Translations under genes and position numbers: made by a program | IMG/VR virus record: IMGVR_UViG_3300009127_000004 | Location: 1-62,111 of that record | DNA from: a virus | Direction: 5' to 3' (one strand) | DNA length: 62,111 nucleotides | Shown: positions 1 through 62,111 of the stretch, piece after piece | Numbering within the stretch: the first letter of the stretch is position 1 | Layout: every line of letters begins with the position of its first letter | Notes under the pieces: model-generated | Seen by the model: only the letters and a program-made list of their open reading frames with translations | Databases searched by the model: none | What the model was told of the DNA's origin: nothing

Positions 1-1487
1 CAGATGATGGACAAGAGTTTACTATGGACGAGTGGAACTCCCAACTCAACGATGCCCTTAAATACAAACCCGGACGGGGCATTGCCCCCCATGATATCCG
101 ACATGGCCCGGGAGGCAACGAGTGGTACGAACCTATCGCAAACAGCTACCTTGAGGGAATCGAATCCCTTACAAACAATTTCAACGAGGAAGTTTTAGGC
201 ATTATTCAAACCCTTCCAGAGCAGTACAGAGAGGGATTCGAAGACCTTCTTTCTCAGGCCGATTTTACAGTGGATAGCATTGCACAGGGAACATATGCGG
301 AGGAGGATGCTCAAGCTGTAATCCAGTCTATGTTGGAGCAGTATAGCGATAAACTTTCCACTGCCTTTTTCGAAGCAGCACAGGGAGAACTCGGAGACTT
401 TATTCTTGGAGGGGGAACATATGGTGGATTCCTTCCTACAGAGTTTTTAGAAGGTCTCAGCATTGATACAGAGGAGGAATTAGCACGATCCCTTGAAAGT
501 GTCCTTAAAGTTACTGATGCATTTGACCAATATATAGAGCAAGCAACGGAGCAGTATAGACAGTCCATAGAACAAGCTATAGAAGCGGCCATAACGGAAA
601 ACGAACGGGCCGTTGAAGCTTATAAGAAATTGGCGGACGCTACGGCATCTATGGCAGATTCCATTGTTGATACTATCCGAAGTCTTCAATATAGTGATCT
701 TAATCCGCTTGCCACTCCAGCTACTCGATTTGCAATGGCACAGGCGGATTATAATGCATTTCTTTCTTCCGCAAAAGCGGGAGATGTTGCGTCTGCTGGA
801 GATTTAAGAGGGTTTGCAAGTACCTTCCTTGGGTATGCAAAGGACATCCAAGATGCGGCAGTGTACCAAGAAACATTCAATAGGGTAACGTCTGATTTGC
901 GGGAAGTAAAAACTGTAATGGACGACCAGACAACTTCTTACCTTGCTCAAATAGAAGTATTGAATGCGGATCTTCAGATTAAGCTTGAAGATTTAAGGTT
1001 GGAATTGGAGAATATCGATACAACTATCATGGAACAATTTACTGAAATGATCGAACAAATTGGTCTTAGCAGCACTTCAAGTGCTGACAAGATTGTTGCG
1101 GCATTACAAAGCATTAATTTTTCTCCACAAGTTAATGTTAATATACCATTTGGGAGAGCATATGCAAAAGGCGGAGTAATTGATGAGGCTGTATCGGGAA
1201 TAACGGCATCCGGGAAAGCAATTTCGATTGCTGAAAATGAACCGGAGGTGATCGCTCCTCTTTCTACCTTTCGAGAACTTATACGCAATGGAATAGAAGG
1301 AATATCTATTCCTTCGATATCTCCCGCAAATATGATGCCAAATATCCCTACTCCTGTAGTTTATACCAACGTTAAGTTTATGCTTGGGGAGGAGGATCTT
1401 ACTGACAGAGTAAAGGTTCTTATTGATGAATCATATGTGGACGCACAAAGGGCAGGGATTACTACTAACAGGAGGTTTATCCGATAA
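1..1487 (+). CDS. Tail tape-measure protein, C-terminal part (5' partial)
   Basis: The reading frame is open from the left edge (first full codon at 3), so the start lies outside the window. The visible part, about 495 residues, is mostly long charged helices of tape-measure type (residues 150-360). A C-terminal block containing YAKGGVI and ENEPEVIAPL is the glycine-rich G-PEVI-PL motif common at the end of phage tape-measure proteins. Tape-measure proteins set tail length and act in DNA ejection. The next gene overlaps the stop codon as TAATG, and the following genes look like distal tail proteins, which fits the usual order. An internal ATG at 24 is probably not the true start. Confidence 0.8.
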   Translation, partial: DDGQEFTMDEWNSQLNDALKYKPGRGIAPHDIRHGPGGNEWYEPIANSYLEGIESLTNNFNEEVLGIIQTLPEQYREGFEDLLSQADFTVDSIAQGTYAEEDAQAVIQSMLEQYSDKLSTAFFEAAQGELGDFILGGGTYGGFLPTEFLEGLSIDTEEELARSLESVLKVTDAFDQYIEQATEQYRQSIEQAIEAAITENERAVEAYKKLADATASMADSIVDTIRSLQYSDLNPLATPATRFAMAQADYNAFLSSAKAGDVASAGDLRGFASTFLGYAKDIQDAAVYQETFNRVTSDLREVKTVMDDQTTSYLAQIEVLNADLQIKLEDLRLELENIDTTIMEQFTEMIEQIGLSSTSSADKIVAALQSINFSPQVNVNIPFGRAYAKGGVIDEAVSGITASGKAISIAENEPEVIAPLSTFRELIRNGIEGISIPSISPANMMPNIPTPVVYTNVKFMLGEEDLTDRVKVLIDESYVDAQRAGITTNRRFIR

Positions 1488-2479
1488 TGTTATTGGTAGA
1501 AGCAACCATAGGGGGAACTCTTTATTATATATCTGATGGAACATATCATTTGACCCATCAATGGAAAGAGTTTGTCGGTAAGTTTGATCCTCCTCAATAT
1601 GCGCTTAAGTCTGATCATGGTGGGCTTGCCAAGTTTAGATATGGGTCTATTCAATTTGATCCCGATTTGTTTGAAAGCACAAGCAACTTCCCTCCCCCTG
1701 TTGAAATATCTTTGACCATTTATCATAGTTCAACTACTGAGGAAGCCAAAGTCCAAGTATTTACAGGGACAGGATATATTCGTGAGTTTGGGATTGGGAT
1801 TGTAATTTATGATTTGCATGGTCCGGATGATTATGATGAAACTGTGGCAGATTCTACGGCTTACAATGACGATTTGGAAACTGTTATAGATACCATCCTT
1901 ACTGCCATTGCGGAGATAAGTACAGTTGATACCACATATGCTCGTGCGTCAAGTCCTAATGTGACTTATACAACAAGTGGGGAAAATCTTTCTATTGACC
2001 TGGCATCCAACATTGCTGAGTTTTATACGCATTGTATAGAGGTTGTAGGGTCTACGGCATATTTAATTGACATGCTTTTAAATAGAGGAATACAATCCTT
2101 TACTGAATTCCAATATTTTGAATTTGCTAAATATTGGTATAAAGTTCCTGTTGCCGAGGCAAAGGCAGGGGATTATTCCAGATATTCATCTTACGCATAT
2201 GGGAATGTGTTATCTGTTACTCCATATCATACAACCGAGGCCAATATTAACACAGCTTTGGACAATATTATTACTGTTGAAAACAGTCCAAGGATGACAA
2301 TTGGAATTCCTTTTGAATTGGGCATTTTCCCAGACTTGGGCCAAAAGGTTTCTTTTGCTGATACTGCTGTAGAAAGTGATTTGTCTTCTTGGTTTAGACA
2401 AAGAAGGCTTAGGTACGATTTGTTAGCGAAAGTTCCAACTTTATGGCTTGAAGGAGAAGGAGAAATAGCAAGTGGTTGA
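1487..2479 (+). CDS. Distal tail protein, unknown family
   Basis: 330 residues, beta-rich and acidic, no signal peptide or membrane segment. It begins in a TAATG overlap with the tape-measure gene, with SD AGGAGG about 11 nt upstream. Its place directly after the tape measure is where distal-tail, hub or tail-tip proteins are normally encoded. Residues 1-120 (SDGTYHLTHQW, FDPDLFE) read like a beta-sandwich virion domain. I do not recognise a named family, so the tail role is inferred from context. Confidence 0.6.
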   Translation: MLLVEATIGGTLYYISDGTYHLTHQWKEFVGKFDPPQYALKSDHGGLAKFRYGSIQFDPDLFESTSNFPPPVEISLTIYHSSTTEEAKVQVFTGTGYIREFGIGIVIYDLHGPDDYDETVADSTAYNDDLETVIDTILTAIAEISTVDTTYARASSPNVTYTTSGENLSIDLASNIAEFYTHCIEVVGSTAYLIDMLLNRGIQSFTEFQYFEFAKYWYKVPVAEAKAGDYSRYSSYAYGNVLSVTPYHTTEANINTALDNIITVENSPRMTIGIPFELGIFPDLGQKVSFADTAVESDLSSWFRQRRLRYDLLAKVPTLWLEGEGEIASG

Positions 2480-3302
2480 TGGAATACAAAATATACATAC
2501 ACAGGACCATATAACGGGTGCTTCTTCTGAGGAGATAGATCCTAATTATCCTGCATCTAATGCTCTTGATGATCATCCTAAAAACATAGCAAGATCATTA
2601 TATGATTGGATGAAAATGGATTTTACTGTAGCTGCAGGAGCGGAGGCGTTAGGTATTGCTGCCATAAGAGCGTCCACGGTTTCTGTAAAAATAAGCAGTT
2701 CTGGATCCATAGCATTTTTATCAGGCACGGCTGGATCCTTGACCACTGTTTCCGGAGTGGGTGCTTTAAATCCATATTCAGCTCCAGAAGACCCTTTGAA
2801 TGAGATATTTGATTTGGATGAATCTGATCTTGGTGCTTTATGGGTTCAGTTTGATGCTCCATTGTCGGAATCAAAAAATGTGCAAGTGTATTTGCAGGGT
2901 GCTGAAACTTATGCAGAAATAGGAACAGCGAAAGCCGGGTTGTTGAATACTTGGAGACAGGCAGTTCCAAATTTGGAAGAAGGATCCAAAGATTTGAGTT
3001 CTGTTAGACGTTTGAATAGTGGGGCATTATACATTACGGATAGGGACCTAATAAGAACTTTTGATTTTTCATTCCCTGCTTACAGGAATGCTACGGAAAA
3101 TAACTATTCTGGATTTTGGGATTTTTTGTTATCTTTTAGAAGAAGACTTAAATCAAATCCTTGTTTTTGGAGATTAGATGCAACTCGGGACGATGGGAAC
3201 CTGGTAGTTTATGCCAGATTTCAAACAGATAAGTCTCCAGAAGGATCTATATCTTCTCCTAATACGGGGGAAATATCTGTGAGTTTAGAGGAGGTATTAT
3301 AA
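2472..3302 (+). CDS. Tail-associated virion protein, unknown family
   Basis: 276 residues. A GTG start at 2472 is chosen because AAGGAG lies 9 nt upstream; it overlaps the previous gene by 8 nt. The N-terminal part (residues 15-40, PNYPASNALDDHPKNIARS) resembles carbohydrate- or ligand-binding beta domains seen in tail-tip proteins, followed by beta-rich sequence. It lies between two tail genes in one transcription unit, so a structural role is likely. No enzyme motif is visible. Confidence 0.55.
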   Translation: MVDGIQNIHTQDHITGASSEEIDPNYPASNALDDHPKNIARSLYDWMKMDFTVAAGAEALGIAAIRASTVSVKISSSGSIAFLSGTAGSLTTVSGVGALNPYSAPEDPLNEIFDLDESDLGALWVQFDAPLSESKNVQVYLQGAETYAEIGTAKAGLLNTWRQAVPNLEEGSKDLSSVRRLNSGALYITDRDLIRTFDFSFPAYRNATENNYSGFWDFLLSFRRRLKSNPCFWRLDATRDDGNLVVYARFQTDKSPEGSISSPNTGEISVSLEEVL

Positions 3303-4294
3303 TGGCAAGTCCGCAAAATATTTGTCAGGCAAAGGGTTACATTGGTGGTGGGGCAGATGATCTTGACAACATAAAATCAACGGGGGATGACGCTATTGGT
3401 CATGGTGATATTTGTATTGTGATCATAGATAAATCCACTTATACCATTCACGAATATGATTCTACCTCTGCTGCTGCCGAATCGTCCCCAAATGTGGTTA
3501 TTCCCGATGATAATGTGTCTGGAACGGGTGCATGGTTATTGGTTGAAAGCACCGGCCTCCCCGAAAACTATCTTACTGGACTTATTCTATCGAATGATGC
3601 TGGTGATACAGACCACGATATCAATATCACGGCTGGAAGATGCCGTGATAGCGGCAATTCAGAAGACATGGTTCTCGCGTCCGAAACAACTAAACAAATT
3701 GATGCAGCTTTTGCTGCTGGAGACGATGCGGGTGGAATGTTTACGGGTTCTGTAGCTGCCGATACATGGTATCATGTCTTCTTGATTAGAAAAGATTCTG
3801 ATGGAACTATTGATGCCGGTTTCGATACAAGTATTACTGCTGCAAATATTCCTTCAGGATATACCGAATATCGAAGAATAGGATCGGTTCTTACCGATGG
3901 CTCCTCAAATATTTATCCGTTTTTACAAATAGGCGATTACTTCTTATGGACATCAGATGTTACGGACTTTACTACTGACGTATTGACAAATGCCGCGACC
4001 CAATTTGCCATACGAGTTCCGCTTGGATTACGAATCCAAGCAACTTTATATGTTTATGGGGGAAGAGCAGCTTCAATTGGAAATATCGTTGTACGTAGTC
4101 CAGATGAAGCCGATGCCGCGAGTAGTGATGCTAATGCTACATTGTCATGGGAAACTGCCGGAAATTGGGTCCATGCAACTTTTGAAGTTTGGACCGATAC
4201 TTCGAGTCAGATTGAAGCTCGTGGAGAGTATGCGACTGCTAATAAATTGCGGGGGAGAACAATTGGTTGGGTAGACACAAGGGGGAAATTATGA
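3302..4294 (+). CDS. Tail fibre / receptor-binding type protein
   Basis: 330 residues, rich in Ala, Gly, Ser, Thr and Asp, with SD AGAGGAGG before the ATG. Residues 1-90 contain short beta repeats such as STYTIHEYDSTS and SGTGAWLLVES, the kind of neck sequence found at the N-terminus of phage fibres (compare the common GTGxW motif). The middle and end are beta-rich. Its place after the tail-tip genes and before a small fibre-associated gene supports a fibre role. The receptor cannot be read from the sequence. Confidence 0.6.
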   Translation: MASPQNICQAKGYIGGGADDLDNIKSTGDDAIGHGDICIVIIDKSTYTIHEYDSTSAAAESSPNVVIPDDNVSGTGAWLLVESTGLPENYLTGLILSNDAGDTDHDINITAGRCRDSGNSEDMVLASETTKQIDAAFAAGDDAGGMFTGSVAADTWYHVFLIRKDSDGTIDAGFDTSITAANIPSGYTEYRRIGSVLTDGSSNIYPFLQIGDYFLWTSDVTDFTTDVLTNAATQFAIRVPLGLRIQATLYVYGGRAASIGNIVVRSPDEADAASSDANATLSWETAGNWVHATFEVWTDTSSQIEARGEYATANKLRGRTIGWVDTRGKL

Positions 4295-4749
4295 ATAATT
4301 ATTGGGTAGACCGGGTTGATGGGAAGATTGTCGCTGTTTATGCTTGTAAACAAAAAGAGGCAAAAGAGAAACTTGCAGAAGATCATCCTGATATAATTGC
4401 TTTCCTCAAACCATCTGTGGATAGCTTTTTATTTCGGCTCGAAATAGACCTTCATCAATTAATTAATAAGTATTTCGACGCCGGGACACAAGCTTCTCTT
4501 CTTGCTATTTTCGTTGATCCTGATACCCCTGAAGCAGTTAGAACAAGATTATTTGCGGTACGGGATTGGACCGATTCTGTGTTGGATTACTATTATGAGA
4601 AAAAGGAAGAAATTCAAATTGCGGAAGATCCGTCCAGCGTGGGTTGGGATTTTTTTCCTTTTGATGATACGGTTCCTGTTTTTGAAGATGGAGAAAAATC
4701 GTCTTTGAAGAAAATCCGCAAGGAGTTGAAAGAACTTAAGGTTCAATAA
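4291..4749 (+). CDS. Small acidic protein, possible tail-fibre assembly factor
   Basis: 152 residues from the ATG at 4291, which overlaps the TGA of the fibre gene (ATGA). The helical, highly charged sequence ends in a Lys/Glu-rich helix. Position and size match small fibre-assembly chaperones that follow fibre genes, but no signature motif is seen, so the role is contextual. A longer frame from 4267 exists but lacks a better SD. Confidence 0.45.
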   Translation: MNNYWVDRVDGKIVAVYACKQKEAKEKLAEDHPDIIAFLKPSVDSFLFRLEIDLHQLINKYFDAGTQASLLAIFVDPDTPEAVRTRLFAVRDWTDSVLDYYYEKKEEIQIAEDPSSVGWDFFPFDDTVPVFEDGEKSSLKKIRKELKELKVQ

Positions 4750-4782
4750 ATTACTCTCTTTCATCGGGGAAAAGGAGAAAAA

Positions 4783-5148
4783 ATGCCACCATCAAGGGAG
4801 GAAAGGTATCTTGAACTTCTCGAAAAAACTCATATATACAATGAAAGGTTTCATGGTTTTTTTGAAAGGCAGCAAGACATAAGCGATGATTTTAAAAATC
4901 TTCTTCAACAATTAGTGGACAATCAAAAAGCATCCAACGATCAATTTATCCTCCATCACAAAACAGGTGATGCAATTCTGGAAGGGGTAGTGGAGATAAA
5001 AACAGAATTAATGGTTTGGATAAAAGAGATATTCAAAAAGGGAGCGAAAGTAATCGGCATCATTGCTTTTTTGTTACTTCTTGCCGTTGGTGGAAATGCT
5101 TTGATTGAGAATGCATCGAAGGTGATTCCTAAATTGTTCGGGGGTTAA
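4783..5148 (+). CDS. Single-pass membrane protein with coiled N-terminus
   Basis: 121 residues, SD AAGGAG before ATG. Residues 1-80 are charged and probably coiled-coil. One hydrophobic segment (about residues 85-108, VIGIIAFLLLLAVGG) is followed by a short tail. It sits just upstream of a multi-span holin-like gene and near the M15 peptidase, so a role in lysis or as a membrane-anchored tail cofactor is possible. Function not proven. Confidence 0.5.
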   Translation: MPPSREERYLELLEKTHIYNERFHGFFERQQDISDDFKNLLQQLVDNQKASNDQFILHHKTGDAILEGVVEIKTELMVWIKEIFKKGAKVIGIIAFLLLLAVGGNALIENASKVIPKLFGG

Positions 5149-5150
5149 TT

Positions 5151-5447
5151 ATGATGATTTGTTCTGCCGTCTTATATATATTGTCTTTATTTGGTCTTGT
5201 TCTGTTGGTTTTTAGTTATACTCTTGCTTACCGTCAACAGAAAAGGGTTCATACATTTTCTAATATTTGCTTTTTTATTTCGGTATTTTTTGTTGCGATG
5301 GCAGCAACCAATGCTACAATATGTAGGGCGTTTGATCTTCCGAGAGTATTACTTCCATTCCCTGAAGTTCGAGCGGGATTATTGTTATTATCTACTTTCT
5401 TTTTACTTTATACAACTTTCAGGAAAAACGATAGGATAAAAAAATAA
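5151..5447 (+). CDS. Holin-like membrane protein
   Basis: 98 residues with three hydrophobic segments (about residues 3-24, 38-56 and 74-90) and a basic C-terminus (RKNDRIKK), the usual plan of a class I holin. It starts 3 nt after the previous stop. A peptidoglycan peptidase gene follows 1.3 kb downstream with the tailspike between. Holins share little sequence, so this call rests on topology, size and location. Confidence 0.45.
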   Translation: MMICSAVLYILSLFGLVLLVFSYTLAYRQQKRVHTFSNICFFISVFFVAMAATNATICRAFDLPRVLLPFPEVRAGLLLLSTFFLLYTTFRKNDRIKK

Positions 5448-5448
5448 A

Positions 5449-6810
5449 ATGGGAGAACATATCTTTTATAAGAACTCCAAAACGGCAGAAAACCTTCAGG
5501 ATATTAACGGAAGACTTTCTACGATGCCAAACGATACTCGATTTGTCTTCCCGCAACCGAAGACTTTGGACGGTTTAATTCAGGTGTCCAAACCTTGTAC
5601 TCTTTTTTTTGAGGATGGGGCAGAAAATATGTTCGTGGGAGATATAGGAGGAATACGTGTTAATAGCAATGATGTTCTGATTCGGCATCCACAAGTAAGA
5701 GGGAGTGGAAGTCATACAAGGATGCCGAATCAGATTGGCATTGCTGTCGGAGATCGACACAATCCTAATCTTAAAACGAAGAACATTCGGATAGAAGATC
5801 CAGAGATAAGAGATTTTGGATTCGGAGGAATAATTCCAGCCTATGTTGACTTCTTTGAGGTTGAAAGGTTTAAAATATCAAATATAGAGTATGCCGGGAT
5901 AATGCTTTTGTCCTGTTCAAATTTTATGGTTTATGATGGAGAAGTATCTTCAGTTGGAACAAGACATCCTCAAGGATCTTCTGAAAATGCTTATGGTGTT
6001 GTAGCTACCAGAATGACTACTTCTGATGTTTTTATTTCAAGGAGCAAACATGGTATAATCCAAAAGGTAAAATGTGTATGGATACCAACGTGGGAAGCAT
6101 ATGACACGCATGGTGGTGAGGACATTATTTTTATTATGTGTCATGCGATAAATTGTAGCACTTGGATGATGATCGGTGGCGACGGAGAACGGGATGCTGC
6201 TAAAAATATCCGCATTGAATATTGTGAAGCAGAAGTAAATCATCCATATATCACTCCGAAACATGGACTTGCAATTGCAGGTTTAGACGTAGGGAATGCC
6301 CCTGTTGAAGAAGTAAAGTTAAATTCAGTGAAGTTAACCGGTTTCGGAGATCCAAATAACAGCTTGGGAGCATACTCGATTTACTGTCGGGATACACGCA
6401 AAATGTCCTTACAAAATTTGACAGTTAATAATGGTATTGGCTCTGCTGTTTTTTTATATTATGGAAACAATTTTGATATAGCAGGATTGTCAGTAAATGC
6501 AAACAGGCCGGACAGATTTAACTATGATTTTGCTGTTCAAATTAATAATAAGTTTCGTTCTAATTCTGGATCGATAGGGAAGATATTGGGAAGTACACAA
6601 GGGGTTTATAATAAAACGGAAGAAAATATAATCATCGATGGCCATACCCCATTGTCAAAACCCAAATACATTGATCCCCCTGTTAGACCATTTTCGGACG
6701 ATCATCCATCGGTCTCAATATCTCTGCCATTAACTGGAAATGCTATTGTGAAAGATAAATTGATTGGAATTCGTAACAATTTAAATGAGGTGATAAATGG
6801 AATATCCTAA
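5449..6810 (+). CDS. Tailspike-like right-handed beta-helix protein
   Basis: 453 residues. After a short head (1-60), residues 60-400 show repeated short beta strands with stacked Ile, Val and Asn positions (KNIRIEDPEIRDFGFGG, KNIRIEYCEAEV, EEVKLNSVKL), the pattern of pectate-lyase-type parallel beta helices. Phage proteins of this kind bind and often cleave surface polysaccharide. Asp, Glu and His residues lie on the predicted helix face (for example DTHGGEDI), but catalytic residues cannot be assigned. SD AGGA lies about 13 nt upstream. The 3' end overlaps the peptidase gene by 14 nt. Confidence 0.65.
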   Translation: MGEHIFYKNSKTAENLQDINGRLSTMPNDTRFVFPQPKTLDGLIQVSKPCTLFFEDGAENMFVGDIGGIRVNSNDVLIRHPQVRGSGSHTRMPNQIGIAVGDRHNPNLKTKNIRIEDPEIRDFGFGGIIPAYVDFFEVERFKISNIEYAGIMLLSCSNFMVYDGEVSSVGTRHPQGSSENAYGVVATRMTTSDVFISRSKHGIIQKVKCVWIPTWEAYDTHGGEDIIFIMCHAINCSTWMMIGGDGERDAAKNIRIEYCEAEVNHPYITPKHGLAIAGLDVGNAPVEEVKLNSVKLTGFGDPNNSLGAYSIYCRDTRKMSLQNLTVNNGIGSAVFLYYGNNFDIAGLSVNANRPDRFNYDFAVQINNKFRSNSGSIGKILGSTQGVYNKTEENIIIDGHTPLSKPKYIDPPVRPFSDDHPSVSISLPLTGNAIVKDKLIGIRNNLNEVINGIS

Positions 6811-7156
6811 TATTGAAAAGGAAGAATTTGATTGTCCATGTTGTGGGAAGAATAATATGGATGAAGACTTTCTTTTTAAAATTATTGCCGCAAGAATAAT
6901 TGCTGAAATTCCATTTGTGATTACTTCTGGATGTCGGTGTGTATTGCATAACTCTGATCCAAAAGTTGGCGGATCACCAACGTCTTCTCATTTGAAGGGA
7001 ATTGCAACAGATATTTATTGTGATGGAAGCAGAAGCAGGTATATTATTTTGAAAGTATTATTGGCGGTCGGTTTTCATCGAATTAAAATAGGGAAGAATT
7101 TCATCCATGTTGACGATGATAAAACTAAATCGAAAAAAGTAATATGGTTGAAGTAA
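6797..7156 (+). CDS. M15-family zinc peptidase (endolysin / D,D- or L,D-peptidase)
   Basis: 119 residues, a single small catalytic domain. The family motifs are visible: SGCRC around residue 46, SSHLKGIATDI with the zinc His and Asp (about residues 61-71), and FIHVDDD with the second zinc His near residue 99. The family cuts peptide cross-links of peptidoglycan. The N-terminal CPCCGK motif is common in this phage subfamily. No signal peptide, so export through a holin is expected. It begins inside the end of the tailspike gene with SD GAGG. Confidence 0.8.
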   Translation: MEYPNIEKEEFDCPCCGKNNMDEDFLFKIIAARIIAEIPFVITSGCRCVLHNSDPKVGGSPTSSHLKGIATDIYCDGSRSRYIILKVLLAVGFHRIKIGKNFIHVDDDKTKSKKVIWLK

Positions 7157-7160
7157 AGTT

Positions 7161-7235
7161 TGCGTGTGGGAAGGGATCACAATTTAGCTGATTGTAGGGG
7201 TCAGGGTCGAATTGTCTACCCCCTTCCCACACGCA
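7161..7235 (+). promoter_or_regulatory. Perfect 15-bp stem-loop in the 5' leader of the DUF1353 gene
   Basis: Arms 7161-7175 and 7221-7235 are exact reverse complements. The 45-nt loop holds a smaller hairpin (ACAAT / ATTGT). The 3' arm is followed by ATTTAAAAAAGGAG and the ATG at 7254, so on the plus strand it lacks a U-run and is unlikely to be a simple terminator. It may be an mRNA-stabilising, processing or regulatory structure between the lysis gene and the next gene. Confidence 0.5.
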
Positions 7236-7253
7236 TTTAAAAAAGGAGAAGTC

Positions 7254-7670
7254 ATGGATAAAAAAATCAGATACAGGGAAGGCTATAAGTACCAATTGGC
7301 TAAAGATTACCATGTTCTACTCCCGTTCAGGCACTTTTTTGAAGGTATTCATTCAGAATACATATCATTTTATTCGGATGGGTCACTTACTATCAAAAGT
7401 GGCTATTCGTGGGACGGTTGCTCTGGCCCTACGATTGATACTACTTCTAATATGCGGGCTGGTCTTGTCCATGATGCTTTGTATCAGCTTATGCGTGAAG
7501 AATTTCTCCCCCAAACTTTTAGAAAAAATGCGGACAAAGTTTTCAAGCAGATTTTAAAAGAGGATGGAATGTCATGGTGGAGAATTTTTTATTACTACCG
7601 TGGAGTCAAACGTTTTGCTTCTTTTGCAGCGAAGCCGAAGAATAGGAAAGAAGTATTAATCGCTCCATAG
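7254..7670 (+). CDS. DUF1353 family protein
   Basis: 138 residues from the ATG at 7254, which has SD AAAGGAG. The motif GYSWDGCSGPTID (about residues 56-68) followed by GLVHDALYQL is the signature of the DUF1353 phage family, small cytoplasmic proteins of unknown function often found near lysis or tail genes. The conserved Asp and His residues hint at an enzyme, but no reaction is known to me. Confidence 0.75.
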   Translation: MDKKIRYREGYKYQLAKDYHVLLPFRHFFEGIHSEYISFYSDGSLTIKSGYSWDGCSGPTIDTTSNMRAGLVHDALYQLMREEFLPQTFRKNADKVFKQILKEDGMSWWRIFYYYRGVKRFASFAAKPKNRKEVLIAP

Positions 7671-7681
7671 AGGTGGATAGA

Positions 7682-7798
7682 ATGGCTATCACAAAAGTTG
7701 AAATACTTGTTGCTGCAATATCGGGGAAGACCTTGACTTTTAGACACAGAATCCTCCCCCCTAAAACAACAAATAGACAGATCCGAATTTTACCTTGA
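7682..7798 (+). CDS. Small protein, 38 residues
   Basis: A short frame not usually called because of its size. It starts 11 nt after the DUF1353 stop with a good SD (GAGGTGGA) and encodes 38 residues beginning MAITKVEILVAAISGK and ending in a basic tail. Function unknown. It could be a leader peptide or a remnant. Confidence 0.4.
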   Translation: MAITKVEILVAAISGKTLTFRHRILPPKTTNRQIRILP

Positions 7799-7835
7799 TA
7801 GATGATTTCGTCCCGTGATGGTAACATAGCAGATG

Positions 7836-7844
7836 TGTTATAAT
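7836..7844 (+). promoter_or_regulatory. Extended -10 promoter element for the glycosyltransferase operon
   Basis: TGT followed by TATAAT lies 42 nt before the ATG of the first glycosyltransferase. No good -35 is visible at 16-18 nt, which suits an extended -10 (TGn) promoter. The same TGTTATAAT string occurs on the minus strand before the clamp-loader gene. Confidence 0.5.
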
Positions 7845-7885
7845 GTAATAAAGTGCCACAATCCATTTAAGGAAAGGAGTTTTGC

Positions 7886-9154
7886 ATGAAGGAGAAGGTA
7901 GCTATCCTCACAAATCACATGGAGTTCAATCCGGGATTTTCTTTGACAGCCATTATTCAAGATCAGGCCCGTATGTTAATGGAACATGGACATGATGTTT
8001 CTGTATTTGTAAACCAGAAATTCAACAGCAAGAAATGGCCTGTTCCTGACGGTATCAAAGTAGTTCCCAAAGTTCCTTTTGCCCACCTCATTGATTATCA
8101 ATCAGTAGCCGATCTTTCAGAGGATCATAAACAAACAGTCGATCAGATGAAAAATATGCTCGTGGAGGAAATGCCGTACTTCGACATTGCTTTCACCCAT
8201 GACTTCATTTTTCAGGGATGGTTTATGCCTTATGGTCTTGGTTGCCGATCTGCTTCAATGCTGCTGTATGGAATGCCGTGGTTCCATTGGTTGCACAGCA
8301 TTCCTAATGGATTGCGTGATTATTGGGATATGAGTCTTTACTCTCCCATGCATAAGATTATATTTCCCAACAAAACAGATGCCTTGCTCGTTGCCGAACA
8401 ATTCAGGGGGAATCTGAGCCATGTTAGAACATTGCATCATATTAAGGATCTAAGAACATGGTTTGATTTCGATCAGGCCTCCCTGGATTTCATCAAGAAA
8501 TATCCGAAGGTGATGCAATCGGATATCGTTCAGATTTATCCGGCTTCGGTTGATCGTCTTTCGGCAAAGCGGGTTAAGAAACTGATCCAGATTTTTGCCG
8601 GATTCAAAAAGTTCAATAAATCCATATGCCTTGTTATTGCCAACCAATGGGCTACGACAACCCAACATAAACAAAACATAAATCGGTATAAAGCATATGC
8701 CGAAACTCAAGGAATTGATTCCACTGAGCTTATTTTCACTTCTGATTTTCAGACCCCGAAATATGAAGCAGGAATTCCCAAACGGTTCTTAAGGGATCTT
8801 ATGACCTGCTCCAATCTTTTCATCTTCCCCACTCGTGAGGAGTCCTTCGGTCTGGTTCTGCCGGAGGCCTCCTTAACGAGTGGTTGTCTTACTGTCAATA
8901 ATAAATCCTTACGAATGCTTGAAGAAATATCCGGGGGGCATGGTCTATTTCATGACTTTGGATCGTTCCACCACGACTTCTTTGTTGAAGGGGATGAAGG
9001 AAAATACTATATTGACATTGCCCGCATCATCATTGGTCGGATGATGCGAAATGAGGCTGTCCAAGCCAAGACTTTCTTCCGACAAAATTACAATTGGGAC
9101 ACGTTATATACGAACGAATACTCCCCGTTGTTTGCAGAAGCAAGGGGGTGGTAA
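7886..9154 (+). CDS. GT-B fold glycosyltransferase (GT4-like)
   Basis: 422 residues, SD AAAGGAG. Two Rossmann-like halves: the N-terminal domain (AILTNHMEFNPG, residues 5-16) and the C-terminal domain with IFPTREESFGLVLPEA (about residues 312-327), the E-x7-E donor-binding motif of GT4-type retaining enzymes. These transfer a sugar from an activated donor. It opens a cassette of three glycosyltransferases, an acetyltransferase and two methyltransferases, which suggests a decorated glycan on the virion, DNA or host surface. Sugar and acceptor cannot be read. Confidence 0.7.
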   Translation: MKEKVAILTNHMEFNPGFSLTAIIQDQARMLMEHGHDVSVFVNQKFNSKKWPVPDGIKVVPKVPFAHLIDYQSVADLSEDHKQTVDQMKNMLVEEMPYFDIAFTHDFIFQGWFMPYGLGCRSASMLLYGMPWFHWLHSIPNGLRDYWDMSLYSPMHKIIFPNKTDALLVAEQFRGNLSHVRTLHHIKDLRTWFDFDQASLDFIKKYPKVMQSDIVQIYPASVDRLSAKRVKKLIQIFAGFKKFNKSICLVIANQWATTTQHKQNINRYKAYAETQGIDSTELIFTSDFQTPKYEAGIPKRFLRDLMTCSNLFIFPTREESFGLVLPEASLTSGCLTVNNKSLRMLEEISGGHGLFHDFGSFHHDFFVEGDEGKYYIDIARIIIGRMMRNEAVQAKTFFRQNYNWDTLYTNEYSPLFAEARGW

Positions 9155-9155
9155 T

Positions 9156-9830
9156 ATGGATATTATTGTGCCTGTAATTCGTCCTGCGGAATTTTATCAT
9201 CTGATGTTCGATCTTTATAACCAAACTGTATCCCCTCATAAAATTATTGTTATAGACAATATATCCCATGAGGATGGGAAACATGAATCTTTATCCTATC
9301 TAAAATCATTTCCCATTGAAAACGGACTTGTCCAAGTCATTACTCAAAACCGTATGATGAAAGTAAATGAATCTTGGATGATGGGGTTTGATAAATGTGA
9401 AAGCGACCATGTTGCTGTATTGAATGATGATTGCAGGATATCTTATAATTATGTGGAAGTCATTCAATTCATATTTGAGGGGTGGGGTACAGTAGGAGCT
9501 GTTTGTCCTACCACACAAACTGAGAAGGGGGTTTTACTTCCTCCTAAAAGTGTAATAGGCACCCACTTGAAAATGAGGAAACGGGAGGGATGGGCATGGA
9601 GTATTCGAAAAGAGATCATTGATTCTGTGCCTCCAATTCCTAAAGAGCTTGAAACGTTCTGTGGGGATGATTGGTATTGGGAATGGACCCACAGACTCAA
9701 AATGATATGGGTGAAATCTTCTGAAGTTCTATGCCACCATGTTCCTGGAGTTTCATGTAGGAAAGATATGCACCCCACCCTCAAAAAAGAGAAGCAAATT
9801 TATACCCAGAAAATGTTGGAGTATCGATAA
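9156..9830 (+). CDS. GT-A fold glycosyltransferase (GT2-like)
   Basis: 224 residues from the ATG at 9156, just after the previous stop. The N-terminus MDIIVPVIRP with IIVIDN (about residue 30) and the acidic VLNDDC (about residue 89) follow the nucleotide-sugar binding layout of GT2 enzymes, where the DxD-like acids hold the metal. ETFCGDDWYWEW near residue 168 may carry the catalytic base. Shorter than typical GT2 proteins, with no membrane segment. Confidence 0.65.
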   Translation: MDIIVPVIRPAEFYHLMFDLYNQTVSPHKIIVIDNISHEDGKHESLSYLKSFPIENGLVQVITQNRMMKVNESWMMGFDKCESDHVAVLNDDCRISYNYVEVIQFIFEGWGTVGAVCPTTQTEKGVLLPPKSVIGTHLKMRKREGWAWSIRKEIIDSVPPIPKELETFCGDDWYWEWTHRLKMIWVKSSEVLCHHVPGVSCRKDMHPTLKKEKQIYTQKMLEYR

Positions 9831-10942
9831 TGAATATGGTATTTTTCTATATGTGTGACGGTCCCGCTCCCAGTGGATCCAATCCTACATTTCATCCAAA
9901 CAAGAAAACCCAAAACAAATTTGCTTTAAACATAAGGGATGAAGGATATTATTATATGCTCGTTCATATGTTGAAAAGGAAGATAATTGACAAACTTACC
10001 ATTGTTATTGAATCCAACCATACCCCTGGACAATTTGTGACTCGTGAGAATATACAGGGTTGGGTTGTTCCTACAATAGATCAGGTACGGCCTATGCTGT
10101 CACCAGAACCTTCAATTTTTTGGGTCAGAGGAGGATTTCGAACCTGGCATGACTTCCTTGTTTCTATGAAGCGTAAACACTGGTTAGTTCTTTATGCTGC
10201 AAATACGGGAAGGGGAAGGTGGCCTTTTTGGGATGTTGTACTCAATGATTATTATAGAAAAATTTGGATGGATAAAGGCAATCGATTGATTTATCCATTT
10301 CTTAAACCTACAAACCCTGATATATTTAAGCCTATGAAGATTCCTCGGGACTTTGATATTTGTATTGGGGCTTCAAATGTTCATGATAAAAAAGGACAGT
10401 GGAAAGTCATCCACGCTCTAATACAATACAAAAAGAAAACCGGGAAGAATCTCAAGTGTGTCATGCCGGGTGCTGCCAGAAGATCAGTAAAATCTAATGA
10501 AATCCCATACTTAGTGGCAACTCATGGCCTTGACGTAACAATTACGGGGGGTGTGCCACGTAAAAAACTATGTGAGTTGTACAACAGGAGCAAAGTGTTC
10601 ATTCATGCCGGGGGATGTGGGGAGAATGATCGTGGCCCCATCGAAGCTTTGCGGTGTGGCTGTTTTCTTATCATCGGGAATCACAATTATCATGCTCCTT
10701 TTGTGTATGAGGGTCCGGCTGTTGTTTTAGATGTAGATAATACCGATGAGTTTGTAGGCAATCTGATAAAGATGTTTGAGGAGGTTCCCGATCTTGATGG
10801 ATTGGAAAAACTCAGAGAGGAAATAACGAATTATCATACTGGCATGGCAGGGAAGGAAACGTGCGTTGCCAATATGGAAGCTATGGTTGAAATCCTCAAA
10901 AGCAATGATGTTGAAAAAGGAATCAGATGGAACAATTTGTAA
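9830..10942 (+). CDS. GT-B fold glycosyltransferase
   Basis: 370 residues, starting TAATG over the previous stop. The C-terminal half shows a GT-B donor domain: TITGGVPRKKLCELYNRS (about 245-262) and HAGGCGENDRGPIEALRCGC (about 264-283), with the conserved Glu of the E-x7-E type motif. The N-terminal half is divergent. Probably the third sugar transferase of the same pathway. Overlaps the acetyltransferase gene by 16 nt. Confidence 0.65.
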   Translation: MNMVFFYMCDGPAPSGSNPTFHPNKKTQNKFALNIRDEGYYYMLVHMLKRKIIDKLTIVIESNHTPGQFVTRENIQGWVVPTIDQVRPMLSPEPSIFWVRGGFRTWHDFLVSMKRKHWLVLYAANTGRGRWPFWDVVLNDYYRKIWMDKGNRLIYPFLKPTNPDIFKPMKIPRDFDICIGASNVHDKKGQWKVIHALIQYKKKTGKNLKCVMPGAARRSVKSNEIPYLVATHGLDVTITGGVPRKKLCELYNRSKVFIHAGGCGENDRGPIEALRCGCFLIIGNHNYHAPFVYEGPAVVLDVDNTDEFVGNLIKMFEEVPDLDGLEKLREEITNYHTGMAGKETCVANMEAMVEILKSNDVEKGIRWNNL

Positions 10943-11448
10943 GAGGAGACCATTCCTATGGGGATATTGAAATTGTAGGTCGTGGCCGGTTGACAGTTAC
11001 AGTTGGGAAGTATTGTTCTATAGCTTCAGAGGTAAAAGCTATACTTAGTGGACATAGAACCGATTGGATAACAACATATCCTTTGCCAATGTTTCCTTAT
11101 AACTTTCCAAGCTGTGCGGGAGACAAATCTTGTGTCAAAACGGGCAATGTTATTATTGGGAATGATGTTTGGATAGGTTATGGAGTTATTCTTATCGCTC
11201 CTGTCTCTATTGGTGATGGTGCTGTTGTGGGGGCTGGGAGCGTTGTCAGAGGACATATTAATCCATATGAAATTTGGATTGGTAACCCCGCCCATATGGT
11301 CAGAAAAAGGTATACTGATGAACAAATAGGAATGCTTCTTGGTATCAAGTGGTGGTTTTGGGATGATGAAAAAGTTGACAAGAACTCCCGGTTACTTTGT
11401 TCCGGGGACATTACTAAGTTAATCCAACAGGAGGCTCATAATGTATAA
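10927..11448 (+). CDS. Hexapeptide-repeat O-acyltransferase (CatB/Vat-like)
   Basis: 173 residues. Left-handed beta-helix repeats are clear around residues 70-110 (NVIIGNDVWIGYGVILIAP, VSIGDGAVVGAGSVV), followed by the IGNPAHMVRKR C-terminal signature of the xenobiotic/sugar acetyltransferase family. A loop with GHRTDWIT near residue 42 corresponds to the region carrying the catalytic His. It probably acetylates a sugar made or transferred by its neighbours. Confidence 0.8.
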   Translation: MEQFVRGDHSYGDIEIVGRGRLTVTVGKYCSIASEVKAILSGHRTDWITTYPLPMFPYNFPSCAGDKSCVKTGNVIIGNDVWIGYGVILIAPVSIGDGAVVGAGSVVRGHINPYEIWIGNPAHMVRKRYTDEQIGMLLGIKWWFWDDEKVDKNSRLLCSGDITKLIQQEAHNV

Positions 11449-11980
11449 ATTTAAAAAGTGGAGAAATACAGAACATGTTCACATGATGGCAGAGATTATG
11501 AAACTCATGGAACCGGATGTTTATGTTGAAGTGGGGGTTCGAAATGGCTACTCCTTTAATTCTCTATCTCCATTTACAAGGGATGCGTATGGAATTGACA
11601 TAGTTGATGTATCGATGAAGATCGGAAAATATTTTCATCATGGTGATTCCGACAGCTTCATTAGCTACACGAACCCCTCGGGAGAATTCATCGATATCCT
11701 TTTCATCGATGGGGACCACAGAAAGGAAGCTGTGCTCCATGATTTTGATGTCCTATCTGAATTTGTCAGAACAGGTACAGGACTCATTTTCCTTCATGAT
11801 ACATACCCAGTAGCGGAACATATGTTGGCAGATGGGTATTGCTCCAATGCGTGGGAGGCTGCCAGGAAGATTTTCAAGAACCGCAAATACAGGAATTTCG
11901 AGATTGTTACAATTCCTGGTCCCTATGCTGGAATGTCAATCATTCGAAAAGTAGGCAGAAACCATTTGAACTGGAGATAA
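11441..11980 (+). CDS. Class I SAM-dependent methyltransferase (Methyltransf_24-like)
   Basis: 179 residues, overlapping the previous gene by 8 nt, with SD AGGAGG. Motif I is YVEVGVRNGYS (about residues 28-38), an acidic motif II lies near YGIDIVD, and the LFIDGDHRKEAVLHDF block (about 88-103) is typical of Methyltransf_24 enzymes that act on sugars or small molecules. Likely part of the glycan-decoration cassette. Confidence 0.7.
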   Translation: MYKFKKWRNTEHVHMMAEIMKLMEPDVYVEVGVRNGYSFNSLSPFTRDAYGIDIVDVSMKIGKYFHHGDSDSFISYTNPSGEFIDILFIDGDHRKEAVLHDFDVLSEFVRTGTGLIFLHDTYPVAEHMLADGYCSNAWEAARKIFKNRKYRNFEIVTIPGPYAGMSIIRKVGRNHLNWR

Positions 11981-11981
11981 A

Positions 11982-12566
11982 ATGAAACCACTTGCTGAGA
12001 TTTACCCGCCTCGATTTTTCTCAAGGCGTTACAAACTTCATTGGAGAGCCAATATTGTTAGGAATGCTATTCGAGAAGTCATTCCTGCTAAAAGTATGAT
12101 AGATGTAGGTTGTGCTACAGGGGATATTGTCAAAGCATTTATGGATAAAGGACTTTGTGCTATGGGCTTGGAAGGAACCGATGCTTGTGTTCCGCATTTG
12201 GTTATTCCCAAAGCCCACCTTATCATCCATGATTTGAGGAAGCCTTTAGATCATGGATTAAAATACGAGTTGTGTATTTGTTTCGAAGTTATGGAACACA
12301 TAGAACCCGAGTATGCGGATATTCTTGTGGCGAATTTGACAAGTCTGTCCAACAGTATTCTTATCTCCGCAGCTCTTCCAGGGCAGGGGGGACACTATCA
12401 TGTGAACTGTCAATTCCCAGGATATTGGGATGATAAATTTGGCAATCTTGGGTATGCTCGTGTCCAAACAACCGCCGAAATGATTAAATTTGGATTGGAG
12501 CTTTGGAAAAACAAGCCTGGAATTAGGGCGTATTGGCATAACCTACTCTTTTACAAGAGGATTTAA
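11982..12566 (+). CDS. Class I SAM-dependent methyltransferase
   Basis: 194 residues, ATG one base after the previous stop, SD CTGGAG. Motif I is MIDVGCATGDIVKAF (about residues 39-53), the motif II acid is in GLEGTDAC, and CFEVMEHIEPE (about 98-108) is the post-II element seen in Methyltransf_11/23 enzymes. Substrate unknown, probably sugar-linked given the cassette. Confidence 0.75.
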   Translation: MKPLAEIYPPRFFSRRYKLHWRANIVRNAIREVIPAKSMIDVGCATGDIVKAFMDKGLCAMGLEGTDACVPHLVIPKAHLIIHDLRKPLDHGLKYELCICFEVMEHIEPEYADILVANLTSLSNSILISAALPGQGGHYHVNCQFPGYWDDKFGNLGYARVQTTAEMIKFGLELWKNKPGIRAYWHNLLFYKRI

Positions 12567-12567
12567 G

Positions 12568-13195
12568 ATGAGGAAAATAATTGTTGATAAAGGAACCAGG
12601 TTTGGTCGTGGAATTGTTGTGAAGCAATCGCCTAATGGTAAAGTAAACCTAAAATGTGATTGTGGCAATTCCTACACCCCATTTTTTATCAGATGTTAGG
12701 AGAGGGTATACCAAGTCTTGTGGATGTTTGCAAAGGGATATTGTTGCGAGTAACAAAACGACTCATGGTATGACTGGAACTCCTATTCATAATAAATTTG
12801 TAGCTATGTGGAATAGGGTTAAGTGTCGGTCTGATTATAAAAACAGACCTGTATGTGATCGATGGAAAAGCTTTGAGTTTTTTATGGAAGATATGAATGT
12901 GTCATTTGAAGCGCATGTAAAAATATATGGATTGAAAAATACTACTCTCGACCGGATAGATAATGATAGTGGATACAGTCCTAATAATTGTAGGTGGGCA
13001 ACACACAGAGAACAAGCCGAAAACTCAAACCGTAGCAAGAGGTTTATGGCTAAGAATATAGAAACGGGAGAGATTGTAGTGGCTAACAACCAAAATAAAT
13101 TCGCCAAAGAAAAAGGATTGAATGTTGGTTGTTTAAATGGTGTATTGAATAAACGACACCGGCAACATAAAGGCTGGAAGTTTTGTTACATTTGA
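12568..13195 (+). pseudogene. HNH-type homing endonuclease, frameshifted
   Basis: The first frame (12568-12699) encodes MRKIIVDKGTRFGRG to [10 protein letters not shown] and then stops. The continuation [13 protein letters not shown] to [20 protein letters not shown] lies one base out of frame and runs to 13195. Joined by removing one base at the CCCC/TTTTTT tract (12677-12687), the two give 208 residues matching the familiar phage HNH homing-endonuclease layout: CDCG/CGC zinc knuckle, VCDRW, LDRIDN...NCRWAT. The SD AGAGG precedes the first ATG. Either an inactivated mobile gene or a one-base sequence error. Confidence 0.75.
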
Positions 13196-13217
13196 TTTTC
13201 TATGAATTGATAGCTTA

Positions 13218-13340
13218 ATTATAGCCCGTTCTTGCCTCTCACCGGCCATATAAGACAGTAAATAACGACTCAAATAAAAAAGGCATAGTCAGCTATGCCT
13301 TTTCTTTTCGAACGTCTTAAAACGTGATACAGAGCGTTTT
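13218..13340 (-). repeat. Operon-boundary repeat, copy 1
   Basis: Shares with copy 2 (35195-35306) the blocks ATTATAGC, ACCGGCCATATAAGACAG, TAAATAACGACTC and TTCGAACGTCTTAAAACG. Read on the minus strand it follows a stop codon, carries a strong terminator hairpin and then GCTATAAT. In this copy the flanking operons converge. Confidence 0.75.
13276..13306. terminator. Bidirectional rho-independent terminator
   Basis: A 9-bp stem AAGGCATAG / CTATGCCTT with loop TCAG is flanked by an A-run on the left and TTTTCTTTT on the right, so it works in both directions. It separates the plus-strand late genes from the converging minus-strand genes. It lies inside copy 1 of the boundary repeat. Apart from these two elements I see nothing between 13196 and 13338. 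Confidence 0.85.
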
Positions 13341-13749
13341 AGTTTTCTTTTCTTGCTAATAGCGTAGAACATGGATCCCCTCTGAAATCTCTGAAAAGAG
13401 ACAACATTTCTCTTATAGGATCTGATCCTAAAACCAATTGCATTGCAATCCTTTGGGCATTTGTAAAATCAAGATCAAGGGTCACAATTATATGTTCATG
13501 TCCTTCGCTTTTTGACGGATAGGATATATAGGAAACACCCCCATCGAATTCTTCCTTAATGCGTTCAATCCTCTGAAGGAATAATTCCTTATTAATATGT
13601 GAATCGATGTCAATTTGGAGTTCGTTCTTTTCCGGCACAAATATTTGGAATCCGTCTTCTTTCATTCTTTCGACATATTGTTCTCTGGATTCCAAATACG
13701 CTTCTACTTCAAGAACTTCCTTAAGTTCGTTATCGGTAATTACTCTCAC
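13339..13749 (-). CDS. Conserved-looking hypothetical protein
   Basis: 136 residues, Glu/Lys-rich, no membrane segment. Its start lies inside the end of the small zinc-ribbon gene 13730-13897, and GAGG lies just upstream. It ends next to the bidirectional terminator as the last gene of the minus-strand run. Residues 40-110 (LQIDIDSHINKELFLQRIERIK, HIIVTLDLDFTNAQRIAMQL) alternate strand and helix, but I recognise no family. Confidence 0.6.
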   Translation of the reverse strand: MRVITDNELKEVLEVEAYLESREQYVERMKEDGFQIFVPEKNELQIDIDSHINKELFLQRIERIKEEFDGGVSYISYPSKSEGHEHIIVTLDLDFTNAQRIAMQLVLGSDPIREMLSLFRDFRGDPCSTLLARKEN

Positions 13750-13897
13750 GTTTTACCTCCTTTTCAGTATTATGTAAACTTTTTTGAACGCAGGAAGAAC
13801 ATGTAAAATCACTTCCCTTTGCTGGTTTGTATTGTATTTTCTTTCCTTTGTGAAAAAGGTAATCTGGCTTCCCACATTTTACACAGAGTGCTTCCAT
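13730..13897 (-). CDS. Small zinc-ribbon protein, 55 residues
   Basis: A short gene with SD GAGAG before ATG. It encodes MEALCVKCGKPDYLFHKGKK, later TCSSCVQKS, so two CxxC knuckles (C5/C8 and C36/C39) form a probable zinc ribbon. It overlaps the next gene by 20 nt. One of many small CxxC proteins in this genome. Function unknown. Confidence 0.65.
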   Translation of the reverse strand: MEALCVKCGKPDYLFHKGKKIQYKPAKGSDFTCSSCVQKSLHNTEKEVKRESNYR

Positions 13898-14205
13898 AAT
13901 AATTCTCTCTTTCTTCTCTGTCTGTTTGAGGTTTTTCGCCGTTGTTTGAACATGAACAGGGACTCACCGATATGTCGTTTTGGATTGATCTTTTTCATCA
14001 ATTTGGAGTATCGTTTTCCTTTGTACATACTCTCCAAATTGAACAATGCTCTTGGGTTTTTCGGAAGTTTTTTCTCTTTGGAGAAGGGAACACAAAAAGG
14101 TTGTTTAATGTGTCTCCATCTTTTGATTGCACGGTTTGTGAATGCTCTTTGTTTCTCTTTCCATCCTTCCAAGACTTCTTTTGCTTTTTCTTTAATAGGA
14201 ATCAT
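13879..14205 (-). CDS. Basic hypothetical protein
   Basis: 108 residues from the ATG at 14205 (SD AAGGTGG, ATGA overlap with the glycosyltransferase stop). Strongly basic, many Lys and Arg (KKLPKNPRALFNLESMYKGKRY), mostly helical, possibly nucleic-acid binding. A GTG three codons upstream is the alternative start. No recognised family. Confidence 0.5.
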   Translation of the reverse strand: MIPIKEKAKEVLEGWKEKQRAFTNRAIKRWRHIKQPFCVPFSKEKKLPKNPRALFNLESMYKGKRYSKLMKKINPKRHIGESLFMFKQRRKTSNRQRRKRELLWKHSV

Positions 14206-15152
14206 GTTGTCCACCTTTTTAGCCAGTCTTCCATCGTTGTAGTTATTTGGGATTTGATATGTTCTCGGTGATCTTTTTGAAGGTCAAACATTTTGTAGGT
14301 CAGATTTTGAAGATGTCCAATGTCACCTTTGCAATGTGCCATGAAATTTAAGGCAAATTCCTTGCCCCCGACCATGTATGCTGCAATTGCTTGATTGCGT
14401 TTATGGTCAGTATAATTCCAATGATACTGTCGTTTTGATCCATGATGGCAAAGGGGATGTCCAACCTTGATGTATTTTTTCATTCCCATTACTGACATGA
14501 CATAATTAAGGAAGTTTTCTCCTCCTCCATATATTCCCAACTCGGTAGGCCATCCCCCTACTTTGTCATACAGTTTTCGGGACATCATGACACCGCAGGT
14601 AGACATAGCTGGAACTTCATAAATTGGAAATCCGTGGGCGGGTGGATTATATGCTGTGAATCGATAGTCCAACAAGGAAGTCGGTAAATCAATTCGGAGT
14701 TTGTATACCAATTTGTGATATTCCATAATATGATATGTAAGTGGAAGGTGAAGTGTGGCATTTCCTTCCATAAATACTTCTTGCATCATAAAATGACGAA
14801 ACATATCCCAAAGAGCATTCCGTGATATAATGCAATGAGCATCACAAAACCATAGGATATTGCCCTCAGAGTTTTTCACACCCATATTTTTGGCTTGCCA
14901 GTGTGACAGCTTATCTGTATAGTGCAGGACTTTCAGCCACGGATGGCCTTTTGCACAAGCAATGAGGTGTTCTCTTGTTCCATCATCCACTTTACCTCCT
15001 ACTTGTGCCTTAACCTCATCACAAAAATTGTCTATGACGATGATTTCAAAGTCCACCCGATCCCGTAACTCCTCAGCAATGTTACGCACAGTGAAAAGAA
15101 CTTGGGGCCACTCCAGACAGGTGGGTATGATTACAGATAATTTATCTCCCAT
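14202..15152 (-). CDS. GT2-family glycosyltransferase
   Basis: 316 residues from the ATG at 15152 (SD AGAGG). N-terminal LSVIIPTCLEWPQV and EIIVIDNF (residues 4-45) followed by NILWFCDAHC (about 105), the DxD-like metal motif, give a GT-A/GT2 core. GGWPTELGIYGGGENFLNYV (about 200-220) is the acceptor/catalytic region of this class. Soluble. Lies among minus-strand genes, away from the plus-strand sugar cassette. Confidence 0.75.
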   Translation of the reverse strand: MGDKLSVIIPTCLEWPQVLFTVRNIAEELRDRVDFEIIVIDNFCDEVKAQVGGKVDDGTREHLIACAKGHPWLKVLHYTDKLSHWQAKNMGVKNSEGNILWFCDAHCIISRNALWDMFRHFMMQEVFMEGNATLHLPLTYHIMEYHKLVYKLRIDLPTSLLDYRFTAYNPPAHGFPIYEVPAMSTCGVMMSRKLYDKVGGWPTELGIYGGGENFLNYVMSVMGMKKYIKVGHPLCHHGSKRQYHWNYTDHKRNQAIAAYMVGGKEFALNFMAHCKGDIGHLQNLTYKMFDLQKDHREHIKSQITTTMEDWLKRWTT

Positions 15153-15375
15153 TTTCATCCTCTTTCTCTGCTATTGGATAATAAGCTTTAGGCCAAACTT
15201 TGACCTCATCTGAAAGTCTTACACCCAGCTCGATGGGTCCCACGAAATGATTCCTTTCAGTACAAGCTTTTATAGCACTTTCCTCTTCCCGAAAAGCTCC
15301 GAGAATCTCCCATGCCACTGTAGATTCATCGATTTGTTTAACGAATTTTCCAATGATCCAAATTTGTTCACTCAT
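15142..15375 (-). CDS. Small hypothetical protein
   Basis: 77 residues with SD TAGGAGG. The sequence IWIIGKFV...WEILGAFREEESAIKAC looks like a small alpha/beta domain in which input is followed by a helix, a form common in short phage proteins. Overlaps the glycosyltransferase start by 11 nt. Function unknown. Confidence 0.6.
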   Translation of the reverse strand: MSEQIWIIGKFVKQIDESTVAWEILGAFREEESAIKACTERNHFVGPIELGVRLSDEVKVWPKAYYPIAEKEDENGR

Positions 15376-15559
15376 TTTTCCCTCCTATAAATCCTGCTTT
15401 TAAGGTCTCAAAGAATTTTCTTCTGTAACTCTGATCTTTTGGATTTTCACCTGCCAGATCCACTCCTATGGGATTTTGCATTACGGTTTTCAGCCATCTG
15501 GCTTCATCCTCTTCCAATATTAATGTAATTTTGATTGTACTTTCAGTATGGACCTTCAT
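15368..15559 (-). CDS. Small hypothetical protein
   Basis: 63 residues, SD TAGGAG. Begins with a beta stretch (STIKITLILEEDEARWL) followed by helix. Overlaps the next gene by 8 nt. No family recognised. Confidence 0.6.
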   Translation of the reverse strand: MKVHTESTIKITLILEEDEARWLKTVMQNPIGVDLAGENPKDQSYRRKFFETLKAGFIGGKNE

Positions 15560-15560
15560 T

Positions 15561-15843
15561 TTACACTCCTATTCCTAAATGTGAGTCCTTGTCAATTTCA
15601 AACACCGACATCCTATCAAACTCTGTTATCTTTTTCGGTGCTTTTGTTAGGTCATCATCTGTAAATCCCCCCAATGAGAAGATGATAAATTTACGCAGGT
15701 CAGATATTTCGTCTCTTCCAAGATATAGGTACTTAGGTTCCTTTTCCAGTTGTTGCCAAAAAGTCTATAGTTTTGACTTTTATGGTATTAACAATTTCAA
15801 AAGGATTGATAATCTCTAAATCTGCTCCCACTCTGTGAACCAT
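15561..15843 (-). pseudogene. Hypothetical gene split by a one-base frameshift
   Basis: An ATG at 15843 with SD AAGGGA encodes MVHRVGADLEIINPFEIVNT and stops after 36 residues. The next frame continues from the same point as FWQQLEKEPKYLYLGRDEIS to DSHLGIGV and ends at 15561. Removing one base from the A5 tract at about 15758-15762 (T5 on the coding strand) gives one 93-residue protein spanning exactly the gap between neighbours. Could be a decayed gene, a programmed +1 shift, or a sequence error. Confidence 0.6.
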
Positions 15844-16574
15844 GCTTTGTTTCCCTTTTTGGCCCAACCATGTTCAACCATCCAATGTCGTCCTATATCA
15901 ACAATGGCTGGAGGGGTATTCTGTGGATGAAAACTTCCAAAACGGCATCCCATCCATTTTTTAAACCACGGCCATCTCCATTTCATTTGCTTTTCTGGAT
16001 TAATTGATACACCAACATTATCGACCGCATCTATCGTAAAGTTCTTTCTGTTTAGGGAGGGATGCCCTGCAAATCCTATATGGCCTCTCTCCTCTTTTTT
16101 CACTTCGAAGTATTTTCCATTCCAGTCAAGAAATTGAGACCAGTTTTTACATGTTAGTTCGGTAGAAGGGGCTTTGGATAAACGAAGATGAATTACAGAT
16201 TTATCCTCTTCCATAATGTTTACCATATTGTTAAAGTCAATTGGAATATCCAATCTCCAATCTTCTTCAAGATGGAATAAATATTCGCCTTCCCTTTTAT
16301 TAGCACTATTCCATACCCATAAAAAAGCTGTTGGGAAGTGCGCTCTTGATGGGAATCGTACTCGGTGATATTCTCCAAAGCACTCACGAACGATATCTAA
16401 TATCCTATCCTTTTTTTCATCCATTTCATTTGTATCACATCCAACAGGATCGACACTCATATGAAGATAAAACGTGTGATCGGATGGAACAAATAGATTG
16501 TCCAAAAATGATTTGAATGTGATCTCAAGGAGTTCGGGACGAAGGGTCGCCGTTGTTGTTACGTCTATTCTCAT
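15816..16574 (-). CDS. GT2-like glycosyltransferase
   Basis: 252 residues, SD AAAGGA. N-terminus MRIDVTTTATLRPELLEITFKS followed by LHMSVDP, as in GT2 enzymes that begin with a beta strand and a donor-binding acid. FHLEEDWRL (about residue 101) is the likely metal-binding motif. HIGFAGHPSLNRK near residue 165 may be the acceptor side. Fifth sugar transferase of the window. Substrate unknown. Confidence 0.6.
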   Translation of the reverse strand: MRIDVTTTATLRPELLEITFKSFLDNLFVPSDHTFYLHMSVDPVGCDTNEMDEKKDRILDIVRECFGEYHRVRFPSRAHFPTAFLWVWNSANKREGEYLFHLEEDWRLDIPIDFNNMVNIMEEDKSVIHLRLSKAPSTELTCKNWSQFLDWNGKYFEVKKEERGHIGFAGHPSLNRKNFTIDAVDNVGVSINPEKQMKWRWPWFKKWMGCRFGSFHPQNTPPAIVDIGRHWMVEHGWAKKGNKAWFTEWEQI

Positions 16575-16839
16575 TTCTCATTTCCTTTTGGAGTTGTTCA
16601 AGTTCTGACTGGTCAGCAGAAACCTCCTTAATAAGCTGTTCTATCATTCCCACCACCGAAAGAAGCGAATTGAAAGTTTTCCTCAAGGCTATAATCATCT
16701 CCGGGTTTTTTCGGATCTCATCTTCCTGCATAATGTCAGGAATGGTTGCAATGTTCATGATTTCCACCTTTCTGTGGCGGCAAAATGAACTTACCAAATC
16801 AATAAAATCCTCATAGGTCACCTTATTTTTTGTTTCCAT
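16525..16839 (-). CDS. Helical hypothetical protein
   Basis: 104 residues from the ATG at 16839, which has SD GAAGGG. A longer frame reaches 16926 without a better SD. Mostly alpha-helical with a coiled-coil C-terminus (IEQLIKEVSADQSELEQLQK). Overlaps the GT2-like gene by 50 nt. Function unknown. Confidence 0.55.
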   Translation of the reverse strand: METKNKVTYEDFIDLVSSFCRHRKVEIMNIATIPDIMQEDEIRKNPEMIIALRKTFNSLLSVVGMIEQLIKEVSADQSELEQLQKEMRNENRRNNNGDPSSRTP

Positions 16840-17057
16840 AATCTGTATACCCTTCCATGAAAAGTTGAAGATTCGGCTTTTGTGATAGCAAATGGAACTT
16901 TTAAATCCTTGAAATGATTCTTCCATCTTTCAAGGATTTTCTTGTCATTCTTTGTGTAGATTTCATCCACATAGGCAATAAGTTTTTTAAGAGGAATAGC
17001 ATCGAATTCTTCTTCCATGAATTTGTCCACCACCCGTTCTTTAGAAAAATCCTTCAT
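16818..17057 (-). CDS. Small basic hypothetical protein
   Basis: 79 residues, SD GAGGGA. Charged, helical (KFMEEEFDAIPLKKLIAYVDEIY), basic C-terminus. Immediately follows the SbcC C-terminal gene and overlaps the next gene. No family recognised. Confidence 0.55.
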   Translation of the reverse strand: MKDFSKERVVDKFMEEEFDAIPLKKLIAYVDEIYTKNDKKILERWKNHFKDLKVPFAITKAESSTFHGRVYRLWKQKIR

Positions 17058-17059
17058 AG

Positions 17060-17686
17060 TTATTCCCTCTCAATAGTTAGATAACTTTTCTTGCCCCTTT
17101 TTTCAACAAGGAAAGTACGGTCAGCCGCTGTGTTTATATTTTTAGCATGGGAGATCATAATGTGCTGAATTTTAATCTCCTCATTAATCTTTGTTATCAT
17201 TTGGGATACTTTGTGCTGGAGATCCGGAGACACGTTTCTGAATGGTTCGTCCAAAACAAGAACAGGACGATTTTTGTCCAAACACCAGAATCCTACTTGC
17301 ATGGCATAGTCGGCCACATCGCAGGGACCGAATCCTGAACTGTCCTTTGGCTTTTGCAGAACTCCGAATTCTTTGAACATAAGATGAAGTTCCATTGTGT
17401 TCCTGCCAATTCTTACCTCCGCAGAAAACTCAGGCCATTGGTCAGAGACAGAGGACAATGCCATTGTGCCAAGACTGGACAGATGGACTTCGAGATTAGA
17501 TACCGTTTCTTGAACTGTCTGTTGAACTATCTCTCGTGCTTCAAGTGTATGAGTGTACAGAGCTTCGACTCGTTTTTCTTTTTCTTCTAATGAAGTCAAT
17601 TGTTTAGATAAGAAAGCGTGGTCGTCTGCCTCACCCTTGAAGGCTGATTGCATCTTGTAATATATGGCACGGTCGAATTCTACCAT
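17060..17686 (-). CDS. SbcC/Rad50-type ATPase, C-terminal lobe on its own
   Basis: 208 residues, SD GGGAGG. Residues 1-75 are a descending coiled coil. Then comes the ABC C-lobe: signature-like KDSSGFGPCD (about 116-125), Walker B VLVLDEPFRNVSPD (about 141-154) and the switch His in MISHAKN (about 175). There is no Walker A; that lies in the separate gene 20062-21156. Together with SbcD (17927-18859) they should form the end-processing Mre11-Rad50-like complex (T4 gp46/gp47). It overlaps the small coiled-coil gene by 7 nt. Confidence 0.8.
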   Translation of the reverse strand: MVEFDRAIYYKMQSAFKGEADDHAFLSKQLTSLEEKEKRVEALYTHTLEAREIVQQTVQETVSNLEVHLSSLGTMALSSVSDQWPEFSAEVRIGRNTMELHLMFKEFGVLQKPKDSSGFGPCDVADYAMQVGFWCLDKNRPVLVLDEPFRNVSPDLQHKVSQMITKINEEIKIQHIMISHAKNINTAADRTFLVEKRGKKSYLTIERE

Positions 17687-17937
17687 TCGTAGTCCTCCCG
17701 CAACTTGTTGAACTTCTCCTTGATCTTGGTCCCAAGGTCGGCGGCTTCCGCTTTGAGTTTTACCAGACCCTTCTCTGCCTCCTCAGTGGAATCAAATCCG
17801 AACTCATCGGAAAGTCGAGACTCGTTGGTCTTAATGGAGCCCTTCTCCTGCTCCATTTCAGTCTTGCCCCTTTCTATCTCGCTTGACAGGAGGGTGAGTT
17901 CTCTTTCAATATTGACTTCCTGAATATTATTTTGCAT
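17680..17937 (-). CDS. Small coiled-coil protein, probable SbcC arm segment
   Basis: 85 residues, SD GGAGA. Almost entirely heptad-like (LTLLSSEIERGKTEMEQEKG, VKLKAEAADLGTKIKEKFNK). It lies exactly between SbcD and the SbcC C-lobe, overlapping both. In an intact SbcC this position would be part of the returning coiled coil, so it may supply that piece. This is inference from position and composition. Confidence 0.6.
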   Translation of the reverse strand: MQNNIQEVNIERELTLLSSEIERGKTEMEQEKGSIKTNESRLSDEFGFDSTEEAEKGLVKLKAEAADLGTKIKEKFNKLREDYEW

Positions 17938-18859
17938 TTGCTTTCTCCATCCATCCGTTTATAATGCCTTGTGTTTGATCGTGGATATTATCCTTGTTTG
18001 CATTGACTTTTTCAATGAGGTTTTTCTTGAAGTTCAAACCTTTTACCTTTTCTTTGTTTCCTGATTCCCCAAGTTTTTTGACAAGAGCTTCCAGAGTCTT
18101 GTTTTTGTCCTTTTCTTCTTTGGCGGTGACAAGGTCGTAGACTTCTTCGAAAGGAGCAACGGGAATGAAATGCTGTTCTGCCTGTTTGGTTTCGGTGTCA
18201 TAAATCCAGAAGCAGGGTTTGTGGTTGGCCTGATCTATATTCTTCCGCATAAGACTTCCACAGTTTATCAACCACCTCCCCCCTGCTTCGTAGTGAAACG
18301 ACTGGTGATTATCTCCTGATATAATGAGATCGAATTTGGTTGTGCGGAGAAGAAAATTGGCCCTTGTGAATTCCTCTTGGCTCTCCCATAGTTTATCATT
18401 GACAATCATTCGATGAGTGAGAAGGATGTTTGTAGCATCGGGATCTTGTATCTCAGGCACATCTTGATTCCATCCAGAGGGATATACATAAATGTCTTCT
18501 CCGGGGCATATCATTGGAAAATCTTTTAGCACTTTAATAACTTGTGAGGCATTCAAAACTCCTATTGGAGTGTTCTCTATTGGGGATGTATGGTAGCGGA
18601 GATCATGTTGTCCCACAACGGTTATAACTCTTGTCAACGGGACGTTCTTGAAATACTCTATCCATTTTGTTTTCAATTTGTCGGGAGCAGTATGATGATC
18701 GAATAAATCCCCAGGACACAGAATATGATCACATCCTAATTGAATGGAGGTATCTATTATGTAAACTATTTTAGCTCTTTGGGAAGATGAATACAAATCC
18801 TTCCTGTTCTTTGGCTGTTTATCTGTTAGGTGTATATCTCCGACTATTGCAAATTTCAT
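17927..18859 (-). CDS. SbcD/Mre11-type nuclease (T4 gp47-like)
   Basis: 310 residues. Metallophosphoesterase motifs in order: VGDIHLTD (about residue 6), CPGDLFDHH (about 48), VVGQHDLRYH (about 82, Gln replacing the usual Asn of GNHD), LLTHRMI (about 147) and ISGDNHQSFH (about 178). Length fits phage SbcD proteins. It forms the nuclease half of an SbcCD complex with the two SbcC pieces on either side. Start at ATG 18859 with GAGAG upstream. Confidence 0.85.
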   Translation of the reverse strand: MKFAIVGDIHLTDKQPKNRKDLYSSSQRAKIVYIIDTSIQLGCDHILCPGDLFDHHTAPDKLKTKWIEYFKNVPLTRVITVVGQHDLRYHTSPIENTPIGVLNASQVIKVLKDFPMICPGEDIYVYPSGWNQDVPEIQDPDATNILLTHRMIVNDKLWESQEEFTRANFLLRTTKFDLIISGDNHQSFHYEAGGRWLINCGSLMRKNIDQANHKPCFWIYDTETKQAEQHFIPVAPFEEVYDLVTAKEEKDKNKTLEALVKKLGESGNKEKVKGLNFKKNLIEKVNANKDNIHDQTQGIINGWMEKANAK

Positions 18860-19104
18860 CAGAAATCACTCTCGCTTTTTGGTTTTTCAGATTTGGTTAT
18901 TGTAGAAATGCTCGCTGTTCTTATTGTTCCAACTCGTATCATTTTTTCACAATAGATGCAGGGTAAATGAAACACATCACTTCCATAGTATTCTGTATTT
19001 GTATATACAACTGGTTTGACACAATCTTTCTTTTTTTGTAATGAGGGCATATTGTAGTTTTCATTCTTTATCCTAATTTCTCTGATCTGAACGGTTTCCC
19101 ACAT
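18859..19104 (-). CDS. Small CxxC protein
   Basis: 81 residues if started at 19104, or 63 from the internal ATG at 19050; neither has a strong SD. One zinc knuckle, PCIYCEKM, lies near the middle and a Ser/Lys-rich tail follows. The upstream gene overlaps the first 37 nt of the long form, which favours the shorter one. Function unknown. Confidence 0.45.
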   Translation of the reverse strand: MWETVQIREIRIKNENYNMPSLQKKKDCVKPVVYTNTEYYGSDVFHLPCIYCEKMIRVGTIRTASISTITKSEKPKSESDF

Positions 19105-19412
19105 TCAATACACTTTTCTTGTAAATCATAGTCTTTACATACATGTGTCGGGTTTTTGTCTTTACAGTCGATCATTTCTTCTGGGAACCAGTCTAATTCA
19201 TCCCTATCCAAAAGATATTCCATTGGACATCCGATGGCACTTGCTATTTTATAAAGAAGATCGGCTCCTATGTTTATGGGATGATTTTCAAGTTCCCATA
19301 TATAAGATTTACTTGTTCCTACAAGTAGCGCCACGTCTGTCATTGTGAGTCCGATTTTTTTCCGAAGACTCTTTAATCGTGGACCGATAAAGATTGTATT
19401 TTCCTCTTGCAT
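19068..19412 (-). CDS. XRE-family HTH regulator with C-terminal zinc knuckle
   Basis: 114 residues, SD AGGA. Residues 10-68 form a lambda-repressor-like HTH (LKSLRKKIGLTMTDVALLVG, SKSYIWELE, PMEYLLDRD). The tail contains CKDKNPTHVC and CIECGKPF, which could bind zinc. It could regulate its own early operon. Embedded among recombination genes, so it is probably not a lysogeny repressor. Confidence 0.75.
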   Translation of the reverse strand: MQEENTIFIGPRLKSLRKKIGLTMTDVALLVGTSKSYIWELENHPINIGADLLYKIASAIGCPMEYLLDRDELDWFPEEMIDCKDKNPTHVCKDYDLQEKCIECGKPFRSEKLG

Positions 19413-19585
19413 GCGTTCTGTCCTTTGTGTTTTATTAATTCGTTAATCGCTTTGCTCGTTTTTGTTGCCATTGTTTCGCAATGACCACAGTATCCAATCA
19501 TATAATCTATGGTCTTCTTTTTTTTATCTATCCTCATAACAGGTAAGTGATTCCCACATATGTGGCACTTGATGTGGATGTTCAT
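19373..19585 (-). CDS. Small zinc-ribbon protein
   Basis: 70 residues, SD GAGGAAG. Two knuckles, CHICG (residues 7-11) and YCGHCE (about 32-37), form a probable zinc ribbon, followed by a basic helix. Overlaps the genes on both sides. Function unknown. Confidence 0.6.
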   Translation of the reverse strand: MNIHIKCHICGNHLPVMRIDKKKKTIDYMIGYCGHCETMATKTSKAINELIKHKGQNACKRKIQSLSVHD

Positions 19586-19875
19586 ATCACTTCCTCACTT
19601 TCTAATTCGTCCAGCATTTTAAACTCATTTTCCATAGATTCAAGCTTATCTTTTAACCTGGCACTGAAAGACATTATCCGATTCTTTCTTCTCCGGATGG
19701 CTTCGAGAGGGGTCAGACAACAATCCTCTTTTAAAAATCGTCTGTTCCACCCAAAATGCCTGTTACCATGTTCGGATGAGTCCATACCATCATATATGTA
19801 CATCTTAGGGGTTTCTCTCACCACAAGAGAGTACAATTTACCATTTACCACTGTATATATCATGCAATTTTTCAT
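19582..19875 (-). CDS. Hypothetical protein
   Basis: 97 residues, SD GGAGGAATT. N-terminal beta hairpin (CMIYTVVNGKLYSLVVRET) then a basic helical half. Resembles small phage proteins of unknown role. Possible promoter-like TTGACA (19 nt) CATAAT lies just upstream on this strand. Confidence 0.55.
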   Translation of the reverse strand: MKNCMIYTVVNGKLYSLVVRETPKMYIYDGMDSSEHGNRHFGWNRRFLKEDCCLTPLEAIRRRKNRIMSFSARLKDKLESMENEFKMLDELESEEVI

Positions 19876-19999
19876 AATTCCTCCAATGATTATGCCTTGT
19901 AGGGTATGCCCGATGTCAATTCACCGGCAAATTACTTATAGGCGGGATAGCGTTGTCGAGAAAGCGGCCACCTTCCCCCACTTTTCCTTTTCCCTATTC

Positions 20000-20065
20000 T
20001 CATTCGTGGAGCTCCAGGTGCACTCCGCATACCCGACAAAGCATAATCATATCATTTTTCATCAT
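20000..20065 (-). CDS. Possible 21-residue CxxC microprotein
   Basis: A tiny frame starting ATGATG over the stop of the SbcC N-lobe gene with SD TTGGAG. It encodes LCRVCGVHLELHE near its end, a single CxxCG knuckle like several neighbours. It is very short and may be a remnant. The rest of the gap down to 19876 holds only another 23-codon frame. Confidence 0.3.
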   Translation of the reverse strand: MMKNDMIMLCRVCGVHLELHE

Positions 20066-21156
20066 TTACTCCAATGTTTTTTATGTGCACCGCACTTTGT
20101 ACAGTAGTCAAGTTGTTTTTCAAGAACAGATTTATCTAATTCCAACTTCTCACCCGCCTCAGATATGGCTAAAACTCGTTTGTTTGACTTCTGTATAGCG
20201 TTGCATAGCCCCAAAATTACGTTGCGTTTTTGAGCTATTAGAGATCGTTTATTTACAAGTTCCAGAATATCATTGACGGGCTTCTCCGCTTCGAGTAGAA
20301 ACTCCTTGTTTTTTATAGACTCTTTTAATAATCCAATTTGTGTTATAAGAAGTGAAAGAGATTGGTAACGTTTTTGTTTATCCTTTCTTTTTGCTATTAG
20401 GTCTTGCAGAGCAGCAAGTTGTGGGGATGTTCCCTCAATCCATTTGTTAATTCCATCAACGTCTTCATAGGATCCTTGTAAATTGGTTATCAATGTTTGT
20501 AGACTGGATATTTTATATTCCACCCGCAGTTTTTTTGATATAAGGACGTCAAGTTCCTCAAATTTCGTCTTTAGGGAGGGAACATGAGACAAAGCCTCCA
20601 ATTTTTCTTTCGTTTCTTTTATGTCCGTTTTTACAATGTCCCTCTCATGTTTTCTCTTTGAAACATCGCTATTGGCTAATGCAAGGACCTCATTAATGAT
20701 CTCCAATCCAACAGCCTTGTTCACCTTCTTACCTGCTTGACCTGGTGAATCGTCAAGGATGAAGTATCCATCCCCTTGACTTCGCAAATTACGAGCATCC
20801 ATTCCTGTGATACTCTTTATCTCATCGGGAACTTTTCCACTTAATGCTTTAAGAGGATCGTTTTCTTCGTTTCCAGGAGCCCCCCATCTGTACAAGTTCT
20901 CCTTATTGTTGCGCTCTCGGCTAATCCACGAACCATCATCATAGCCTATAGCAGATATGGTGAAGTCTTTGGGATCAGCAAAATGAGATTTGAATCCGAA
21001 TCCCGTAATGCTATTCAATATGGCCCATTTTATCGGGCGGAATACGGCAGACTTTCCATGATGGCTTGTACCTTTTATAACATTCACACCGTGGTGTGCT
21101 TTAAGTACAGCAGTTTGCCACGATTGGTAGAAGGTTATTTCAACTGTGTCGATCAT
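20062..21156 (-). CDS. SbcC/Rad50-type ATPase, N-terminal lobe on its own
   Basis: 364 residues. Walker A is KGTSHHGKSAVFR (about residues 28-40), and the N-lobe continues with SWISRERNN and LRSQGDGYFILDDSPGQ (Q-loop region). Residues 165-345 are coiled coil, and the protein ends LDYCTKCGAHKK with a CxxC at about 352-355, the position of a Rad50 zinc hook. It stops there: no Walker B. The matching C-lobe is 17060-17686. Full SbcC proteins are usually two to three times longer. Start chosen from SD GGAG. Confidence 0.8.
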   Translation of the reverse strand: MIDTVEITFYQSWQTAVLKAHHGVNVIKGTSHHGKSAVFRPIKWAILNSITGFGFKSHFADPKDFTISAIGYDDGSWISRERNNKENLYRWGAPGNEENDPLKALSGKVPDEIKSITGMDARNLRSQGDGYFILDDSPGQAGKKVNKAVGLEIINEVLALANSDVSKRKHERDIVKTDIKETKEKLEALSHVPSLKTKFEELDVLISKKLRVEYKISSLQTLITNLQGSYEDVDGINKWIEGTSPQLAALQDLIAKRKDKQKRYQSLSLLITQIGLLKESIKNKEFLLEAEKPVNDILELVNKRSLIAQKRNVILGLCNAIQKSNKRVLAISEAGEKLELDKSVLEKQLDYCTKCGAHKKHWSK

Positions 21157-21721
21157 TCCACATCTCCATTATCAACTCTTTGTCTATTGCATCAAAAAAG
21201 TCTGATAGTAATGTAACTATAAATACTTGGTCATTGTATGCAAAGGTAGAGAATTTAGGGAAATAACATTCCAAATTTGTTCTTTCTTCAATCTCTTCCA
21301 ATAATTCTTCATTGAATATAATAAATTTACGGTGGCTATCCCGTTTAATGATAAGGAGTGTAAAGTCTCGTCCTGCCAGATTCTTTTCCCTTTCGGCTTT
21401 ATTCCACCACTCCCAAATTACAGGAGGTTTCCGATTGTTCAATTTATCAACAAACCCAAGGATTTCAATGTCTTTTGTATAACCTCGTTTCAGTTCGAAT
21501 AAGAACAGATCGAACAAAGGATAAGCATCAGGATGGGTGGGGCAAAGATCCCCGTATTGATAGGCTGTTTTAAGACCAGACTTTGCTCGTTCTGTAGCAC
21601 GTCCCCCACTTGAATGAGTATGCCACATCAGGTCATTACGATCTCCATTAGACCACCAAAATGATAGATACTTGGATATTTCCCGTTCGAAATTTCCGCC
21701 TTTGATACTCTTTTTAGCCAT
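21140..21721 (-). CDS. Putative PD-(D/E)XK-fold nuclease
   Basis: 193 residues, SD AGGAAGGA. N-terminal GGNFEREISKYLSFWW has the Glu-bearing first helix, and PLFDLFLFELKRGYTK (about 67-82) reads as the D...ExK catalytic strand. Holliday-junction resolvases and related nucleases share this layout. Its place among recombination genes fits. Exact activity is not known. Confidence 0.5.
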   Translation of the reverse strand: MAKKSIKGGNFEREISKYLSFWWSNGDRNDLMWHTHSSGGRATERAKSGLKTAYQYGDLCPTHPDAYPLFDLFLFELKRGYTKDIEILGFVDKLNNRKPPVIWEWWNKAEREKNLAGRDFTLLIIKRDSHRKFIIFNEELLEEIEERTNLECYFPKFSTFAYNDQVFIVTLLSDFFDAIDKELIMEMWNDRHS

Positions 21722-22061
21722 CCGCTTTTCCTTCCTCTGCTAATTTCACAACAGGATCGGAGGGGGTGATGTCTGAAAAGGGCTTGCCACATGCACAACA
21801 AACCGTAATAGGAAATTGGATGCGAACATCCGTTGGAGCTCCCAATAACATCTTGGGAATTATTTTGATGATGAAAACATCTGCGAATCTGGTACTTGTG
21901 CAGGGAACTTTCCCCTCCGCAGTTTCGAATACCCCACCACACTGTTTGGGTTGGTAGTAGACCCCTTTTTGCATGGCAGCTTGAAGCAGGTCCTGGTTTA
22001 ATTGTTGCATTTTCATTGCATCCCGTTCAGCTTGTCGTCTTTGCTGTCTCGAAAGTCCCAT
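21714..22061 (-). CDS. Hypothetical protein with CxxC
   Basis: 115 residues, SD TAGGAGG. The N-terminus is a basic, Gln-rich helix (LSRQQRRQAERDAMKMQQ) and the C-terminal half contains CCACGKPF, a possible zinc site. Overlaps the nuclease-like gene by 8 nt. Function unknown. Confidence 0.55.
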   Translation of the reverse strand: MGLSRQQRRQAERDAMKMQQLNQDLLQAAMQKGVYYQPKQCGGVFETAEGKVPCTSTRFADVFIIKIIPKMLLGAPTDVRIQFPITVCCACGKPFSDITPSDPVVKLAEEGKADG

Positions 22062-22069
22062 AATTCCTC

Positions 22070-22960
22070 CTATGCAAGATCAAGGAGATCCTGCCATTTC
22101 TTTAACCATGTATTTCTAAGCATAGATTCAAATCCGTAAGTTTCAAACGTGTTTATAAAATCGATAAGGTGTAAGCTGTCAGACGTTATTTTTATAGGTC
22201 TTGTTCCTTCGAATGGAAGAACAACTAACCTTTTATTTTTTTCAATCAGAGACTTAGAATGCATTATGTCCTGATATGCTTTCGTAGTTACCTTAAGCCT
22301 GTGTTTCATGTACTTAATGGCGGTCTTTTCTTTTACTTTGGGAACGTTTGGAACGTTGTCTGTTGTGCATCCTGCTATTGTTTTTACAGTAGCCCATTCA
22401 TAAGGATATATTCCCCATTCTTCAGTGAATGACTCCTGTGTTATATGCTTTTGCGTTACAGGATCGTACATCCATGTATTCTTGTTGATAAGTTGGAATA
22501 AATCATTATCCCTTGATATTATAACGAATTTATGATTGGGATTATTTTGGGTAATAGAGGCGATTATGTCATCCGCCTCCATTCCCGTCTGAGAAAAGGT
22601 GTTTTTGAATCCGAGACTTTTAAGAAAAGAGGATCGAAGTGTGGAGAACTGCTGATAGATTATTTTGCTCTCCCGTTTTTCTTTTTCCGTTTGTTCAGGA
22701 TATTCCCTCTTTTTGTAATCAGGATAAATGTCTTTTCGGAAGTTGACAATGCTATCCCAAGCAAAAATCATCTTGTGGGCATCTAAGTCCGATCCGATCT
22801 TGTACATCTGATGAACAAAGGAAAAGATTATCTCTGTCCTAAGATCATCGTATGTGAGATTCACATTCCTAATGGCATTTTTAGCCCGATGGCATATGAA
22901 ATTGCTATCGAATATCAGGTATGTGTTATCCGTATTTTGGTTCCCACCCAAGACGCACAC
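22070..22960 (-). CDS. 5'-3' exonuclease / flap endonuclease (RNase H type)
   Basis: 296 residues. YLIFDSNFICHRAK near the start carries the first metal Asp. FSQTGMEADDIIAS (about 139-152) and ISRDNDLFQL (about 165-174) are the family acid motifs, and TTDNVPNVPKVKEKTA (about 211) is the helix-hairpin-helix region. It removes RNA primers and flaps during lagging-strand synthesis (T4 rnh, T5 exonuclease). A GTG start at 22960 is preferred because AAGGA lies upstream; it overlaps the RecA-like gene by 35 nt. Confidence 0.85.
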   Translation of the reverse strand: MCVLGGNQNTDNTYLIFDSNFICHRAKNAIRNVNLTYDDLRTEIIFSFVHQMYKIGSDLDAHKMIFAWDSIVNFRKDIYPDYKKREYPEQTEKEKRESKIIYQQFSTLRSSFLKSLGFKNTFSQTGMEADDIIASITQNNPNHKFVIISRDNDLFQLINKNTWMYDPVTQKHITQESFTEEWGIYPYEWATVKTIAGCTTDNVPNVPKVKEKTAIKYMKHRLKVTTKAYQDIMHSKSLIEKNKRLVVLPFEGTRPIKITSDSLHLIDFINTFETYGFESMLRNTWLKKWQDLLDLA

Positions 22961-24053
22961 CTTCTTCCTTTTCTTGCCATGCCGTGCCTACAATATTAGC
23001 AAGTTCATCCGCAATCTTGTTGTCGCGGATATATTTTGCCAGGTTTGCCCCTGTTCCTTCGAAGTCAAACTCTGGGGCTTTGATGGTTTGCTTTGATTTT
23101 GTCCACCATCCTACCTGGTCTAAGAATGTTATGTTGGCTCCAATATCATCAATTCCATAGTCGTAATAGATCGGGAAGTCAATCTTACGTTCCTTTCCTG
23201 TAAGTTTGTTCTTGGAGACTTTTATTCGGGTATCAACTCCAACCGGCATCTTTAGTTTTTTCCACTCTTTTTGATAGCGGCTTATGATGGACAGCCACAT
23301 TTCATGGGTGGCATAGAATTTTAAGGCACGACCTCCAGATCGGACCTTTGTTTCAAATCCGAATCCGATGTTGTCCCGAGTTTGTGAGACAATAATGACC
23401 AGGGAGTCTGTGTCGGCCAAACCTTTTGTAATAGCTCGGAGCAGTTCACTTGCCCACCGAGCTTTTTCGGTCTTATAGCCTCCCTTTCCTTTTGGTTTTT
23501 TCTTGACCTCATCATTGAACGTTCCATATTCCTTTGCCATTTTTTTGGAACGTTCAATTTCCTCATTTGATGTTAGACCATCCAAACTATCTTCGACCCA
23601 CACGAAAGGCTTGCCTCTATCAATTAGGGTCATAACGTTGCCGTATAGATTCTGAATGGTGCGGGATGTCACATCAGTTCGTACTCTCTGTTCAAATTTA
23701 GGGCCAAATAAATATCCCATGTTAAAAGCAAGTGCGTTTTCCGCATCACTATAAAACAAATCATATTCATCGAACCTTGGCTGATAAACCATTTCGGCAA
23801 GGCCAGTAAGAACAAGTAATGATTTACCGGCTGAACTGTCTCCAATAGGATTGACAAGGGTGCCTTTGGCGTATCCCCCATCGGGTTTGTCAGAACACGC
23901 ACAATTCAGGAGTGTGCTGCCTGTCGGGATTAAATTTTCATAATCCAAAACAGGGTTTACTGGCTCCATCGGTGTTTCGATTTCTTCGATGGGGGACATG
24001 GATGTTTCTCTAACTTGATCTACAGGAGATTTTGTTGAGAGATTCAGTTCCAT
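22926..24053 (-). CDS. RecA/UvsX-like recombinase
   Basis: 375 residues, SD GAGGAGG. Walker A is GDSSAGKS (71-78), the Walker B region is PFVWVEDSLDGL, and SLVIIVSQTRDNIG (about 215-228) is the RecA motif 4/loop region. Binds ssDNA and catalyses strand exchange in recombination-dependent replication, with the SSB and UvsY-like genes next to it. The N-terminal 40 residues are Pro/Glu-rich. Its first six residues, MELNLS, also begin the protein at 46766-47602. Confidence 0.85.
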   Translation of the reverse strand: MELNLSTKSPVDQVRETSMSPIEEIETPMEPVNPVLDYENLIPTGSTLLNCACSDKPDGGYAKGTLVNPIGDSSAGKSLLVLTGLAEMVYQPRFDEYDLFYSDAENALAFNMGYLFGPKFEQRVRTDVTSRTIQNLYGNVMTLIDRGKPFVWVEDSLDGLTSNEEIERSKKMAKEYGTFNDEVKKKPKGKGGYKTEKARWASELLRAITKGLADTDSLVIIVSQTRDNIGFGFETKVRSGGRALKFYATHEMWLSIISRYQKEWKKLKMPVGVDTRIKVSKNKLTGKERKIDFPIYYDYGIDDIGANITFLDQVGWWTKSKQTIKAPEFDFEGTGANLAKYIRDNKIADELANIVGTAWQEKEEGVRLGWEPKYG

Positions 24054-25189
24054 TATGACGTTTTCCTCCTCGGTTGAAGTTTAGGCCTCCGCCGGGGTGT
24101 CGCATTTTTCTTTTCCTCTTTTTTGTCCTCGGCGGCGGCGTCTACTGCTGGAGCCTCAGGAGGTTGTTCTGTCAGGGGAGCAGTGGGAGCATCTTTCCCC
24201 CCGGCATTTTTGGCATCAAAGCAGGGATCGAAAATATCACATGTCCGACAGTCTTTCGACTCTCCAGTATTGACACCAAAAGCAAGACCTTTGGGGCATT
24301 TTTGTTCCTTGTCAGGAGGAGTGGGATCCTCCACTGTTTTTATGGGAACATCTTTCTCACGTCCAAAGTTTGAATCGTTTTGGACTGAAATAGGAGCAGA
24401 GGCATCGGCAACTCCCTCTGGGAACCCTTTGTCCCATTCTTCAGCGGTGGGATGCATGTTGATTGTTTCATCCAGAGGGAATGTTTGTTCAAGAATATTG
24501 TCGGGAATGGCAGGTTCAAAACGGTCCACAAACTGGAAGCCTGTATATTCATGGCTGTCCTGCTTGTTACCCTGACGGTCTACATATTGACCTGTTACTT
24601 TGGCAGTAAAAGCCACTGATTTACCGTGATCGTGATGTGACCAGGCAATGGCACCCCCTCCTCGTGGGTTCTTGGAAATCTCGTCCACGTTCTTTTCGAA
24701 AAAGAAGTGGCTGATTTCCCACCATTTCAGTCCTTTGGCCTCCTCATCTGGTGTGGTATGGTCCCATACAAAATATACACACCGACGTTTTGAATTCAAT
24801 GATTTCCATTGATCTGAGGACAAGTTCTGCACTTTCATATAAGTGCAAATTGAGTCCGGTTCTTTCCAGCCTCCCGTCTTCATTTGGCAAACCAAATGTG
24901 CATCACTTATACGATGTACCCATAAGTCAACGAGGTAGGCCAATCGACCTTCAGGTTTAAACGGATGTTGTTTCCCGGCATAGAAGGGAATCACATCAAT
25001 AATGTATCCGGCTCCTTCTTTTGTAGGGGTGACTTTGAACTGTTCCATCCCTTCAGGGAATGCGTTCGGAAGAAATATGGACCCGAACGAATATCCTTTA
25101 TCATCTTTTGTGTCCATCTGGTGCTGATGTTGATCTATCAGCTCCTGTTCTTGGTCTTTTGCACGATCCCGAAATGATCCCAGTCCCAT
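24053..25189 (-). CDS. Single-stranded DNA-binding protein (gp32-like)
   Basis: 378 residues, SD AGGAGG. The core (30-240) is rich in aromatic strand residues (LAYLVDLWVHRISDAHLVC, RRCVYFVWDHTTPDEE), as in OB-fold SSBs. A C-rich segment CPKGLAFGVNTGESKDCRTC...C (about 308-332) may bind zinc. The C-terminus is Ala/Pro/Glu-rich and ends in a very basic stretch, unlike the acidic tail of T4 gp32. Position between UvsX-like and UvsY-like genes supports the call. Confidence 0.65.
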   Translation of the reverse strand: MGLGSFRDRAKDQEQELIDQHQHQMDTKDDKGYSFGSIFLPNAFPEGMEQFKVTPTKEGAGYIIDVIPFYAGKQHPFKPEGRLAYLVDLWVHRISDAHLVCQMKTGGWKEPDSICTYMKVQNLSSDQWKSLNSKRRCVYFVWDHTTPDEEAKGLKWWEISHFFFEKNVDEISKNPRGGGAIAWSHHDHGKSVAFTAKVTGQYVDRQGNKQDSHEYTGFQFVDRFEPAIPDNILEQTFPLDETINMHPTAEEWDKGFPEGVADASAPISVQNDSNFGREKDVPIKTVEDPTPPDKEQKCPKGLAFGVNTGESKDCRTCDIFDPCFDAKNAGGKDAPTAPLTEQPPEAPAVDAAAEDKKEEKKNATPRRRPKLQPRRKTS

Positions 25190-25304
25190 CTTTATCCTCC
25201 TGTTTTTTGATTTCCGTTATTACAGCGTTTGCAATGACTTTAACCACTATGTGAAGGGCCACAAGCCCTCCAAAAATTATAATTGTAATCATCCACCATT
25301 TCAT
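25101..25304 (-). CDS. Small membrane protein overlapping the SSB start
   Basis: 67 residues with SD CAGGA. One hydrophobic segment (residues 3-28, WMITIIIFGGLVALHIVVKV) and a basic, polar tail. The last 89 nt overlap the SSB coding start in another frame, unusually long for this genome, so the tail may be non-functional. Function unknown. Confidence 0.45.
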   Translation of the reverse strand: MKWWMITIIIFGGLVALHIVVKVIANAVITEIKKQEDKDGTGIISGSCKRPRTGADRSTSAPDGHKR

Positions 25305-25825
25305 TTTGGTATCCTGTTTGTTCCACTTTCAAGTTCTTTTTCGTGGAGTGATCTTCGTAAGTTTTCGGATGTTTGTCTTTCAAGAACAGGGGTTGTCCAA
25401 TATTCATCATGGTAAAGCCTTTGGGCATCCGCCATATTGCCTTTCATATTACGAAACCCATCCATGGCGATTTTATAATCATCCCGGTCGGACTGTAGTT
25501 TTATCTGGTCTATCTTAGCTTTTATGTAATCGTCTTGGGTACGATAGAATGCTTCTGTCTGTGGACCGGTAGGTTCTTTTGAGAACCCATACTCCTTAAA
25601 ATTAAGGCGCAGTTCAAGAATCCACTTGCTTCGGATAGTCTTTACCCGTTCTTCAGCCCTTCTCATCTTCCTACCAGTTTGCGCCCAAAGCTTTCCCCAT
25701 TTGTCGGCATCCAAAGCTTGTTTTTGCAAACACAAGTGAAGATTATTAAGGTCAACTTTTATGTCTTCCTCATAATCATAATTAGGCATAGACTCCAGAT
25801 TTTTATCATCGAATTTTTCTTCCAT
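25301..25825 (-). CDS. UvsY-like recombination mediator (putative)
   Basis: 174 residues, SD AAGGGGG. All-helical: LHLCLQKQALDADKWGKLWA near the N-terminus and DYKIAMDGFRNMKGNMADAQ near the C-terminus give the length and helical pattern of T4 UvsY, which loads UvsX on SSB-coated DNA. It sits directly before the SSB and recombinase genes. Similarity is structural in style, not strong in sequence. Confidence 0.5.
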   Translation of the reverse strand: MEEKFDDKNLESMPNYDYEEDIKVDLNNLHLCLQKQALDADKWGKLWAQTGRKMRRAEERVKTIRSKWILELRLNFKEYGFSKEPTGPQTEAFYRTQDDYIKAKIDQIKLQSDRDDYKIAMDGFRNMKGNMADAQRLYHDEYWTTPVLERQTSENLRRSLHEKELESGTNRIPK

Positions 25826-25833
25826 GATCCCCC

Positions 25834-27927
25834 TTAAAATGAAATATCATCATTCTTGGTTCCTGATTTGCAAGCTAACAAGGTAGCACTTGTGAGTCCT
25901 GCCCTACCAATATACATGAAGGAATCAAAAAATAGAGATTGTATTTTGAATAGGCGCATGGACTGTGCCATCGTTGTATCCTCATTCAACATTATCGCCT
26001 CAATATAATTGAGGATTCCCCTCCTTGTTTGCTCGGCATCTCCACTGAAGTTATTCAATGCCTTTCTTGCTCTTTCCCATTTGTGATTTCCAGAAGTTGA
26101 AGGGTCGATAAGAATCTTGACAAGATCCTCTGTTTGTCTTCCCCCTGTGCTGATCATTTGCAATGCTTCAATGGCAACTCGTGGGTCTTCGATGTCAATC
26201 ACCTCGTCCAGCATCTTTAAAGCCTTACCAGGTGATCCATTTGACATGAGTGTTATTTCTTCAAGGACGGGTCTGAGTGGTTCTAATCCTTCTGCTCCAC
26301 ATATGTCATGCAACAGGGAGAGCAGTTCCCCACGAACAAGGGGTTTCGGTTCATATTGATGGCTTCTACGTTGGATAGCTTCTCTTAATATAGGCTTTAT
26401 GATTTCCATTTCAGCCGTTGCCAATATGAAATGAACATGGGCTGGAGGTTCTTCGAGACTGGTGAGAAGGGCGTTCCATCCATCAACCGTGATCTTGTGG
26501 CAATTATGCACCATAACATTATTGGCTATATACGAATGATCCTTTTCTATTTCTAAATCATAAAATTCTATAAATCCTTTATTTCTTTCTTTATCTTTGA
26601 TAACACTTTGGAAAGATTGGTCATTACTTCCTCGTTGGTAAATCTCAACACTTTCCACCCTAATTCTTTCAGTCGATCCCCTTTCTTTTTGTCTAATGAT
26701 ATTTGTTTTTTTGTTCTGTGACCTTTCCCGTCCACTTCTACTCCCAACATTAGTTCTATGTTCGCTATATCCAATTTGTAATTTTTTGGATAACCTTTTC
26801 TCCATTTCCCCAATCCCACAGCTACTTCCATCGGCCATCCCAAAGCAGTGGCTAAAAGTATTTGTGGTTCTGTAAAATGTCCGTTCCCTCCACGTTTTCC
26901 TTTCCAAATATGAAGTGATCCATTCAACCGCTTTACCTCTAACATTTTCTTTATGTTTTTTTTGTTTTTCATTGGGTTTTTGGTCTTCATTCGAATAGAT
27001 CTTTTCAAGCGGAGACTTTTTGATTCTTCCGAATCTGAATTCCAAAATCTTTTTAAGGATGTTTTTTGCTTTTCTTTGGTTGATTGGGAATAGACTTTCT
27101 TTCTGAATTCCCCTTGGAAATTTCTCCATTTCCCAACACATTTTTGAGAGCAGAAACGATGTCCAATCGATCTTATTCCCAAAAATGTTTTCCCACAATG
27201 TTGGCATTGCATTGGATTTCGTGTTTTGCATTCCAAACAGTATAAAGCGTTCCATGATTTTGGACAAAATTCTTTTTGGCATCCTTGACAAATAATCATT
27301 GATTTTAGTATCCTTTTGTGAATTTTTGTTTAGCATTAATTCACTATCATAGCAAACCAATTCATGTTTGTCAAGAAATATAGCTTTTTTCCAACCATTG
27401 TCAGTATCAAATTCATGTTCCTTAGAACAAAACATTGAACTTCCATTAGAAAAATTCAATCTAATAACACGATCAAGAGGAACTTTGTTTATGAATTTAT
27501 TTTTTACGATATCAATTCCCTGCCTATTGAAAACAGACTCTCCCACCTCTATTTTTTCAATGGGAACCAATCCCTTTTTTACAGTTGTGATAGGTGTTCC
27601 TTTTGCAAAACATTCATCGAAAAAATACGCTTTCTTCTCCCCATGAGCAGGGGCATAATGAGAGTCGGTAATGACATCACGGATTGTATCTATACCCCTT
27701 GTGTTGGCAGTGTTGTAGGCGTAGAAATCAGCATCATGGATGCTCAATGCATTTTGGATGATACGAGCTAAGGTTGTCTTCCCCGTTCCCGGACGGCCTG
27801 TGAAAAGAAAGGTTGAGGGGATTTTGTCAGGATCCCTTGCTAAAACAAGACCCAAAGATTCTACCAGGGCATCATTTCCATAAAATTCATCAAGACTCTC
27901 CGGCCTATACGTAATGTGCAAGGGCAT
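25834..27927 (-). CDS. Clamp loader ATPase (RFC/gp44/DnaX-like) containing an intein
   Basis: 697 residues: N-extein 1-105, intein 106-475, C-extein 476-697. The extein has YRPESLDEFYGN, Walker A LFTGRPGTGKTT (42-52) and Walker B KKAYFFDE joined after splicing to CHKIT, giving the DECH box. HFILATAE (sensor 1) follows. After intein removal the protein is 327 residues, the normal size of T4 gp44-type loaders, which open the sliding clamp (32924-33952) onto primed DNA. SD AAGGAG. An extended -10 promoter lies just upstream. The last 220 residues are AAA+ lid and collar. Confidence 0.85.
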   Translation of the reverse strand: MPLHITYRPESLDEFYGNDALVESLGLVLARDPDKIPSTFLFTGRPGTGKTTLARIIQNALSIHDADFYAYNTANTRGIDTIRDVITDSHYAPAHGEKKAYFFDECFAKGTPITTVKKGLVPIEKIEVGESVFNRQGIDIVKNKFINKVPLDRVIRLNFSNGSSMFCSKEHEFDTDNGWKKAIFLDKHELVCYDSELMLNKNSQKDTKINDYLSRMPKRILSKIMERFILFGMQNTKSNAMPTLWENIFGNKIDWTSFLLSKMCWEMEKFPRGIQKESLFPINQRKAKNILKKILEFRFGRIKKSPLEKIYSNEDQKPNEKQKKHKENVRGKAVEWITSYLERKTWRERTFYRTTNTFSHCFGMADGSSCGIGEMEKRLSKKLQIGYSEHRTNVGSRSGRERSQNKKTNIIRQKERGSTERIRVESVEIYQRGSNDQSFQSVIKDKERNKGFIEFYDLEIEKDHSYIANNVMVHNCHKITVDGWNALLTSLEEPPAHVHFILATAEMEIIKPILREAIQRRSHQYEPKPLVRGELLSLLHDICGAEGLEPLRPVLEEITLMSNGSPGKALKMLDEVIDIEDPRVAIEALQMISTGGRQTEDLVKILIDPSTSGNHKWERARKALNNFSGDAEQTRRGILNYIEAIMLNEDTTMAQSMRLFKIQSLFFDSFMYIGRAGLTSATLLACKSGTKNDDISF
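26503..27612 (-). other. Intein in the clamp-loader Walker B motif (370 residues)
   Basis: It begins CFAKGTPITTVKKGLVPIEK (block A) with Cys1. Block B is around SKEHEFDTDNGW. It ends YDLEIEKDHSYIANNVMVHN (blocks F/G) and is followed by Cys+1, so all splicing residues are present. The insertion point lies within DE|CH of the ATPase. The in-frame part between B and F (about residues 200-440 of the precursor) is low-quality basic sequence because this stretch of DNA encodes an endonuclease in another frame. Confidence 0.9.
26568..27299 (-). CDS. Homing endonuclease (EDxHD/Vsr-like) nested out of frame inside the intein
   Basis: 243 residues in a frame different from the clamp loader, wholly inside the intein DNA. 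SD AAAAGGA lies about 11 nt before its ATG. N-terminal zinc knuckles CQGCQKEF...CLEC and CQHCGKTF...CSQKC come first, then a NUMOD-like basic linker (KEKQKTSLKRFW), and last a nuclease domain with YKLDIANIELMLGVEVDGKG, H, and GDRLKELGWKVLRFTNEEV, the E-D-x-H-D pattern of Vsr-type homing enzymes. It covers exactly the gap between the N- and C-terminal splicing halves. Confidence 0.85.
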   Translation of the reverse strand: MIICQGCQKEFCPKSWNALYCLECKTRNPMQCQHCGKTFLGIRSIGHRFCSQKCVGKWRNFQGEFRKKVYSQSTKEKQKTSLKRFWNSDSEESKSLRLKRSIRMKTKNPMKNKKNIKKMLEVKRLNGSLHIWKGKRGGNGHFTEPQILLATALGWPMEVAVGLGKWRKGYPKNYKLDIANIELMLGVEVDGKGHRTKKQISLDKKKGDRLKELGWKVLRFTNEEVMTNLSKVLSKIKKEIKDL

Positions 27928-27950
27928 TATTTTCTCCTTATCTTTAAGAT

Positions 27951-27959
27951 ATTATAACA
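27951..27959 (-). promoter_or_regulatory. Extended -10 promoter before the clamp-loader gene
   Basis: Minus-strand TGT-TATAAT lies 24 nt before the clamp-loader ATG; a TTGTTC sits 19 nt further up as a weak -35. Same 9-base string as the promoter at 7836. Confidence 0.5.
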
Positions 27960-27982
27960 TAATTTGCCGAGTTCCGAACAAA

Positions 27983-28717
27983 TTATTTTTCATAGTTGCA
28001 ATGATAGGAATAAGGAGCGTTGATTACTCTTTCCATTTGTTCGATGGTGAATTCTTTGCTGAATTCATCGATGGTATTTCTAACCGCCACCAGATTCATT
28101 TTGGCTTTGAAAGCTTTGATTGCTCGTTGGACAGCAAGTTCAATCCCTGTTTTTCTGTTGTATTGTTCCATAGTCGAGGTGATTGCCATCCCGGTGGCAA
28201 TTCTCCCTATGGGATCGGTGATGTAAAACATAGTATAGGGATCCTTTTCTTCAAGCCGCAATATCACAGGTGCGATTTTGCGGAAGAAATTTGCGTGGTT
28301 GGATATTTCATGAAACAATTGCTCATCCTCCCAAATAGAAGTGGGAATGTATATGTTGCTGTTCGGATCAATTAATTTTTTCATGTTTGATCTACATCGT
28401 TTTATGTATCCCGAATCTTTCATTTTTCCCTCCTTTTTTGGCGGTACATTAAAATCCATTTTTTCGCTTACGTATCTTGGGTAGGCAGGATCGATAGGAT
28501 TGGGGGAAGAGGGCCATCCATCATTAGGAGTAAATTTAGTTATTCCTAAGCTTTTTTCAATTATTCCATTTCCCCACACCCCGGCAATCTTTTTGATGAG
28601 TTCTGAAGATAACATTCCTTCAGGTATAAGTCCCTGCCGTCTGGGTAAATTCAAAATAATATCTTTATTTTCTTTGGACATCGGCCCGATTGTTCTTCCT
28701 GTAAGTTCATTGCTCAT
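27983..28717 (-). CDS. Hypothetical replication-region protein
   Basis: 244 residues from the ATG at 28717. A TTG at 28744 would add nine residues, and neither has a clear SD. Soluble, mixed alpha/beta, with a basic central part (YIKRCRSNMKKLI) and a C-terminal helix (ELAVQRAIKAFKAKM). Lies between polymerase and clamp loader, the place of small loader subunits in T4-type phages, but no such motif is visible. Confidence 0.55.
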   Translation of the reverse strand: MSNELTGRTIGPMSKENKDIILNLPRRQGLIPEGMLSSELIKKIAGVWGNGIIEKSLGITKFTPNDGWPSSPNPIDPAYPRYVSEKMDFNVPPKKEGKMKDSGYIKRCRSNMKKLIDPNSNIYIPTSIWEDEQLFHEISNHANFFRKIAPVILRLEEKDPYTMFYITDPIGRIATGMAITSTMEQYNRKTGIELAVQRAIKAFKAKMNLVAVRNTIDEFSKEFTIEQMERVINAPYSYHCNYEK

Positions 28718-28753
28718 ATAAAAATCTTTTATTGTGTGCTTCAAAGATATTAA

Positions 28754-31384
28754 TCATAATTTATATTCCTTTGTTTCATACCAACTTGCGTTTATAGGGG
28801 CTACCTCATGTTCTATCTCCAAAGGTACGTTGATCCACGGAAAAACTTTTCTGACCTCTACGGTCCCAAAATGATCGATAGTTTCTATCACCCGTTTTAA
28901 TTCTGACGGATGTGTATTATGTATCATACAGTCATGTATTTGTCCCATCAACTTACTTTTCCATGATTCTTCTTTGGCAGTTCTAACAACCTGTATAATA
29001 GTCCACAGAAGAATATGGAATGCCGTTCCCTGTGTTTGATAGTTCGTACATTGGTTATAGGTCATATAGCCTTGGAATCTGAATCCCATATGACTATCGA
29101 TGAATCCCATTGACCTGTATTCTTCGTTGATCTCGTCTTTCCATTTATTATACGTAGGAAAGCGTTCGTTCCAAAATTTGTTTTCGTACTTTTGGCAGTG
29201 GTCTACAAATGAATCAAAGCTTACAATTCGCATCCGAGTCATATGGTCTTTGACTCTGTATCCCTCCCGAATTTCAAGATCCATACAGTTTTCCCACAAT
29301 GTTTTGGCGCATTCTTTATACCATGATCCATAAAACTGTGGGAATACCCAACAATTCTTACTATAAAATCGGATCATCTTTGTAACTTCGTCCAAAGCGA
29401 GAATCCAAATGTCGGATGCTGTATCTCTATGCATGTCGGTATTGGGATCTGTTACATATTTGATAAGGGCAGGGTCTTTATGGTAGCAACAACTCGTGCC
29501 GACCTCTACTCCACTGAAATCACTCTCTACAATTTGAAATCCTTCATAAGGCATGATGCCGGATCGTGTTAGTTTCTTTGCTTCTGGATCACGTTTTGGA
29601 ATGTTTTGTTGATTCGGGTCATAACTTGAGGATCGAAAGCTGACCGGGATATTTAGGGCTATTGATGGGTGCATGACACCATTTATGGATGCTTCCAAGA
29701 ATTGATTGGGATAGGATATAACCTTACCCCATCTCCTTAGCCTTAAAACATTCCGTGTAAATTTGATGTTGATCTTTTTTAGGACTTCCTCATCGATTGA
29801 CCAGTTCCCCTTATCTGTCTCCTTTGTTGGGGTGTGTTTAAGAATGTCGAACAGGATGATTTTCAAATGAGTTGGAGATATATCTTTCTCAACCTTTAAA
29901 TTTTTTCCCGTATGCTCGTAGAAAAGAATTGCTTCCTCACTTTCCTCAAGGTCTTTTTTTACCTTCTTCATCTTTTCCACAAGATCGAGAATGGTTTTTG
30001 AATAGTATTCCGTGTCAGTAGGAATTCCGTTCATTTCCACGTCTGCGAGGGCAAGCGTACCTTCATGAAACAAGTCGTATGCCTCATAAAAGCCGGGGTT
30101 TTGCTCAAATATTGGAGTTTGACGATCAGCTAACCACAATTCATAGAGAGAATCCTTTCCCCCATACTTTAGTAATGAGTCAAGAGGACAGTCCATAATT
30201 GTATTGAACGCTTCTCCTGACTTAGCTTTCAGATAGGGATTTACAATTTGATTGTATGGAAACAATCCAAAGTTTAACATGATTTGAAAGTCAAGGGAGG
30301 TGATGCCTGATCTGTTGTCAATGATATGGGAGGCCAACATTGTATCCCACTCCCATTCTTGAACTTCAACATCGAGGATCATCTTACTCCAAATATGTTC
30401 GAACTTGATATTTTGAGCTATCTTGGAAATATTTTTGGCTTCAAGGATTTGACACCACAGGTCTTTAATTTGGTTTTGCTCATCCTGTGTGAAATGTCCT
30501 GCGTATTGATATGGAAATGACCATGCTGTTTTTTCGCCATTCGTTCCAGTGCAAGCAACACTTATGGTTGCTATTTTATGTCCTGGAATGTATGGTTTTA
30601 TTCCAGTAGTCTCATAATCGAAAACAATCTCCGATTTATACCATAAAATATGATTAAGGATATCTATGACTTCATCGAATTTGTATAGGATACGAATGTC
30701 TTCCTCTGGCAGTTCTGGAATCTTATCTCCCTTTCTTACAAAGTCAAGGGCATAGTCCAGATCCCTTTCGAAAACTGACAGAAGGTTTTTGTTATTTTCA
30801 TCACGAGAAGGATAAGAAGGATGAAACAAGGGCATTACCCATGCATTAAAACGTTTGTCGGGAATACGAAACCCTCTCCATTTTGTGATATTAAGATGCT
30901 TCCCTTCCATTTCTTCTGCATACAGGGATTTTAAAGCTACACCTCCAAACACAAATATATATTCCGGTTTTAGCTTTTCTATTGTGTCAAACACTTTGGG
31001 ACGGCAACAGGCTATTTCGTTATCGGTAGGAGTTCGATTCTTTTTCGTACCTGGAGTTTTGCCTTCCTCCCAAGGCCAGCAACTAATTGCATTGACTTTC
31101 CAGAAATCTTTGTCCAGATTGTAACCCCTCATCCTGAGCTTCTTTCTGAACCATTGTCCTATCTCTCCTTTCAACTGTTCTCCGAGTTCGTCTTCCGTTC
31201 CACCACTTGCTTCGAGAAGGATTAAAGTCTTTAGTTTTCCTTCACCTGTTACTTCCATTTTTGGGGAGAAGCATGTTCTATACAGACCACATTCAAGGCA
31301 CTTCGGCCCGTCACTTGTAGCCCGAAAGTCAACACGGGTCTGGTCTTGCATTTCTTCAAGATCAAAGAATCCGGATTGTTTCAT
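28754..31384 (-). CDS. Family A DNA polymerase fused to an N-terminal UDG-like domain
   Basis: 876 residues, SD AAGGA, ATGA overlap upstream. Residues 25-215 resemble family 4/5 uracil-DNA glycosylase: Cys29, Cys32, Cys102 and Cys125/126 fit its iron-sulfur ligands, ILLEASGGTEDELG replaces the GEAPG motif, and FHPSYPS carries the HPS motif. Next is a 3'-5' exonuclease (VFDYETTG, EWDTMLASHIID, YGGKDSLYE), then the polymerase: motif A VESDFSGVEVG, motif B RFYSKNCWVFPQFYG, motif C GQIHDCMIHN (HDC rather than HDE). It is the replicative polymerase of the phage. A similar fusion is known in the SPO1 polymerase. Confidence 0.9.
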   Translation of the reverse strand: MKQSGFFDLEEMQDQTRVDFRATSDGPKCLECGLYRTCFSPKMEVTGEGKLKTLILLEASGGTEDELGEQLKGEIGQWFRKKLRMRGYNLDKDFWKVNAISCWPWEEGKTPGTKKNRTPTDNEIACCRPKVFDTIEKLKPEYIFVFGGVALKSLYAEEMEGKHLNITKWRGFRIPDKRFNAWVMPLFHPSYPSRDENNKNLLSVFERDLDYALDFVRKGDKIPELPEEDIRILYKFDEVIDILNHILWYKSEIVFDYETTGIKPYIPGHKIATISVACTGTNGEKTAWSFPYQYAGHFTQDEQNQIKDLWCQILEAKNISKIAQNIKFEHIWSKMILDVEVQEWEWDTMLASHIIDNRSGITSLDFQIMLNFGLFPYNQIVNPYLKAKSGEAFNTIMDCPLDSLLKYGGKDSLYELWLADRQTPIFEQNPGFYEAYDLFHEGTLALADVEMNGIPTDTEYYSKTILDLVEKMKKVKKDLEESEEAILFYEHTGKNLKVEKDISPTHLKIILFDILKHTPTKETDKGNWSIDEEVLKKINIKFTRNVLRLRRWGKVISYPNQFLEASINGVMHPSIALNIPVSFRSSSYDPNQQNIPKRDPEAKKLTRSGIMPYEGFQIVESDFSGVEVGTSCCYHKDPALIKYVTDPNTDMHRDTASDIWILALDEVTKMIRFYSKNCWVFPQFYGSWYKECAKTLWENCMDLEIREGYRVKDHMTRMRIVSFDSFVDHCQKYENKFWNERFPTYNKWKDEINEEYRSMGFIDSHMGFRFQGYMTYNQCTNYQTQGTAFHILLWTIIQVVRTAKEESWKSKLMGQIHDCMIHNTHPSELKRVIETIDHFGTVEVRKVFPWINVPLEIEHEVAPINASWYETKEYKL

Positions 31385-31635
31385 ATTGTTTTCCTTGCAT
31401 TGAATCCAAATCCAAAATGTTTTCTCGTATTTGTTTTAATCACTTTTATTCCCATATATGAATATGGGGGAATTGGTAGTTGAGGATACCCGCCTTGGGC
31501 TTTTAGTCGCTTAAGCCATGGAACGAAAATATTGTATTCGACTTCTCCTAAGTATATAATTTCCGGAGTTCCATTAACTTTCATAGCTTCCGCTATTTTT
31601 TCAACAAATGCCAATTCCTTATTGGTTTGTTTCAT
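31381..31635 (-). CDS. Small hypothetical protein
   Basis: 84 residues, SD AGGTGAG, ATGA overlaps at both ends. A helix (ELAFVEKIAEAMKV) is followed by a beta/Pro-rich part (LPIPPYSYMGIKV). No family recognised. Confidence 0.55.
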   Translation of the reverse strand: MKQTNKELAFVEKIAEAMKVNGTPEIIYLGEVEYNIFVPWLKRLKAQGGYPQLPIPPYSYMGIKVIKTNTRKHFGFGFNARKTI

Positions 31636-31925
31636 ATCTCACCTGTGTCTACAAACTTTTGGAGGATCGGAATCAGTTCTTTTACTTGATCTCTGGATAA
31701 ATGCATACGTGTAGTCAAAAGAACGTCTTTTGGGATTGTGTATTTTGCCCATCCCGTCCCATTTGGTATGATTTTTGATGCCATAATTTGAGGATTGGCA
31801 TCATCGATTCCAAACCATATTGCATCTTCAGTGGCAAGACTGCTTTTTTGAAGGGAATAGTTATTCTCATACAAGTCCACCATTTCGTAAAGAGCAAATC
31901 CTCTTTCCGTGTATTTCTTTTTCAT
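31632..31925 (-). CDS. Hypothetical protein
   Basis: 97 residues from the ATG at 31925 (SD GGGAG), ATGA overlap with the DUF1643 gene. Sequence MKKKYTERGFALYEMVDLYE with WFGIDDANPQIM. No known motif. Confidence 0.55.
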   Translation of the reverse strand: MKKKYTERGFALYEMVDLYENNYSLQKSSLATEDAIWFGIDDANPQIMASKIIPNGTGWAKYTIPKDVLLTTRMHLSRDQVKELIPILQKFVDTGEI

Positions 31926-32413
31926 ACTATACACTCCCTTTGTGACCATAGAAAAGGCTTGGTGTCTTTTGATAAATATAATGGATGATGGGGATGTCCA
32001 TTTTTTGTTTCAGCCAAACAATATATATCAAGATTAAGAAGGTCTAATACTTGTTCATCCCGATCCATATGCTCTCCATTTGTTCCCCATGCTGCTATTA
32101 CAAGATCGGAAGTCATGCATACACTTTGCAAGATGATATCATTATCTGGACCTATTGGATCAGGTTCTTTCATCATGCCTTCAGGTTTAGTGGACCTAAA
32201 TGCAAACAGATTTACCATAGCGATTTCGTTGTACCCCCATGCTTTAGCAAATCCAATACAGACACTAATGGTATTATCGTCAATATTTTCATCGGCTTTA
32301 CTTGGATTTAATCCAATAAAGGTCACTCTTTTTGTAGGAAAGAGACTTTCCCACCGGCGGTGAAGAACGTACCTATACTTCCTATCTGGAGAGAAGCTTG
32401 CAGATTTATGCAT
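31922..32413 (-). CDS. DUF1643 family protein
   Basis: 163 residues. RVTFIGLNPSKADENIDD (about 29-46) and the later AAWGTNG (about 107) are the signature of DUF1643, found in phages and bacteria next to nucleotide or DNA metabolism genes, function unknown. The fold is reminiscent of UDG-like proteins. Start in an overlap with the previous gene, SD AAGG. Confidence 0.75.
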   Translation of the reverse strand: MHKSASFSPDRKYRYVLHRRWESLFPTKRVTFIGLNPSKADENIDDNTISVCIGFAKAWGYNEIAMVNLFAFRSTKPEGMMKEPDPIGPDNDIILQSVCMTSDLVIAAWGTNGEHMDRDEQVLDLLNLDIYCLAETKNGHPHHPLYLSKDTKPFLWSQRECIV

Positions 32414-32657
32414 CCTCCACCTTCAGTCCTGGAAGTTTGTACATGTCAATACCGTGAGGAAGAACGAGGATTTTACAATCCTCTGGCAGAACACCTTTCC
32501 ATTGATCTGTTATCATGGTCCTTTGTTCGTCTTCCATTTCGATAAAATGGTTATATAAATCGTGGTCTTTGAATTTTACAACAACCACATCCCCCGGCTT
32601 CGCCATCAAACGTTTTACTTGAATGACCACGTCCTCAATCGCTTTTTGTTTGTCCAT
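32406..32657 (-). CDS. Hypothetical protein
   Basis: 83 residues from the ATG at 32657 with SD AAAGGA. VVVVKFKDHDLYNHFIEME then KILVLPHGIDMYKL suggests a small alpha/beta domain. Overlaps both neighbours. Function unknown. Confidence 0.55.
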   Translation of the reverse strand: MDKQKAIEDVVIQVKRLMAKPGDVVVVKFKDHDLYNHFIEMEDEQRTMITDQWKGVLPEDCKILVLPHGIDMYKLPGLKVEDA

Positions 32658-32922
32658 CAGCAATTTCCTTTAATTTAAATAGGTATGCGTAATCATCTCC
32701 CATTTTACGTGTCATAATTTTTGCACATTCGGAACATAAAGACATAGCTCCTATTCCTAATCCCTTATGCATTTCTTTTTTTTCGACAGCGAAATACACA
32801 GGGGAATTTTCACAACGTTTCATAGGACGAGGACCGAGAGTCATAAATGATCCCATACGTTGTTCGGCTTGACATTGTTCTGGATCAATAGGTTCAACTT
32901 CTTGGATATTTAAGTCTTCCAT
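32635..32922 (-). CDS. Small Cys-containing hypothetical protein
   Basis: 95 residues, SD GGTAGGG. Cys17 and Cys37, then CSEC around residue 63, could bind zinc. Immediately follows the sliding-clamp gene with one base between. No family recognised. Confidence 0.55.
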   Translation of the reverse strand: MEDLNIQEVEPIDPEQCQAEQRMGSFMTLGPRPMKRCENSPVYFAVEKKEMHKGLGIGAMSLCSECAKIMTRKMGDDYAYLFKLKEIADGQTKSD

Positions 32923-32923
32923 T

Positions 32924-33952
32924 TTACCCTACCATTGCCATAAGTATGTGTTTGAAATTGTCGGATTGAAACAGAACACGTTTTCGATCAGGAGAAATAA
33001 TAACCTCCACGGCTTTTTCGAGTACTTGAGAAAGGAATTCGGCATTCATTCCGACTTCAATTGCCTCCCCTTTATAATCGATATCCAATTCTTTCTCGAT
33101 CCACTCCCTTCTTTCATTTGTTGTGTACGAACAAATAAGTTTTCCCTCTGCCAATTTTATAATCACTCCCTTTGGATCATCTTCTCTCTTTATGATCGTA
33201 ACGGTTTTGATCGCCTCCTTCAATTCTTTCCCCGGCAGAAGAAGTTTGTCTCCTTCAAACGATTTGAAGAATGGAGAATAGTCAGGGAACTGACCGACTA
33301 TTTTCCGTGTACTGAAGTTCAATCCGTCCTCTGTTCTAAAATGAATCCACGATTTGGATTGTGACACTTCGGTCACATAGTAGTTTGATATGTCCGGAGC
33401 AACAATGGCTTTGAGGAAGAAAGACTCCGTAATCTCTTTTGTCATCCTGAATTGGCTTACTCTCGTTCGATCCCCGGCATAAAGCATGTTGCCGATAGCA
33501 TAAACACAGGTGGCGGTACCAAGTGACGCGTCCGAAGATGCCGAGAATGAACTGAGAAAAGCTCCTTCAACAAAGTCCTCTGGCAGAGGATGCCATTCTC
33601 CTTCGGCGGCCTGGTCTTTTATGGTCTGGATGCTTTCTGCGAGTTCATCTTCCTGCATCGTTCTGATTCCGGCTTTGATCGCTTTTCCTTCGATCTTGAT
33701 ACTTTTGCCGTCTTGTTTGACTTCGATAGTAGGAGAAGACATGTTCGACACCAGTCCGAAAAACTTATCGGCGGATATGCTGAAACCGAAATCAGTTTCG
33801 TATGGAAATGAAACCAGAACTTTGTCATTGAAAGTGACAACATCCTTTCCTGTGAACATAAAGTGGGACATCTGTTCGACCACTTTGGTTTTGGCAAGCC
33901 CGGGTTTAAGGGCTGTTAGTATGTCCTTTAGCTCCTGCCGTATTAGTAGCAT
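32924..33952 (-). CDS. DNA polymerase sliding clamp (beta/gp45-like)
   Basis: 342 residues from the ATG at 33952, chosen because GGAGG lies 6 nt upstream; it overlaps the DpdA end by 47 nt. Alternating strand-helix pattern, LSVIVSPDRKRVLFQSDN-like end and internal repeats (KPGLAKTKVVEQMSHFMF, LLPGKELKEAIKTV, NAEFLSQVLEKAVEV) fit the three-domain beta-clamp plan, and the C-terminal HILMAMVG resembles the usual clamp end. It tethers the polymerase to DNA. Confidence 0.75.
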   Translation of the reverse strand: MLLIRQELKDILTALKPGLAKTKVVEQMSHFMFTGKDVVTFNDKVLVSFPYETDFGFSISADKFFGLVSNMSSPTIEVKQDGKSIKIEGKAIKAGIRTMQEDELAESIQTIKDQAAEGEWHPLPEDFVEGAFLSSFSASSDASLGTATCVYAIGNMLYAGDRTRVSQFRMTKEITESFFLKAIVAPDISNYYVTEVSQSKSWIHFRTEDGLNFSTRKIVGQFPDYSPFFKSFEGDKLLLPGKELKEAIKTVTIIKREDDPKGVIIKLAEGKLICSYTTNERREWIEKELDIDYKGEAIEVGMNAEFLSQVLEKAVEVIISPDRKRVLFQSDNFKHILMAMVG

Positions 33953-34952
33953 TCTCCGCCTCCTTCTCTTTAAATACATTTCTGTATTCACTTTTGTGGT
34001 AATAAGAAACCATTCGTAACCATTCTATATTATGCTCATTATAAAGAGCATTTATTTCATTGTTGCGGACCCCTACCCCTGCACTGTACAACTTCATAGT
34101 GTCAGTACCACCAGATTTTATCATTGATACAGGTTTGGGAGGGGGAGCGAATAAATCATATGATTGAGGGATTGTAAAGGAAAAGGGCCACGGATCAAGA
34201 TTTATCATAACCGCTATAAAATATCTTGAATTGAGTTTGTCCCTCAAATAGAAGTTATTACACAGTCCTTCCTTGACTTTCGTTTCCTCATCATCTTCCC
34301 ATGTCGATTCGCCTATTTCAAATCCGCATGACTCGAAATAAGCCGTTACTCTTTCCCGTTCCATGGGGGATAATGTTTCATAGTGTCCAAAGTCTTCTTT
34401 TTTATGGGGGGAGCGTGATGATATTTCGATTCTAACAGGAGCTTTTTTGTAATCGAACCTTCCATCTACGCATCTGGGAGTTAAAATGATGCCCATCCTA
34501 CTTGTTGTCAACCATGTTGAACTGTCAACCGACCACCATGGATAACGCATAATTAATTCCGTGGTTGTGAATCCCATGCCGTGGAACTTGGCAATGGGCA
34601 TTCCATCATCATCTGTGAGAAAGTCTGACCAAATCATATCAAGGTTTTTAATTCTTACGGATGTTGAAAGCTCAGTCAAAGCTCCAATACCTACATAATC
34701 CGAATCGGCAAGATACTTGGCAAGGTACTTGATAGGAGAAGCCGCATGATATACAGGCATGGGATCAAGTCCTGCTTCCTTCATGATCCTGAAGTTTTGC
34801 CAACTGGCTTCTCCATCTCCTATAACATCTAAGCTAACGTAATCGTCCAACAGATGTTTATGGTCGTGAAGGAATTGAATATAAACATCAAGGTCAAGGG
34901 TCTCACCTTTCCGCCATGCAGAATAAGCCCCGGAATCAAGCATAACCTTCAT
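33906..34952 (-). CDS. dpdA: DpdA-like DNA-guanine transglycosylase
   Basis: 348 residues, SD AGAGG. MLDSGAYSAW (residues 4-13) corresponds to the TGT active-site loop (DSGGFQ), with Asp6 as the likely nucleophile/base. SLDVIGD (about 40) and DYVGIGAL (about 85) follow the TIM-barrel strands seen in phage DpdA proteins. It exchanges guanine in DNA for a 7-deazaguanine base. In this genome FolE, QueD, QueE, QueC and Gat-QueC supply and amidate the base. It is separated from them by a boundary repeat. Confidence 0.85.
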   Translation of the reverse strand: MKVMLDSGAYSAWRKGETLDLDVYIQFLHDHKHLLDDYVSLDVIGDGEASWQNFRIMKEAGLDPMPVYHAASPIKYLAKYLADSDYVGIGALTELSTSVRIKNLDMIWSDFLTDDDGMPIAKFHGMGFTTTELIMRYPWWSVDSSTWLTTSRMGIILTPRCVDGRFDYKKAPVRIEISSRSPHKKEDFGHYETLSPMERERVTAYFESCGFEIGESTWEDDEETKVKEGLCNNFYLRDKLNSRYFIAVMINLDPWPFSFTIPQSYDLFAPPPKPVSMIKSGGTDTMKLYSAGVGVRNNEINALYNEHNIEWLRMVSYYHKSEYRNVFKEKEAENATNTAGAKGHTNSP

Positions 34953-34954
34953 AG

Positions 34955-35164
34955 TTACCTCTTATCTTGTAATTCATTATGGAGATTAATTCCGGGGTTT
35001 GGGCAGTCCCCATTGTTTCTAATGTCAGCCCATGACCATGGTTCCTCTCCGGTCACATGAAGAAGAAATCTTATCTCCCCTTCTGGTAATTCAAGATGGT
35101 TTGTGTCTCTAAGAATCTTTTGGACCTTGTCTGAAATATCTCTTTTTTGTGCTACAGAAAACAT
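34955..35164 (-). CDS. Small hypothetical protein upstream of dpdA
   Basis: 69 residues, SD GAGGGGG. EEPWSWADIRNNGDCPNPG around residues 40-58 has Trp and Cys residues. First gene after the boundary repeat and its promoter-like sequence, so cotranscribed with dpdA. Function unknown. Confidence 0.55.
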   Translation of the reverse strand: MFSVAQKRDISDKVQKILRDTNHLELPEGEIRFLLHVTGEEPWSWADIRNNGDCPNPGINLHNELQDKR

Positions 35165-35194
35165 GTTGCCCCCTCATGTTGTTCATATTAGCAT

Positions 35195-35306
35195 ATTATA
35201 GCGATTACCGGCCATATAAGACAGTAAATAACGACTCGAAACAAAAACGCATAGTAAGGCATGCCCTAAAATTCGAACGTCTTAAAACGCACTACAGAAG
35301 CTTTTT
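35195..35306 (-). repeat. Operon-boundary repeat, copy 2, with promoter-like TATAAT
   Basis: Lies between the stop of 35292-35525 and the start of 34955-35164. Shares with copy 1 ACCGGCCATATAAGACAG, TAAATAACGACTC and TTCGAACGTCTTAAAACG, and with copy 3 the GCCCTAAAATTCGAACGTCTTAA block. On the minus strand, a degraded hairpin plus GTTTTTG is followed by GCTATAAT at 35194-35199, about 35 nt before the next ATG. Confidence 0.75.
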
Positions 35307-35525
35307 TCCATGCTCACATAAAGTTGGAATGTTTTTACTTATATCAAGTAAGGATGTTGATGTCTGATCGAAAGCTTTAAAAAGAACAGGAGAAATCTTT
35401 GAATCAGGATCTATCATTCGTATCCCCAAATACATCCGAAGGAGTCTTAACGCTTCCTGATCAATTGAATTGATTACATTCTCCATTTGCTCGTAAACAT
35501 TCTCGTCGGTTATTTCTTCTGTCAT
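35292..35525 (-). CDS. Hypothetical protein
   Basis: 77 residues from the ATG at 35525 (SD GGAGG), TAATG overlap with the HTH gene. Acidic helical protein (ENVYEQMENVINSIDQEA). Last gene before the boundary repeat. No family recognised. Confidence 0.55.
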   Translation of the reverse strand: MTEEITDENVYEQMENVINSIDQEALRLLRMYLGIRMIDPDSKISPVLFKAFDQTSTSLLDISKNIPTLCEHGKKLL

Positions 35526-35788
35526 TATTCCTCCAATTTTTGTTCGGCCATAATCCTGCAAGCGCAGATTAATACCATTGCAATAATGACATCCTCATGA
35601 ACTATTTTTCGTCCTTTTTCAATATCGCAAACCTCACTGGGCTTTAGGCCAACAGCCCCTCCTAATTTACGAAAGGTAATCCTTGCTTTTGTTCTTGCAG
35701 CTTTTAGGACTGCCTTAGGATCGTTTTCTTCTCCAGGAGACAATTCATCTCCAATATCGTCAATTATTATTTCAAGTTGGTCTGTCAT
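35525..35788 (-). CDS. XRE-type HTH protein
   Basis: 87 residues, SD TAGGAGG. Residues 25-75 contain AARTKARITFRKLGGAVGLK, PSEVCDIEKGR, a cro/C1-type helix-turn-helix. Acidic N-terminus. A possible regulator of the modification genes next to it. Its recognised DNA site is unknown. Confidence 0.65.
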   Translation of the reverse strand: MTDQLEIIIDDIGDELSPGEENDPKAVLKAARTKARITFRKLGGAVGLKPSEVCDIEKGRKIVHEDVIIAMVLICACRIMAEQKLEE

Positions 35789-35796
35789 TATTCCTC

Positions 35797-36468
35797 CTAT
35801 AATTTATACCCGTGTTTCATCAAGGCCCGAAAAGTTTCCATCCGGCGTTGTTCGTCATACCCTCCCGCTAACATCTTTTCCAGATAAACAGGAATCTTAT
35901 CGTATTCAAGGATCGGGTTTTCATACTCCTCAACGATGTCATTGTTAGTCAATGCTACCCACCGTCTGAAACAGGCAGTACACTGTCCGCAAGGCTTTTC
36001 AGTTTCAGCATAACAGCTACGGGTAGACAGGAGTTTTTCGTAACGAGGATCGTGAACGTTGTCACAGTACCATTTTACCATGTTTGTTTTGGTCATTTCA
36101 GTGAATGGAGAATATACCTTAAAATCGAACATAAAACTCATTTGGGTCATGAATCTGTGTGTCCTGTCGGGAATGTCCATCTCCCCTTTTTGGACAACGA
36201 GAACAACAACAGGAGCAGTATCTTTAACAGCATGTTTTGCTGCAATGAGGACAAGAAAGGCGTTCCTGTATGGGATGTTTGCGTCCGGCTCTTCCCAATC
36301 GCCGAGAAACAAACGATCCTCAATTATCGTATCGGGAACAAGACGTATCACCTGATCGTGTTCAAATTTGGCATACCGATGCCCTATATCCACGTAAATG
36401 GTCTGAGGCTTTTCAAGGTAGTGCCATGCAATGTAGCTGTCCAGTCCTCCACTGAATAAAAGTATCAT
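35797..36468 (-). CDS. queC: QueC, 7-cyano-7-deazaguanine (preQ0) synthase
   Basis: 223 residues, ATGA overlap upstream, SD GGGGGA. LLFSGGLDSYIAWHY (3-17) is the ATP-binding PP-loop. YRNAFLVLIAAKHA (about 67-80) is the conserved QueC helix. The zinc site is CYAETEKPCGQCTACFRRW (about 152-170). Converts CDG to preQ0 using ATP and ammonia. This stand-alone QueC occurs in addition to the Gat-QueC fusion 0.9 kb upstream. Confidence 0.9.
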   Translation of the reverse strand: MILLFSGGLDSYIAWHYLEKPQTIYVDIGHRYAKFEHDQVIRLVPDTIIEDRLFLGDWEEPDANIPYRNAFLVLIAAKHAVKDTAPVVVLVVQKGEMDIPDRTHRFMTQMSFMFDFKVYSPFTEMTKTNMVKWYCDNVHDPRYEKLLSTRSCYAETEKPCGQCTACFRRWVALTNNDIVEEYENPILEYDKIPVYLEKMLAGGYDEQRRMETFRALMKHGYKL

Positions 36469-36716
36469 GATTCCCCCTTGGGTATAAATATGTAATTTTC
36501 AGGAACAAACAAAAACGGATGATCATTAGGATGTTCTCGGCATAGTATCACCGCATAGAATTCGCAAGGACCATCAACAAGTCCAGGACGCTTGCCTTCC
36601 TTTAACATCTGACAGGCCTCCTCAAATATTTTCCACAATTCTTCTTTTTTGGTATGATAATGACCTTCTGAATAGTACTTTCCAGACTGTTTGAAATAGG
36701 TTATTGAAACTTTCAT
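36465..36716 (-). CDS. Small hypothetical protein
   Basis: 83 residues, SD AGAGG. MKVSITYFKQSGKYYSEGHY then a helix and YAVILCREHPNDHPFLF. It has the look of a small alpha/beta domain common in phages. Sits between HAD and QueC genes. Confidence 0.55.
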   Translation of the reverse strand: MKVSITYFKQSGKYYSEGHYHTKKEELWKIFEEACQMLKEGKRPGLVDGPCEFYAVILCREHPNDHPFLFVPENYIFIPKGES

Positions 36717-36718
36717 AA

Positions 36719-37057
36719 TTATTCCTCTATAAAATCCACAAGTCTTTTTTCACTTCCGTCAGGGAATTTCACCCACAGAAACTTTAAAAAACTATAGTAG
36801 GCATCCACATTCCCACCACAATCAAAGTATTCATTAGGATATTCCCAAATGTCTCTACAAACATCTTTAACCTGATCCATTGAAACTATCTTTTCAAATG
36901 TGATCTCCGATCCAAATATCTGACATTCATTCTGCTTTTTAATTGGTCGGATTTCAAAGAGTAAACCACCATAGTAATCGGCTATCTCCGAGATACCTGC
37001 GTCTTCACCTGCGGGACTTCCATCCAATATATGATAGTTTAAAATTTGGTTGCTCAT
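36719..37057 (-). CDS. Hypothetical protein
   Basis: 112 residues from the ATG at 37057, ATGA overlap with the HAD gene, SD GGAGG at close spacing. DYYGGLLFEIRPIKKQNECQ and DCGGNVDAYYSFLKFLW. No known family. Confidence 0.55.
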   Translation of the reverse strand: MSNQILNYHILDGSPAGEDAGISEIADYYGGLLFEIRPIKKQNECQIFGSEITFEKIVSMDQVKDVCRDIWEYPNEYFDCGGNVDAYYSFLKFLWVKFPDGSEKRLVDFIEE

Positions 37058-37371
37058 ACCTCCTCCATCCTGCATGAGTCATTATCAATATAAAGATCGG
37101 CTCGAAACTTTCCCATAATTAGGTAATGAAACATGACTTCGTGTTCCATAAGCCATTCTAAGGTCGATTTATATCCCTCCCAAGGACGGGCGGTATAAAT
37201 GACAACATTATTGTATTTGGCAAGGTTGTTAACCTTGTCTATATTCTCTTTGATTGGAATCATTTTTGGATAGTATAAATGAAAGTCCATCCATTCTATT
37301 ATTCCTTCTGGAGCTGTGCATAGGGTTTCGTCCAGATCAACAGCTATGCTTTTTCCTTTTATTTCATCCAC
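37054..37371 (-). CDS. HAD-superfamily hydrolase, small
   Basis: 105 residues. IAVDLDETLCTAPEG (about 9-23) is HAD motif I with Asp nucleophile and acid/base, VVIYTARPWEG (about 57-67) is motif II, and LYIDNDSC (about 94) the C-terminal acids. No cap domain. Probably a nucleotide or small phosphate phosphatase. Lies in the 7-deazaguanine cluster and overlaps Gat-QueC by 8 nt, so a role with its intermediates is possible. Confidence 0.7.
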   Translation of the reverse strand: MDEIKGKSIAVDLDETLCTAPEGIIEWMDFHLYYPKMIPIKENIDKVNNLAKYNNVVIYTARPWEGYKSTLEWLMEHEVMFHYLIMGKFRADLYIDNDSCRMEEV

Positions 37372-38977
37372 TGTTTAATTCCTTCACGAATGATAATAGC
37401 TTTTCCTTTGCACTGTCGGGTAATTCAAGACGGGAGATAATATTGCTGACTGAAGCAGTTTTAACCTTCTCTGCCATCTTGGGACGTTCCCTCAGTATTC
37501 CTCCAACATCTGCAAACTTTCGTTTGTCCTCAACTCCGGCTCTATCTGCGGCAATCATGGACAGTTTGGTACTACCACAATATGTGCAAAGGATATGATG
37601 TGAGTAAAATGTTACAGGATTGTCACAACTGATTGTATGTTCAAATGGAAATATCATTGCATCCCCAAGCACCCATGCCTCTGTCTTGGTAATGTTTCGC
37701 ATGACCGGCAGGAATTTGATATACTCCCCTGTAATCGTCCCGTACTTTCGCATCATATCTATGGCCTCCGCGAATTGAAAGGAGTTGTCAGGGTAGCCTC
37801 CCGTCTCCTCTGACAACTGCGCCCAACCAGCGGCAATATATACCTCATTTACATTTTGGGATATAAGGTACGTCTCCGCACAGGCCAATAGATACGATGT
37901 GAAAATGGCATTCCTGGCTGGAACCCATGCAATTGTGGACTTGATATTATCTCCTCCGCTGTCAATCTTTATGTCTGAATCTGTAAGCATTCCATTCCCT
38001 GAGAAATGCATGAACTGGTCTGTCAAATCAAATTCAAACATCTGGATGCGGAGTGCTCCACTCAGAGTTTGTGCTGCCCACCTTTCTGCTGATTCTGCTT
38101 TTTGTCCGTATCTGAAGTGTATCATAACAGGTTCATATCCAGAATGCTTCAATATGTAAGCTGTTAATCCACTATCGATGCCTCCAGAAGCAGAAACGAA
38201 CACCCGTTTTTTCTTGGCGGGTTGAGGATTTTTGAATGTGGGATGAATGAAATTGGGGGAGTAGGTTTGCTTGTGCTGCATTCCACTGTCTAAATCGGTT
38301 TCGATGATGGTGTATCCTTCAACGTAATGATGATACCAGTTCTCCCATACGTTCATCCCGTCTTTGCGGCATCCGGTCATGCTATACAGGGCTTCTTCCA
38401 ATGCATCATTGTCCGAATGCATGAAGTATCCAACACCTTTTACATACATATGAGCAAGAGGATTGAAAGATGTTACCGCATACATCTTATTTTTGTTTCG
38501 ATCTATCATGACAAAGGCAAACGAACCACTTAGATATTCCATGGTTCGTTTCATGTCCCTACCCTGCTGTTCGTATGCAGCAAGGATAATCTCGGAGTCG
38601 ATTTCAGTAGCATAATTAAAAGATAATATACGAACGGATTCTGTCACTCCTCCATTATGAATAAGGAATTTGCCGTCACTAAAGATGGGTTGTAGCATAC
38701 TCTTATTCGTAGATTTTTCAGTTTCGGGAGTAGCTCTGCTACAGAACAAAAGGACATCCCCAACGTTCATGTATTCTTTTATCCATAATATAATTTCTTC
38801 CACTTCTATCTTTTTTGGATTTAAGATCCAATGGGAGGAAGGAATCCCATCTCCATCACATACTATGCAAGCCCCAAATCCATCTTGTCCTCTCTTACCT
38901 GCCTCTAAAATAAGAGTTTCAAGGGTTTTAAAATTTGGGATTGATTCCCTTGCCCAGAACGCAAATATTCCACACAT
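37364..38977 (-). CDS. Gat-QueC, glutamine amidotransferase/QueC fusion
   Basis: 537 residues, SD GAGGGG. Class II amidotransferase domain 1-215 starting MCGIFAFW (Cys2 nucleophile), with LFCSRATPET and LIHNGGVT. QueC-like domain from about 257: FVSASGGIDSG PP-loop (264-269), later SCDNPVTFYSHHILCTYCG for zinc. In archaea Gat-QueC makes archaeosine from preQ0, and in phage 9g it is linked with the deoxyarchaeosine-type base in DNA. Here it probably amidates the preQ0 inserted by DpdA. Confidence 0.85.
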   Translation of the reverse strand: MCGIFAFWARESIPNFKTLETLILEAGKRGQDGFGACIVCDGDGIPSSHWILNPKKIEVEEIILWIKEYMNVGDVLLFCSRATPETEKSTNKSMLQPIFSDGKFLIHNGGVTESVRILSFNYATEIDSEIILAAYEQQGRDMKRTMEYLSGSFAFVMIDRNKNKMYAVTSFNPLAHMYVKGVGYFMHSDNDALEEALYSMTGCRKDGMNVWENWYHHYVEGYTIIETDLDSGMQHKQTYSPNFIHPTFKNPQPAKKKRVFVSASGGIDSGLTAYILKHSGYEPVMIHFRYGQKAESAERWAAQTLSGALRIQMFEFDLTDQFMHFSGNGMLTDSDIKIDSGGDNIKSTIAWVPARNAIFTSYLLACAETYLISQNVNEVYIAAGWAQLSEETGGYPDNSFQFAEAIDMMRKYGTITGEYIKFLPVMRNITKTEAWVLGDAMIFPFEHTISCDNPVTFYSHHILCTYCGSTKLSMIAADRAGVEDKRKFADVGGILRERPKMAEKVKTASVSNIISRLELPDSAKEKLLSFVKELNSG

Positions 38978-38980
38978 AAT

Positions 38981-39181
38981 TCACCCCTCCAACAATCTTT
39001 TAAAATTAGTACACGATATAGGATCTGGGATTCCTTTAAGAATTAAATCTGGAAGTGTGGGGTGATCGTCTGTGCCAATAATTTCATACACCTTATTCTT
39101 TTCAAGGCATGACATTAAAGGTAAAAATCCGCATTGCTGAACGAAATCCCCTTTCTTCATCAAATTATATTCATTACTCAT
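38981..39181 (-). CDS. Small hypothetical protein in the modification cluster
   Basis: 66 residues from the ATG at 39181 (SD GAGAGG), overlapping the radical SAM stop. LMKKGDFVQQCGFLPLMSCL...VYEIIGTDDHP resembles small beta-barrel phage proteins. Sits between radical SAM and Gat-QueC, and function is unknown. Confidence 0.55.
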   Translation of the reverse strand: MSNEYNLMKKGDFVQQCGFLPLMSCLEKNKVYEIIGTDDHPTLPDLILKGIPDPISCTNFKRLLEG

Positions 39182-40206
39182 TTTATTATCCTCTCTGACC
39201 ATTTTTGTTTAGGAATATGTTTTCCGGCATGTGACGAAAAGATTTTCTTTCCAAACTTTGGTTCTCTTTTCTTCCAATAATCATACATCCATGGATATGA
39301 CCATCCGCATCTTGGGCATTGCATGGCATCGTCAAACACACTAAGCCTCCACTTCTCCCATTTGTCAGGCAAATCGAATATCGACATTTGGGAAGTGAGT
39401 TCTCCCTTTCTGTATCCACAAACACGCAGAGAACCATCCGCGTCGATGGTAGGACCTCCATATGGATTGCCTAAACAATGCCAATTCATACTAATAAGGT
39501 GTGAATAGTCTCCAAAAAACATTTCCCGATTTTGAATGAGATTATTCCTTGAGCTTATGGCTTTGTGGATTTCATATTTGAGTGCGGGGTGATCGGATTC
39601 TCTAAAAAGCAGATCTTCAATTTTGTATCCTTCAGGAAAAAAGTCAAATCCTCCGCCTTTGTTCCAATGAATGAAATTTATTCCCACATTGATACCGAGT
39701 TTAGATAGTTCCTTCACCGTATCCGAAACAAATTCATAATTTCCTTTATGAACTGTTATTGTGCCTTGGCAGTCTATGTGTGGATAGTTCTTTCTGGTAA
39801 ACATTAAAGCTTTCCATCCATTATAAGACTTCTGCTCGTCATGGGACATCATATCCCATTTCAAATACTTCAAGTGTGAAATGGGCCAATCAATTCCGCA
39901 TGACAGGTTATCTAACCCTGCATTGAAATTATTATAATACCATTTTTCAAATAGTTCAGGGGGAGCTGAGGTATATAAGGCATAGGGCACCTTATTCGCC
40001 TTGATGATATATCTTAAATCGTTTCCCAATAACCATGTTTCATTTCCAAGGATCAGATTGAAGTCAACACCCATTTTATGTAGGATATCAAAAACCTCTA
40101 TCCATTGTTTTGCATTGAGTTCTGGATTTTCTAAGTTGGAATCTCGGAGTCGGCAGTAGTCACATTTCCTTGGGCATCGTCTTGTCAGGTAAGTTAATGA
40201 ATTCAT
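39178..40206 (-). CDS. Radical SAM / SPASM-type enzyme, substrate unknown
   Basis: 342 residues, ATGA overlap with the SDR gene, SD GGGGGA. RRCPRKCDYCRLRD (about 9-22) is the CxxxCxxC [4Fe-4S] site. FNLILGNETWLLG and GTITVHKGNYEF match the SAM-binding barrel. The C-terminus has CLGNPYGG, RVCGYRKG and QCPRCGWSYPW, cysteines arranged like an auxiliary cluster (SPASM/twitch). Radical chemistry on a base, sugar or peptide is expected. Its place between FolE/SDR and Gat-QueC suggests action on the 7-deazaguanine product. Confidence 0.75.
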   Translation of the reverse strand: MNSLTYLTRRCPRKCDYCRLRDSNLENPELNAKQWIEVFDILHKMGVDFNLILGNETWLLGNDLRYIIKANKVPYALYTSAPPELFEKWYYNNFNAGLDNLSCGIDWPISHLKYLKWDMMSHDEQKSYNGWKALMFTRKNYPHIDCQGTITVHKGNYEFVSDTVKELSKLGINVGINFIHWNKGGGFDFFPEGYKIEDLLFRESDHPALKYEIHKAISSRNNLIQNREMFFGDYSHLISMNWHCLGNPYGGPTIDADGSLRVCGYRKGELTSQMSIFDLPDKWEKWRLSVFDDAMQCPRCGWSYPWMYDYWKKREPKFGKKIFSSHAGKHIPKQKWSERIIK

Positions 40207-40862
40207 GCCGTTAATCCCCCATCAACAACGATGTTTGCCCCTGTCAGAGAAGGTGAAGTAAGGATATAAAAAACTATGTTGGCGATTTCTTTGGGTTGAA
40301 TCTCCCTTTTGAGGGGAACCAATTCTCTTAGATGTTTGGGAAGTCTTCCAGGAACAAGGTTTGTGTTTGTAAATCCGGGGCTGATGCAGTTCACTCTGAT
40401 TCTTTTTGGAGCGTAAAGTTTGGCGAAGGATTTTGTCATGTGGATCATGGCGGCTTTTGCAGCTCCATACATGGGCTCCTCCGGGCTTGCTTCTATTCCA
40501 GAAGTTGAAGCAATGTTAATAATATTTCCCCCGTTTTTTATTCGGAGATTTTTGGCGATCATGAAAGGGGAAAGAAAGTTCAGCTTTAGAAGCTCCAGCT
40601 CAATAAAATTTTCATTGAATCGCAAAGCTCCGGCATTGTTCACCAGAAGATCAACCTTTCTTCTTCCTATCCTTTTATGGATACGTCTGACAGCAGTGTA
40701 ATAATTCCTGCGTTTGGAAAGGTCAACATCGGACTTTGAAATACCGACTATTGACCACATACCCATTGGAGAGAATACTCCCTCTTTTTTTAATAGGTCG
40801 GCTATTGCCTTCCCAATACCAGAAGAATGACCTGTTATAACGGCAATGTTTTCCCTGAGCAT
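40203..40862 (-). CDS. Short-chain dehydrogenase/reductase
   Basis: 219 residues, SD AGGGGA. AVITGHSSGIGKAIA (7-21) is the TGxxxGxG cofactor site, LLVNNAGAL (about 72) NNAG, INIASTSG with the catalytic Ser (about 117), YGAAKAAMIHM the YxxxK (about 131-135), and the tail GANIVVDGGLTA is classical. Uses NAD(P)H. Overlaps the radical SAM gene by 4 nt and sits 3 nt before FolE's stop side, so the two are probably cotranscribed with the preQ0 genes. Substrate unknown. Confidence 0.85.
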   Translation of the reverse strand: MLRENIAVITGHSSGIGKAIADLLKKEGVFSPMGMWSIVGISKSDVDLSKRRNYYTAVRRIHKRIGRRKVDLLVNNAGALRFNENFIELELLKLNFLSPFMIAKNLRIKNGGNIINIASTSGIEASPEEPMYGAAKAAMIHMTKSFAKLYAPKRIRVNCISPGFTNTNLVPGRLPKHLRELVPLKREIQPKEIANIVFYILTSPSLTGANIVVDGGLTA

Positions 40863-40865
40863 TTT

Positions 40866-41438
40866 TTATCCCCTTTGTGATAATTCGATAAGCTGTAATG
40901 CTTCCATTTTTACCTCTTGCTCATAGAATATCCCATTTATGGCGGAGGTTGTCATTCCGGATCTATTACTTTGTCTTACTCCACGGCATTGCATGCAACC
41001 ATGGGAAGCTCTCATTACAATCATAGCTCCTTGGGGTTTTAATTCTTTAACAAAAGCATTTAATACTTCCCTACCGAGATTTTCTTGTATCTGAGGACGT
41101 CTTGCATAATGGTGAATTAGTCTGGCACATTTTGAGGCACCGATCAGTTTATCTTGTGGGATGTATAATACCCAAGCAAGACCAATGAAAGGTAAGAAGT
41201 GATGGGAACATGTGGAAGTAAAGTCGATGTTATCCAACATTACTATTTGATTGTCTTTTGAAGAATTGGGAAATGATTTGAATCCATCAAACTTTTTCCC
41301 AACCCTTGAAAAGAGTTCTTTACAATACATTTTAGAAACTCTTTTCGGAGTATCTTTGAGATTAGGGTCGTTGATATCGAGTCCCAAACCCTTTGTGATT
41401 ATCTCCGAAAAGAGTTTTTCAATGAGATCCTTGTCCAT
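40866..41438 (-). CDS. folE: GTP cyclohydrolase I
   Basis: 190 residues from the ATG at 41438; a TTG two codons upstream is possible. TPKRVSKMY near residue 30, TSTCSHHFLPF (about 74-84) with zinc Cys/His, and HGCMQCRGVRQ (about 145-155) with the other zinc Cys are the FolE hallmarks. It makes dihydroneopterin triphosphate from GTP, the first step to preQ0. Followed by the SDR gene with 3 nt between. Confidence 0.9.
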   Translation of the reverse strand: MDKDLIEKLFSEIITKGLGLDINDPNLKDTPKRVSKMYCKELFSRVGKKFDGFKSFPNSSKDNQIVMLDNIDFTSTCSHHFLPFIGLAWVLYIPQDKLIGASKCARLIHHYARRPQIQENLGREVLNAFVKELKPQGAMIVMRASHGCMQCRGVRQSNRSGMTTSAINGIFYEQEVKMEALQLIELSQRG

Positions 41439-41445
41439 TGTCAAT

Positions 41446-42039
41446 CTACTTCTTGTCCGATGTCGGGGGATTCACCGCAGTGATGATGGCGGTGGCCGCT
41501 TCCTTTTCCCCTTGCTCATTGAAGACCCATCCCCACTTCTTTTTGCAGTAGCCGATGTGTCCTTTGAGTTGGGCCAGGTTCCATTCCTTTACCTGGAGGC
41601 CTTTTTCCTTGGTGAAGGCATTGGCCCCGGCAACGATGTCCACCAGTTTGTTCCCTTCGACCAACATGGCGTTGACTTTTTGGGTGGTGGTTTTGGGATC
41701 GGCCACGGTCTTTTTCAATTCGTCCAGGGACTTGCCGAGAGAAGATCCGATTTTCAATCCCTTTGGCCGTCCCTGCCCACCCGATTTTTTGGCATTGGGA
41801 TCGGGGGCCGGGTCCTTGGCCTCGTCCGACAGATTGTCATTGTAGAACTGAATGCAGATTTCCGGAATTTCTGCTTCCGCTTCGTGCATTTTGACCAGGT
41901 TGGCCTCAAAGGTCTCGATCATGACCGTTTTGGCGACGCCGACAGTCCGCATGGGTGGCTCAATTTTACATCCATCATTCAATGCCACAATAGCAGCCTT
42001 CAATTCTCCAAAAACAATGTTTGGTGCGGTTTTAGCCAT
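41446..42039 (-). CDS. Hypothetical basic/AT-hook-like protein, probably highly expressed
   Basis: 197 residues, strong SD AAGGAGG and its own extended -10 promoter at 42105-42113. A linker rich in Pro, Asp, Lys contains KKSGGQGRPKGLKIG (about 85-99), similar to an AT-hook (GRP core). A tryptophan-containing C-terminal helical part follows (LAQLKGHIGYCKKKWGW). GC-rich compared with its neighbours. May be a DNA-binding protein. Inserted between FolE and QueE but no enzyme motif is seen. Confidence 0.6.
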   Translation of the reverse strand: MAKTAPNIVFGELKAAIVALNDGCKIEPPMRTVGVAKTVMIETFEANLVKMHEAEAEIPEICIQFYNDNLSDEAKDPAPDPNAKKSGGQGRPKGLKIGSSLGKSLDELKKTVADPKTTTQKVNAMLVEGNKLVDIVAGANAFTKEKGLQVKEWNLAQLKGHIGYCKKKWGWVFNEQGEKEAATAIITAVNPPTSDKK

Positions 42040-42104
42040 TTGCGTTCCTCCTTTTCGTTGTGCGTTAATTTGTGGGACTGTACCCTGTCTAAACGTTCAA
42101 TAGT

Positions 42105-42113
42105 ACTATAGCA
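42105..42113 (-). promoter_or_regulatory. Extended -10 promoter, minus strand
   Basis: TGC-TATAGT preceded by GGCTAACCCAAAAGTA. A very similar string, GGTTAGCAAAAAGTTATGC before TACTAT, occurs at 54111-54134, so this may be a phage promoter class. It drives 41446-42039 and probably FolE onward. Confidence 0.5.
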
Positions 42114-42192
42114 TACTTTTGGGTTAGCCGCCCAGGAAAAATGAAAATTTTTTCACATTTTTTCGAAACTTGCATTTTTCCTCAAGAACGAT

Positions 42193-43800
42193 CTATTTGA
42201 CTTCTTTCAGATCGATAAGTTTATGGAGCTGTGTGTTAATAACCACCTCGTGGAGATTGTGTTTATTCAGCTCTTTTAGGATGTCAGGAACGCTGATATC
42301 CGCAAATCCCGTATTTACCGGAGATATTGCCATCCTCGCCGCAAGTCCCATCCCATTAAACATTTTTATTTTATTGATGGCAAAATCAAGGTCATTATTC
42401 CCATCTACTACAAATTTAACGAAATCCTTATAGTTTAGTTTCCTGACGAAATTTAACCTGCCTATTACATAATGAGCCATTCCAGAACTTGGACATTTAT
42501 AATCTACCACCCAATTGGCAGCTAATGTGGGAGGAATCCATGTTCCATTTGTTTCAATTGTGACCACAATATTTTGTCCCGCAAGTTTTGAAACAAGATG
42601 TGCGACCTCATCGATTTGAAGGAGAGGCTCACCTCCTGTTATAGTCACTTTGGCCGTTCCAAGTTGCATGATTTGATCAAAGACCTTTTTTACAGGGGTT
42701 TCGGTTCCTGAATCAGGAGATTGTGCGTACTTGGTGTCGCAGTTATGCACCCACATATAATCTACAAGATAAGAATTATATGGAAAGCATGATATGTTCC
42801 ACACTTTTAGTGGTTTTGGGCGGGTTGAAGGCGGATAATCATTTCTATCTATATGTTTTATTTCTTCTACTTTATACCCGTTTAATGCTGTCAGTCTGTT
42901 TCTACTTTTGACGGAAAGGTTCTTTCCGTCTTTTCTTTCTCCCCTCCAAAAACTATATCCTCTTTTATGAATCTTGTTATGACAAGGATAACAAGAAATA
43001 AGGAGGTTCTCCCAATCATCATTTTTCTTATCTGCGTCTTTATGATGGACACAACATTTTATATTGGTCTTCCCACACTCTTTACATGTATTTATTATTC
43101 CTTTCTTGCACAGATTTTTTAGGTAATTATAATTTGTATTTATTCCCCCTCTCCAATTCGGATTTTTATCACCCATCATTTTAAGAGATAATTTCTTTTT
43201 TGTTTCCTTATACTTCCTCTCAGATAAAGTACTAAAGGGATGTAAATAAATGCCTTGTTCCTGTTTTTTCTTAATGCTTGATGATATTTTTATACCTATT
43301 TTTTTATAATCTTTTCCCTTCCCTGATTTCCGTGCCACTCTGGGATCTTTCATTGGGTTTCTTTCGCCCATTTTTGAGAATGATGCTTTTTGATTTGGGG
43401 ATGAATGAAGGATCATATCTCCTATTTTTAAATTTTTGGTTTTAATCATTCCCTTAGTTGTGAAAAACGGATGCTCCTCCGTCACAAAGTAGGACACACC
43501 ATTTATTTTCAACCTAAACCAAGAATTGACCTCTCTCGTAATTACCTCTTTTACTTCTGTTTCAACAAGGTTTTTGTTTTCATCAAAAGTCATTAACCAA
43601 TCCCCAACTTTCATATCCATCAATTTTTTATTGGGAACTCTTGACGTTATTATTCTTGGAATTTTTCTTCCATTTATAATTCCAAAACAATAGGCGCATT
43701 TGATGTTACATCCCGCAAGTCTTACAAATACAGTTTGCGTTCCTTGTCCATACCAATTAACTTCCCCATCTATCGATTTGAAAATGCTGAAAACGTTCAT
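42193..43800 (-). CDS. queE: QueE radical SAM enzyme (CDG synthase) containing an intein
   Basis: 535 residues: N-extein 1-37, intein 38-353, C-extein 354-535. After splicing CNIKCAY joins CDTKYA, restoring the CxxxCxxC cluster motif (Cys31, Cys35 and the +1 Cys). TITGGEPLLQ (about residue 385) is the SAM-binding GGEP, VVTIETNGT follows. Mature length 219 residues, normal for QueE. It converts carboxy-tetrahydropterin from QueD to 7-carboxy-7-deazaguanine. SD AGGAGG. Confidence 0.9.
   Translation of the reverse strand: MNVFSIFKSIDGEVNWYGQGTQTVFVRLAGCNIKCAYCFGIINGRKIPRIITSRVPNKKLMDMKVGDWLMTFDENKNLVETEVKEVITREVNSWFRLKINGVSYFVTEEHPFFTTKGMIKTKNLKIGDMILHSSPNQKASFSKMGERNPMKDPRVARKSGKGKDYKKIGIKISSSIKKKQEQGIYLHPFSTLSERKYKETKKKLSLKMMGDKNPNWRGGINTNYNYLKNLCKKGIINTCKECGKTNIKCCVHHKDADKKNDDWENLLISCYPCHNKIHKRGYSFWRGERKDGKNLSVKSRNRLTALNGYKVEEIKHIDRNDYPPSTRPKPLKVWNISCFPYNSYLVDYMWVHNCDTKYAQSPDSGTETPVKKVFDQIMQLGTAKVTITGGEPLLQIDEVAHLVSKLAGQNIVVTIETNGTWIPPTLAANWVVDYKCPSSGMAHYVIGRLNFVRKLNYKDFVKFVVDGNNDLDFAINKIKMFNGMGLAARMAISPVNTGFADISVPDILKELNKHNLHEVVINTQLHKLIDLKEVK
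42742..43689 (-). other. Intein in QueE with in-frame HNH endonuclease (316 residues)
   Basis: Begins CFGIINGRKIPRIITSRVPN with Cys1, block B is VTEEHPFFTT, and it ends CFPYNSYLVDYMWVHN followed by Cys+1. Between them are NUMOD3-type repeats (MGERNPMKDP, MGDKNPNWRGG) and an HNH domain: CKECGKTNIKCCVHHKD, then NLLISCYPCHNKIHKR. Both splicing and endonuclease parts look complete, so it may still be mobile. Confidence 0.9.
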
Positions 43801-43812
43801 TCCTGGTCCTCC

Positions 43813-44217
43813 TTAAAAATATTGATCTTCTCTTCTCCACTCGGCGTAACAGGTTTCGGTTTCCCACAGACGAACACGGGAGACACTTCTGAAACTTGAA
43901 AAGGGCTTTGTTCCTCCTTCTTTCGGTTCTTCCAGTTTTTCCCGAAGGATTGAAACTATATACAAAATCATATGCTCGGCGGTGGGGTTACCGAAGGTGT
44001 CATTTAACAGTTCGTGATCAAATTTTTCCACCACAGGTCGCACTATTTCTTTCAGGTCAGCAAAATCCATCACCATACCAGAAACAGTAGAAATCGTACC
44101 TTTTATTTCGACTTCCAGTTTATAACTATGCCCATGGAGGTTTTGGCATTTCCCCACATGTAAAGGCAGCCGGTGGGCAGCTTCAAATGTAAACCTCTTA
44201 CATATTCTTATCAGCAT
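43813..44217 (-). CDS. queD: QueD, 6-carboxy-tetrahydropterin synthase
   Basis: 134 residues, SD AAAGGAGG. His15, His28 and His30 (AAHRLPLH, NLHGHSY) bind zinc and Cys24 is the catalytic Cys. VMDFADLK (about 49) and FDHELLND and PTAEHMI complete the PTPS/QueD pattern. Second step of preQ0 synthesis. QueE follows with 12 nt between. Confidence 0.9.
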   Translation of the reverse strand: MLIRICKRFTFEAAHRLPLHVGKCQNLHGHSYKLEVEIKGTISTVSGMVMDFADLKEIVRPVVEKFDHELLNDTFGNPTAEHMILYIVSILREKLEEPKEGGTKPFSSFRSVSRVRLWETETCYAEWRREDQYF

Positions 44218-44425
44218 TTTTTACCTCCTTTAGTGAGGACAACATAATGATTATCCCCTGTATGATTCGTTCTCCTTCGTCTGTTTCTCCAGGAACGATG
44301 GATGTAATTATCCATATCAAAAATATACAGACCAACAATCGCAATCTATCCCAGACTCGTTTCCAACCAACAAGAACGCCTGTCCATTTGATCTCAGAAG
44401 TTTGGTGTGTCATTAAGTTTTTCAT
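44198..44425 (-). CDS. Small membrane protein
   Basis: 75 residues, SD GGAGGG. Two hydrophobic stretches (LRLLVCIFLIWIITSIV about 28-44, and IIQGIIIML about 54-62). Overlaps QueD by 20 nt. Function unknown. The 100 nt upstream (44426-44526) hold nothing I can identify. Confidence 0.5.
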   Translation of the reverse strand: MKNLMTHQTSEIKWTGVLVGWKRVWDRLRLLVCIFLIWIITSIVPGETDEGERIIQGIIIMLSSLKEVKNADKNM

Positions 44426-44526
44426 TAAACTCCCTCCATTGTGTGTCTTTGATATGCATTATTGGGAATAAGGGGATTTTATTTCCCTCAAAAGAAAGAT
44501 CCTCTGGTGATCTATATAAATTGCAT

Positions 44527-45240
44527 TCATAGTTTTTTTGAGGAAAGACCAAAGCCAAGAATAACGTCTGTTGGATCAGTTAAAAATCTGTTGCAGGTTG
44601 TGGACGGTAAATCTGAACATCCTAACCAACTATTGGCATGTGCCTTTTGGATAATACCTCCACTCACCCACATTTGAAATACTATAGAGAAGGGGACACA
44701 TATAGCCGCTGATGTTCTCTTTGAAAGTTCTTTGAACAATTCAGGTTCCGTTCCAATGAATTTGTGAATCCCAACTAATGAATGCCTCCAGAATACCCAA
44801 TAAAGCTTATGAGCAGGACGTTCTATCAACCATTGTTTGTGTTTTGTTACCTGGAAATTATACAAGTTACAATGATTTCCATTACATACAGATTTGCTTT
44901 CATATCCTTCCTTTTTTCTCTTACTATACACATCCATTTTAACGCCTGTTACTTTGGATATCGTTCCACTTCTCTCTCGTGCATAGGGAATGATATGATT
45001 GGAATTTTTTATTGGGAATAGCCTTGTATGGATCAATCCTCCGAATATTCCCGCTGTAAGACATTCGAAGAACAATCCCATTTTTACATGTGCGGTTTTA
45101 GGTTTAAATCTTTTGTGAGGCATTCCTGGAATTAAGCATTGCTTCATTCTTCCCCGGGTCGATCCAATAACCGTGATATTTTTCTTCCAAGATTTGTAGG
45201 TTTTAGTTCCTATTAGCATTTGTGGAAATGGGGAGGGCAT
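44527..45240 (-). CDS. Hypothetical protein between helicase and QueD
   Basis: 237 residues from the ATG at 45240, next to the DnaB stop. A longer frame runs into the helicase gene and is unlikely. Basic, rich in Lys, Trp and His, with CNGNHCNLY and aromatic KLYWVFWRH. No signal or membrane segment. I do not recognise it. Confidence 0.5.
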   Translation of the reverse strand: MPSPFPQMLIGTKTYKSWKKNITVIGSTRGRMKQCLIPGMPHKRFKPKTAHVKMGLFFECLTAGIFGGLIHTRLFPIKNSNHIIPYARERSGTISKVTGVKMDVYSKRKKEGYESKSVCNGNHCNLYNFQVTKHKQWLIERPAHKLYWVFWRHSLVGIHKFIGTEPELFKELSKRTSAAICVPFSIVFQMWVSGGIIQKAHANSWLGCSDLPSTTCNRFLTDPTDVILGFGLSSKKL

Positions 45241-45241
45241 T

Positions 45242-46756
45242 CTATCTCCATTCGCTGTCAACGACCATCTGTCCAGCGTCCAGATTTTGCAGTACCATAC
45301 ATGTCTCGTCTCCACAATCTCTATGACGATGGAGGAGTGTACTGATCCGTATAACATTGGCTCTTTTCTCTGCTTCGGTTTGACTCATGGCAAGCATAGC
45401 GTCCACATGCCCAAGCTTACCTACCCATTTTGCCGTGTGAGATTGTCTGACTTGCACGGCGTCCAAAGCATCTTTGTTTACCTGTGTGGGAGTAACCACC
45501 AAAGATTTCTTCTCTGCTGCTAATTGGGAGAGGGCTATCCATGTTCTGTCTTCTTTTTCTACACCTATAAGCCCTGCTTGTTCTGGTTTTAGGATGTCGG
45601 CATAGTCGATTACTATGATATCCGGGAGAAACCCTTCGGTTTTCTCAAGGAGATATAAATCCTGTTTAATGTCAGATATATTTGCTGTAAAACGGGGGTA
45701 GGGCATAAATCGAAAGTTATCCCCATACATTTCTTCGATAGACATTACTTGCTTTGTGACCAAAGAGCTTTCCATTTTGGGACGGTCTAACATTTCATAC
45801 CATACGTCCTTTTTGAATTGCTCTCGCCAATCCTTTTCGGGATGATTTCGACAGAACGTACAAGGTTTGTATCTATTTTCAAGATCGAAATCAGGTTTAC
45901 GTCCTTCGTCGTCAAACAGCTTGATATGGTTTTCTCTTTGATGCATTGTGCAAGTATCATCTTGGTTTAACAAGCAATCGAAAAGTGGGTATCTTAACTC
46001 CCCTCCTTTATCCCATGTGCCTGTCAATCGTTTGTAAAGACGTTCCTCTGTAGATTCTTCGCTCATTTCCAAAGAGAAAAAAGCAACTTTTAAGTGATTT
46101 AAAAATCCAAGGATGGCGAATTCTTGAGCAAACCAAGTTTTACCCCGTTTGAAGGGAGCAGATATTCCAATAAGCCACCCTCTTTTGTAATCGCCCAAGA
46201 ACTCTCCTAATGCTCCAGGGAATTGAAAGAACACCTCATCGGGAAATTGAAAGAACTTGGAAATAGATCGCTCGGAAAAAGGATTTACCCATTGTGACGT
46301 GGTTTTGGAGACTTTGTTGAATCCAAGCACCCTGTCTTCAGCTTCTTTAACTTTATCCGTGCTTAACAAATACCTTAGTTCGGCGTTTAGTAAAGACAGG
46401 GATTGCTTTTTGAAGTACATTGTGGTATCATCATACAAAAGAGGAATGTTGATTCCCTGCTCATTTTCGAATTTCTTGGAGGCATCTGTAAGTATCCGGC
46501 TGATCAGTGTTAGCTGATCGGGTTCAATATTATCCCTGTTAGCCAAAAATATATCCTGTATACTCTCCATTGGAGCTTTTTCGTAGGTCTCAAAATGTTC
46601 CATACACCACTTCGCAATTGTCTCGTGGTATTCGTTTTGGAAGTACTCAAGACGAAACATGTCCTTTATTTTGATGATGTAATCTGTGGAGACTATCAGC
46701 CCAATTACAATCCGCTTCTCAAGTGTAGTTTCAACTGTCTCTCGTGTGAATCCCAA
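45242..46756 (-). CDS. DnaB-type replicative helicase
   Basis: 504 residues; TTG start at 46756 chosen because AGGAG lies upstream. Residues 1-130 are the helical N-terminal domain. ISAPFKRGKTW (Walker A, about 199-208), FFSLEMSEES (H1a, about 226) and DIIVIDYADIL (Walker B) with LAMSQTEAEKR are RecA-fold helicase motifs. A possible zinc insertion with Cys261, Cys269, Cys299, Cys302 interrupts the core. It unwinds DNA at the fork with the nearby primase. Confidence 0.85.
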   Translation of the reverse strand: MGFTRETVETTLEKRIVIGLIVSTDYIIKIKDMFRLEYFQNEYHETIAKWCMEHFETYEKAPMESIQDIFLANRDNIEPDQLTLISRILTDASKKFENEQGINIPLLYDDTTMYFKKQSLSLLNAELRYLLSTDKVKEAEDRVLGFNKVSKTTSQWVNPFSERSISKFFQFPDEVFFQFPGALGEFLGDYKRGWLIGISAPFKRGKTWFAQEFAILGFLNHLKVAFFSLEMSEESTEERLYKRLTGTWDKGGELRYPLFDCLLNQDDTCTMHQRENHIKLFDDEGRKPDFDLENRYKPCTFCRNHPEKDWREQFKKDVWYEMLDRPKMESSLVTKQVMSIEEMYGDNFRFMPYPRFTANISDIKQDLYLLEKTEGFLPDIIVIDYADILKPEQAGLIGVEKEDRTWIALSQLAAEKKSLVVTPTQVNKDALDAVQVRQSHTAKWVGKLGHVDAMLAMSQTEAEKRANVIRISTLLHRHRDCGDETCMVLQNLDAGQMVVDSEWR

Positions 46757-46765
46757 TTAGCTCTC

Positions 46766-47602
46766 CTATATTGAATTCCCCTGTGTAAAAAGTCCTGCTT
46801 TGTTAATTGCTTCGGGAACACGTTCAAACACCCAGTCCCCGGCCATCCAATGTATGTTTATCTTACTCCTGTTGCCATAAGCGGCTTCCAATGCTGCATC
46901 AAATAGGACATCAGCCATTACTCCGGGACGACTTGTGATGCCTGGTAACATTCTGCCGTTGTTTAATCGGAATATATTCATTAGGAGGAAGGATGATTTG
47001 CGGAATACGTTTTCCTCTCGTACTGAGAAGTCACGTTTAATTCCTCCTTGGCATTCTTTGATATATTTCTTTTTGATGGAATTGGTAAGAGCGGGACATC
47101 GATCATCGATCAGTGGTATAAGGAGTTCGGGGCGATTCTCGTGGAAGTGTAAAAACCAGCTTTTTTTCACTGCGTATTTGTTGTATAGGAAGGTGGGTAA
47201 GGACAGACCAGAAAGGAGTTTCTTGTTCTTTGGTTTATAAAGGGGACTTAATGAAGAATTTAATCTGTCCACGGATGTCATAAAATCTTCGGGGGTGAAT
47301 TTGGTGTCGGTATATTTGGGATCAATTCCCTCCAGCCCCCTGTAGAACCCTTTTCTGAATAGCTTTTGCAAACCAGACACGCATTTTTCATGGGTAAGGG
47401 TTCCCTTTCGATGTGTAGTACCCCCGAATTTGTTCCAGTAAAGAAATGCCTCTTCCACCTCGTTTTTGATAAAGTGGGTTTTCTTGGCGGCGATTTTTAA
47501 CTTGGGTTTCTTGGGTTGAAGTTCCTCCCTTTCTCTGAAGGTAATGCTTCCATTTGCTTTTTTGTTGGTAAGGATTGCTTTCTTTGACAGATTCAACTCC
47601 AT
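46766..47602 (-). CDS. Hypothetical replication protein (possible helicase loader)
   Basis: 278 residues from the ATG at 47602 with SD GGGAGG. Basic, helical, with KKPKLKIAAKK near the N-terminus and LPTFLYNKYAVKKSWFLHFH in the middle. Starts MELNLS, like the RecA-like protein. It lies between primase and DnaB and next to the candidate origin, where helicase loaders or initiators are often encoded. No ATPase motif is visible, so function is inferred from position only. Confidence 0.5.
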   Translation of the reverse strand: MELNLSKKAILTNKKANGSITFREREELQPKKPKLKIAAKKTHFIKNEVEEAFLYWNKFGGTTHRKGTLTHEKCVSGLQKLFRKGFYRGLEGIDPKYTDTKFTPEDFMTSVDRLNSSLSPLYKPKNKKLLSGLSLPTFLYNKYAVKKSWFLHFHENRPELLIPLIDDRCPALTNSIKKKYIKECQGGIKRDFSVREENVFRKSSFLLMNIFRLNNGRMLPGITSRPGVMADVLFDAALEAAYGNRSKINIHWMAGDWVFERVPEAINKAGLFTQGNSI

Positions 47603-47969
47603 ACTTGTTACCTCCCAATGCATTTGCAAGCCGAAACACAGTCGGGTTAAAAAAACCCGACTTAGATACTACTTGAAGGACAAAGGGATATACGAAGTAT
47701 ATCACTTTATCCAAGAGTAGTATAATATATATTTTTTTATTTTTTATTTTCTCTTTTTTCTTTGGTTCTTTCTTTTTTCTCTTTTCTTTTTTGTTTTTTT
47801 GGGATGATGGGAAAATCTCGGGGAGAAATGGTATGAAACCAGCGTATGTCCCGGTCATGTGAGAATGGGATGGGATGCTTATATGTTCAGAACCGGTAAA
47901 GAGGGGGGAATCGGTTGATACGATCAGGTTGGTCAGGGCGACCAAAGGAAGGAAGTTTTGAAACTTCAT
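47388..47969 (-). CDS. Doubtful ORF with strong SD in the candidate origin
   Basis: The ATG at 47969 has AAGGAGG close by. The N-terminus is MKFQNFLPLVALTNLIVSTDS, signal-like. After about 60 residues the frame runs through the poly-Lys-coding A-rich tract and then into the next gene in another frame, 215 nt overlap, so at most the first part can be real. Its SD lies in a possible hairpin. Confidence 0.25.
   Translation of the reverse strand: MKFQNFLPLVALTNLIVSTDSPLFTGSEHISIPSHSHMTGTYAGFIPFLPEIFPSSQKNKKEKRKKKEPKKKEKIKNKKIYIILLLDKVIYFVYPFVLQVVSKSGFFNPTVFRLANALGGNKYGVESVKESNPYQQKSKWKHYLQRKGGTSTQETQVKNRRQENPLYQKRGGRGISLLEQIRGYYTSKGNPYP
47667..47722. repeat. 56-nt imperfect hairpin
   Basis: Arms TACTAC...GATATAC and GTATATC...GTAGTA pair around a 3-nt loop with a few mismatches. 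Next to it (47640-47662) is a separate perfect 9-bp hairpin with a five-A loop. Either could act as RNA structure or as cruciform DNA. Confidence 0.6.
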
Positions 47970-47999
47970 ATTCCCTCCTTACCAGTTCTGAACATATAA
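47879..47999. repeat. 21-bp inverted repeat enclosing an SD and ATG
   Basis: Arms 47879-47899 and 47979-47999 match at 20 of 21 positions and enclose 79 nt. On the minus strand the first arm runs straight into AAGGAGGG and the ATG at 47969. Inside, GAAGTT-TCAA-AACTTC forms a smaller hairpin that also covers part of the SD. Confidence 0.6.
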
Positions 48000-48129
48000 A
48001 CAAACATAAAAACACCTCATTTTCGTAGTGTCTCAAGTTTTACAGGGCGTTGCACCCTGATCACATCGCTTCAATTCCCATAGAGTGTTTGAATCGTTGC
48101 ATAAAATAAAATCTTTGTCAAGAACTTTT

Positions 48130-49074
48130 TTATTTTCCAAACACCAAGCTTCGTAAATGTTTGATATCCTCGGGGTTCATATCGCCCGGATCGCCTTCGT
48201 CCAAAGTTATTTTTTCTACATGATTTACTAAGGATGATAAATTGGATGCAAGTTTTCTGGCTAATCTTTGGGCTTCATCCTCAGCATCCAACATGATAAA
48301 AACCCGTTTATATTGAGACAGAAGAAGCACCTGTTTTTGGGTATATTTCATGCCACAAAGTGCCACACACCCATCCCCAATTCTCCACACATCTGTTGGT
48401 CCTTCCACAACGATAATTGTGTCCCTTGCGTTGTCTGTATTGTACAGTTCTGATTTTGGGTGGGTCTGGCTTTCGTCCACCGGCTGATGTAGATAGGGAA
48501 TATTGTTAGTTCCTGTTATATCCCTTGCTGTGAATGTTACTTTCTTTCCATGCTGATAAAACGGGACCACGATCCTGTGGTGATACTTGCCGATTGATCC
48601 CCCGCAATATAGACCATACTTTTTTATCAAGACAACAGGATCGAAATTCCTTCCTACAATATACTCAACATATTCGGGGAATAAATCAGGGCTTATCATT
48701 TCATCTGAGAATACACTATCAACAGATTTAAAATCCCTGAGCATACCGGCCTGTGGCTGTTCAAAATGTGGGTTGTCATAGTCATGTATAGTACGATATG
48801 CCTTGAAATCTGAAAGCGTTTTAAGGGCATTTGAGAAGCCGCAACCATCAATTTTCATAGCCAATGTAATGATGGTGCCTTTGGCGGGACATCGCCAACA
48901 GTTGAAGCCTCCAGTAGGACTAATACCAAGATGGTTGGAACGATCATCACAAAAGAGACAACGGATATTAGTCCAACCGTCTTTTACGTTCTTTCCTTCT
49001 GTATAGATTGTGATGTTTCGTGATTTCAGGTAGTCGGAAATGCTGACTAATGATAGGTCGAGTTGATCAGACAT
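48130..49074 (-). CDS. DnaG-type primase
   Basis: 314 residues from the ATG at 49074; a longer frame overlaps the upstream gene and is less likely. Zinc-ribbon CLFC and CWRC (Cys39, 42, 59, 62) in CHC2 style, then TOPRIM motifs IIVVEGPTD and RVFIMLDAEDEAQ. It makes RNA primers for the lagging strand. Shorter than bacterial DnaG, as no helicase-binding domain is seen. Adjacent to the candidate origin. Confidence 0.85.
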   Translation of the reverse strand: MSDQLDLSLVSISDYLKSRNITIYTEGKNVKDGWTNIRCLFCDDRSNHLGISPTGGFNCWRCPAKGTIITLAMKIDGCGFSNALKTLSDFKAYRTIHDYDNPHFEQPQAGMLRDFKSVDSVFSDEMISPDLFPEYVEYIVGRNFDPVVLIKKYGLYCGGSIGKYHHRIVVPFYQHGKKVTFTARDITGTNNIPYLHQPVDESQTHPKSELYNTDNARDTIIVVEGPTDVWRIGDGCVALCGMKYTQKQVLLLSQYKRVFIMLDAEDEAQRLARKLASNLSSLVNHVEKITLDEGDPGDMNPEDIKHLRSLVFGK

Positions 49075-49076
49075 AA

Positions 49077-49283
49077 TCAAGTCACCATACTCATAATCGT
49101 GCAAATCAGGTCTTTGAGATCCACTTCGGATTTGTGTGGAGGGTTTATCATCATTTGTTCTGAGTAAAACGATTCTTCGCATACCTGACATACTTCTTCG
49201 TAGGTATTTGGATCGTAGGTCCCAAACAGATGAAACTTGTCGCTACACTTCCCACAAACGATTAACGGAATTTTTATTTCCAT
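49077..49283 (-). CDS. Small zinc-ribbon protein
   Basis: 68 residues from the ATG at 49283, SD AAGGA. CGKC (about residues 9-12) and CQVC (about 32-35) form a zinc ribbon near the N-terminus, then an acidic tail. Lies directly before primase. Function unknown. Confidence 0.6.
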   Translation of the reverse strand: MEIKIPLIVCGKCSDKFHLFGTYDPNTYEEVCQVCEESFYSEQMMINPPHKSEVDLKDLICTIMSMVT

Positions 49284-49285
49284 AA

Positions 49286-49445
49286 TTATATTATTCCTTT
49301 CGATACTAACACTGCAACAATAATTCCTGCAATGATTATTCCGGATATGGTGCATATAAAACCATCAAGAAGACCTCTTTTGTAAAGGTCTTTGTTATCC
49401 TTTTCAAGTTTCTTCATGAGTTCTATGAATTCGTCTTGGTTCATT
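49286..49445 (-). pseudogene. Small membrane protein gene with a one-base frameshift
   Basis: ATG at 49445 has SD AAAGGA, but the frame stops after 13 codons. Leaving out one base of the AAA at codon 2 (TTT, 49440-49442) gives a 52-residue protein: NQDEFIELMKKLEKDN, then a hydrophobic span GFICTISGIIIAGIIVAVL and SKGII, ending at 49286. An internal ATG would give 43 residues but has no SD. Either broken or a sequence error. Confidence 0.5.
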
Positions 49446-49455
49446 TCTTTTTCCT

Positions 49456-49839
49456 TTAAAACAACGTGGTTTGTTTGTTCATGATTTTAGGGTTGGCGGA
49501 GTCGGGATTCGAACCCGTAGAGTTGCGCTCCCCTACCGATGAGGACCGACTCTCCGCCGAAAGTTTTAGCTTTAATTTCGGCTTTTTATCATCTTTCTTT
49601 GGAGAAAGCAACAGCCTTTGTTTTGTGTTTCCTTCAACTTTTGGATGATTAAAATAATAACGACATTTCTTGGCATATTCTACATCCCCATTCATTTTGT
49701 TGCAGCATATACAAATCCCGATTCGTTGGATGTTGAACATATATTTAAAATTTGGACAACCAACACATCCTGGAGGAATTGATCCCTGCAAATGCTTGAA
49801 TTTTCTATGGAGGTATTCTCTGGTTTTTATTTCATCCAT
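49456..49839 (-). CDS. Cys-rich hypothetical protein with tRNA-like 3' end
   Basis: 127 residues; weak SD. CVGCPNF (about 26), CICC (about 44) and a further Cys suggest zinc or iron-sulfur binding in the N-terminal 60 residues. The C-terminal 35 residues are translated from the tRNA-like element at 49495-49558 and look non-native, so the gene may once have ended earlier. Function unknown. Confidence 0.5.
   Translation of the reverse strand: MDEIKTREYLHRKFKHLQGSIPPGCVGCPNFKYMFNIQRIGICICCNKMNGDVEYAKKCRYYFNHPKVEGNTKQRLLLSPKKDDKKPKLKLKLSAESRSSSVGERNSTGSNPDSANPKIMNKQTTLF
49495..49558 (-). other. tRNA-like element, 64 nt, no regular anticodon arm
   Basis: Perfect 7-bp acceptor GGCGGAG/CTCCGCC, T-arm CGGG-TTCGAAT-CCCG and a D-arm-like CCTC-ATCGGTA-GGGG. 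Between D- and T-arm there are only 11 nt, too few for a 17-nt anticodon arm plus variable loop, and the bases joining acceptor and D-arm are too many. No encoded CCA. Perhaps a degenerate tRNA, a tRNA-derived insertion site, or a tRNA mimic. Confidence 0.5.
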
Positions 49840-49841
49840 TT

Positions 49842-50621
49842 TTAGTTTAGACTCAAATAATAATGTTCTGCCAGAAGTTCGGTCAATTTTAACGTATCAT
49901 CATGATTTAATTCATCTGGTATAATTTCGTGTAGGGTTTGACTTTCTGCTTCTCCCCTTCCTTGTTCTTCATATGCTTCGTGAATGTCCTCAAACTCATC
50001 TTCCCAATCACGTACATATTCTGGTTTCAGTTCGTTAATCCTTTCGTAAATCTCGTCTTCTGGATTATTGGAAACTATTTTGTCGAATAAGGTTTTTATT
50101 TTATCCATTTCTTCCTCCTCTTTCAGACCACATCGAATGATCGTGAAGTCGAAATTTTCAAGGATAGTTTGCATGTCTCCGGCCCCGACAACTGATCCTT
50201 CAACCACAGGCTTTATCAATTGAATTGTAGGGCAAGCAAAATAACGATGGTCGGATTTCTCTGGTTTTTTATAGGTGATCGCCATTTCGTTTTCGAATCG
50301 GATGTCTAAATCATATTCCTTAAACATGATTCGGCAAGCTTCATAGGCTTCCACGTCATAGCAATAAATATCAACATCACCGGGAGGGGCAGGGGATTGG
50401 GTAGGGGAGGCCATGTACCGGACGTAACCACCACAGATGAAGGTGTTTTTGTCTTCCAGATCCATCAAGAGGCATTTGATTTCGTACAATCCCCTTCGAA
50501 TCATCACGGTTTCAAATCCATCTTTTGAAACGTAGGATGGTTTGATTGGTTCGTTCTTTTCATCCGCGGTTGCTTCTTCATATTGCCGGAGATTATTTTC
50601 CGTCGATTTCTTTTTCGCCAT
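49842..50621 (-). CDS. Nucleotidyltransferase-fold protein (poly(A)-polymerase-like)
   Basis: 259 residues, SD GGAGG. TFICGGYVRYM (about 60-70) and PPGDVDIYCYD (about 79-89) match the GG...DxD core of the NTase superfamily (CCA-adding and poly(A) polymerases). C-terminal acidic part lacks a recognised RNA-binding domain. Close to the tRNA-like element, which is suggestive. Substrate unknown. Confidence 0.6.
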   Translation of the reverse strand: MAKKKSTENNLRQYEEATADEKNEPIKPSYVSKDGFETVMIRRGLYEIKCLLMDLEDKNTFICGGYVRYMASPTQSPAPPGDVDIYCYDVEAYEACRIMFKEYDLDIRFENEMAITYKKPEKSDHRYFACPTIQLIKPVVEGSVVGAGDMQTILENFDFTIIRCGLKEEEEMDKIKTLFDKIVSNNPEDEIYERINELKPEYVRDWEDEFEDIHEAYEEQGRGEAESQTLHEIIPDELNHDDTLKLTELLAEHYYLSLN

Positions 50622-50841
50622 TGTTATTTACCTCCATCACGTTTTTGAATACCTGATCTACGAAATGAGTATCAGGAAAATTATTGGTGTGAACTTCTGT
50701 CACTTGCGGTTTTATTTCGGATAGTTGCGTGTGGATTTTAATCAGGGTAATTGTGCATATAATTATAAGTCCCAATATTGTTCCTCTCCAAAGGAAAAGG
50801 AAAATATAATCTAATATTTTTCCTACAGTCCCTTCTCTCAT
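50593..50841 (-). CDS. Small membrane-anchored protein
   Basis: 82 residues from the ATG at 50841 (SD AGGA), ATGA overlap upstream. One hydrophobic segment (about 11-33, IFLFLWRGTILGLIIICTI) then a polar tail likely outside or inside the membrane. Overlaps the NTase start by 29 nt. Function unknown. Confidence 0.5.
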   Translation of the reverse strand: MREGTVGKILDYIFLFLWRGTILGLIIICTITLIKIHTQLSEIKPQVTEVHTNNFPDTHFVDQVFKNVMEVNNNGEKEIDGK

Positions 50842-51050
50842 TTCTTTTTCCTCAGCATGAGTTTTTGTGGAAATAACTCGTCCATTATTTGGGCTTGTTC
50901 GCAGGTGTTGTCGCATAGACCACAACTATTCACCAATCTTCTTCCTCTGCACATTTCGGGGGTTAGGGGATGTGCGTATGCCTTGCAGAAAAATTGGTTT
51001 CCTTTAACATCATATAATCGTTGTTTCTCTCTGGATATTTTTAGTTTCAT
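50838..51050 (-). CDS. Small Cys-rich protein
   Basis: 70 residues from the ATG at 51050; SD GGAGG lies 12 nt upstream. Cysteines in FFCKAYAH, MCRGRR and CGLCDNTC (about residues 22-51) suggest a zinc or iron-sulfur site. Function unknown. Confidence 0.55.
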   Translation of the reverse strand: MKLKISREKQRLYDVKGNQFFCKAYAHPLTPEMCRGRRLVNSCGLCDNTCEQAQIMDELFPQKLMLRKKK

Positions 51051-51253
51051 TCCCAAAGTTCATCCTCCTCCCAAGATTCATCATCGTACCAACAATGGGT
51101 AGAATCCCATGTGAAAACGGGGAAATCTTCACACTCCTTAATAATTTTTTTTACTAAGGTTTCCCGTTTTTCGGCCTCTACAATCATGTCTGTGGTAATC
51201 TCTCGTCTATCAGATTGATTAACAACACATTGCAATGTTTGGTTAACTATCAT
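51047..51253 (-). CDS. Small acidic hypothetical protein
   Basis: 68 residues, SD TAGGAGG. Helical middle (EAEKRETLVKKIIKECE) and a Trp/Glu-rich acidic end (YDDESWEEDELWE). Lies just downstream of the helicase. Confidence 0.55.
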   Translation of the reverse strand: MIVNQTLQCVVNQSDRREITTDMIVEAEKRETLVKKIIKECEDFPVFTWDSTHCWYDDESWEEDELWE

Positions 51254-51262
51254 TTTTGCCTC

Positions 51263-52633
51263 CTATAACCATCCATTCTCTGTATAGATTGACACACGTT
51301 CTCCAAATTGATCGATAAGAAAGCGGTGGCATGGATCAAAGAAATCGATAATTACACCCTGTGTTTTCCCTTCGGATTTTCTGAGCGTTCGTCCTACGAT
51401 TTGGAGAGTGGCAATGAATGACTTCCCACCACCTCCAATAATTGCTCCGCCGAGTGTGGGAACATCAATACCTTCCCTCCATATTGTTGTGACCACGCAC
51501 ATAATATCCTTTTTAATCATGGCGTGTCTGATCTCCGCCCGAATATCGCCAGATGAATCACCTCTTACAAACTTGGCTTTTACACCATGTTGGTCAGCAC
51601 ACCTCATAAGATTGTCACCATGCTCTATTCGGGAAATCATAACGACAAGTGACATTCCTTTATTGTTGTATTCTTTTACGATCCTCATAATCTGATTGTT
51701 CCTGGGTTCGTTATCTATTACCGCGCGTCTGTAGACCTCGTTATAATCCGTCACCGATCTGATTTTTAGAACCCCTTCAGATTTGAATATGCGAACCTTT
51801 GGGGGAACGATGATTCCAGCTTCGATTGCTTCATCTATGGAAAACGTACCGATCATGCCTCCAACGAATGCTTCAATTGCCAGAATTTGTTCCCACTCAT
51901 CCGGCAATGTTGCTGTGAATCCGAAACGTGTAGGAGCATAGCATTGTCCAAGAACTCTGGCATAAAAGCCTGTGAATTTGGAAACATGGTGAGTCTCGTC
52001 CACTATTACAATGTCAAATTCATTCCTATACACTTCGGGGTCCATTCTGTACATTGTTTGGACTGTAGCCACATTGATTCTTCCGAATGTTCCTTTAAAT
52101 GGCTTTCCTCCTCCAATTTGCAGAACATCGTCAAATTTGTATTTCTCGAAATCCTCTCGTATTTGGATTACGAGGTCTGTAGTGTGAACGAGGATGAGAA
52201 TCCTTGCTTTCGGAAAACATGAAAGGATTCCCAAAAAGGTAACAGTTTTGCCAAATGCGGTAGCGGCTTGAATCACACCCTGTCCCATATGCATAGCATC
52301 CTCTATAAACTCAAGCTGTTTGTCATGGAATACTATGCCGGGAAGATATGGATCTTCGGTAGGAATAGCCCTGATCCTTTCGGGCCGAGTCACTTTGCAC
52401 TTGATTCCCTTTTCATCACAGTAGTCAAGGATTCGGTCAATGTGTCCTGTATAAAAACTGACTCGTTTTCTGACCTTGTTGATATAGCAGGTCGCTTCGT
52501 ATTCTTCCTCCGTTTTATGATGTCTCCCTTTTCTCCAATACGTTTTGGTGTATGTAAGGCAGGGTTCAATCAGATTGAAATCCTTGGAAGACATGTGGCT
52601 AATTATTAGGTTAATAACTTTGATTTTAATCAT
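51263..52633 (-). CDS. SF2 helicase, UvsW-like
   Basis: 456 residues from the ATG at 52633 (SD GGAGG 8 nt upstream). Motif I VIQAATAFGKTVTFLG (about 120-135), motif II VIVDETHH (about 209), motif III GFTATLP and motif VI QIVGRTLRKSEG (about 420) are clear. T4 UvsW of similar length unwinds branched DNA and R-loops and helps switch replication modes. N-terminal 100 residues match the accessory DNA-binding part. Confidence 0.8.
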   Translation of the reverse strand: MIKIKVINLIISHMSSKDFNLIEPCLTYTKTYWRKGRHHKTEEEYEATCYINKVRKRVSFYTGHIDRILDYCDEKGIKCKVTRPERIRAIPTEDPYLPGIVFHDKQLEFIEDAMHMGQGVIQAATAFGKTVTFLGILSCFPKARILILVHTTDLVIQIREDFEKYKFDDVLQIGGGKPFKGTFGRINVATVQTMYRMDPEVYRNEFDIVIVDETHHVSKFTGFYARVLGQCYAPTRFGFTATLPDEWEQILAIEAFVGGMIGTFSIDEAIEAGIIVPPKVRIFKSEGVLKIRSVTDYNEVYRRAVIDNEPRNNQIMRIVKEYNNKGMSLVVMISRIEHGDNLMRCADQHGVKAKFVRGDSSGDIRAEIRHAMIKKDIMCVVTTIWREGIDVPTLGGAIIGGGGKSFIATLQIVGRTLRKSEGKTQGVIIDFFDPCHRFLIDQFGERVSIYTENGWL

Positions 52634-52766
52634 CTGGACTGCCTCCAAGTGCTATATATATTTCTTTGGCTATTCCCTTTCCGAAAGATTCGCAGTGGGA
52701 TTCAAATGCACTCCAATTTGTAGATATAAAATCAAAAATTATATCCATCATCCATTGTTTTACCAT
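52626..52766 (-). CDS. Small hypothetical protein, 46 residues
   Basis: Starts ATG 52766 with SD AAGGAG, overlaps genes on both sides by 7-8 nt. Sequence with aromatic amphipathic start (MVKQWMMDIIFDFISTNW) and acidic end. Short but well placed, so probably real. Confidence 0.55.
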   Translation of the reverse strand: MVKQWMMDIIFDFISTNWSAFESHCESFGKGIAKEIYIALGGSPDD

Positions 52767-53158
52767 GAATCACTCCTTAACACATCCCGTATCTCGTTTA
52801 TGCTTTGTTGGGTTCTTTTTCGTGTCCAACCTAATTTCCCTGTCATATACCGTTTGATTCTGGCAAGAGTCAGAGCTTTGTCGGATGAGTTCATTACTAT
52901 TTGGGTGAGATCGGAGGGAGTATCAAAGATTATTTTGAGGACAGTTTTAGCGGAAGAAGAAAGGTCGAGTAACGCTTCACGAAACCCGATTTCTCGGATA
53001 ATATTTCTATCTGTTGTTAAAGGACAATCTTCACAGGGAAGATAATTATGCTGTTGGTATACTTCTAAGGCGGAGAGGAGGTTTCCTTCCCCCTTTTTTT
53101 CTATCATTTTCGCTACTTCCAGAAACTCCTGTCGTGCTTTTGTGTTTCTTGGGGACAT
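52760..53158 (-). CDS. Hypothetical helical protein, possible DNA-binding
   Basis: 132 residues, SD AAAGGAG. CEDCPLTTD near 42-50 and a C-terminal helical part (LTLARIKRYMTGKLGWTRKRTQQSINEI) that may hold a helix-turn-helix. Its first 113 nt overlap the RHH gene. Function unknown. Confidence 0.5.
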   Translation of the reverse strand: MSPRNTKARQEFLEVAKMIEKKGEGNLLSALEVYQQHNYLPCEDCPLTTDRNIIREIGFREALLDLSSSAKTVLKIIFDTPSDLTQIVMNSSDKALTLARIKRYMTGKLGWTRKRTQQSINEIRDVLRSDSW

Positions 53159-53282
53159 GTTTTGTCTCCTTTTCTAAGATTCCGTTTAGCCAATTTGAGA
53201 AGCTCCGGTTCTGTTCTTTCGCTATCTTCTTTGCGGTTTTGTGAAGATCAGGATCAATGTAAATGGTGGTTCTAATGTTCAT
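53046..53282 (-). CDS. Ribbon-helix-helix (CopG-type) DNA-binding protein
   Basis: 78 residues, SD AGGAG. Residues 1-40, RTTIYIDPDLHKTAKKIAKE and SFSNWLNGILEKE, are the classic RHH fold. The rest is Lys/Arg-rich and is encoded in the overlap with the next gene, so it may be non-essential. Likely an early regulator. Confidence 0.7.
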   Translation of the reverse strand: MNIRTTIYIDPDLHKTAKKIAKEQNRSFSNWLNGILEKETKHVPKKHKSTTGVSGSSENDRKKGGRKPPLRLRSIPTA

Positions 53283-53294
53283 ACGCTCTCCTGT

Positions 53295-53561
53295 TTATTG
53301 TTTCCAGAGAATATTTCGGATGTCTTGTAACATAGCAATGTAGTACTCCTCGGCATGATCTCCCAAATTAGCTTCATTTTTCTGTTTTATCGCCATGTCA
53401 ATGAAGTCCGTTGCTTCTTGAATCCGCCTGAGTGCGGCGATCCTGTTTTGGGAAAAGTTCCGATGCTTGAAAGCGGTCTTGAGATTTTCCATGATACTGT
53501 GGGTGTTGCGAACTGCCTCCTCAAGTTTTTCTGACATGTATTGTTCAGTTTCTTTGTCCAT
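53295..53561 (-). CDS. Helical hypothetical protein
   Basis: 88 residues, SD GGAGA. Almost entirely alpha-helical (KLEEAVRNTHSIMENLKTAF, IAALRRIQEATDFIDMAI). Function unknown. Confidence 0.55.
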   Translation of the reverse strand: MDKETEQYMSEKLEEAVRNTHSIMENLKTAFKHRNFSQNRIAALRRIQEATDFIDMAIKQKNEANLGDHAEEYYIAMLQDIRNILWKQ

Positions 53562-53778
53562 TTAATTTCTCCATAATCTCTTTGGCAGCAGAAGGTTTTC
53601 TTTTTCCATGTTGATTTAAGATCAATATAGCTTTTCTCCAATTCCGCTTGCTGAGATAAAGCCTTATTTTATTGTAATGATAAGGACCTACTCCTGGATA
53701 GATATATTGTTTGGGTGTCTTGGAAAATATAATTCCAAGTTCTTGTTCTGTCTGATTGTAGAACGTTATTTGGAGCAT
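53545..53778 (-). CDS. Small basic hypothetical protein
   Basis: 77 residues, SD AAAGGA. A beta-rich start (LQITFYNQTEQELGIIF) and a basic helical end. Overlaps its neighbours by 17 and 13 nt. No family recognised. Confidence 0.55.
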   Translation of the reverse strand: MLQITFYNQTEQELGIIFSKTPKQYIYPGVGPYHYNKIRLYLSKRNWRKAILILNQHGKRKPSAAKEIMEKLNGQRN

Positions 53779-54008
53779 GGTGTTTCCTTTGATAGGAATG
53801 TTAATGGACGAACATCGCTAATGATAGGAAAGGATAGATTTATTCCAATTCGTTTTAACTTCTGTTTGAATTCGGAAAGAAAAATGGTTAATGCTTCTTC
53901 TTTGTTATTTGCTTTCACCACTGTTTCAGATAAAACAATAGTATCAGTGGCAAAAGATTTATGGATTACAACGAACATGGAGCTGTCTTCCGAATAATAT
54001 GTTTTCAT
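53766..54008 (-). CDS. Small hypothetical protein behind a structured leader
   Basis: 80 residues, SD TAGGAG. MFVVIHKSFATDTIVLSETV then a helix. First gene after the promoter at 54111-54140 and the hairpin leader at 54027-54078, so probably regulated at the RNA level. Function unknown. Confidence 0.55.
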   Translation of the reverse strand: MKTYYSEDSSMFVVIHKSFATDTIVLSETVVKANNKEEALTIFLSEFKQKLKRIGINLSFPIISDVRPLTFLSKETPCSK

Positions 54009-54026
54009 TTCATCTCCTATAAATTA

Positions 54027-54078
54027 GGGGCCAGGACGCTTGGTGGAGGTAAGCTTTCAGACCAAACGCCCCGACCCC
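54027..54078 (-). promoter_or_regulatory. Structured 5' leader with an anti-SD loop
   Basis: On the minus-strand RNA GGCGUUUGGU pairs with ACCAAGCGUC (two G-U pairs, seen only on this strand) and GGGG with CCCC outside. The 16-nt loop includes CUUACCUCC, perfectly complementary to GGAGGUAAG found in the leaders of the 54.8-61.8 kb gene cassette. The hairpin ends about 18 nt before the ATG of the 80-residue gene. Confidence 0.6.
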
Positions 54079-54110
54079 TCCCCAACTGTGTTGTTATGTC
54101 ATTATTAATA

Positions 54111-54140
54111 ATAGTAGCATAACTTTTTGCTAACCGTCAA
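54111..54140 (-). promoter_or_regulatory. Promoter on minus strand
   Basis: TTGACG at 54135-54140, 18 nt spacer, TACTAT at 54111-54116 with TGC before it (extended -10). Upstream sequence resembles the promoter at 42105. It would start the transcript carrying the hairpin leader. Confidence 0.6.
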
Positions 54141-54150
54141 CACTTATTTT

Positions 54151-54651
54151 TCAAGTCCTGAAAATATTTGTATTTCTGTCCATATAGAACTCATGACCGA
54201 TGTATTCGGCCCATTTTGGAATACGTCCTGCCAATGCCATTGGCGTTCGTCCTTTTAGAATGGGTCCTATCTCATCACATGTATCCAATCCTTTTAGAAC
54301 TACACCAGGGAGGCTGAGATCATGTACCAGTCTATGTCCTTTTGGACTTCGTTCCTCAATCCACGCATGAAACTCAAAGGGAGGGTGATATTCGAACCCA
54401 TAGGTAGCGGTGTGTTCGGCGTCCCACACTTTCATTTCTCCGAAAACCAAGACTCCCCTGTTGATGTGTTTCCACACCAACATGGCTTTTTTCTCGCAAT
54501 CCCAATTTAGCTTTAGTCCTTTGCATTGTTCCAGCAGAGATTCAATTTCTTTCTTAGGGATACCCCACCCGAGAATTGGGTATCTCTCTTTCCCGGTCAT
54601 AATGGGCTCCCCAGGTGTCATAGAGTTTGTAACAACGGAAGGTTTTGTCAC
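54151..54651 (-). CDS. Hypothetical protein
   Basis: 166 residues, GTG start with SD AAAGGAG. LGWGIPKKEIESLLEQC then KKAMLVWKHINRGVLVFGEM, alpha/beta. First gene after boundary repeat copy 3. No family recognised. The gap 54652-54845 holds that repeat and otherwise nothing identified. Confidence 0.55.
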   Translation of the reverse strand: MTKPSVVTNSMTPGEPIMTGKERYPILGWGIPKKEIESLLEQCKGLKLNWDCEKKAMLVWKHINRGVLVFGEMKVWDAEHTATYGFEYHPPFEFHAWIEERSPKGHRLVHDLSLPGVVLKGLDTCDEIGPILKGRTPMALAGRIPKWAEYIGHEFYMDRNTNIFRT

Positions 54652-54723
54652 TTTTAGCTCCTTTCTTTGTTTTTAGGGTACTCATTTCTTACTTACCCCC
54701 GTCATTTTATCTATCGGGGGCTA

Positions 54724-54837
54724 TAGTATAGCCGTTTCTCCCTGATTCTGGCTTGCTGAGAGCGGGTAGGCGGCGTTCAAAATAAAAAGACATAGTAAGA
54801 CATGCCCTAAAATTCGAACGTCTTAAACCCAGTCTAC
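54724..54837 (-). repeat. Operon-boundary repeat, copy 3
   Basis: Follows the stop of 54846-55076. Shares GCCCTAAAATTCGAACGTCTTAAA with copy 2 and the GACATAGTAAGACATG pattern in place of the terminator core. On the minus strand ends with GGCTATACT, promoter-like, before the next gene. Lacks the GGCCATATAAGACAG block. Confidence 0.65.
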
Positions 54838-54845
54838 ATTGAATT

Positions 54846-55076
54846 TTATCCACCTGCTTTGACTTCCATCATTAAAGAACTCAGTATTTCGAATCCGGCT
54901 TCCTCGCTTACTTCTCCCTTTTTTATGGAATCAGTGATTACGGTAGACAATTCCCCCAATGTTTGTGCTCCAAGATAAAAAACACCTTTGCAAAGCATTA
55001 TCTCTTTATAGGAGCATCCTCCTTTTTCCAATCCTGCCGCAGCTATCTTCCATCGACTTTCAAATAGGGGAGACAT
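54846..55076 (-). CDS. Hypothetical protein, leader-cassette gene
   Basis: 76 residues, leader GGAGGTAAGAAATG. WKIAAAGLEKGGCSYKEIMLC and an acidic helical end. Last gene of the cassette before boundary repeat 3. Function unknown. Confidence 0.6.
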   Translation of the reverse strand: MSPLFESRWKIAAAGLEKGGCSYKEIMLCKGVFYLGAQTLGELSTVITDSIKKGEVSEEAGFEILSSLMMEVKAGG

Positions 55077-55079
55077 TTC

Positions 55080-55883
55080 TTACCTCCCTTCCATGTAGGC
55101 ATCACAGGCTTTTTTGATTTCCGAATGTCCGATTTCTTTTAGTGATTCGGCCACCGCTTTTCTGTCAGCTTCCGCATATGATGTATCATAAATACGGTCT
55201 GCCAGAAAACTGTAAAGCTCGTCCACATCATTATAGAGGTACTCTGAAAGCCAGGATGAATGGTCATACTTGTCCCAATGTGGATTTTCTTTCTTCATTT
55301 GGTTGGACTTTTCTTGATACTGTCCACAGTCGTCGCATTCGATCATTCCAAGTGCGGCATCTCCACAAGCATCATCTAACCAGGACAAAAGTTCCCGGGC
55401 CTGATTTCCTGCCCACCCATCATCGTTGGATTTGAGAACCACCACTCTGCCAAATCGAACGATTGAATTAACCATACCTTTTATATATTGCGATGCATTA
55501 TGGGTTCTCATTTTAGGAGGAAAACACCCCTTTAAGAACTTCCCCAAATTTTCGGGCATATATCCACATCCAGTGAACAGGCAAAGTTCATCCTCTCTTT
55601 TGTCTATCCCTTCTACTTTGATGATTTCGGCGTTGAACATGATTCCATTGTTCCGGACAAACTCCTCGGCTGTTTTCAAACTATTTAAGCAGAAGATTCC
55701 TGGTGTGTTGGGAACGGACTGGACTATTTCCCCATTTAAGTACTTAGGGAAAAACTCCGGATGTTTTGAAATAAAGGTTCTGCTCTCTCCCGGCCCGGAC
55801 ATTCCATATTTCATGAGGATTGCAATGTTGGATCCTTGCCGGGTCTTCTCATCGATTACTTTCCAAACAACTTCTCGTTTCAT
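55080..55883 (-). CDS. Hypothetical protein, leader-cassette gene
   Basis: 267 residues, exact leader. CDDCGQYQ near residue 197 is a lone CxxC. KTRQGSNIAILMKYGM and EFVRNNGIMFNAEIIKV look enzyme-like but match no family I know. Soluble. Confidence 0.6.
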   Translation of the reverse strand: MKREVVWKVIDEKTRQGSNIAILMKYGMSGPGESRTFISKHPEFFPKYLNGEIVQSVPNTPGIFCLNSLKTAEEFVRNNGIMFNAEIIKVEGIDKREDELCLFTGCGYMPENLGKFLKGCFPPKMRTHNASQYIKGMVNSIVRFGRVVVLKSNDDGWAGNQARELLSWLDDACGDAALGMIECDDCGQYQEKSNQMKKENPHWDKYDHSSWLSEYLYNDVDELYSFLADRIYDTSYAEADRKAVAESLKEIGHSEIKKACDAYMEGR

Positions 55884-55909
55884 TTCTTACCTCCTTATGT
55901 GGTTGGGGT

Positions 55910-56344
55910 TTAGCTTAATACAACAGGGCGAATTTCAATGGTTCGTACAATCCAAATTTCCTCTCCCAATTTCATCTTTTGGTCGTGTATTCGTTTTTCC
56001 AATTCAGCCAAAGAAAAAACATCCTTAAATTTTCCATCTTTGCTAACGTGAACAGCAAATTTTTTCATCCCTTCACGTTTCTTTCCCGGCTTTTTTCTGG
56101 GATGTTGCACAACGAAATTATCGAATTTTGGATTCATCCTATATAACGAATGTCCGTCTTTATCTCTGATAACAGCTCCTTTGCTTACAAGGTTGGCTAA
56201 TGCTGTGTACATATATCCTATAGGCTCATTGACCTCATGGGCTATTTCACGAGGTGTCATCCAGCCCCTATTTTTCCTAAGGAGCTTGAATACATTATAC
56301 ACAATGGTCTCCTCATAGAAACAGACCGAATTTTCGTTTGTCAT
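55910..56344 (-). CDS. Winged-helix DNA-binding protein
   Basis: 144 residues, leader with GGAGGTAGG. NVFKLLRKNRGWMTPREIAH, NEPIGYMYTALANLVSKGAV, IRDKDGHSLYRM (residues 17-70) form a winged HTH. The C-terminal part is basic, then mixed. Likely a transcription regulator, viral or host-directed. Confidence 0.65.
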   Translation of the reverse strand: MTNENSVCFYEETIVYNVFKLLRKNRGWMTPREIAHEVNEPIGYMYTALANLVSKGAVIRDKDGHSLYRMNPKFDNFVVQHPRKKPGKKREGMKKFAVHVSKDGKFKDVFSLAELEKRIHDQKMKLGEEIWIVRTIEIRPVVLS

Positions 56345-56415
56345 TTCCTACCTCCTTGGTTGGTTGGGGTTAACTTCCCACTACACACGATTTTTTAATC
56401 ATGTGTAGGAGGCTG

Positions 56416-56550
56416 TTAATCTTTAGTTTCGTAGTCTCCCCTAATGATTCCAGCAGCAACTTTGCAAATGCATAGGAATAGAACAACAGGAAGCAAACAA
56501 AATATTCCTTTCAGAACAAACGACAGAACAGTTACCATTAAGTCTTCCAT
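56416..56550 (-). CDS. Small membrane protein, 44 residues
   Basis: Starts ATG 56550 with a GGGGGT SD in the end of the previous gene. Sequence is hydrophobic throughout residues 4-34 (VTVLSFVLKGIFCLLPVVLF) with a charged end. Probably a single-pass inner membrane protein. Below the size many gene finders accept. Confidence 0.5.
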   Translation of the reverse strand: MEDLMVTVLSFVLKGIFCLLPVVLFLCICKVAAGIIRGDYETKD

Positions 56551-56552
56551 AT

Positions 56553-56960
56553 CTACCCCCATACCAAATGGGCACCACCTAAATCCGACACCCGTTTTAC
56601 AATAGCTGTTACCAAAGGAGCATCGTCCTCTACACCTGTGTATTCTTTTCGATCACGTTCTCCCACCATACGGATAAGTTCTAAGTCAATAGAGGGAATA
56701 ACATAAGCGTATTCAAATGTGTGGATCTTCTGTCCTTCGTATTTTTTGAGTATGGAGAGATGTCGGTTATGATCATACAGGTTTATATTCCCGAGCCATA
56801 TCTCCGAATGAAATTTATCGTATAGGTGGATCAGGGCGATGGAGCACATGTTAACATATTCCAAATCACTTTCATTTGGACATCCCCATTCTGGATCTAC
56901 TGACCCCATAATATTGTCCATAATTTTCTTTCGTGATTTTTCAAACTCCTCTCTTGTCAT
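56553..56960 (-). CDS. Hypothetical protein, leader-cassette gene
   Basis: 135 residues, exact leader. YVNMCSIALIHLYDKFHSEI and HTFEYAYVIPSIDLELI. No family recognised. Soluble, acidic. Confidence 0.55.
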   Translation of the reverse strand: MTREEFEKSRKKIMDNIMGSVDPEWGCPNESDLEYVNMCSIALIHLYDKFHSEIWLGNINLYDHNRHLSILKKYEGQKIHTFEYAYVIPSIDLELIRMVGERDRKEYTGVEDDAPLVTAIVKRVSDLGGAHLVWG

Positions 56961-56983
56961 TTCTTACCTCCTTGTTTGGGGGT

Positions 56984-57433
56984 TTAAATCATCCAGCTTC
57001 CGTTTTTGTCAATGTACTTGATCCAGTCACGCTTGTTCCATGCAACTGCGGGAACCGCCGGGGGAGTGAAAGTAAAGTTGTTTCGGTCGAACAACATCAT
57101 TTTCGTTCGGTCGTCCAGAGGGTACAATCCATCGTAGATGTACTCCTTGAACACAGGCGTTACCAGAATGTTGATAGTAACAGGATCATTCCTGTTATTG
57201 GGATGGCATCGATGGCGGAACGAATGATACCATTTACCAACGTCAAGGCTCCACGTTCCCATGTACTGCCAATTTTCTCCGTTGTTGTAGCAGACGGTAG
57301 GAGAAGGATTGTCTTTGTTTATGTCTTCCTCTCCAAGTAATGCCCACATCTTGTCCCATTCAACATCGGGACGCCCCACCATGAAATACACTGTCCCGTC
57401 TTCCATGATGTGTTTAGTCGTTGAAGGACTCAT
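56984..57433 (-). CDS. Hypothetical protein
   Basis: 149 residues from the ATG at 57433 (SD GGGAGG); overlaps the upstream gene by 20 nt. TVYFMVGRPDVEWDKMWALL and a Trp-rich middle. Function unknown. Confidence 0.55.
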   Translation of the reverse strand: MSPSTTKHIMEDGTVYFMVGRPDVEWDKMWALLGEEDINKDNPSPTVCYNNGENWQYMGTWSLDVGKWYHSFRHRCHPNNRNDPVTINILVTPVFKEYIYDGLYPLDDRTKMMLFDRNNFTFTPPAVPAVAWNKRDWIKYIDKNGSWMI

Positions 57434-58103
57434 AGTCACCTCCCGTTATTTTTCGGATTCGGCCACACCAATCCAAAACATCATTCCACCATCCATCCAG
57501 GGCCAACTGGATGAACCGGCCCATGATTCTGGGGAGTCCCATGTTTTTACAGGCAAGCTCCGCCGCTTCTTCTTTCGAGTAGTGGTAGAACCTTTGGGGG
57601 TCAGCCCACATTCCCCAATGGCTTTTTTCTGATCCGTACATCCTTATGAAATTTCTCTTAGAAGACTCCACCTCCAAACTGTACGCCTCCTTGTTCCAAC
57701 ATTCTTCGTGGATTTCTGCGGCTTTGGTTATTACCTTAGCCAGTTTTTCCACGTTGAACTCGGCGGAGAAAGGTGTATAGTCTTTTATTTCCTCGAAAGA
57801 CATAGGCCAAAACCCATAGTTAGAACCATCTCCCGGATGGGAGCCGAAATACACCGATTCAGGGGCGATGTTTTCCATAAGATCAAACAGCTCTTCCCAC
57901 ACCGTCATGGCCTTTTCTTCATCGTTCATTTCATCCCATTCTTTTCGAATGGATTTAAGAAGTTCCTGATCACTGAGAGATAATTGCCTTTCTATCCCAA
58001 TTTCCTCAATGAACTCAAGGATGGCGTCCTTTACATCATCCTCAATCATCGTGGCATGGGACACGGAGATTCCTATGTACCCGCATGTCAATTTAAAGCT
58101 CAT
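57414..58103 (-). CDS. Hypothetical protein, leader-cassette gene
   Basis: 229 residues, leader with GGAGGTAGG. Acidic (EWDEMNDEEKAMTVWEELFD) with aromatic stretches. SHWGMWADPQRFYHYSKEEA near residue 160. No family recognised. Confidence 0.55.
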   Translation of the reverse strand: MSFKLTCGYIGISVSHATMIEDDVKDAILEFIEEIGIERQLSLSDQELLKSIRKEWDEMNDEEKAMTVWEELFDLMENIAPESVYFGSHPGDGSNYGFWPMSFEEIKDYTPFSAEFNVEKLAKVITKAAEIHEECWNKEAYSLEVESSKRNFIRMYGSEKSHWGMWADPQRFYHYSKEEAAELACKNMGLPRIMGRFIQLALDGWWNDVLDWCGRIRKITGGDYESFND

Positions 58104-58125
58104 TTCCTACCTCCTTTGTTGTGGG

Positions 58126-58434
58126 TTATATGTTATCTACATCCGTTCTGTATTTGCAGAATAAATTTGTCATGAATTTTCCGAATAAATTTGTCATGAA
58201 TCTGTGGCAGTATCGGACATAGGGGGAGCATTCTGAAACATTCAACCTGGTGAAATGGCAAAATATTTGAGATACAATCCGGTCATCAACTTTCATATCA
58301 AAACTTCCGCACCACAGAGGCAAACACGAAAAATCAAGATCAGCTCCCCGAAGATCAGCTCTCTTTCCTATTGGCCTATTATCCAACCACATTTTGTGAT
58401 CAGATAAAATGGTTTGCAAAGACTCCTTTTTCAT
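58126..58434 (-). CDS. Hypothetical protein with internal duplication
   Basis: 102 residues, exact leader. GKRADLRGADLDF (about 23-35) is a short pentapeptide-like stretch. Near the end KFMTNLF occurs twice because a 19-nt repeat (58159-58177, 58183-58201) is duplicated in frame with 24-nt period. Function unknown. Confidence 0.55.
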   Translation of the reverse strand: MKKESLQTILSDHKMWLDNRPIGKRADLRGADLDFSCLPLWCGSFDMKVDDRIVSQIFCHFTRLNVSECSPYVRYCHRFMTNLFGKFMTNLFCKYRTDVDNI

Positions 58435-58504
58435 TTCTTACCTCCTTATGGTTAATAAAACCTTCGTAGGAGAGAAGTTCTCAAGTTTCTCCCCTCTAAA
58501 GGAT

Positions 58505-59128
58505 TTATGTGTGTACGGACACACGGCCATTTTGCACCAACAGCCCACCGGCGTAGGCCCATTGACTGGTGTTGTTCCCATGCCAGTTGATTGCCCCATC
58601 GACCCGTTCCTTTGCCCGGTCGAACAAAGTAAACTCCGCAATGTTCTGGGAGCCGTGTTGGACAAACGGAGTGAAGATGGCCTCCGGCTTTATCGTATTC
58701 CGGCTGCAGGTGTCCATCAATGTCACGATACCAAGGTAACGATCCATGATGTCTTCCTTGACTTTATCGGCCTCCTCTTCACCGATCAGCTTTTCCAGGG
58801 ATTCGATCAGTCCCTGATACGAAATGACCTTGTTGAGATTCAACACGATGTCCATATTCTCGCCGTTCCGCCATGTCGGGGGGATACAAGCGACCCGAAA
58901 ATTTCTCGGCATTAGGGGGATCAGAATCCTCCAGATGTCCGAGAAGTTATTGATTCCGAACAGCATCAGGGTAGACACGATACCGATGAGAACACCTTTG
59001 GCACGGTCGATTGATGCCCCGCTTGCCGGATCGAGATAGTACAAGGCGTCCTGAACTCTTGCCCATGCGGGATCTTTGGGATTGATGAAGATTCCATGCT
59101 TGCCGTCCTTCGTTAGGATGTGATTCAT
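58505..59128 (-). CDS. Hypothetical protein, leader-cassette gene
   Basis: 207 residues, exact leader. GC-richer than the genes around. AKGVLIGIVSTLMLFG near residue 45 is hydrophobic, then NENGDIVL-like and acidic helical parts. Cys-containing TLMDTCSRN. Could be membrane-associated. Not recognised. Confidence 0.5.
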   Translation of the reverse strand: MNHILTKDGKHGIFINPKDPAWARVQDALYYLDPASGASIDRAKGVLIGIVSTLMLFGINNFSDIWRILIPLMPRNFRVACIPPTWRNGENMDIVLNLNKVISYQGLIESLEKLIGEEEADKVKEDIMDRYLGIVTLMDTCSRNTIKPEAIFTPFVQHGSQNIAEFTLFDRAKERVDGAINWHGNNTSQWAYAGGLLVQNGRVSVHT

Positions 59129-59166
59129 TTCTTACCTCCTTTAAACGTTGTGGGGTTGGGGTTTTA

Positions 59167-59499
59167 CTACGTGATTTCGGGTTTCAAGATGCGTTGATGT
59201 TCCACGAAGCCTTGCTCCCCCGTCCAGATATGTATCTCATCTGTGTCGTCCAACAGGTCGGGGAACTCCGCTCTGTCTCTGTCCGTGACATAGAATATGT
59301 CAATGGGAATGCCGCAGGTCTTACCATCGATCAGCAAGTCCCCTGTGTCGTCCTGCATCCCGTCCATCATCATGTCGTGAAAGTACGGAACGAAAATCGG
59401 CTCCCCTTGGAACTTGCCGGGGTGGATGCAGAATTCCTCGTTTTCATCCGTCCCGTATTGTTCGATGATTTTCTTCCGCTTTTTGCCGATGTCCTTCAT
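59167..59499 (-). CDS. Hypothetical acidic protein
   Basis: 110 residues from the ATG at 59499 (SD AAGGAGG). Basic start KKRKKIIEQ, then acidic DLLDDTDEIHIWTGEQ. Asp-rich. No family recognised. Confidence 0.55.
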   Translation of the reverse strand: MKDIGKKRKKIIEQYGTDENEEFCIHPGKFQGEPIFVPYFHDMMMDGMQDDTGDLLIDGKTCGIPIDIFYVTDRDRAEFPDLLDDTDEIHIWTGEQGFVEHQRILKPEIT

Positions 59500-59509
59500 A
59501 AAAGCCTCC

Positions 59510-59758
59510 TTAAAAAGTATCAATCCTTATGATTTCGATTTCGGAAAGATGATGGAATGCAACCCCCCCATCTTCAAAATGAACCAAGAAGGGAGTGTCC
59601 TCTTTGATTGGTCCTATAGTAATTAGGGTGTCAATCAATTGGGTTGGATTTATGGAACCAACCTCCTCTCCTGCCTTAACTTGAATGTAGTATGATTCCA
59701 TAGGCCAATCTGCATTGGTGCAGACCTTCACCGCTTCGTACAACTCTTGTGGACTCAT
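59510..59758 (-). CDS. Small hypothetical protein, leader-cassette gene
   Basis: 82 residues, leader GGAGGTAAGAATG. SPQELYEAVKVCTNADWP then beta strands with DTPFLVHFEDGG. Followed by its neighbour with 10 nt between. Unknown function. Confidence 0.55.
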   Translation of the reverse strand: MSPQELYEAVKVCTNADWPMESYYIQVKAGEEVGSINPTQLIDTLITIGPIKEDTPFLVHFEDGGVAFHHLSEIEIIRIDTF

Positions 59759-59836
59759 TCTTACCTCCTTTGTTGTGGGTTAGTAATACTCGAAACGACA
59801 CGGGTCTCCAATCCATGTCGTTTAAAGAACCACTAA

Positions 59837-60580
59837 CTAATGCACCTGATCTCTATTGCTGGACAGATGCACATGTTTCCCGGCGTTTACTCCGTTGAGG
59901 TAATGTTCGTCAAACCTGATTCTTGGTCCTCCTTTTGCTCTTTTAGTAATGGGGAACTCCAGATCCCTTCTGTTCTTTGCCAGATCCTTGTTGTACAAGG
60001 CAATCTCCAAGCAGTCGGAGGGCAGATTCTCCTTCACCCGTTTGTATAGTTCTCTAAGTCGAAGGAGGATACGTCCAACCATGCCCATTGCGAATGTGTG
60101 CTGGACCTTAATCCTTTTGTCGTAGATCTCACAGGCTCTCCCAATCTCGTTCTGGCAATAGTCAAAGAAATAGACCACCAATGCCACATCCTCGGGAACT
60201 CCCATGAATGCCATTTTGGGGTCACAATCGTACTTTTTTGACCTGGGATTCACATACCACTTTCCCCAAGTTTGAATGCACTCGACCTCGAAAATTGGAG
60301 CAATGCCCCATGCCAGGTTAAACTCCCAATTGCTGTGGCCTTTGGAGTAGAAGAAGCAATCGGCATCCTCTCTATCGGTCATTTCGTCTACGCTTCTGGT
60401 GGTCTTGCGCTTTGCCTGAACCTCAGCCATTTCGATCTTGTATTTCTCCATGATCTTGGTGGCCCGGTACATGGCAAGTTCAGCCTCCGCAGAAGTGGCT
60501 CCCTTGTCATTCGCCAATGCCATAAGTTTGGAGACTTTGGCAATGGTGTTCTCTCGGACTTGCTGATTCATTTCCTGCAT
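59837..60580 (-). CDS. DUF2786 family protein
   Basis: 247 residues, exact leader. ENTIAKVSKLMALANDKGAT, SAEAELAMYRATKIMEKYKI (residues 10-50) is the DUF2786 N-terminal motif, found in phage and bacterial proteins of unknown role. Basic C-terminal half. A hairpin lies in the leader. Confidence 0.75.
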   Translation of the reverse strand: MQEMNQQVRENTIAKVSKLMALANDKGATSAEAELAMYRATKIMEKYKIEMAEVQAKRKTTRSVDEMTDREDADCFFYSKGHSNWEFNLAWGIAPIFEVECIQTWGKWYVNPRSKKYDCDPKMAFMGVPEDVALVVYFFDYCQNEIGRACEIYDKRIKVQHTFAMGMVGRILLRLRELYKRVKENLPSDCLEIALYNKDLAKNRRDLEFPITKRAKGGPRIRFDEHYLNGVNAGKHVHLSSNRDQVH

Positions 60581-60662
60581 TTCTTACCTCCTATGTGGTT
60601 TGGGGTTAAACATTCACGGGTTGGGACGATAAGCTCGTCCCTCACCGTCAAGGTTTAATCCT

Positions 60663-61013
60663 TCACACAGCTTCCATCTCAATCAATTCCCAAATCCCGA
60701 ATGTGACGTATCCTCCATCGATTCCCTCTGCTACTTTCTTGAACAGCCCGGTGGCGAAACATTCCTCATTGACCAACAATCCTTCACTGTATTCCTTGAC
60801 GAAGAATTGGTTCTTCTTGAGGGGAGCTGGGAGCATTTCTTCCAATTCGGGGTGATTGACAGACAAATTGCCAACGGGATTGCCTTGATTGGCATTCCCA
60901 ATCATAATAGCACAATGACCGTCAAAATACTCTCCCCGGTACAGATGTCCTTTGCAGTCTCTGACTTGGGGAAAACTGACTCTCTCCTCTGTGATTCTTA
61001 CGGGTTCTTTCAT
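60663..61013 (-). CDS. Hypothetical protein, leader-cassette gene
   Basis: 116 residues, exact leader. EYFDGHCAIMIGNANQGN and acidic VAEGIDGGYVTFGIWEL. Soluble. Not recognised. Confidence 0.55.
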   Translation of the reverse strand: MKEPVRITEERVSFPQVRDCKGHLYRGEYFDGHCAIMIGNANQGNPVGNLSVNHPELEEMLPAPLKKNQFFVKEYSEGLLVNEECFATGLFKKVAEGIDGGYVTFGIWELIEMEAV

Positions 61014-61087
61014 TTCTTACCTCCTTGTTTGGGTTAGTACAATCTCGGAGGGGCAGGAGCCTCCTTGTTTCCTGCCCTACCGGCATT

Positions 61088-61231
61088 TTACTCTCCCAAC
61101 ACTTCGTATTCCACCTTGCGCTCCCATGCTTCGTAGTACGTGCCTTTCAGCAGGTGCTTGTTACCGAGCTTGCACACCCAGTAGTTACCGGGGCCGATGT
61201 ACTTGAGTTTTGCGACCTTGGGTTTTTTCAT
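61088..61231 (-). CDS. Small basic protein, 47 residues
   Basis: Not usually predicted because of size. Leader AAAAGGAGGTAGGAAATG. Sequence MKKPKVAKLKYIGPGNYWVC, then KLGNKHLLKGTYYEAW, a compact basic beta-like fold. Well-placed leader makes it a real gene. Function unknown. Confidence 0.6.
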   Translation of the reverse strand: MKKPKVAKLKYIGPGNYWVCKLGNKHLLKGTYYEAWERKVEYEVLGE

Positions 61232-61350
61232 TTCCTACCTCCTTTTGGTTATGGGCTAAGTTATTCAAGGACAGGGCGGGCTGACCATTACCACGTTCCC
61301 TGTCCTTTGATAACCTAACTCATGTTCTCACCTCCTTTCATCCATGTACT

Positions 61351-61785
61351 CTAAGCCTCCCCGATCAGTGTGAAGCCGACCCGATCAACGGCATAGTATT
61401 TGGTAGGACGATTCAAGCCACCTCTGCTAATCACGTCCCCGACAGATGTGGAACGTGTTTTAGTTTTCACCACGTGGAGATCGTTATTATCCCACCAGGG
61501 ATTCTCAAAGGAGTTGGTCATAACATATGCCTCCTCCAGATGGAATCCACCAACGGCAGCAGCAACCAGTTCAAAGTCACTCCGTTTGAATGCTTTAGCC
61601 ACGGTCCAGAAATCAGTCTGCCGTTTGTGGTACACAAACAGGACATCCGTGATCGAAACATCGGTGCAAGCACGAGCGATTTCGGGATTGTTGCTCCTGC
61701 AACAAATACAGACGACCTCGCTCGTGGGATTGCCGAAGCAACCTACACCCTTTTTGCATTTCTCTTCCAGTTCTCTCAAACTCAT
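61351..61785 (-). CDS. Cys-containing hypothetical protein, leader-cassette gene
   Basis: 144 residues, leader GGAGGTAAGATATG. VVCICCRSNNPEIARAC near residues 24-40 may bind zinc or iron-sulfur. The rest is alpha/beta. Unknown. Confidence 0.55.
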   Translation of the reverse strand: MSLRELEEKCKKGVGCFGNPTSEVVCICCRSNNPEIARACTDVSITDVLFVYHKRQTDFWTVAKAFKRSDFELVAAAVGGFHLEEAYVMTNSFENPWWDNNDLHVVKTKTRSTSVGDVISRGGLNRPTKYYAVDRVGFTLIGEA

Positions 61786-61885
61786 ATCTTACCTCCTTTG
61801 TTGGGGTTCATCTCCTATCATAGTTACACATTGAGATATGTAACTATGAAGGAAGACGAAAATTTCTCGTCTCCTCCAGCGAGTC

Positions 61886-62111
61886 CTAAGCCGCTTTCAG
61901 ATAGTGTTCATGGTTGTGAAAGATACGGGCCACCTTCTGGGCCTTTTCAACCCGCACCATGTCCGATTCGATCTCATGGGACAGAAACTGGGTAGCGACA
62001 TTGTGGAAGGCCATTTTGTTGACCTTGTCTGCGGCCATCCACTGATTCAGTGTTTCCTGCGTTGATTTCTCCGGCAGGGCAAGAATCTCGTCGGTGTGGC
62101 GATTCCCAAAT
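61886..62111 (-). CDS. Hypothetical protein, 5' end beyond window
   Basis: The frame is open to the right edge and ends at the TAG at 61886. 75 residues are visible: ILALPEKSTQETLNQWMAAD and VRVEKAQKVARIFHNHEHYL, helical and basic. The start lies outside the window. Function unknown. Confidence 0.6.
   Translation of the reverse strand, partial: FGNRHTDEILALPEKSTQETLNQWMAADKVNKMAFHNVATQFLSHEIESDMVRVEKAQKVARIFHNHEHYLKAA

Follow-up and report, generated by a model that had tools for sequence, protein, structure and literature searches.

A phage clamp-loader intein with a putative homing endonuclease gene overlapping it in the +1 frame

Introduction

Nucleases of the EDxHD type are said, in work by Dassa from 2009 that PMC6801210 and PMC12350094 cite, to accompany fractured genes with split inteins, where they occur as free-standing genes.

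Large inteins such as PI-SceI have Hint halves that flank a nested homing endonuclease domain and are inserted exactly at a conserved host motif (PMC6801210). An endonuclease in another frame is described in PMC11855218 (Genes 2025) for the ShiLan domain, a mobile insertion in phage methylases that contains an out-of-frame HNH gene and no host-frame stop; no splicing domain was found there, and the protein presumably retains the insertion. The same paper cites, for overlapping frames, a preprint on inteins of 'non-canonical architecture' in actinobacteriophages (bioRxiv 10.1101/2025.01.02.630785), which may therefore describe something similar. PMC12613952 reports another out-of-frame HNH in a methylase, and PMC12350094 describes phage group II introns that contain EDxHD/Vsr-like endonucleases. 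PMC3229294 adds nothing further on reading frames.

Here we examine an intein-bearing clamp-loader gene in a viral sequence of 62,111 nucleotides (IMG/VR record IMGVR_UViG_3300009127_000004), the whole of which is called the window below. An earlier reading of the same DNA, referred to as the original prediction, had proposed that a homing endonuclease is encoded out of frame inside the intein. We interpret the locus as a mobile intein that has its homing endonuclease encoded by an overlapping +1-frame gene, and give this reading a probability of roughly 0.84.

Materials and Methods

Loci were obtained by scanning viral and genome collections, the nuclease and the clamp loader serving as queries, and from 8 of 40 matched phage records. 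Two nuclease-based scans contributed the best 80 of 308 and the best 80 of 429 relatives, and a separate IntC-based scan covered the best 80 of 143; since similarity to the nuclease or the intein, within these capped lists, decided which loci were included, all locus frequencies given below are conditional on it. Near-copies were removed at 97% (115 reduced to 93) and at 95% (80 reduced to 54), and merging at 95% DNA identity left 143 distinct loci (90 + 53), the four near-copies in this final merge being L015, L204, L073 and L096. Earlier sets were used for the synonymous shuffles and Shine-Dalgarno counts (n = 93), the codon bias (88 of the 93 loci, in which the motif was located) and the synonymous-constraint profile (n = 71).

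Results

The clamp-loader gene and its intein

Both predicted open reading frames lie on the minus strand exactly where they had been placed, one of 697 codons with 0 stops (the host frame) and one of 243 codons nested within it (Table 1). The host frame matches phrog_5846, a family of phage clamp loaders (E 2.3e-43), and dnaX_nterm (1.1e-36, under the curated cut-off). It also matches the Pfam family Intein_splicing (PF14890, 4.2e-9), which was recognised in 58 of 62 intein segments in the family scan. An intein-free homologue of 327 amino acids from the viral collection (L010) is exactly 370 residues shorter and joins FFDE directly to CHKI, giving intein boundaries identical to those of the original prediction.

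C1 and the terminal Asn are invariant in the 62 intein segments, and the block B His and Cys +1 are present in at least 90% of them. A structural model of the intein (mean pLDDT 67.5), confident in the Hint core and at about 45-54 in the linker, returned 41 PDB matches at E <=0.001, all of them inteins or related Hint domains, the best being the gp41-1 intein (3.6e-7). Exact insertion, splicing residues and the predicted Hint fold thus assign the element by sequence to the class 1 Hint inteins.

The stretch between the splicing blocks had been described as weak sequence in the host frame. This holds for host residues 206-413 approximately (AlphaFold pLDDT about 45-54) and fails for the last 30 or so nested codons, which coincide with a confidently modelled intein beta-strand. 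The host-frame linker also gave a weak match to phrog_21797 (host residues 353-458, E 6.5e-4), perhaps another phage ORF called in the host frame.

Table 1. Features of the clamp-loader locus (positions in the window)
Feature	Position	Strand	Basis or remark
Phage DnaX-like clamp loader with intein, single open frame	25834..27927	minus	697 codons/697 aa, stop-free
N-extein, residues 1-105, last residues = Walker B ...FFDE	27613..27927	minus	comparison with L010
Intein, 370 codons, C106 to N475	26503..27612	minus	missing from L010
Hint splicing domain, N-terminal half: C1, block B His	27343..27612	minus	pLDDT mostly >=94
Host-frame linker, no stops, disordered	26689..27312	minus	pLDDT ~45-54; dN/dS >1 in related pairs
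Hint domain, C-terminal half: RVESVE strand, FYDLEI block, ...VMVHN	26503..26682	minus	conserved blocks and model
C-extein, 222 aa, first residue Cys +1 (CHKI)	25837..26502	minus	comparison with L010
Zinc-finger/DUF559 nuclease gene, 243 aa, +1 relative to host frame	26568..27299	minus	ORF and Pfam
Nested zinc finger C32-C35-C50-C54	27138..27206	minus	four Cys invariant or >=90% in 71 sequences
Nested catalytic domain, residues 138-243, Vsr/I-Bth0305I-like predicted fold; D177, E188, D190, H194, D203	26571..26888	minus	
Dual-coding segment, nested residues 213-243: nuclease core and intein strand on shared DNA	26571..26663	minus	
Dual-code core: nested GWKVLRF = host RVESVE	26640..26660	minus	
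Shine-Dalgarno-like AGGA, weak, 11 nt before nested ATG	27311..27314	minus	

Distribution of the arrangement

The original prediction dealt with a single case, and the arrangement is family-wide instead: each of the 143 distinct loci has the nuclease in +1 relative to the frame that bears the intein. Pattern matching identified the two intein ends in 134 of these, the remainder including contig ends, pattern misses and two broken loci. Carriers comprise Vibrio, Pseudomonas and Corynebacterium phages, among them the cultivated Corynebacterium phage phi673 (L011; host C. glutamicum ATCC 13032), as well as contigs titled Planctomycetota, Verrucomicrobia, Chloroflexi, Nitrospirales, Elusimicrobia and others, some of which may be prophage or virus. 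A Pfam search of 58 host ORFs detected ResIII in 28, SNF2 in 18 and DNA_pol3_delta2 in 11, families that can co-occur.

Insertion sites were counted in the 130 loci where just one N-terminal junction came into question, located by a pattern without a presupposed D or E. The intein follows DE or EE in 111 loci and stands directly after DExH in 14, so that 125 of the 130 are at Walker B or DExH motifs; the remaining 5 are at most 3 residues after a DE. The C-extein starts with CH in 103 of 141 loci. The tree places the helicase-hosted loci L003, L006, L053, L080 and L097, as judged by eye, among clamp-loader-hosted rows, partly on open forks; its host-family labels are crude, with 'other' assigned to 30 of 95 rows, mostly clamp loaders with LEDTP.

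No in-frame relative of the nested nuclease inside an intein was present among the matches listed in three nuclease-based viral scans, one genome scan and one IntC-based viral scan. In the last of these (79 of the best 80 loci, L020 being already counted) the nuclease or a remnant of it is in the +1 frame in 75 of 79, including the decayed L232 and L241, and in frame in 0 of 79. The four loci without a clear nuclease are L264, L289, which ends with its contig, and L305 and L306, which look like unrelated inteins. Rarer designs other than +1 may exist beyond the loci examined. Stops flagged within the HMM span of L279, L286, L294 and L298 sit by eye upstream of the likely nested start.

The nested nuclease

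The nested frame of the window matches DUF559 (PF04480) with an E value of 3.4e-12 and 46.7 bits, against a curated cut-off of 20.6. All 71 nested proteins scanned matched both DUF559 (at E <=0.001) and MTES_1575 (PF18741). The original prediction had named selection on the nested frame as a check, and such selection is apparent from 17 invariant columns in the alignment of these 71 sequences, one being the start Met. The invariant columns include D177, E188, D190, H194 and D203, which are candidates for the EDxHD signature residues.

Structure prediction, which had also been proposed as a check on the 243-residue protein, gave a model with a mean pLDDT of 92.9 and a pTM of 0.56. Residues 138-243 of the model superpose on 3HRL (Z 13.0, 1.2 A over 84), I-Bth0305I (3R3P; Z 11.4, 2.4 A over 88) and Vsr (Z 10.1, 2.0 A over 96), and the profile match to I-Bth0305I has an E value of 0.0035. 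Foldseek by itself did not reach E <=0.001 with any structure, I-Bth0305I coming closest at 2.8e-3. The zinc-finger part was scarcely covered by these comparisons. The nested protein is thus predicted to have a Vsr-like restriction-endonuclease fold.

A nuclease of this kind could serve some purpose other than homing, for instance attack on competing phages or on the host; DUF559 is a broad family, and the protein is assigned by sequence and predicted fold. Its location in an intein gene with both ends recognised in most loci, the resemblance of the predicted fold to Vsr and I-Bth0305I, and the precise empty site in L010 all argue against such a role, which we regard as improbable.

Translation start of the nested gene

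The nested gene had been credited with its own Shine-Dalgarno sequence. The one in the window is weak (Table 1), and the claim applies better to about half of the relatives: a strong Shine-Dalgarno sequence precedes the nested ATG in 48 of 93 loci and none does in 45, the window member being among the latter. Good Shine-Dalgarno sequences accompany 51 of 188 ATGs at the nested 5' end, compared with 56 of 4,810 other ATGs in host ORFs (93 loci), an enrichment of about 23-fold. Because SD-preceded ATGs are enriched at this end, internal initiation is likely for the family; it is less sure for the window member.

Programmed +1 frameshifting from the intein frame would yield an IntN-nuclease fusion without a separate internal start. 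This would accord with a nested frame that is open upstream of the chosen start in many loci (median 11 codons, up to 130, in 93 loci). In the window, however, merely 10 nested-frame codons precede the ATG, and the enrichment just described also speaks for genuine starts, making frameshifting quite unlikely in our view.

Stop avoidance in the host frame

In the +1 arrangement a host-frame stop is possible only where a T-ending nuclease codon precedes a codon starting with AA, AG or GA. Within the window, T occupies the wobble position in 0 of 84 such stop-prone contexts and in 46 of 158 others (p 3.9e-10); over the 143 distinct loci the figures are 2 of 9,158 and 5,357 of 20,466 (26%). Each T-ending codon has a C-ending synonym, so this avoidance is silent for the nuclease. 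The near absence of T from stop-prone wobble positions demonstrates that the openness of the host frame is selected, through silent choice of nuclease wobble bases.

Synonymous shuffles lead to the same result. When the nested protein and its codon usage were kept (n = 20,000), shuffled versions of the window gene had a mean of 11.4 host-frame stops and a minimum of 2, against 0 observed. The first batch of 93 loci had 1 host-frame stop where 913 were expected. A comparison group of 30 loci had 76 stops against 106 expected; it comprised 28 short DUF559 loci (L118-L145) and two truncated nested loci (L008, L092), all of them loci with a nuclease hit set aside from the first batch, and is therefore conservative. 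The short loci, which lack the zinc-finger part, have a stop in the corresponding frame in 25 of 28 cases.

We argue from the genetic code that +1 is the natural frame for such an overlap, given that the alternative frame forces TGA wherever Met precedes an A-starting codon. The uniform +1 frame across loci may also reflect a single origin.

Homologues with a clamp-loader frame broken by stops were expected if the gene were fractured, that is, if two split-intein halves and a free-standing nuclease between them were made as separate polypeptides. The reported occurrence of EDxHD-type nucleases beside split-intein fractured genes and the gp41-1 intein as best PDB match of the model would fit such a gene, as would L056 and L152, with one TAA and one TGA respectively. 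These are the only 2 of the 143 loci with a host-frame stop across the nuclease, possibly through decay, sequence error or a first step to a split gene. With the frame open in the other 141 and T selected against in stop-prone contexts, a two-piece gene is rejected for these 141 loci and as a general account is very improbable. An open host frame due to chance or codon composition, with either the long ORF or the nested gene an annotation artefact, is hardly credible and was rejected on the shuffles and the avoidance of T: alternative frames of AT-rich coding DNA can contain rather few stops, and among the 28 short DUF559 loci 3 are likewise stop-free, but none of the 20,000 shuffles was, the 93 loci have a single stop for the 913 expected, and the third frame of the 143 genes contains 2 to 33 stops apiece.

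A dual-coding 3' end

The C-terminal half of the intein begins with a strand that shares its DNA with the last 30 or so nuclease codons. The nested residues G214-W-K-V-L-R-F are written GGG TGG AAA GTG TTG AGA TTT, which read one base earlier gives R-V-E-S-V-E, the strand preceding the intein FYDLEI block. The same DNA is predicted to form strands in both models (residues 326-334 of the intein model, with RVESVE, and 216-221 of the nuclease model, KVLRFT).

Codon usage in the motif is biased accordingly in the 88 of 93 loci where it was located: the Gly is GGG in 82% against 30% for other Gly, the Arg is AGR in 75% against 42% elsewhere, and the Leu is TTG or CTG in 87% against 42% elsewhere. 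The 28 short DUF559 loci have unrelated residues, such as LGLDRPALHQ, in this place. In the synonymous-constraint profile of 71 sequences, residue 213 and those after it supply 23 columns, 11 of them with z above 4.5 (maximum 17.8), whereas only 3 of the 95 usable columns before it (57, 126, 205) pass that value; relatedness among the sequences is disregarded in these z values, which are a relative measure only, with the remaining columns as the control. The dual-coding bias is concentrated at nested residues 213-241 approximately.

The nuclease gene had been proposed to have invaded the intein linker without breaking its frame. The unbroken frame stands in 141 of 143 loci, a simple linker insertion does not, because the 3' end of the nuclease co-codes with the splicing domain, and the direction of entry stays a proposal.

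Selection on the parts and decay

Estimates of dN/dS in both frames, another check that had been suggested, were made on 11 related pairs, some sharing members, by simple counts that ignore the interaction of the frames. Values were 0.04-0.33 for the nuclease in 10 of the 11 pairs, the eleventh being saturated, which indicates purifying selection, and 0.02-0.70 for the N-terminal half of the intein. The host-frame IntC part gave 0.08-0.93, with <=0.33 in 9 of 11 pairs. The host-frame linker within the overlap gave 1.1-2.6, as expected from third-position change in the nuclease. Judged from these values, the linker is kept open while its amino acids are apparently free, and conservation extends to the nuclease and to each half of the splicing domain. 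No amino-acid constraint on the host-frame linker was found in the 11 pairs or in the synonymous profile before residue 213.

The IntC-segment scan also recovered three mini-inteins in clamp loaders that have lost the nuclease although their host frame is intact. Remnants of it correspond to residues 188-244 in L232, with a stop at the Trp codon, to residues 184-244 in L241, with the catalytic Glu replaced, and to residues 217-243 only in L264. All three retain the dual-coded end, as the dual-coding model predicts.

Other genes of the phage

A second intein is present in a radical-SAM protein at 42193-43800 (minus; Pfam Fer4_12, Radical_SAM and PT-HINT), resembling QueE, and ends in ...WVHN followed by CDTK. 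Its middle looks by eye like an in-frame HNH endonuclease, so the phage seems to carry both the usual in-frame design and the +1 design. The gene belongs to a likely deazaguanine DNA-modification cluster (37364-44217, minus), together with QueC with glutamine amidotransferase domains (37364-38977), a Radical_SAM gene (39178-40206) and a 134-aa ORF (43813-44217, minus) that we take to be QueD-like. A single 876-aa ORF at 28754-31384 (minus) fuses a Uracil-DNA-glycosylase-superfamily domain to a family A DNA polymerase.

Discussion

Under the proposed mechanism, translation of the long frame would give a precursor that splices itself to a normal clamp loader, and ribosomes starting at the internal ATG would produce the free nuclease. 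The latter would cut intein-free Walker B sites, and repair would copy the whole element in. The host-frame middle of the intein would be a tolerated disordered linker. Support for homing is confined to two lines of sequence comparison, namely the empty-site relative and the spread among host genes.

With less assurance, though we still lean towards it, the elements may be viewed as an old and widespread intein class of phages and many bacterial phyla, in which a +1 endonuclease is locked to the splicing domain by a dual code of 20-30 codons. Such elements would invade ATPases from unrelated families at their Walker B or DExH motifs, and a dead nuclease would leave a readable 3' fossil in a mini-intein.

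The locus offers a natural gene overlap with selection resolved per frame, where one frame stays open, the other carries an enzyme and a short piece satisfies both, and is a simple system for work on the origin and decay of overlapping genes. The distribution suggests a homing element that moves between clamp loaders and helicases via one conserved ATPase motif. The finding also bears on intein annotation, the nested nuclease being unannotated in the 8 GenBank phage regions inspected, out of 40 matched records.

Comparison with known systems

The original prediction knew of no standard description of this arrangement. For an intein with an out-of-frame endonuclease none was found in a search of titles and the beginnings of abstracts, most subscription papers and bioRxiv lying outside it; an out-of-frame endonuclease in a phage insertion is already published, without an intein, for ShiLan (PMC11855218). 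There is a real chance that part of the arrangement is already described.

The locus shares with PI-SceI-type inteins the Hint halves around an endonuclease and the exact insertion at a conserved motif. In those inteins the endonuclease is a domain of the intein polypeptide, whereas here it would be a separate protein, its gene lying in the +1 frame in 143 of 143 loci. EDxHD/Vsr-type homing endonucleases such as I-Bth0305I (3R3P) resemble the nested protein in their catalytic fold, which is a predicted one here, and in their association with inteins; they are reportedly free-standing, in contrast to the present genes, which lie across a host gene that stays unbroken and which encode DUF559 and zinc fingers. 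The ShiLan domain is likewise a stop-free insertion hiding an endonuclease in another frame. It has an HNH enzyme and no splicing domain, whereas the window intein combines a nuclease of DUF559/Vsr-like predicted fold with a complete Hint domain and a dual-coding 3' end.
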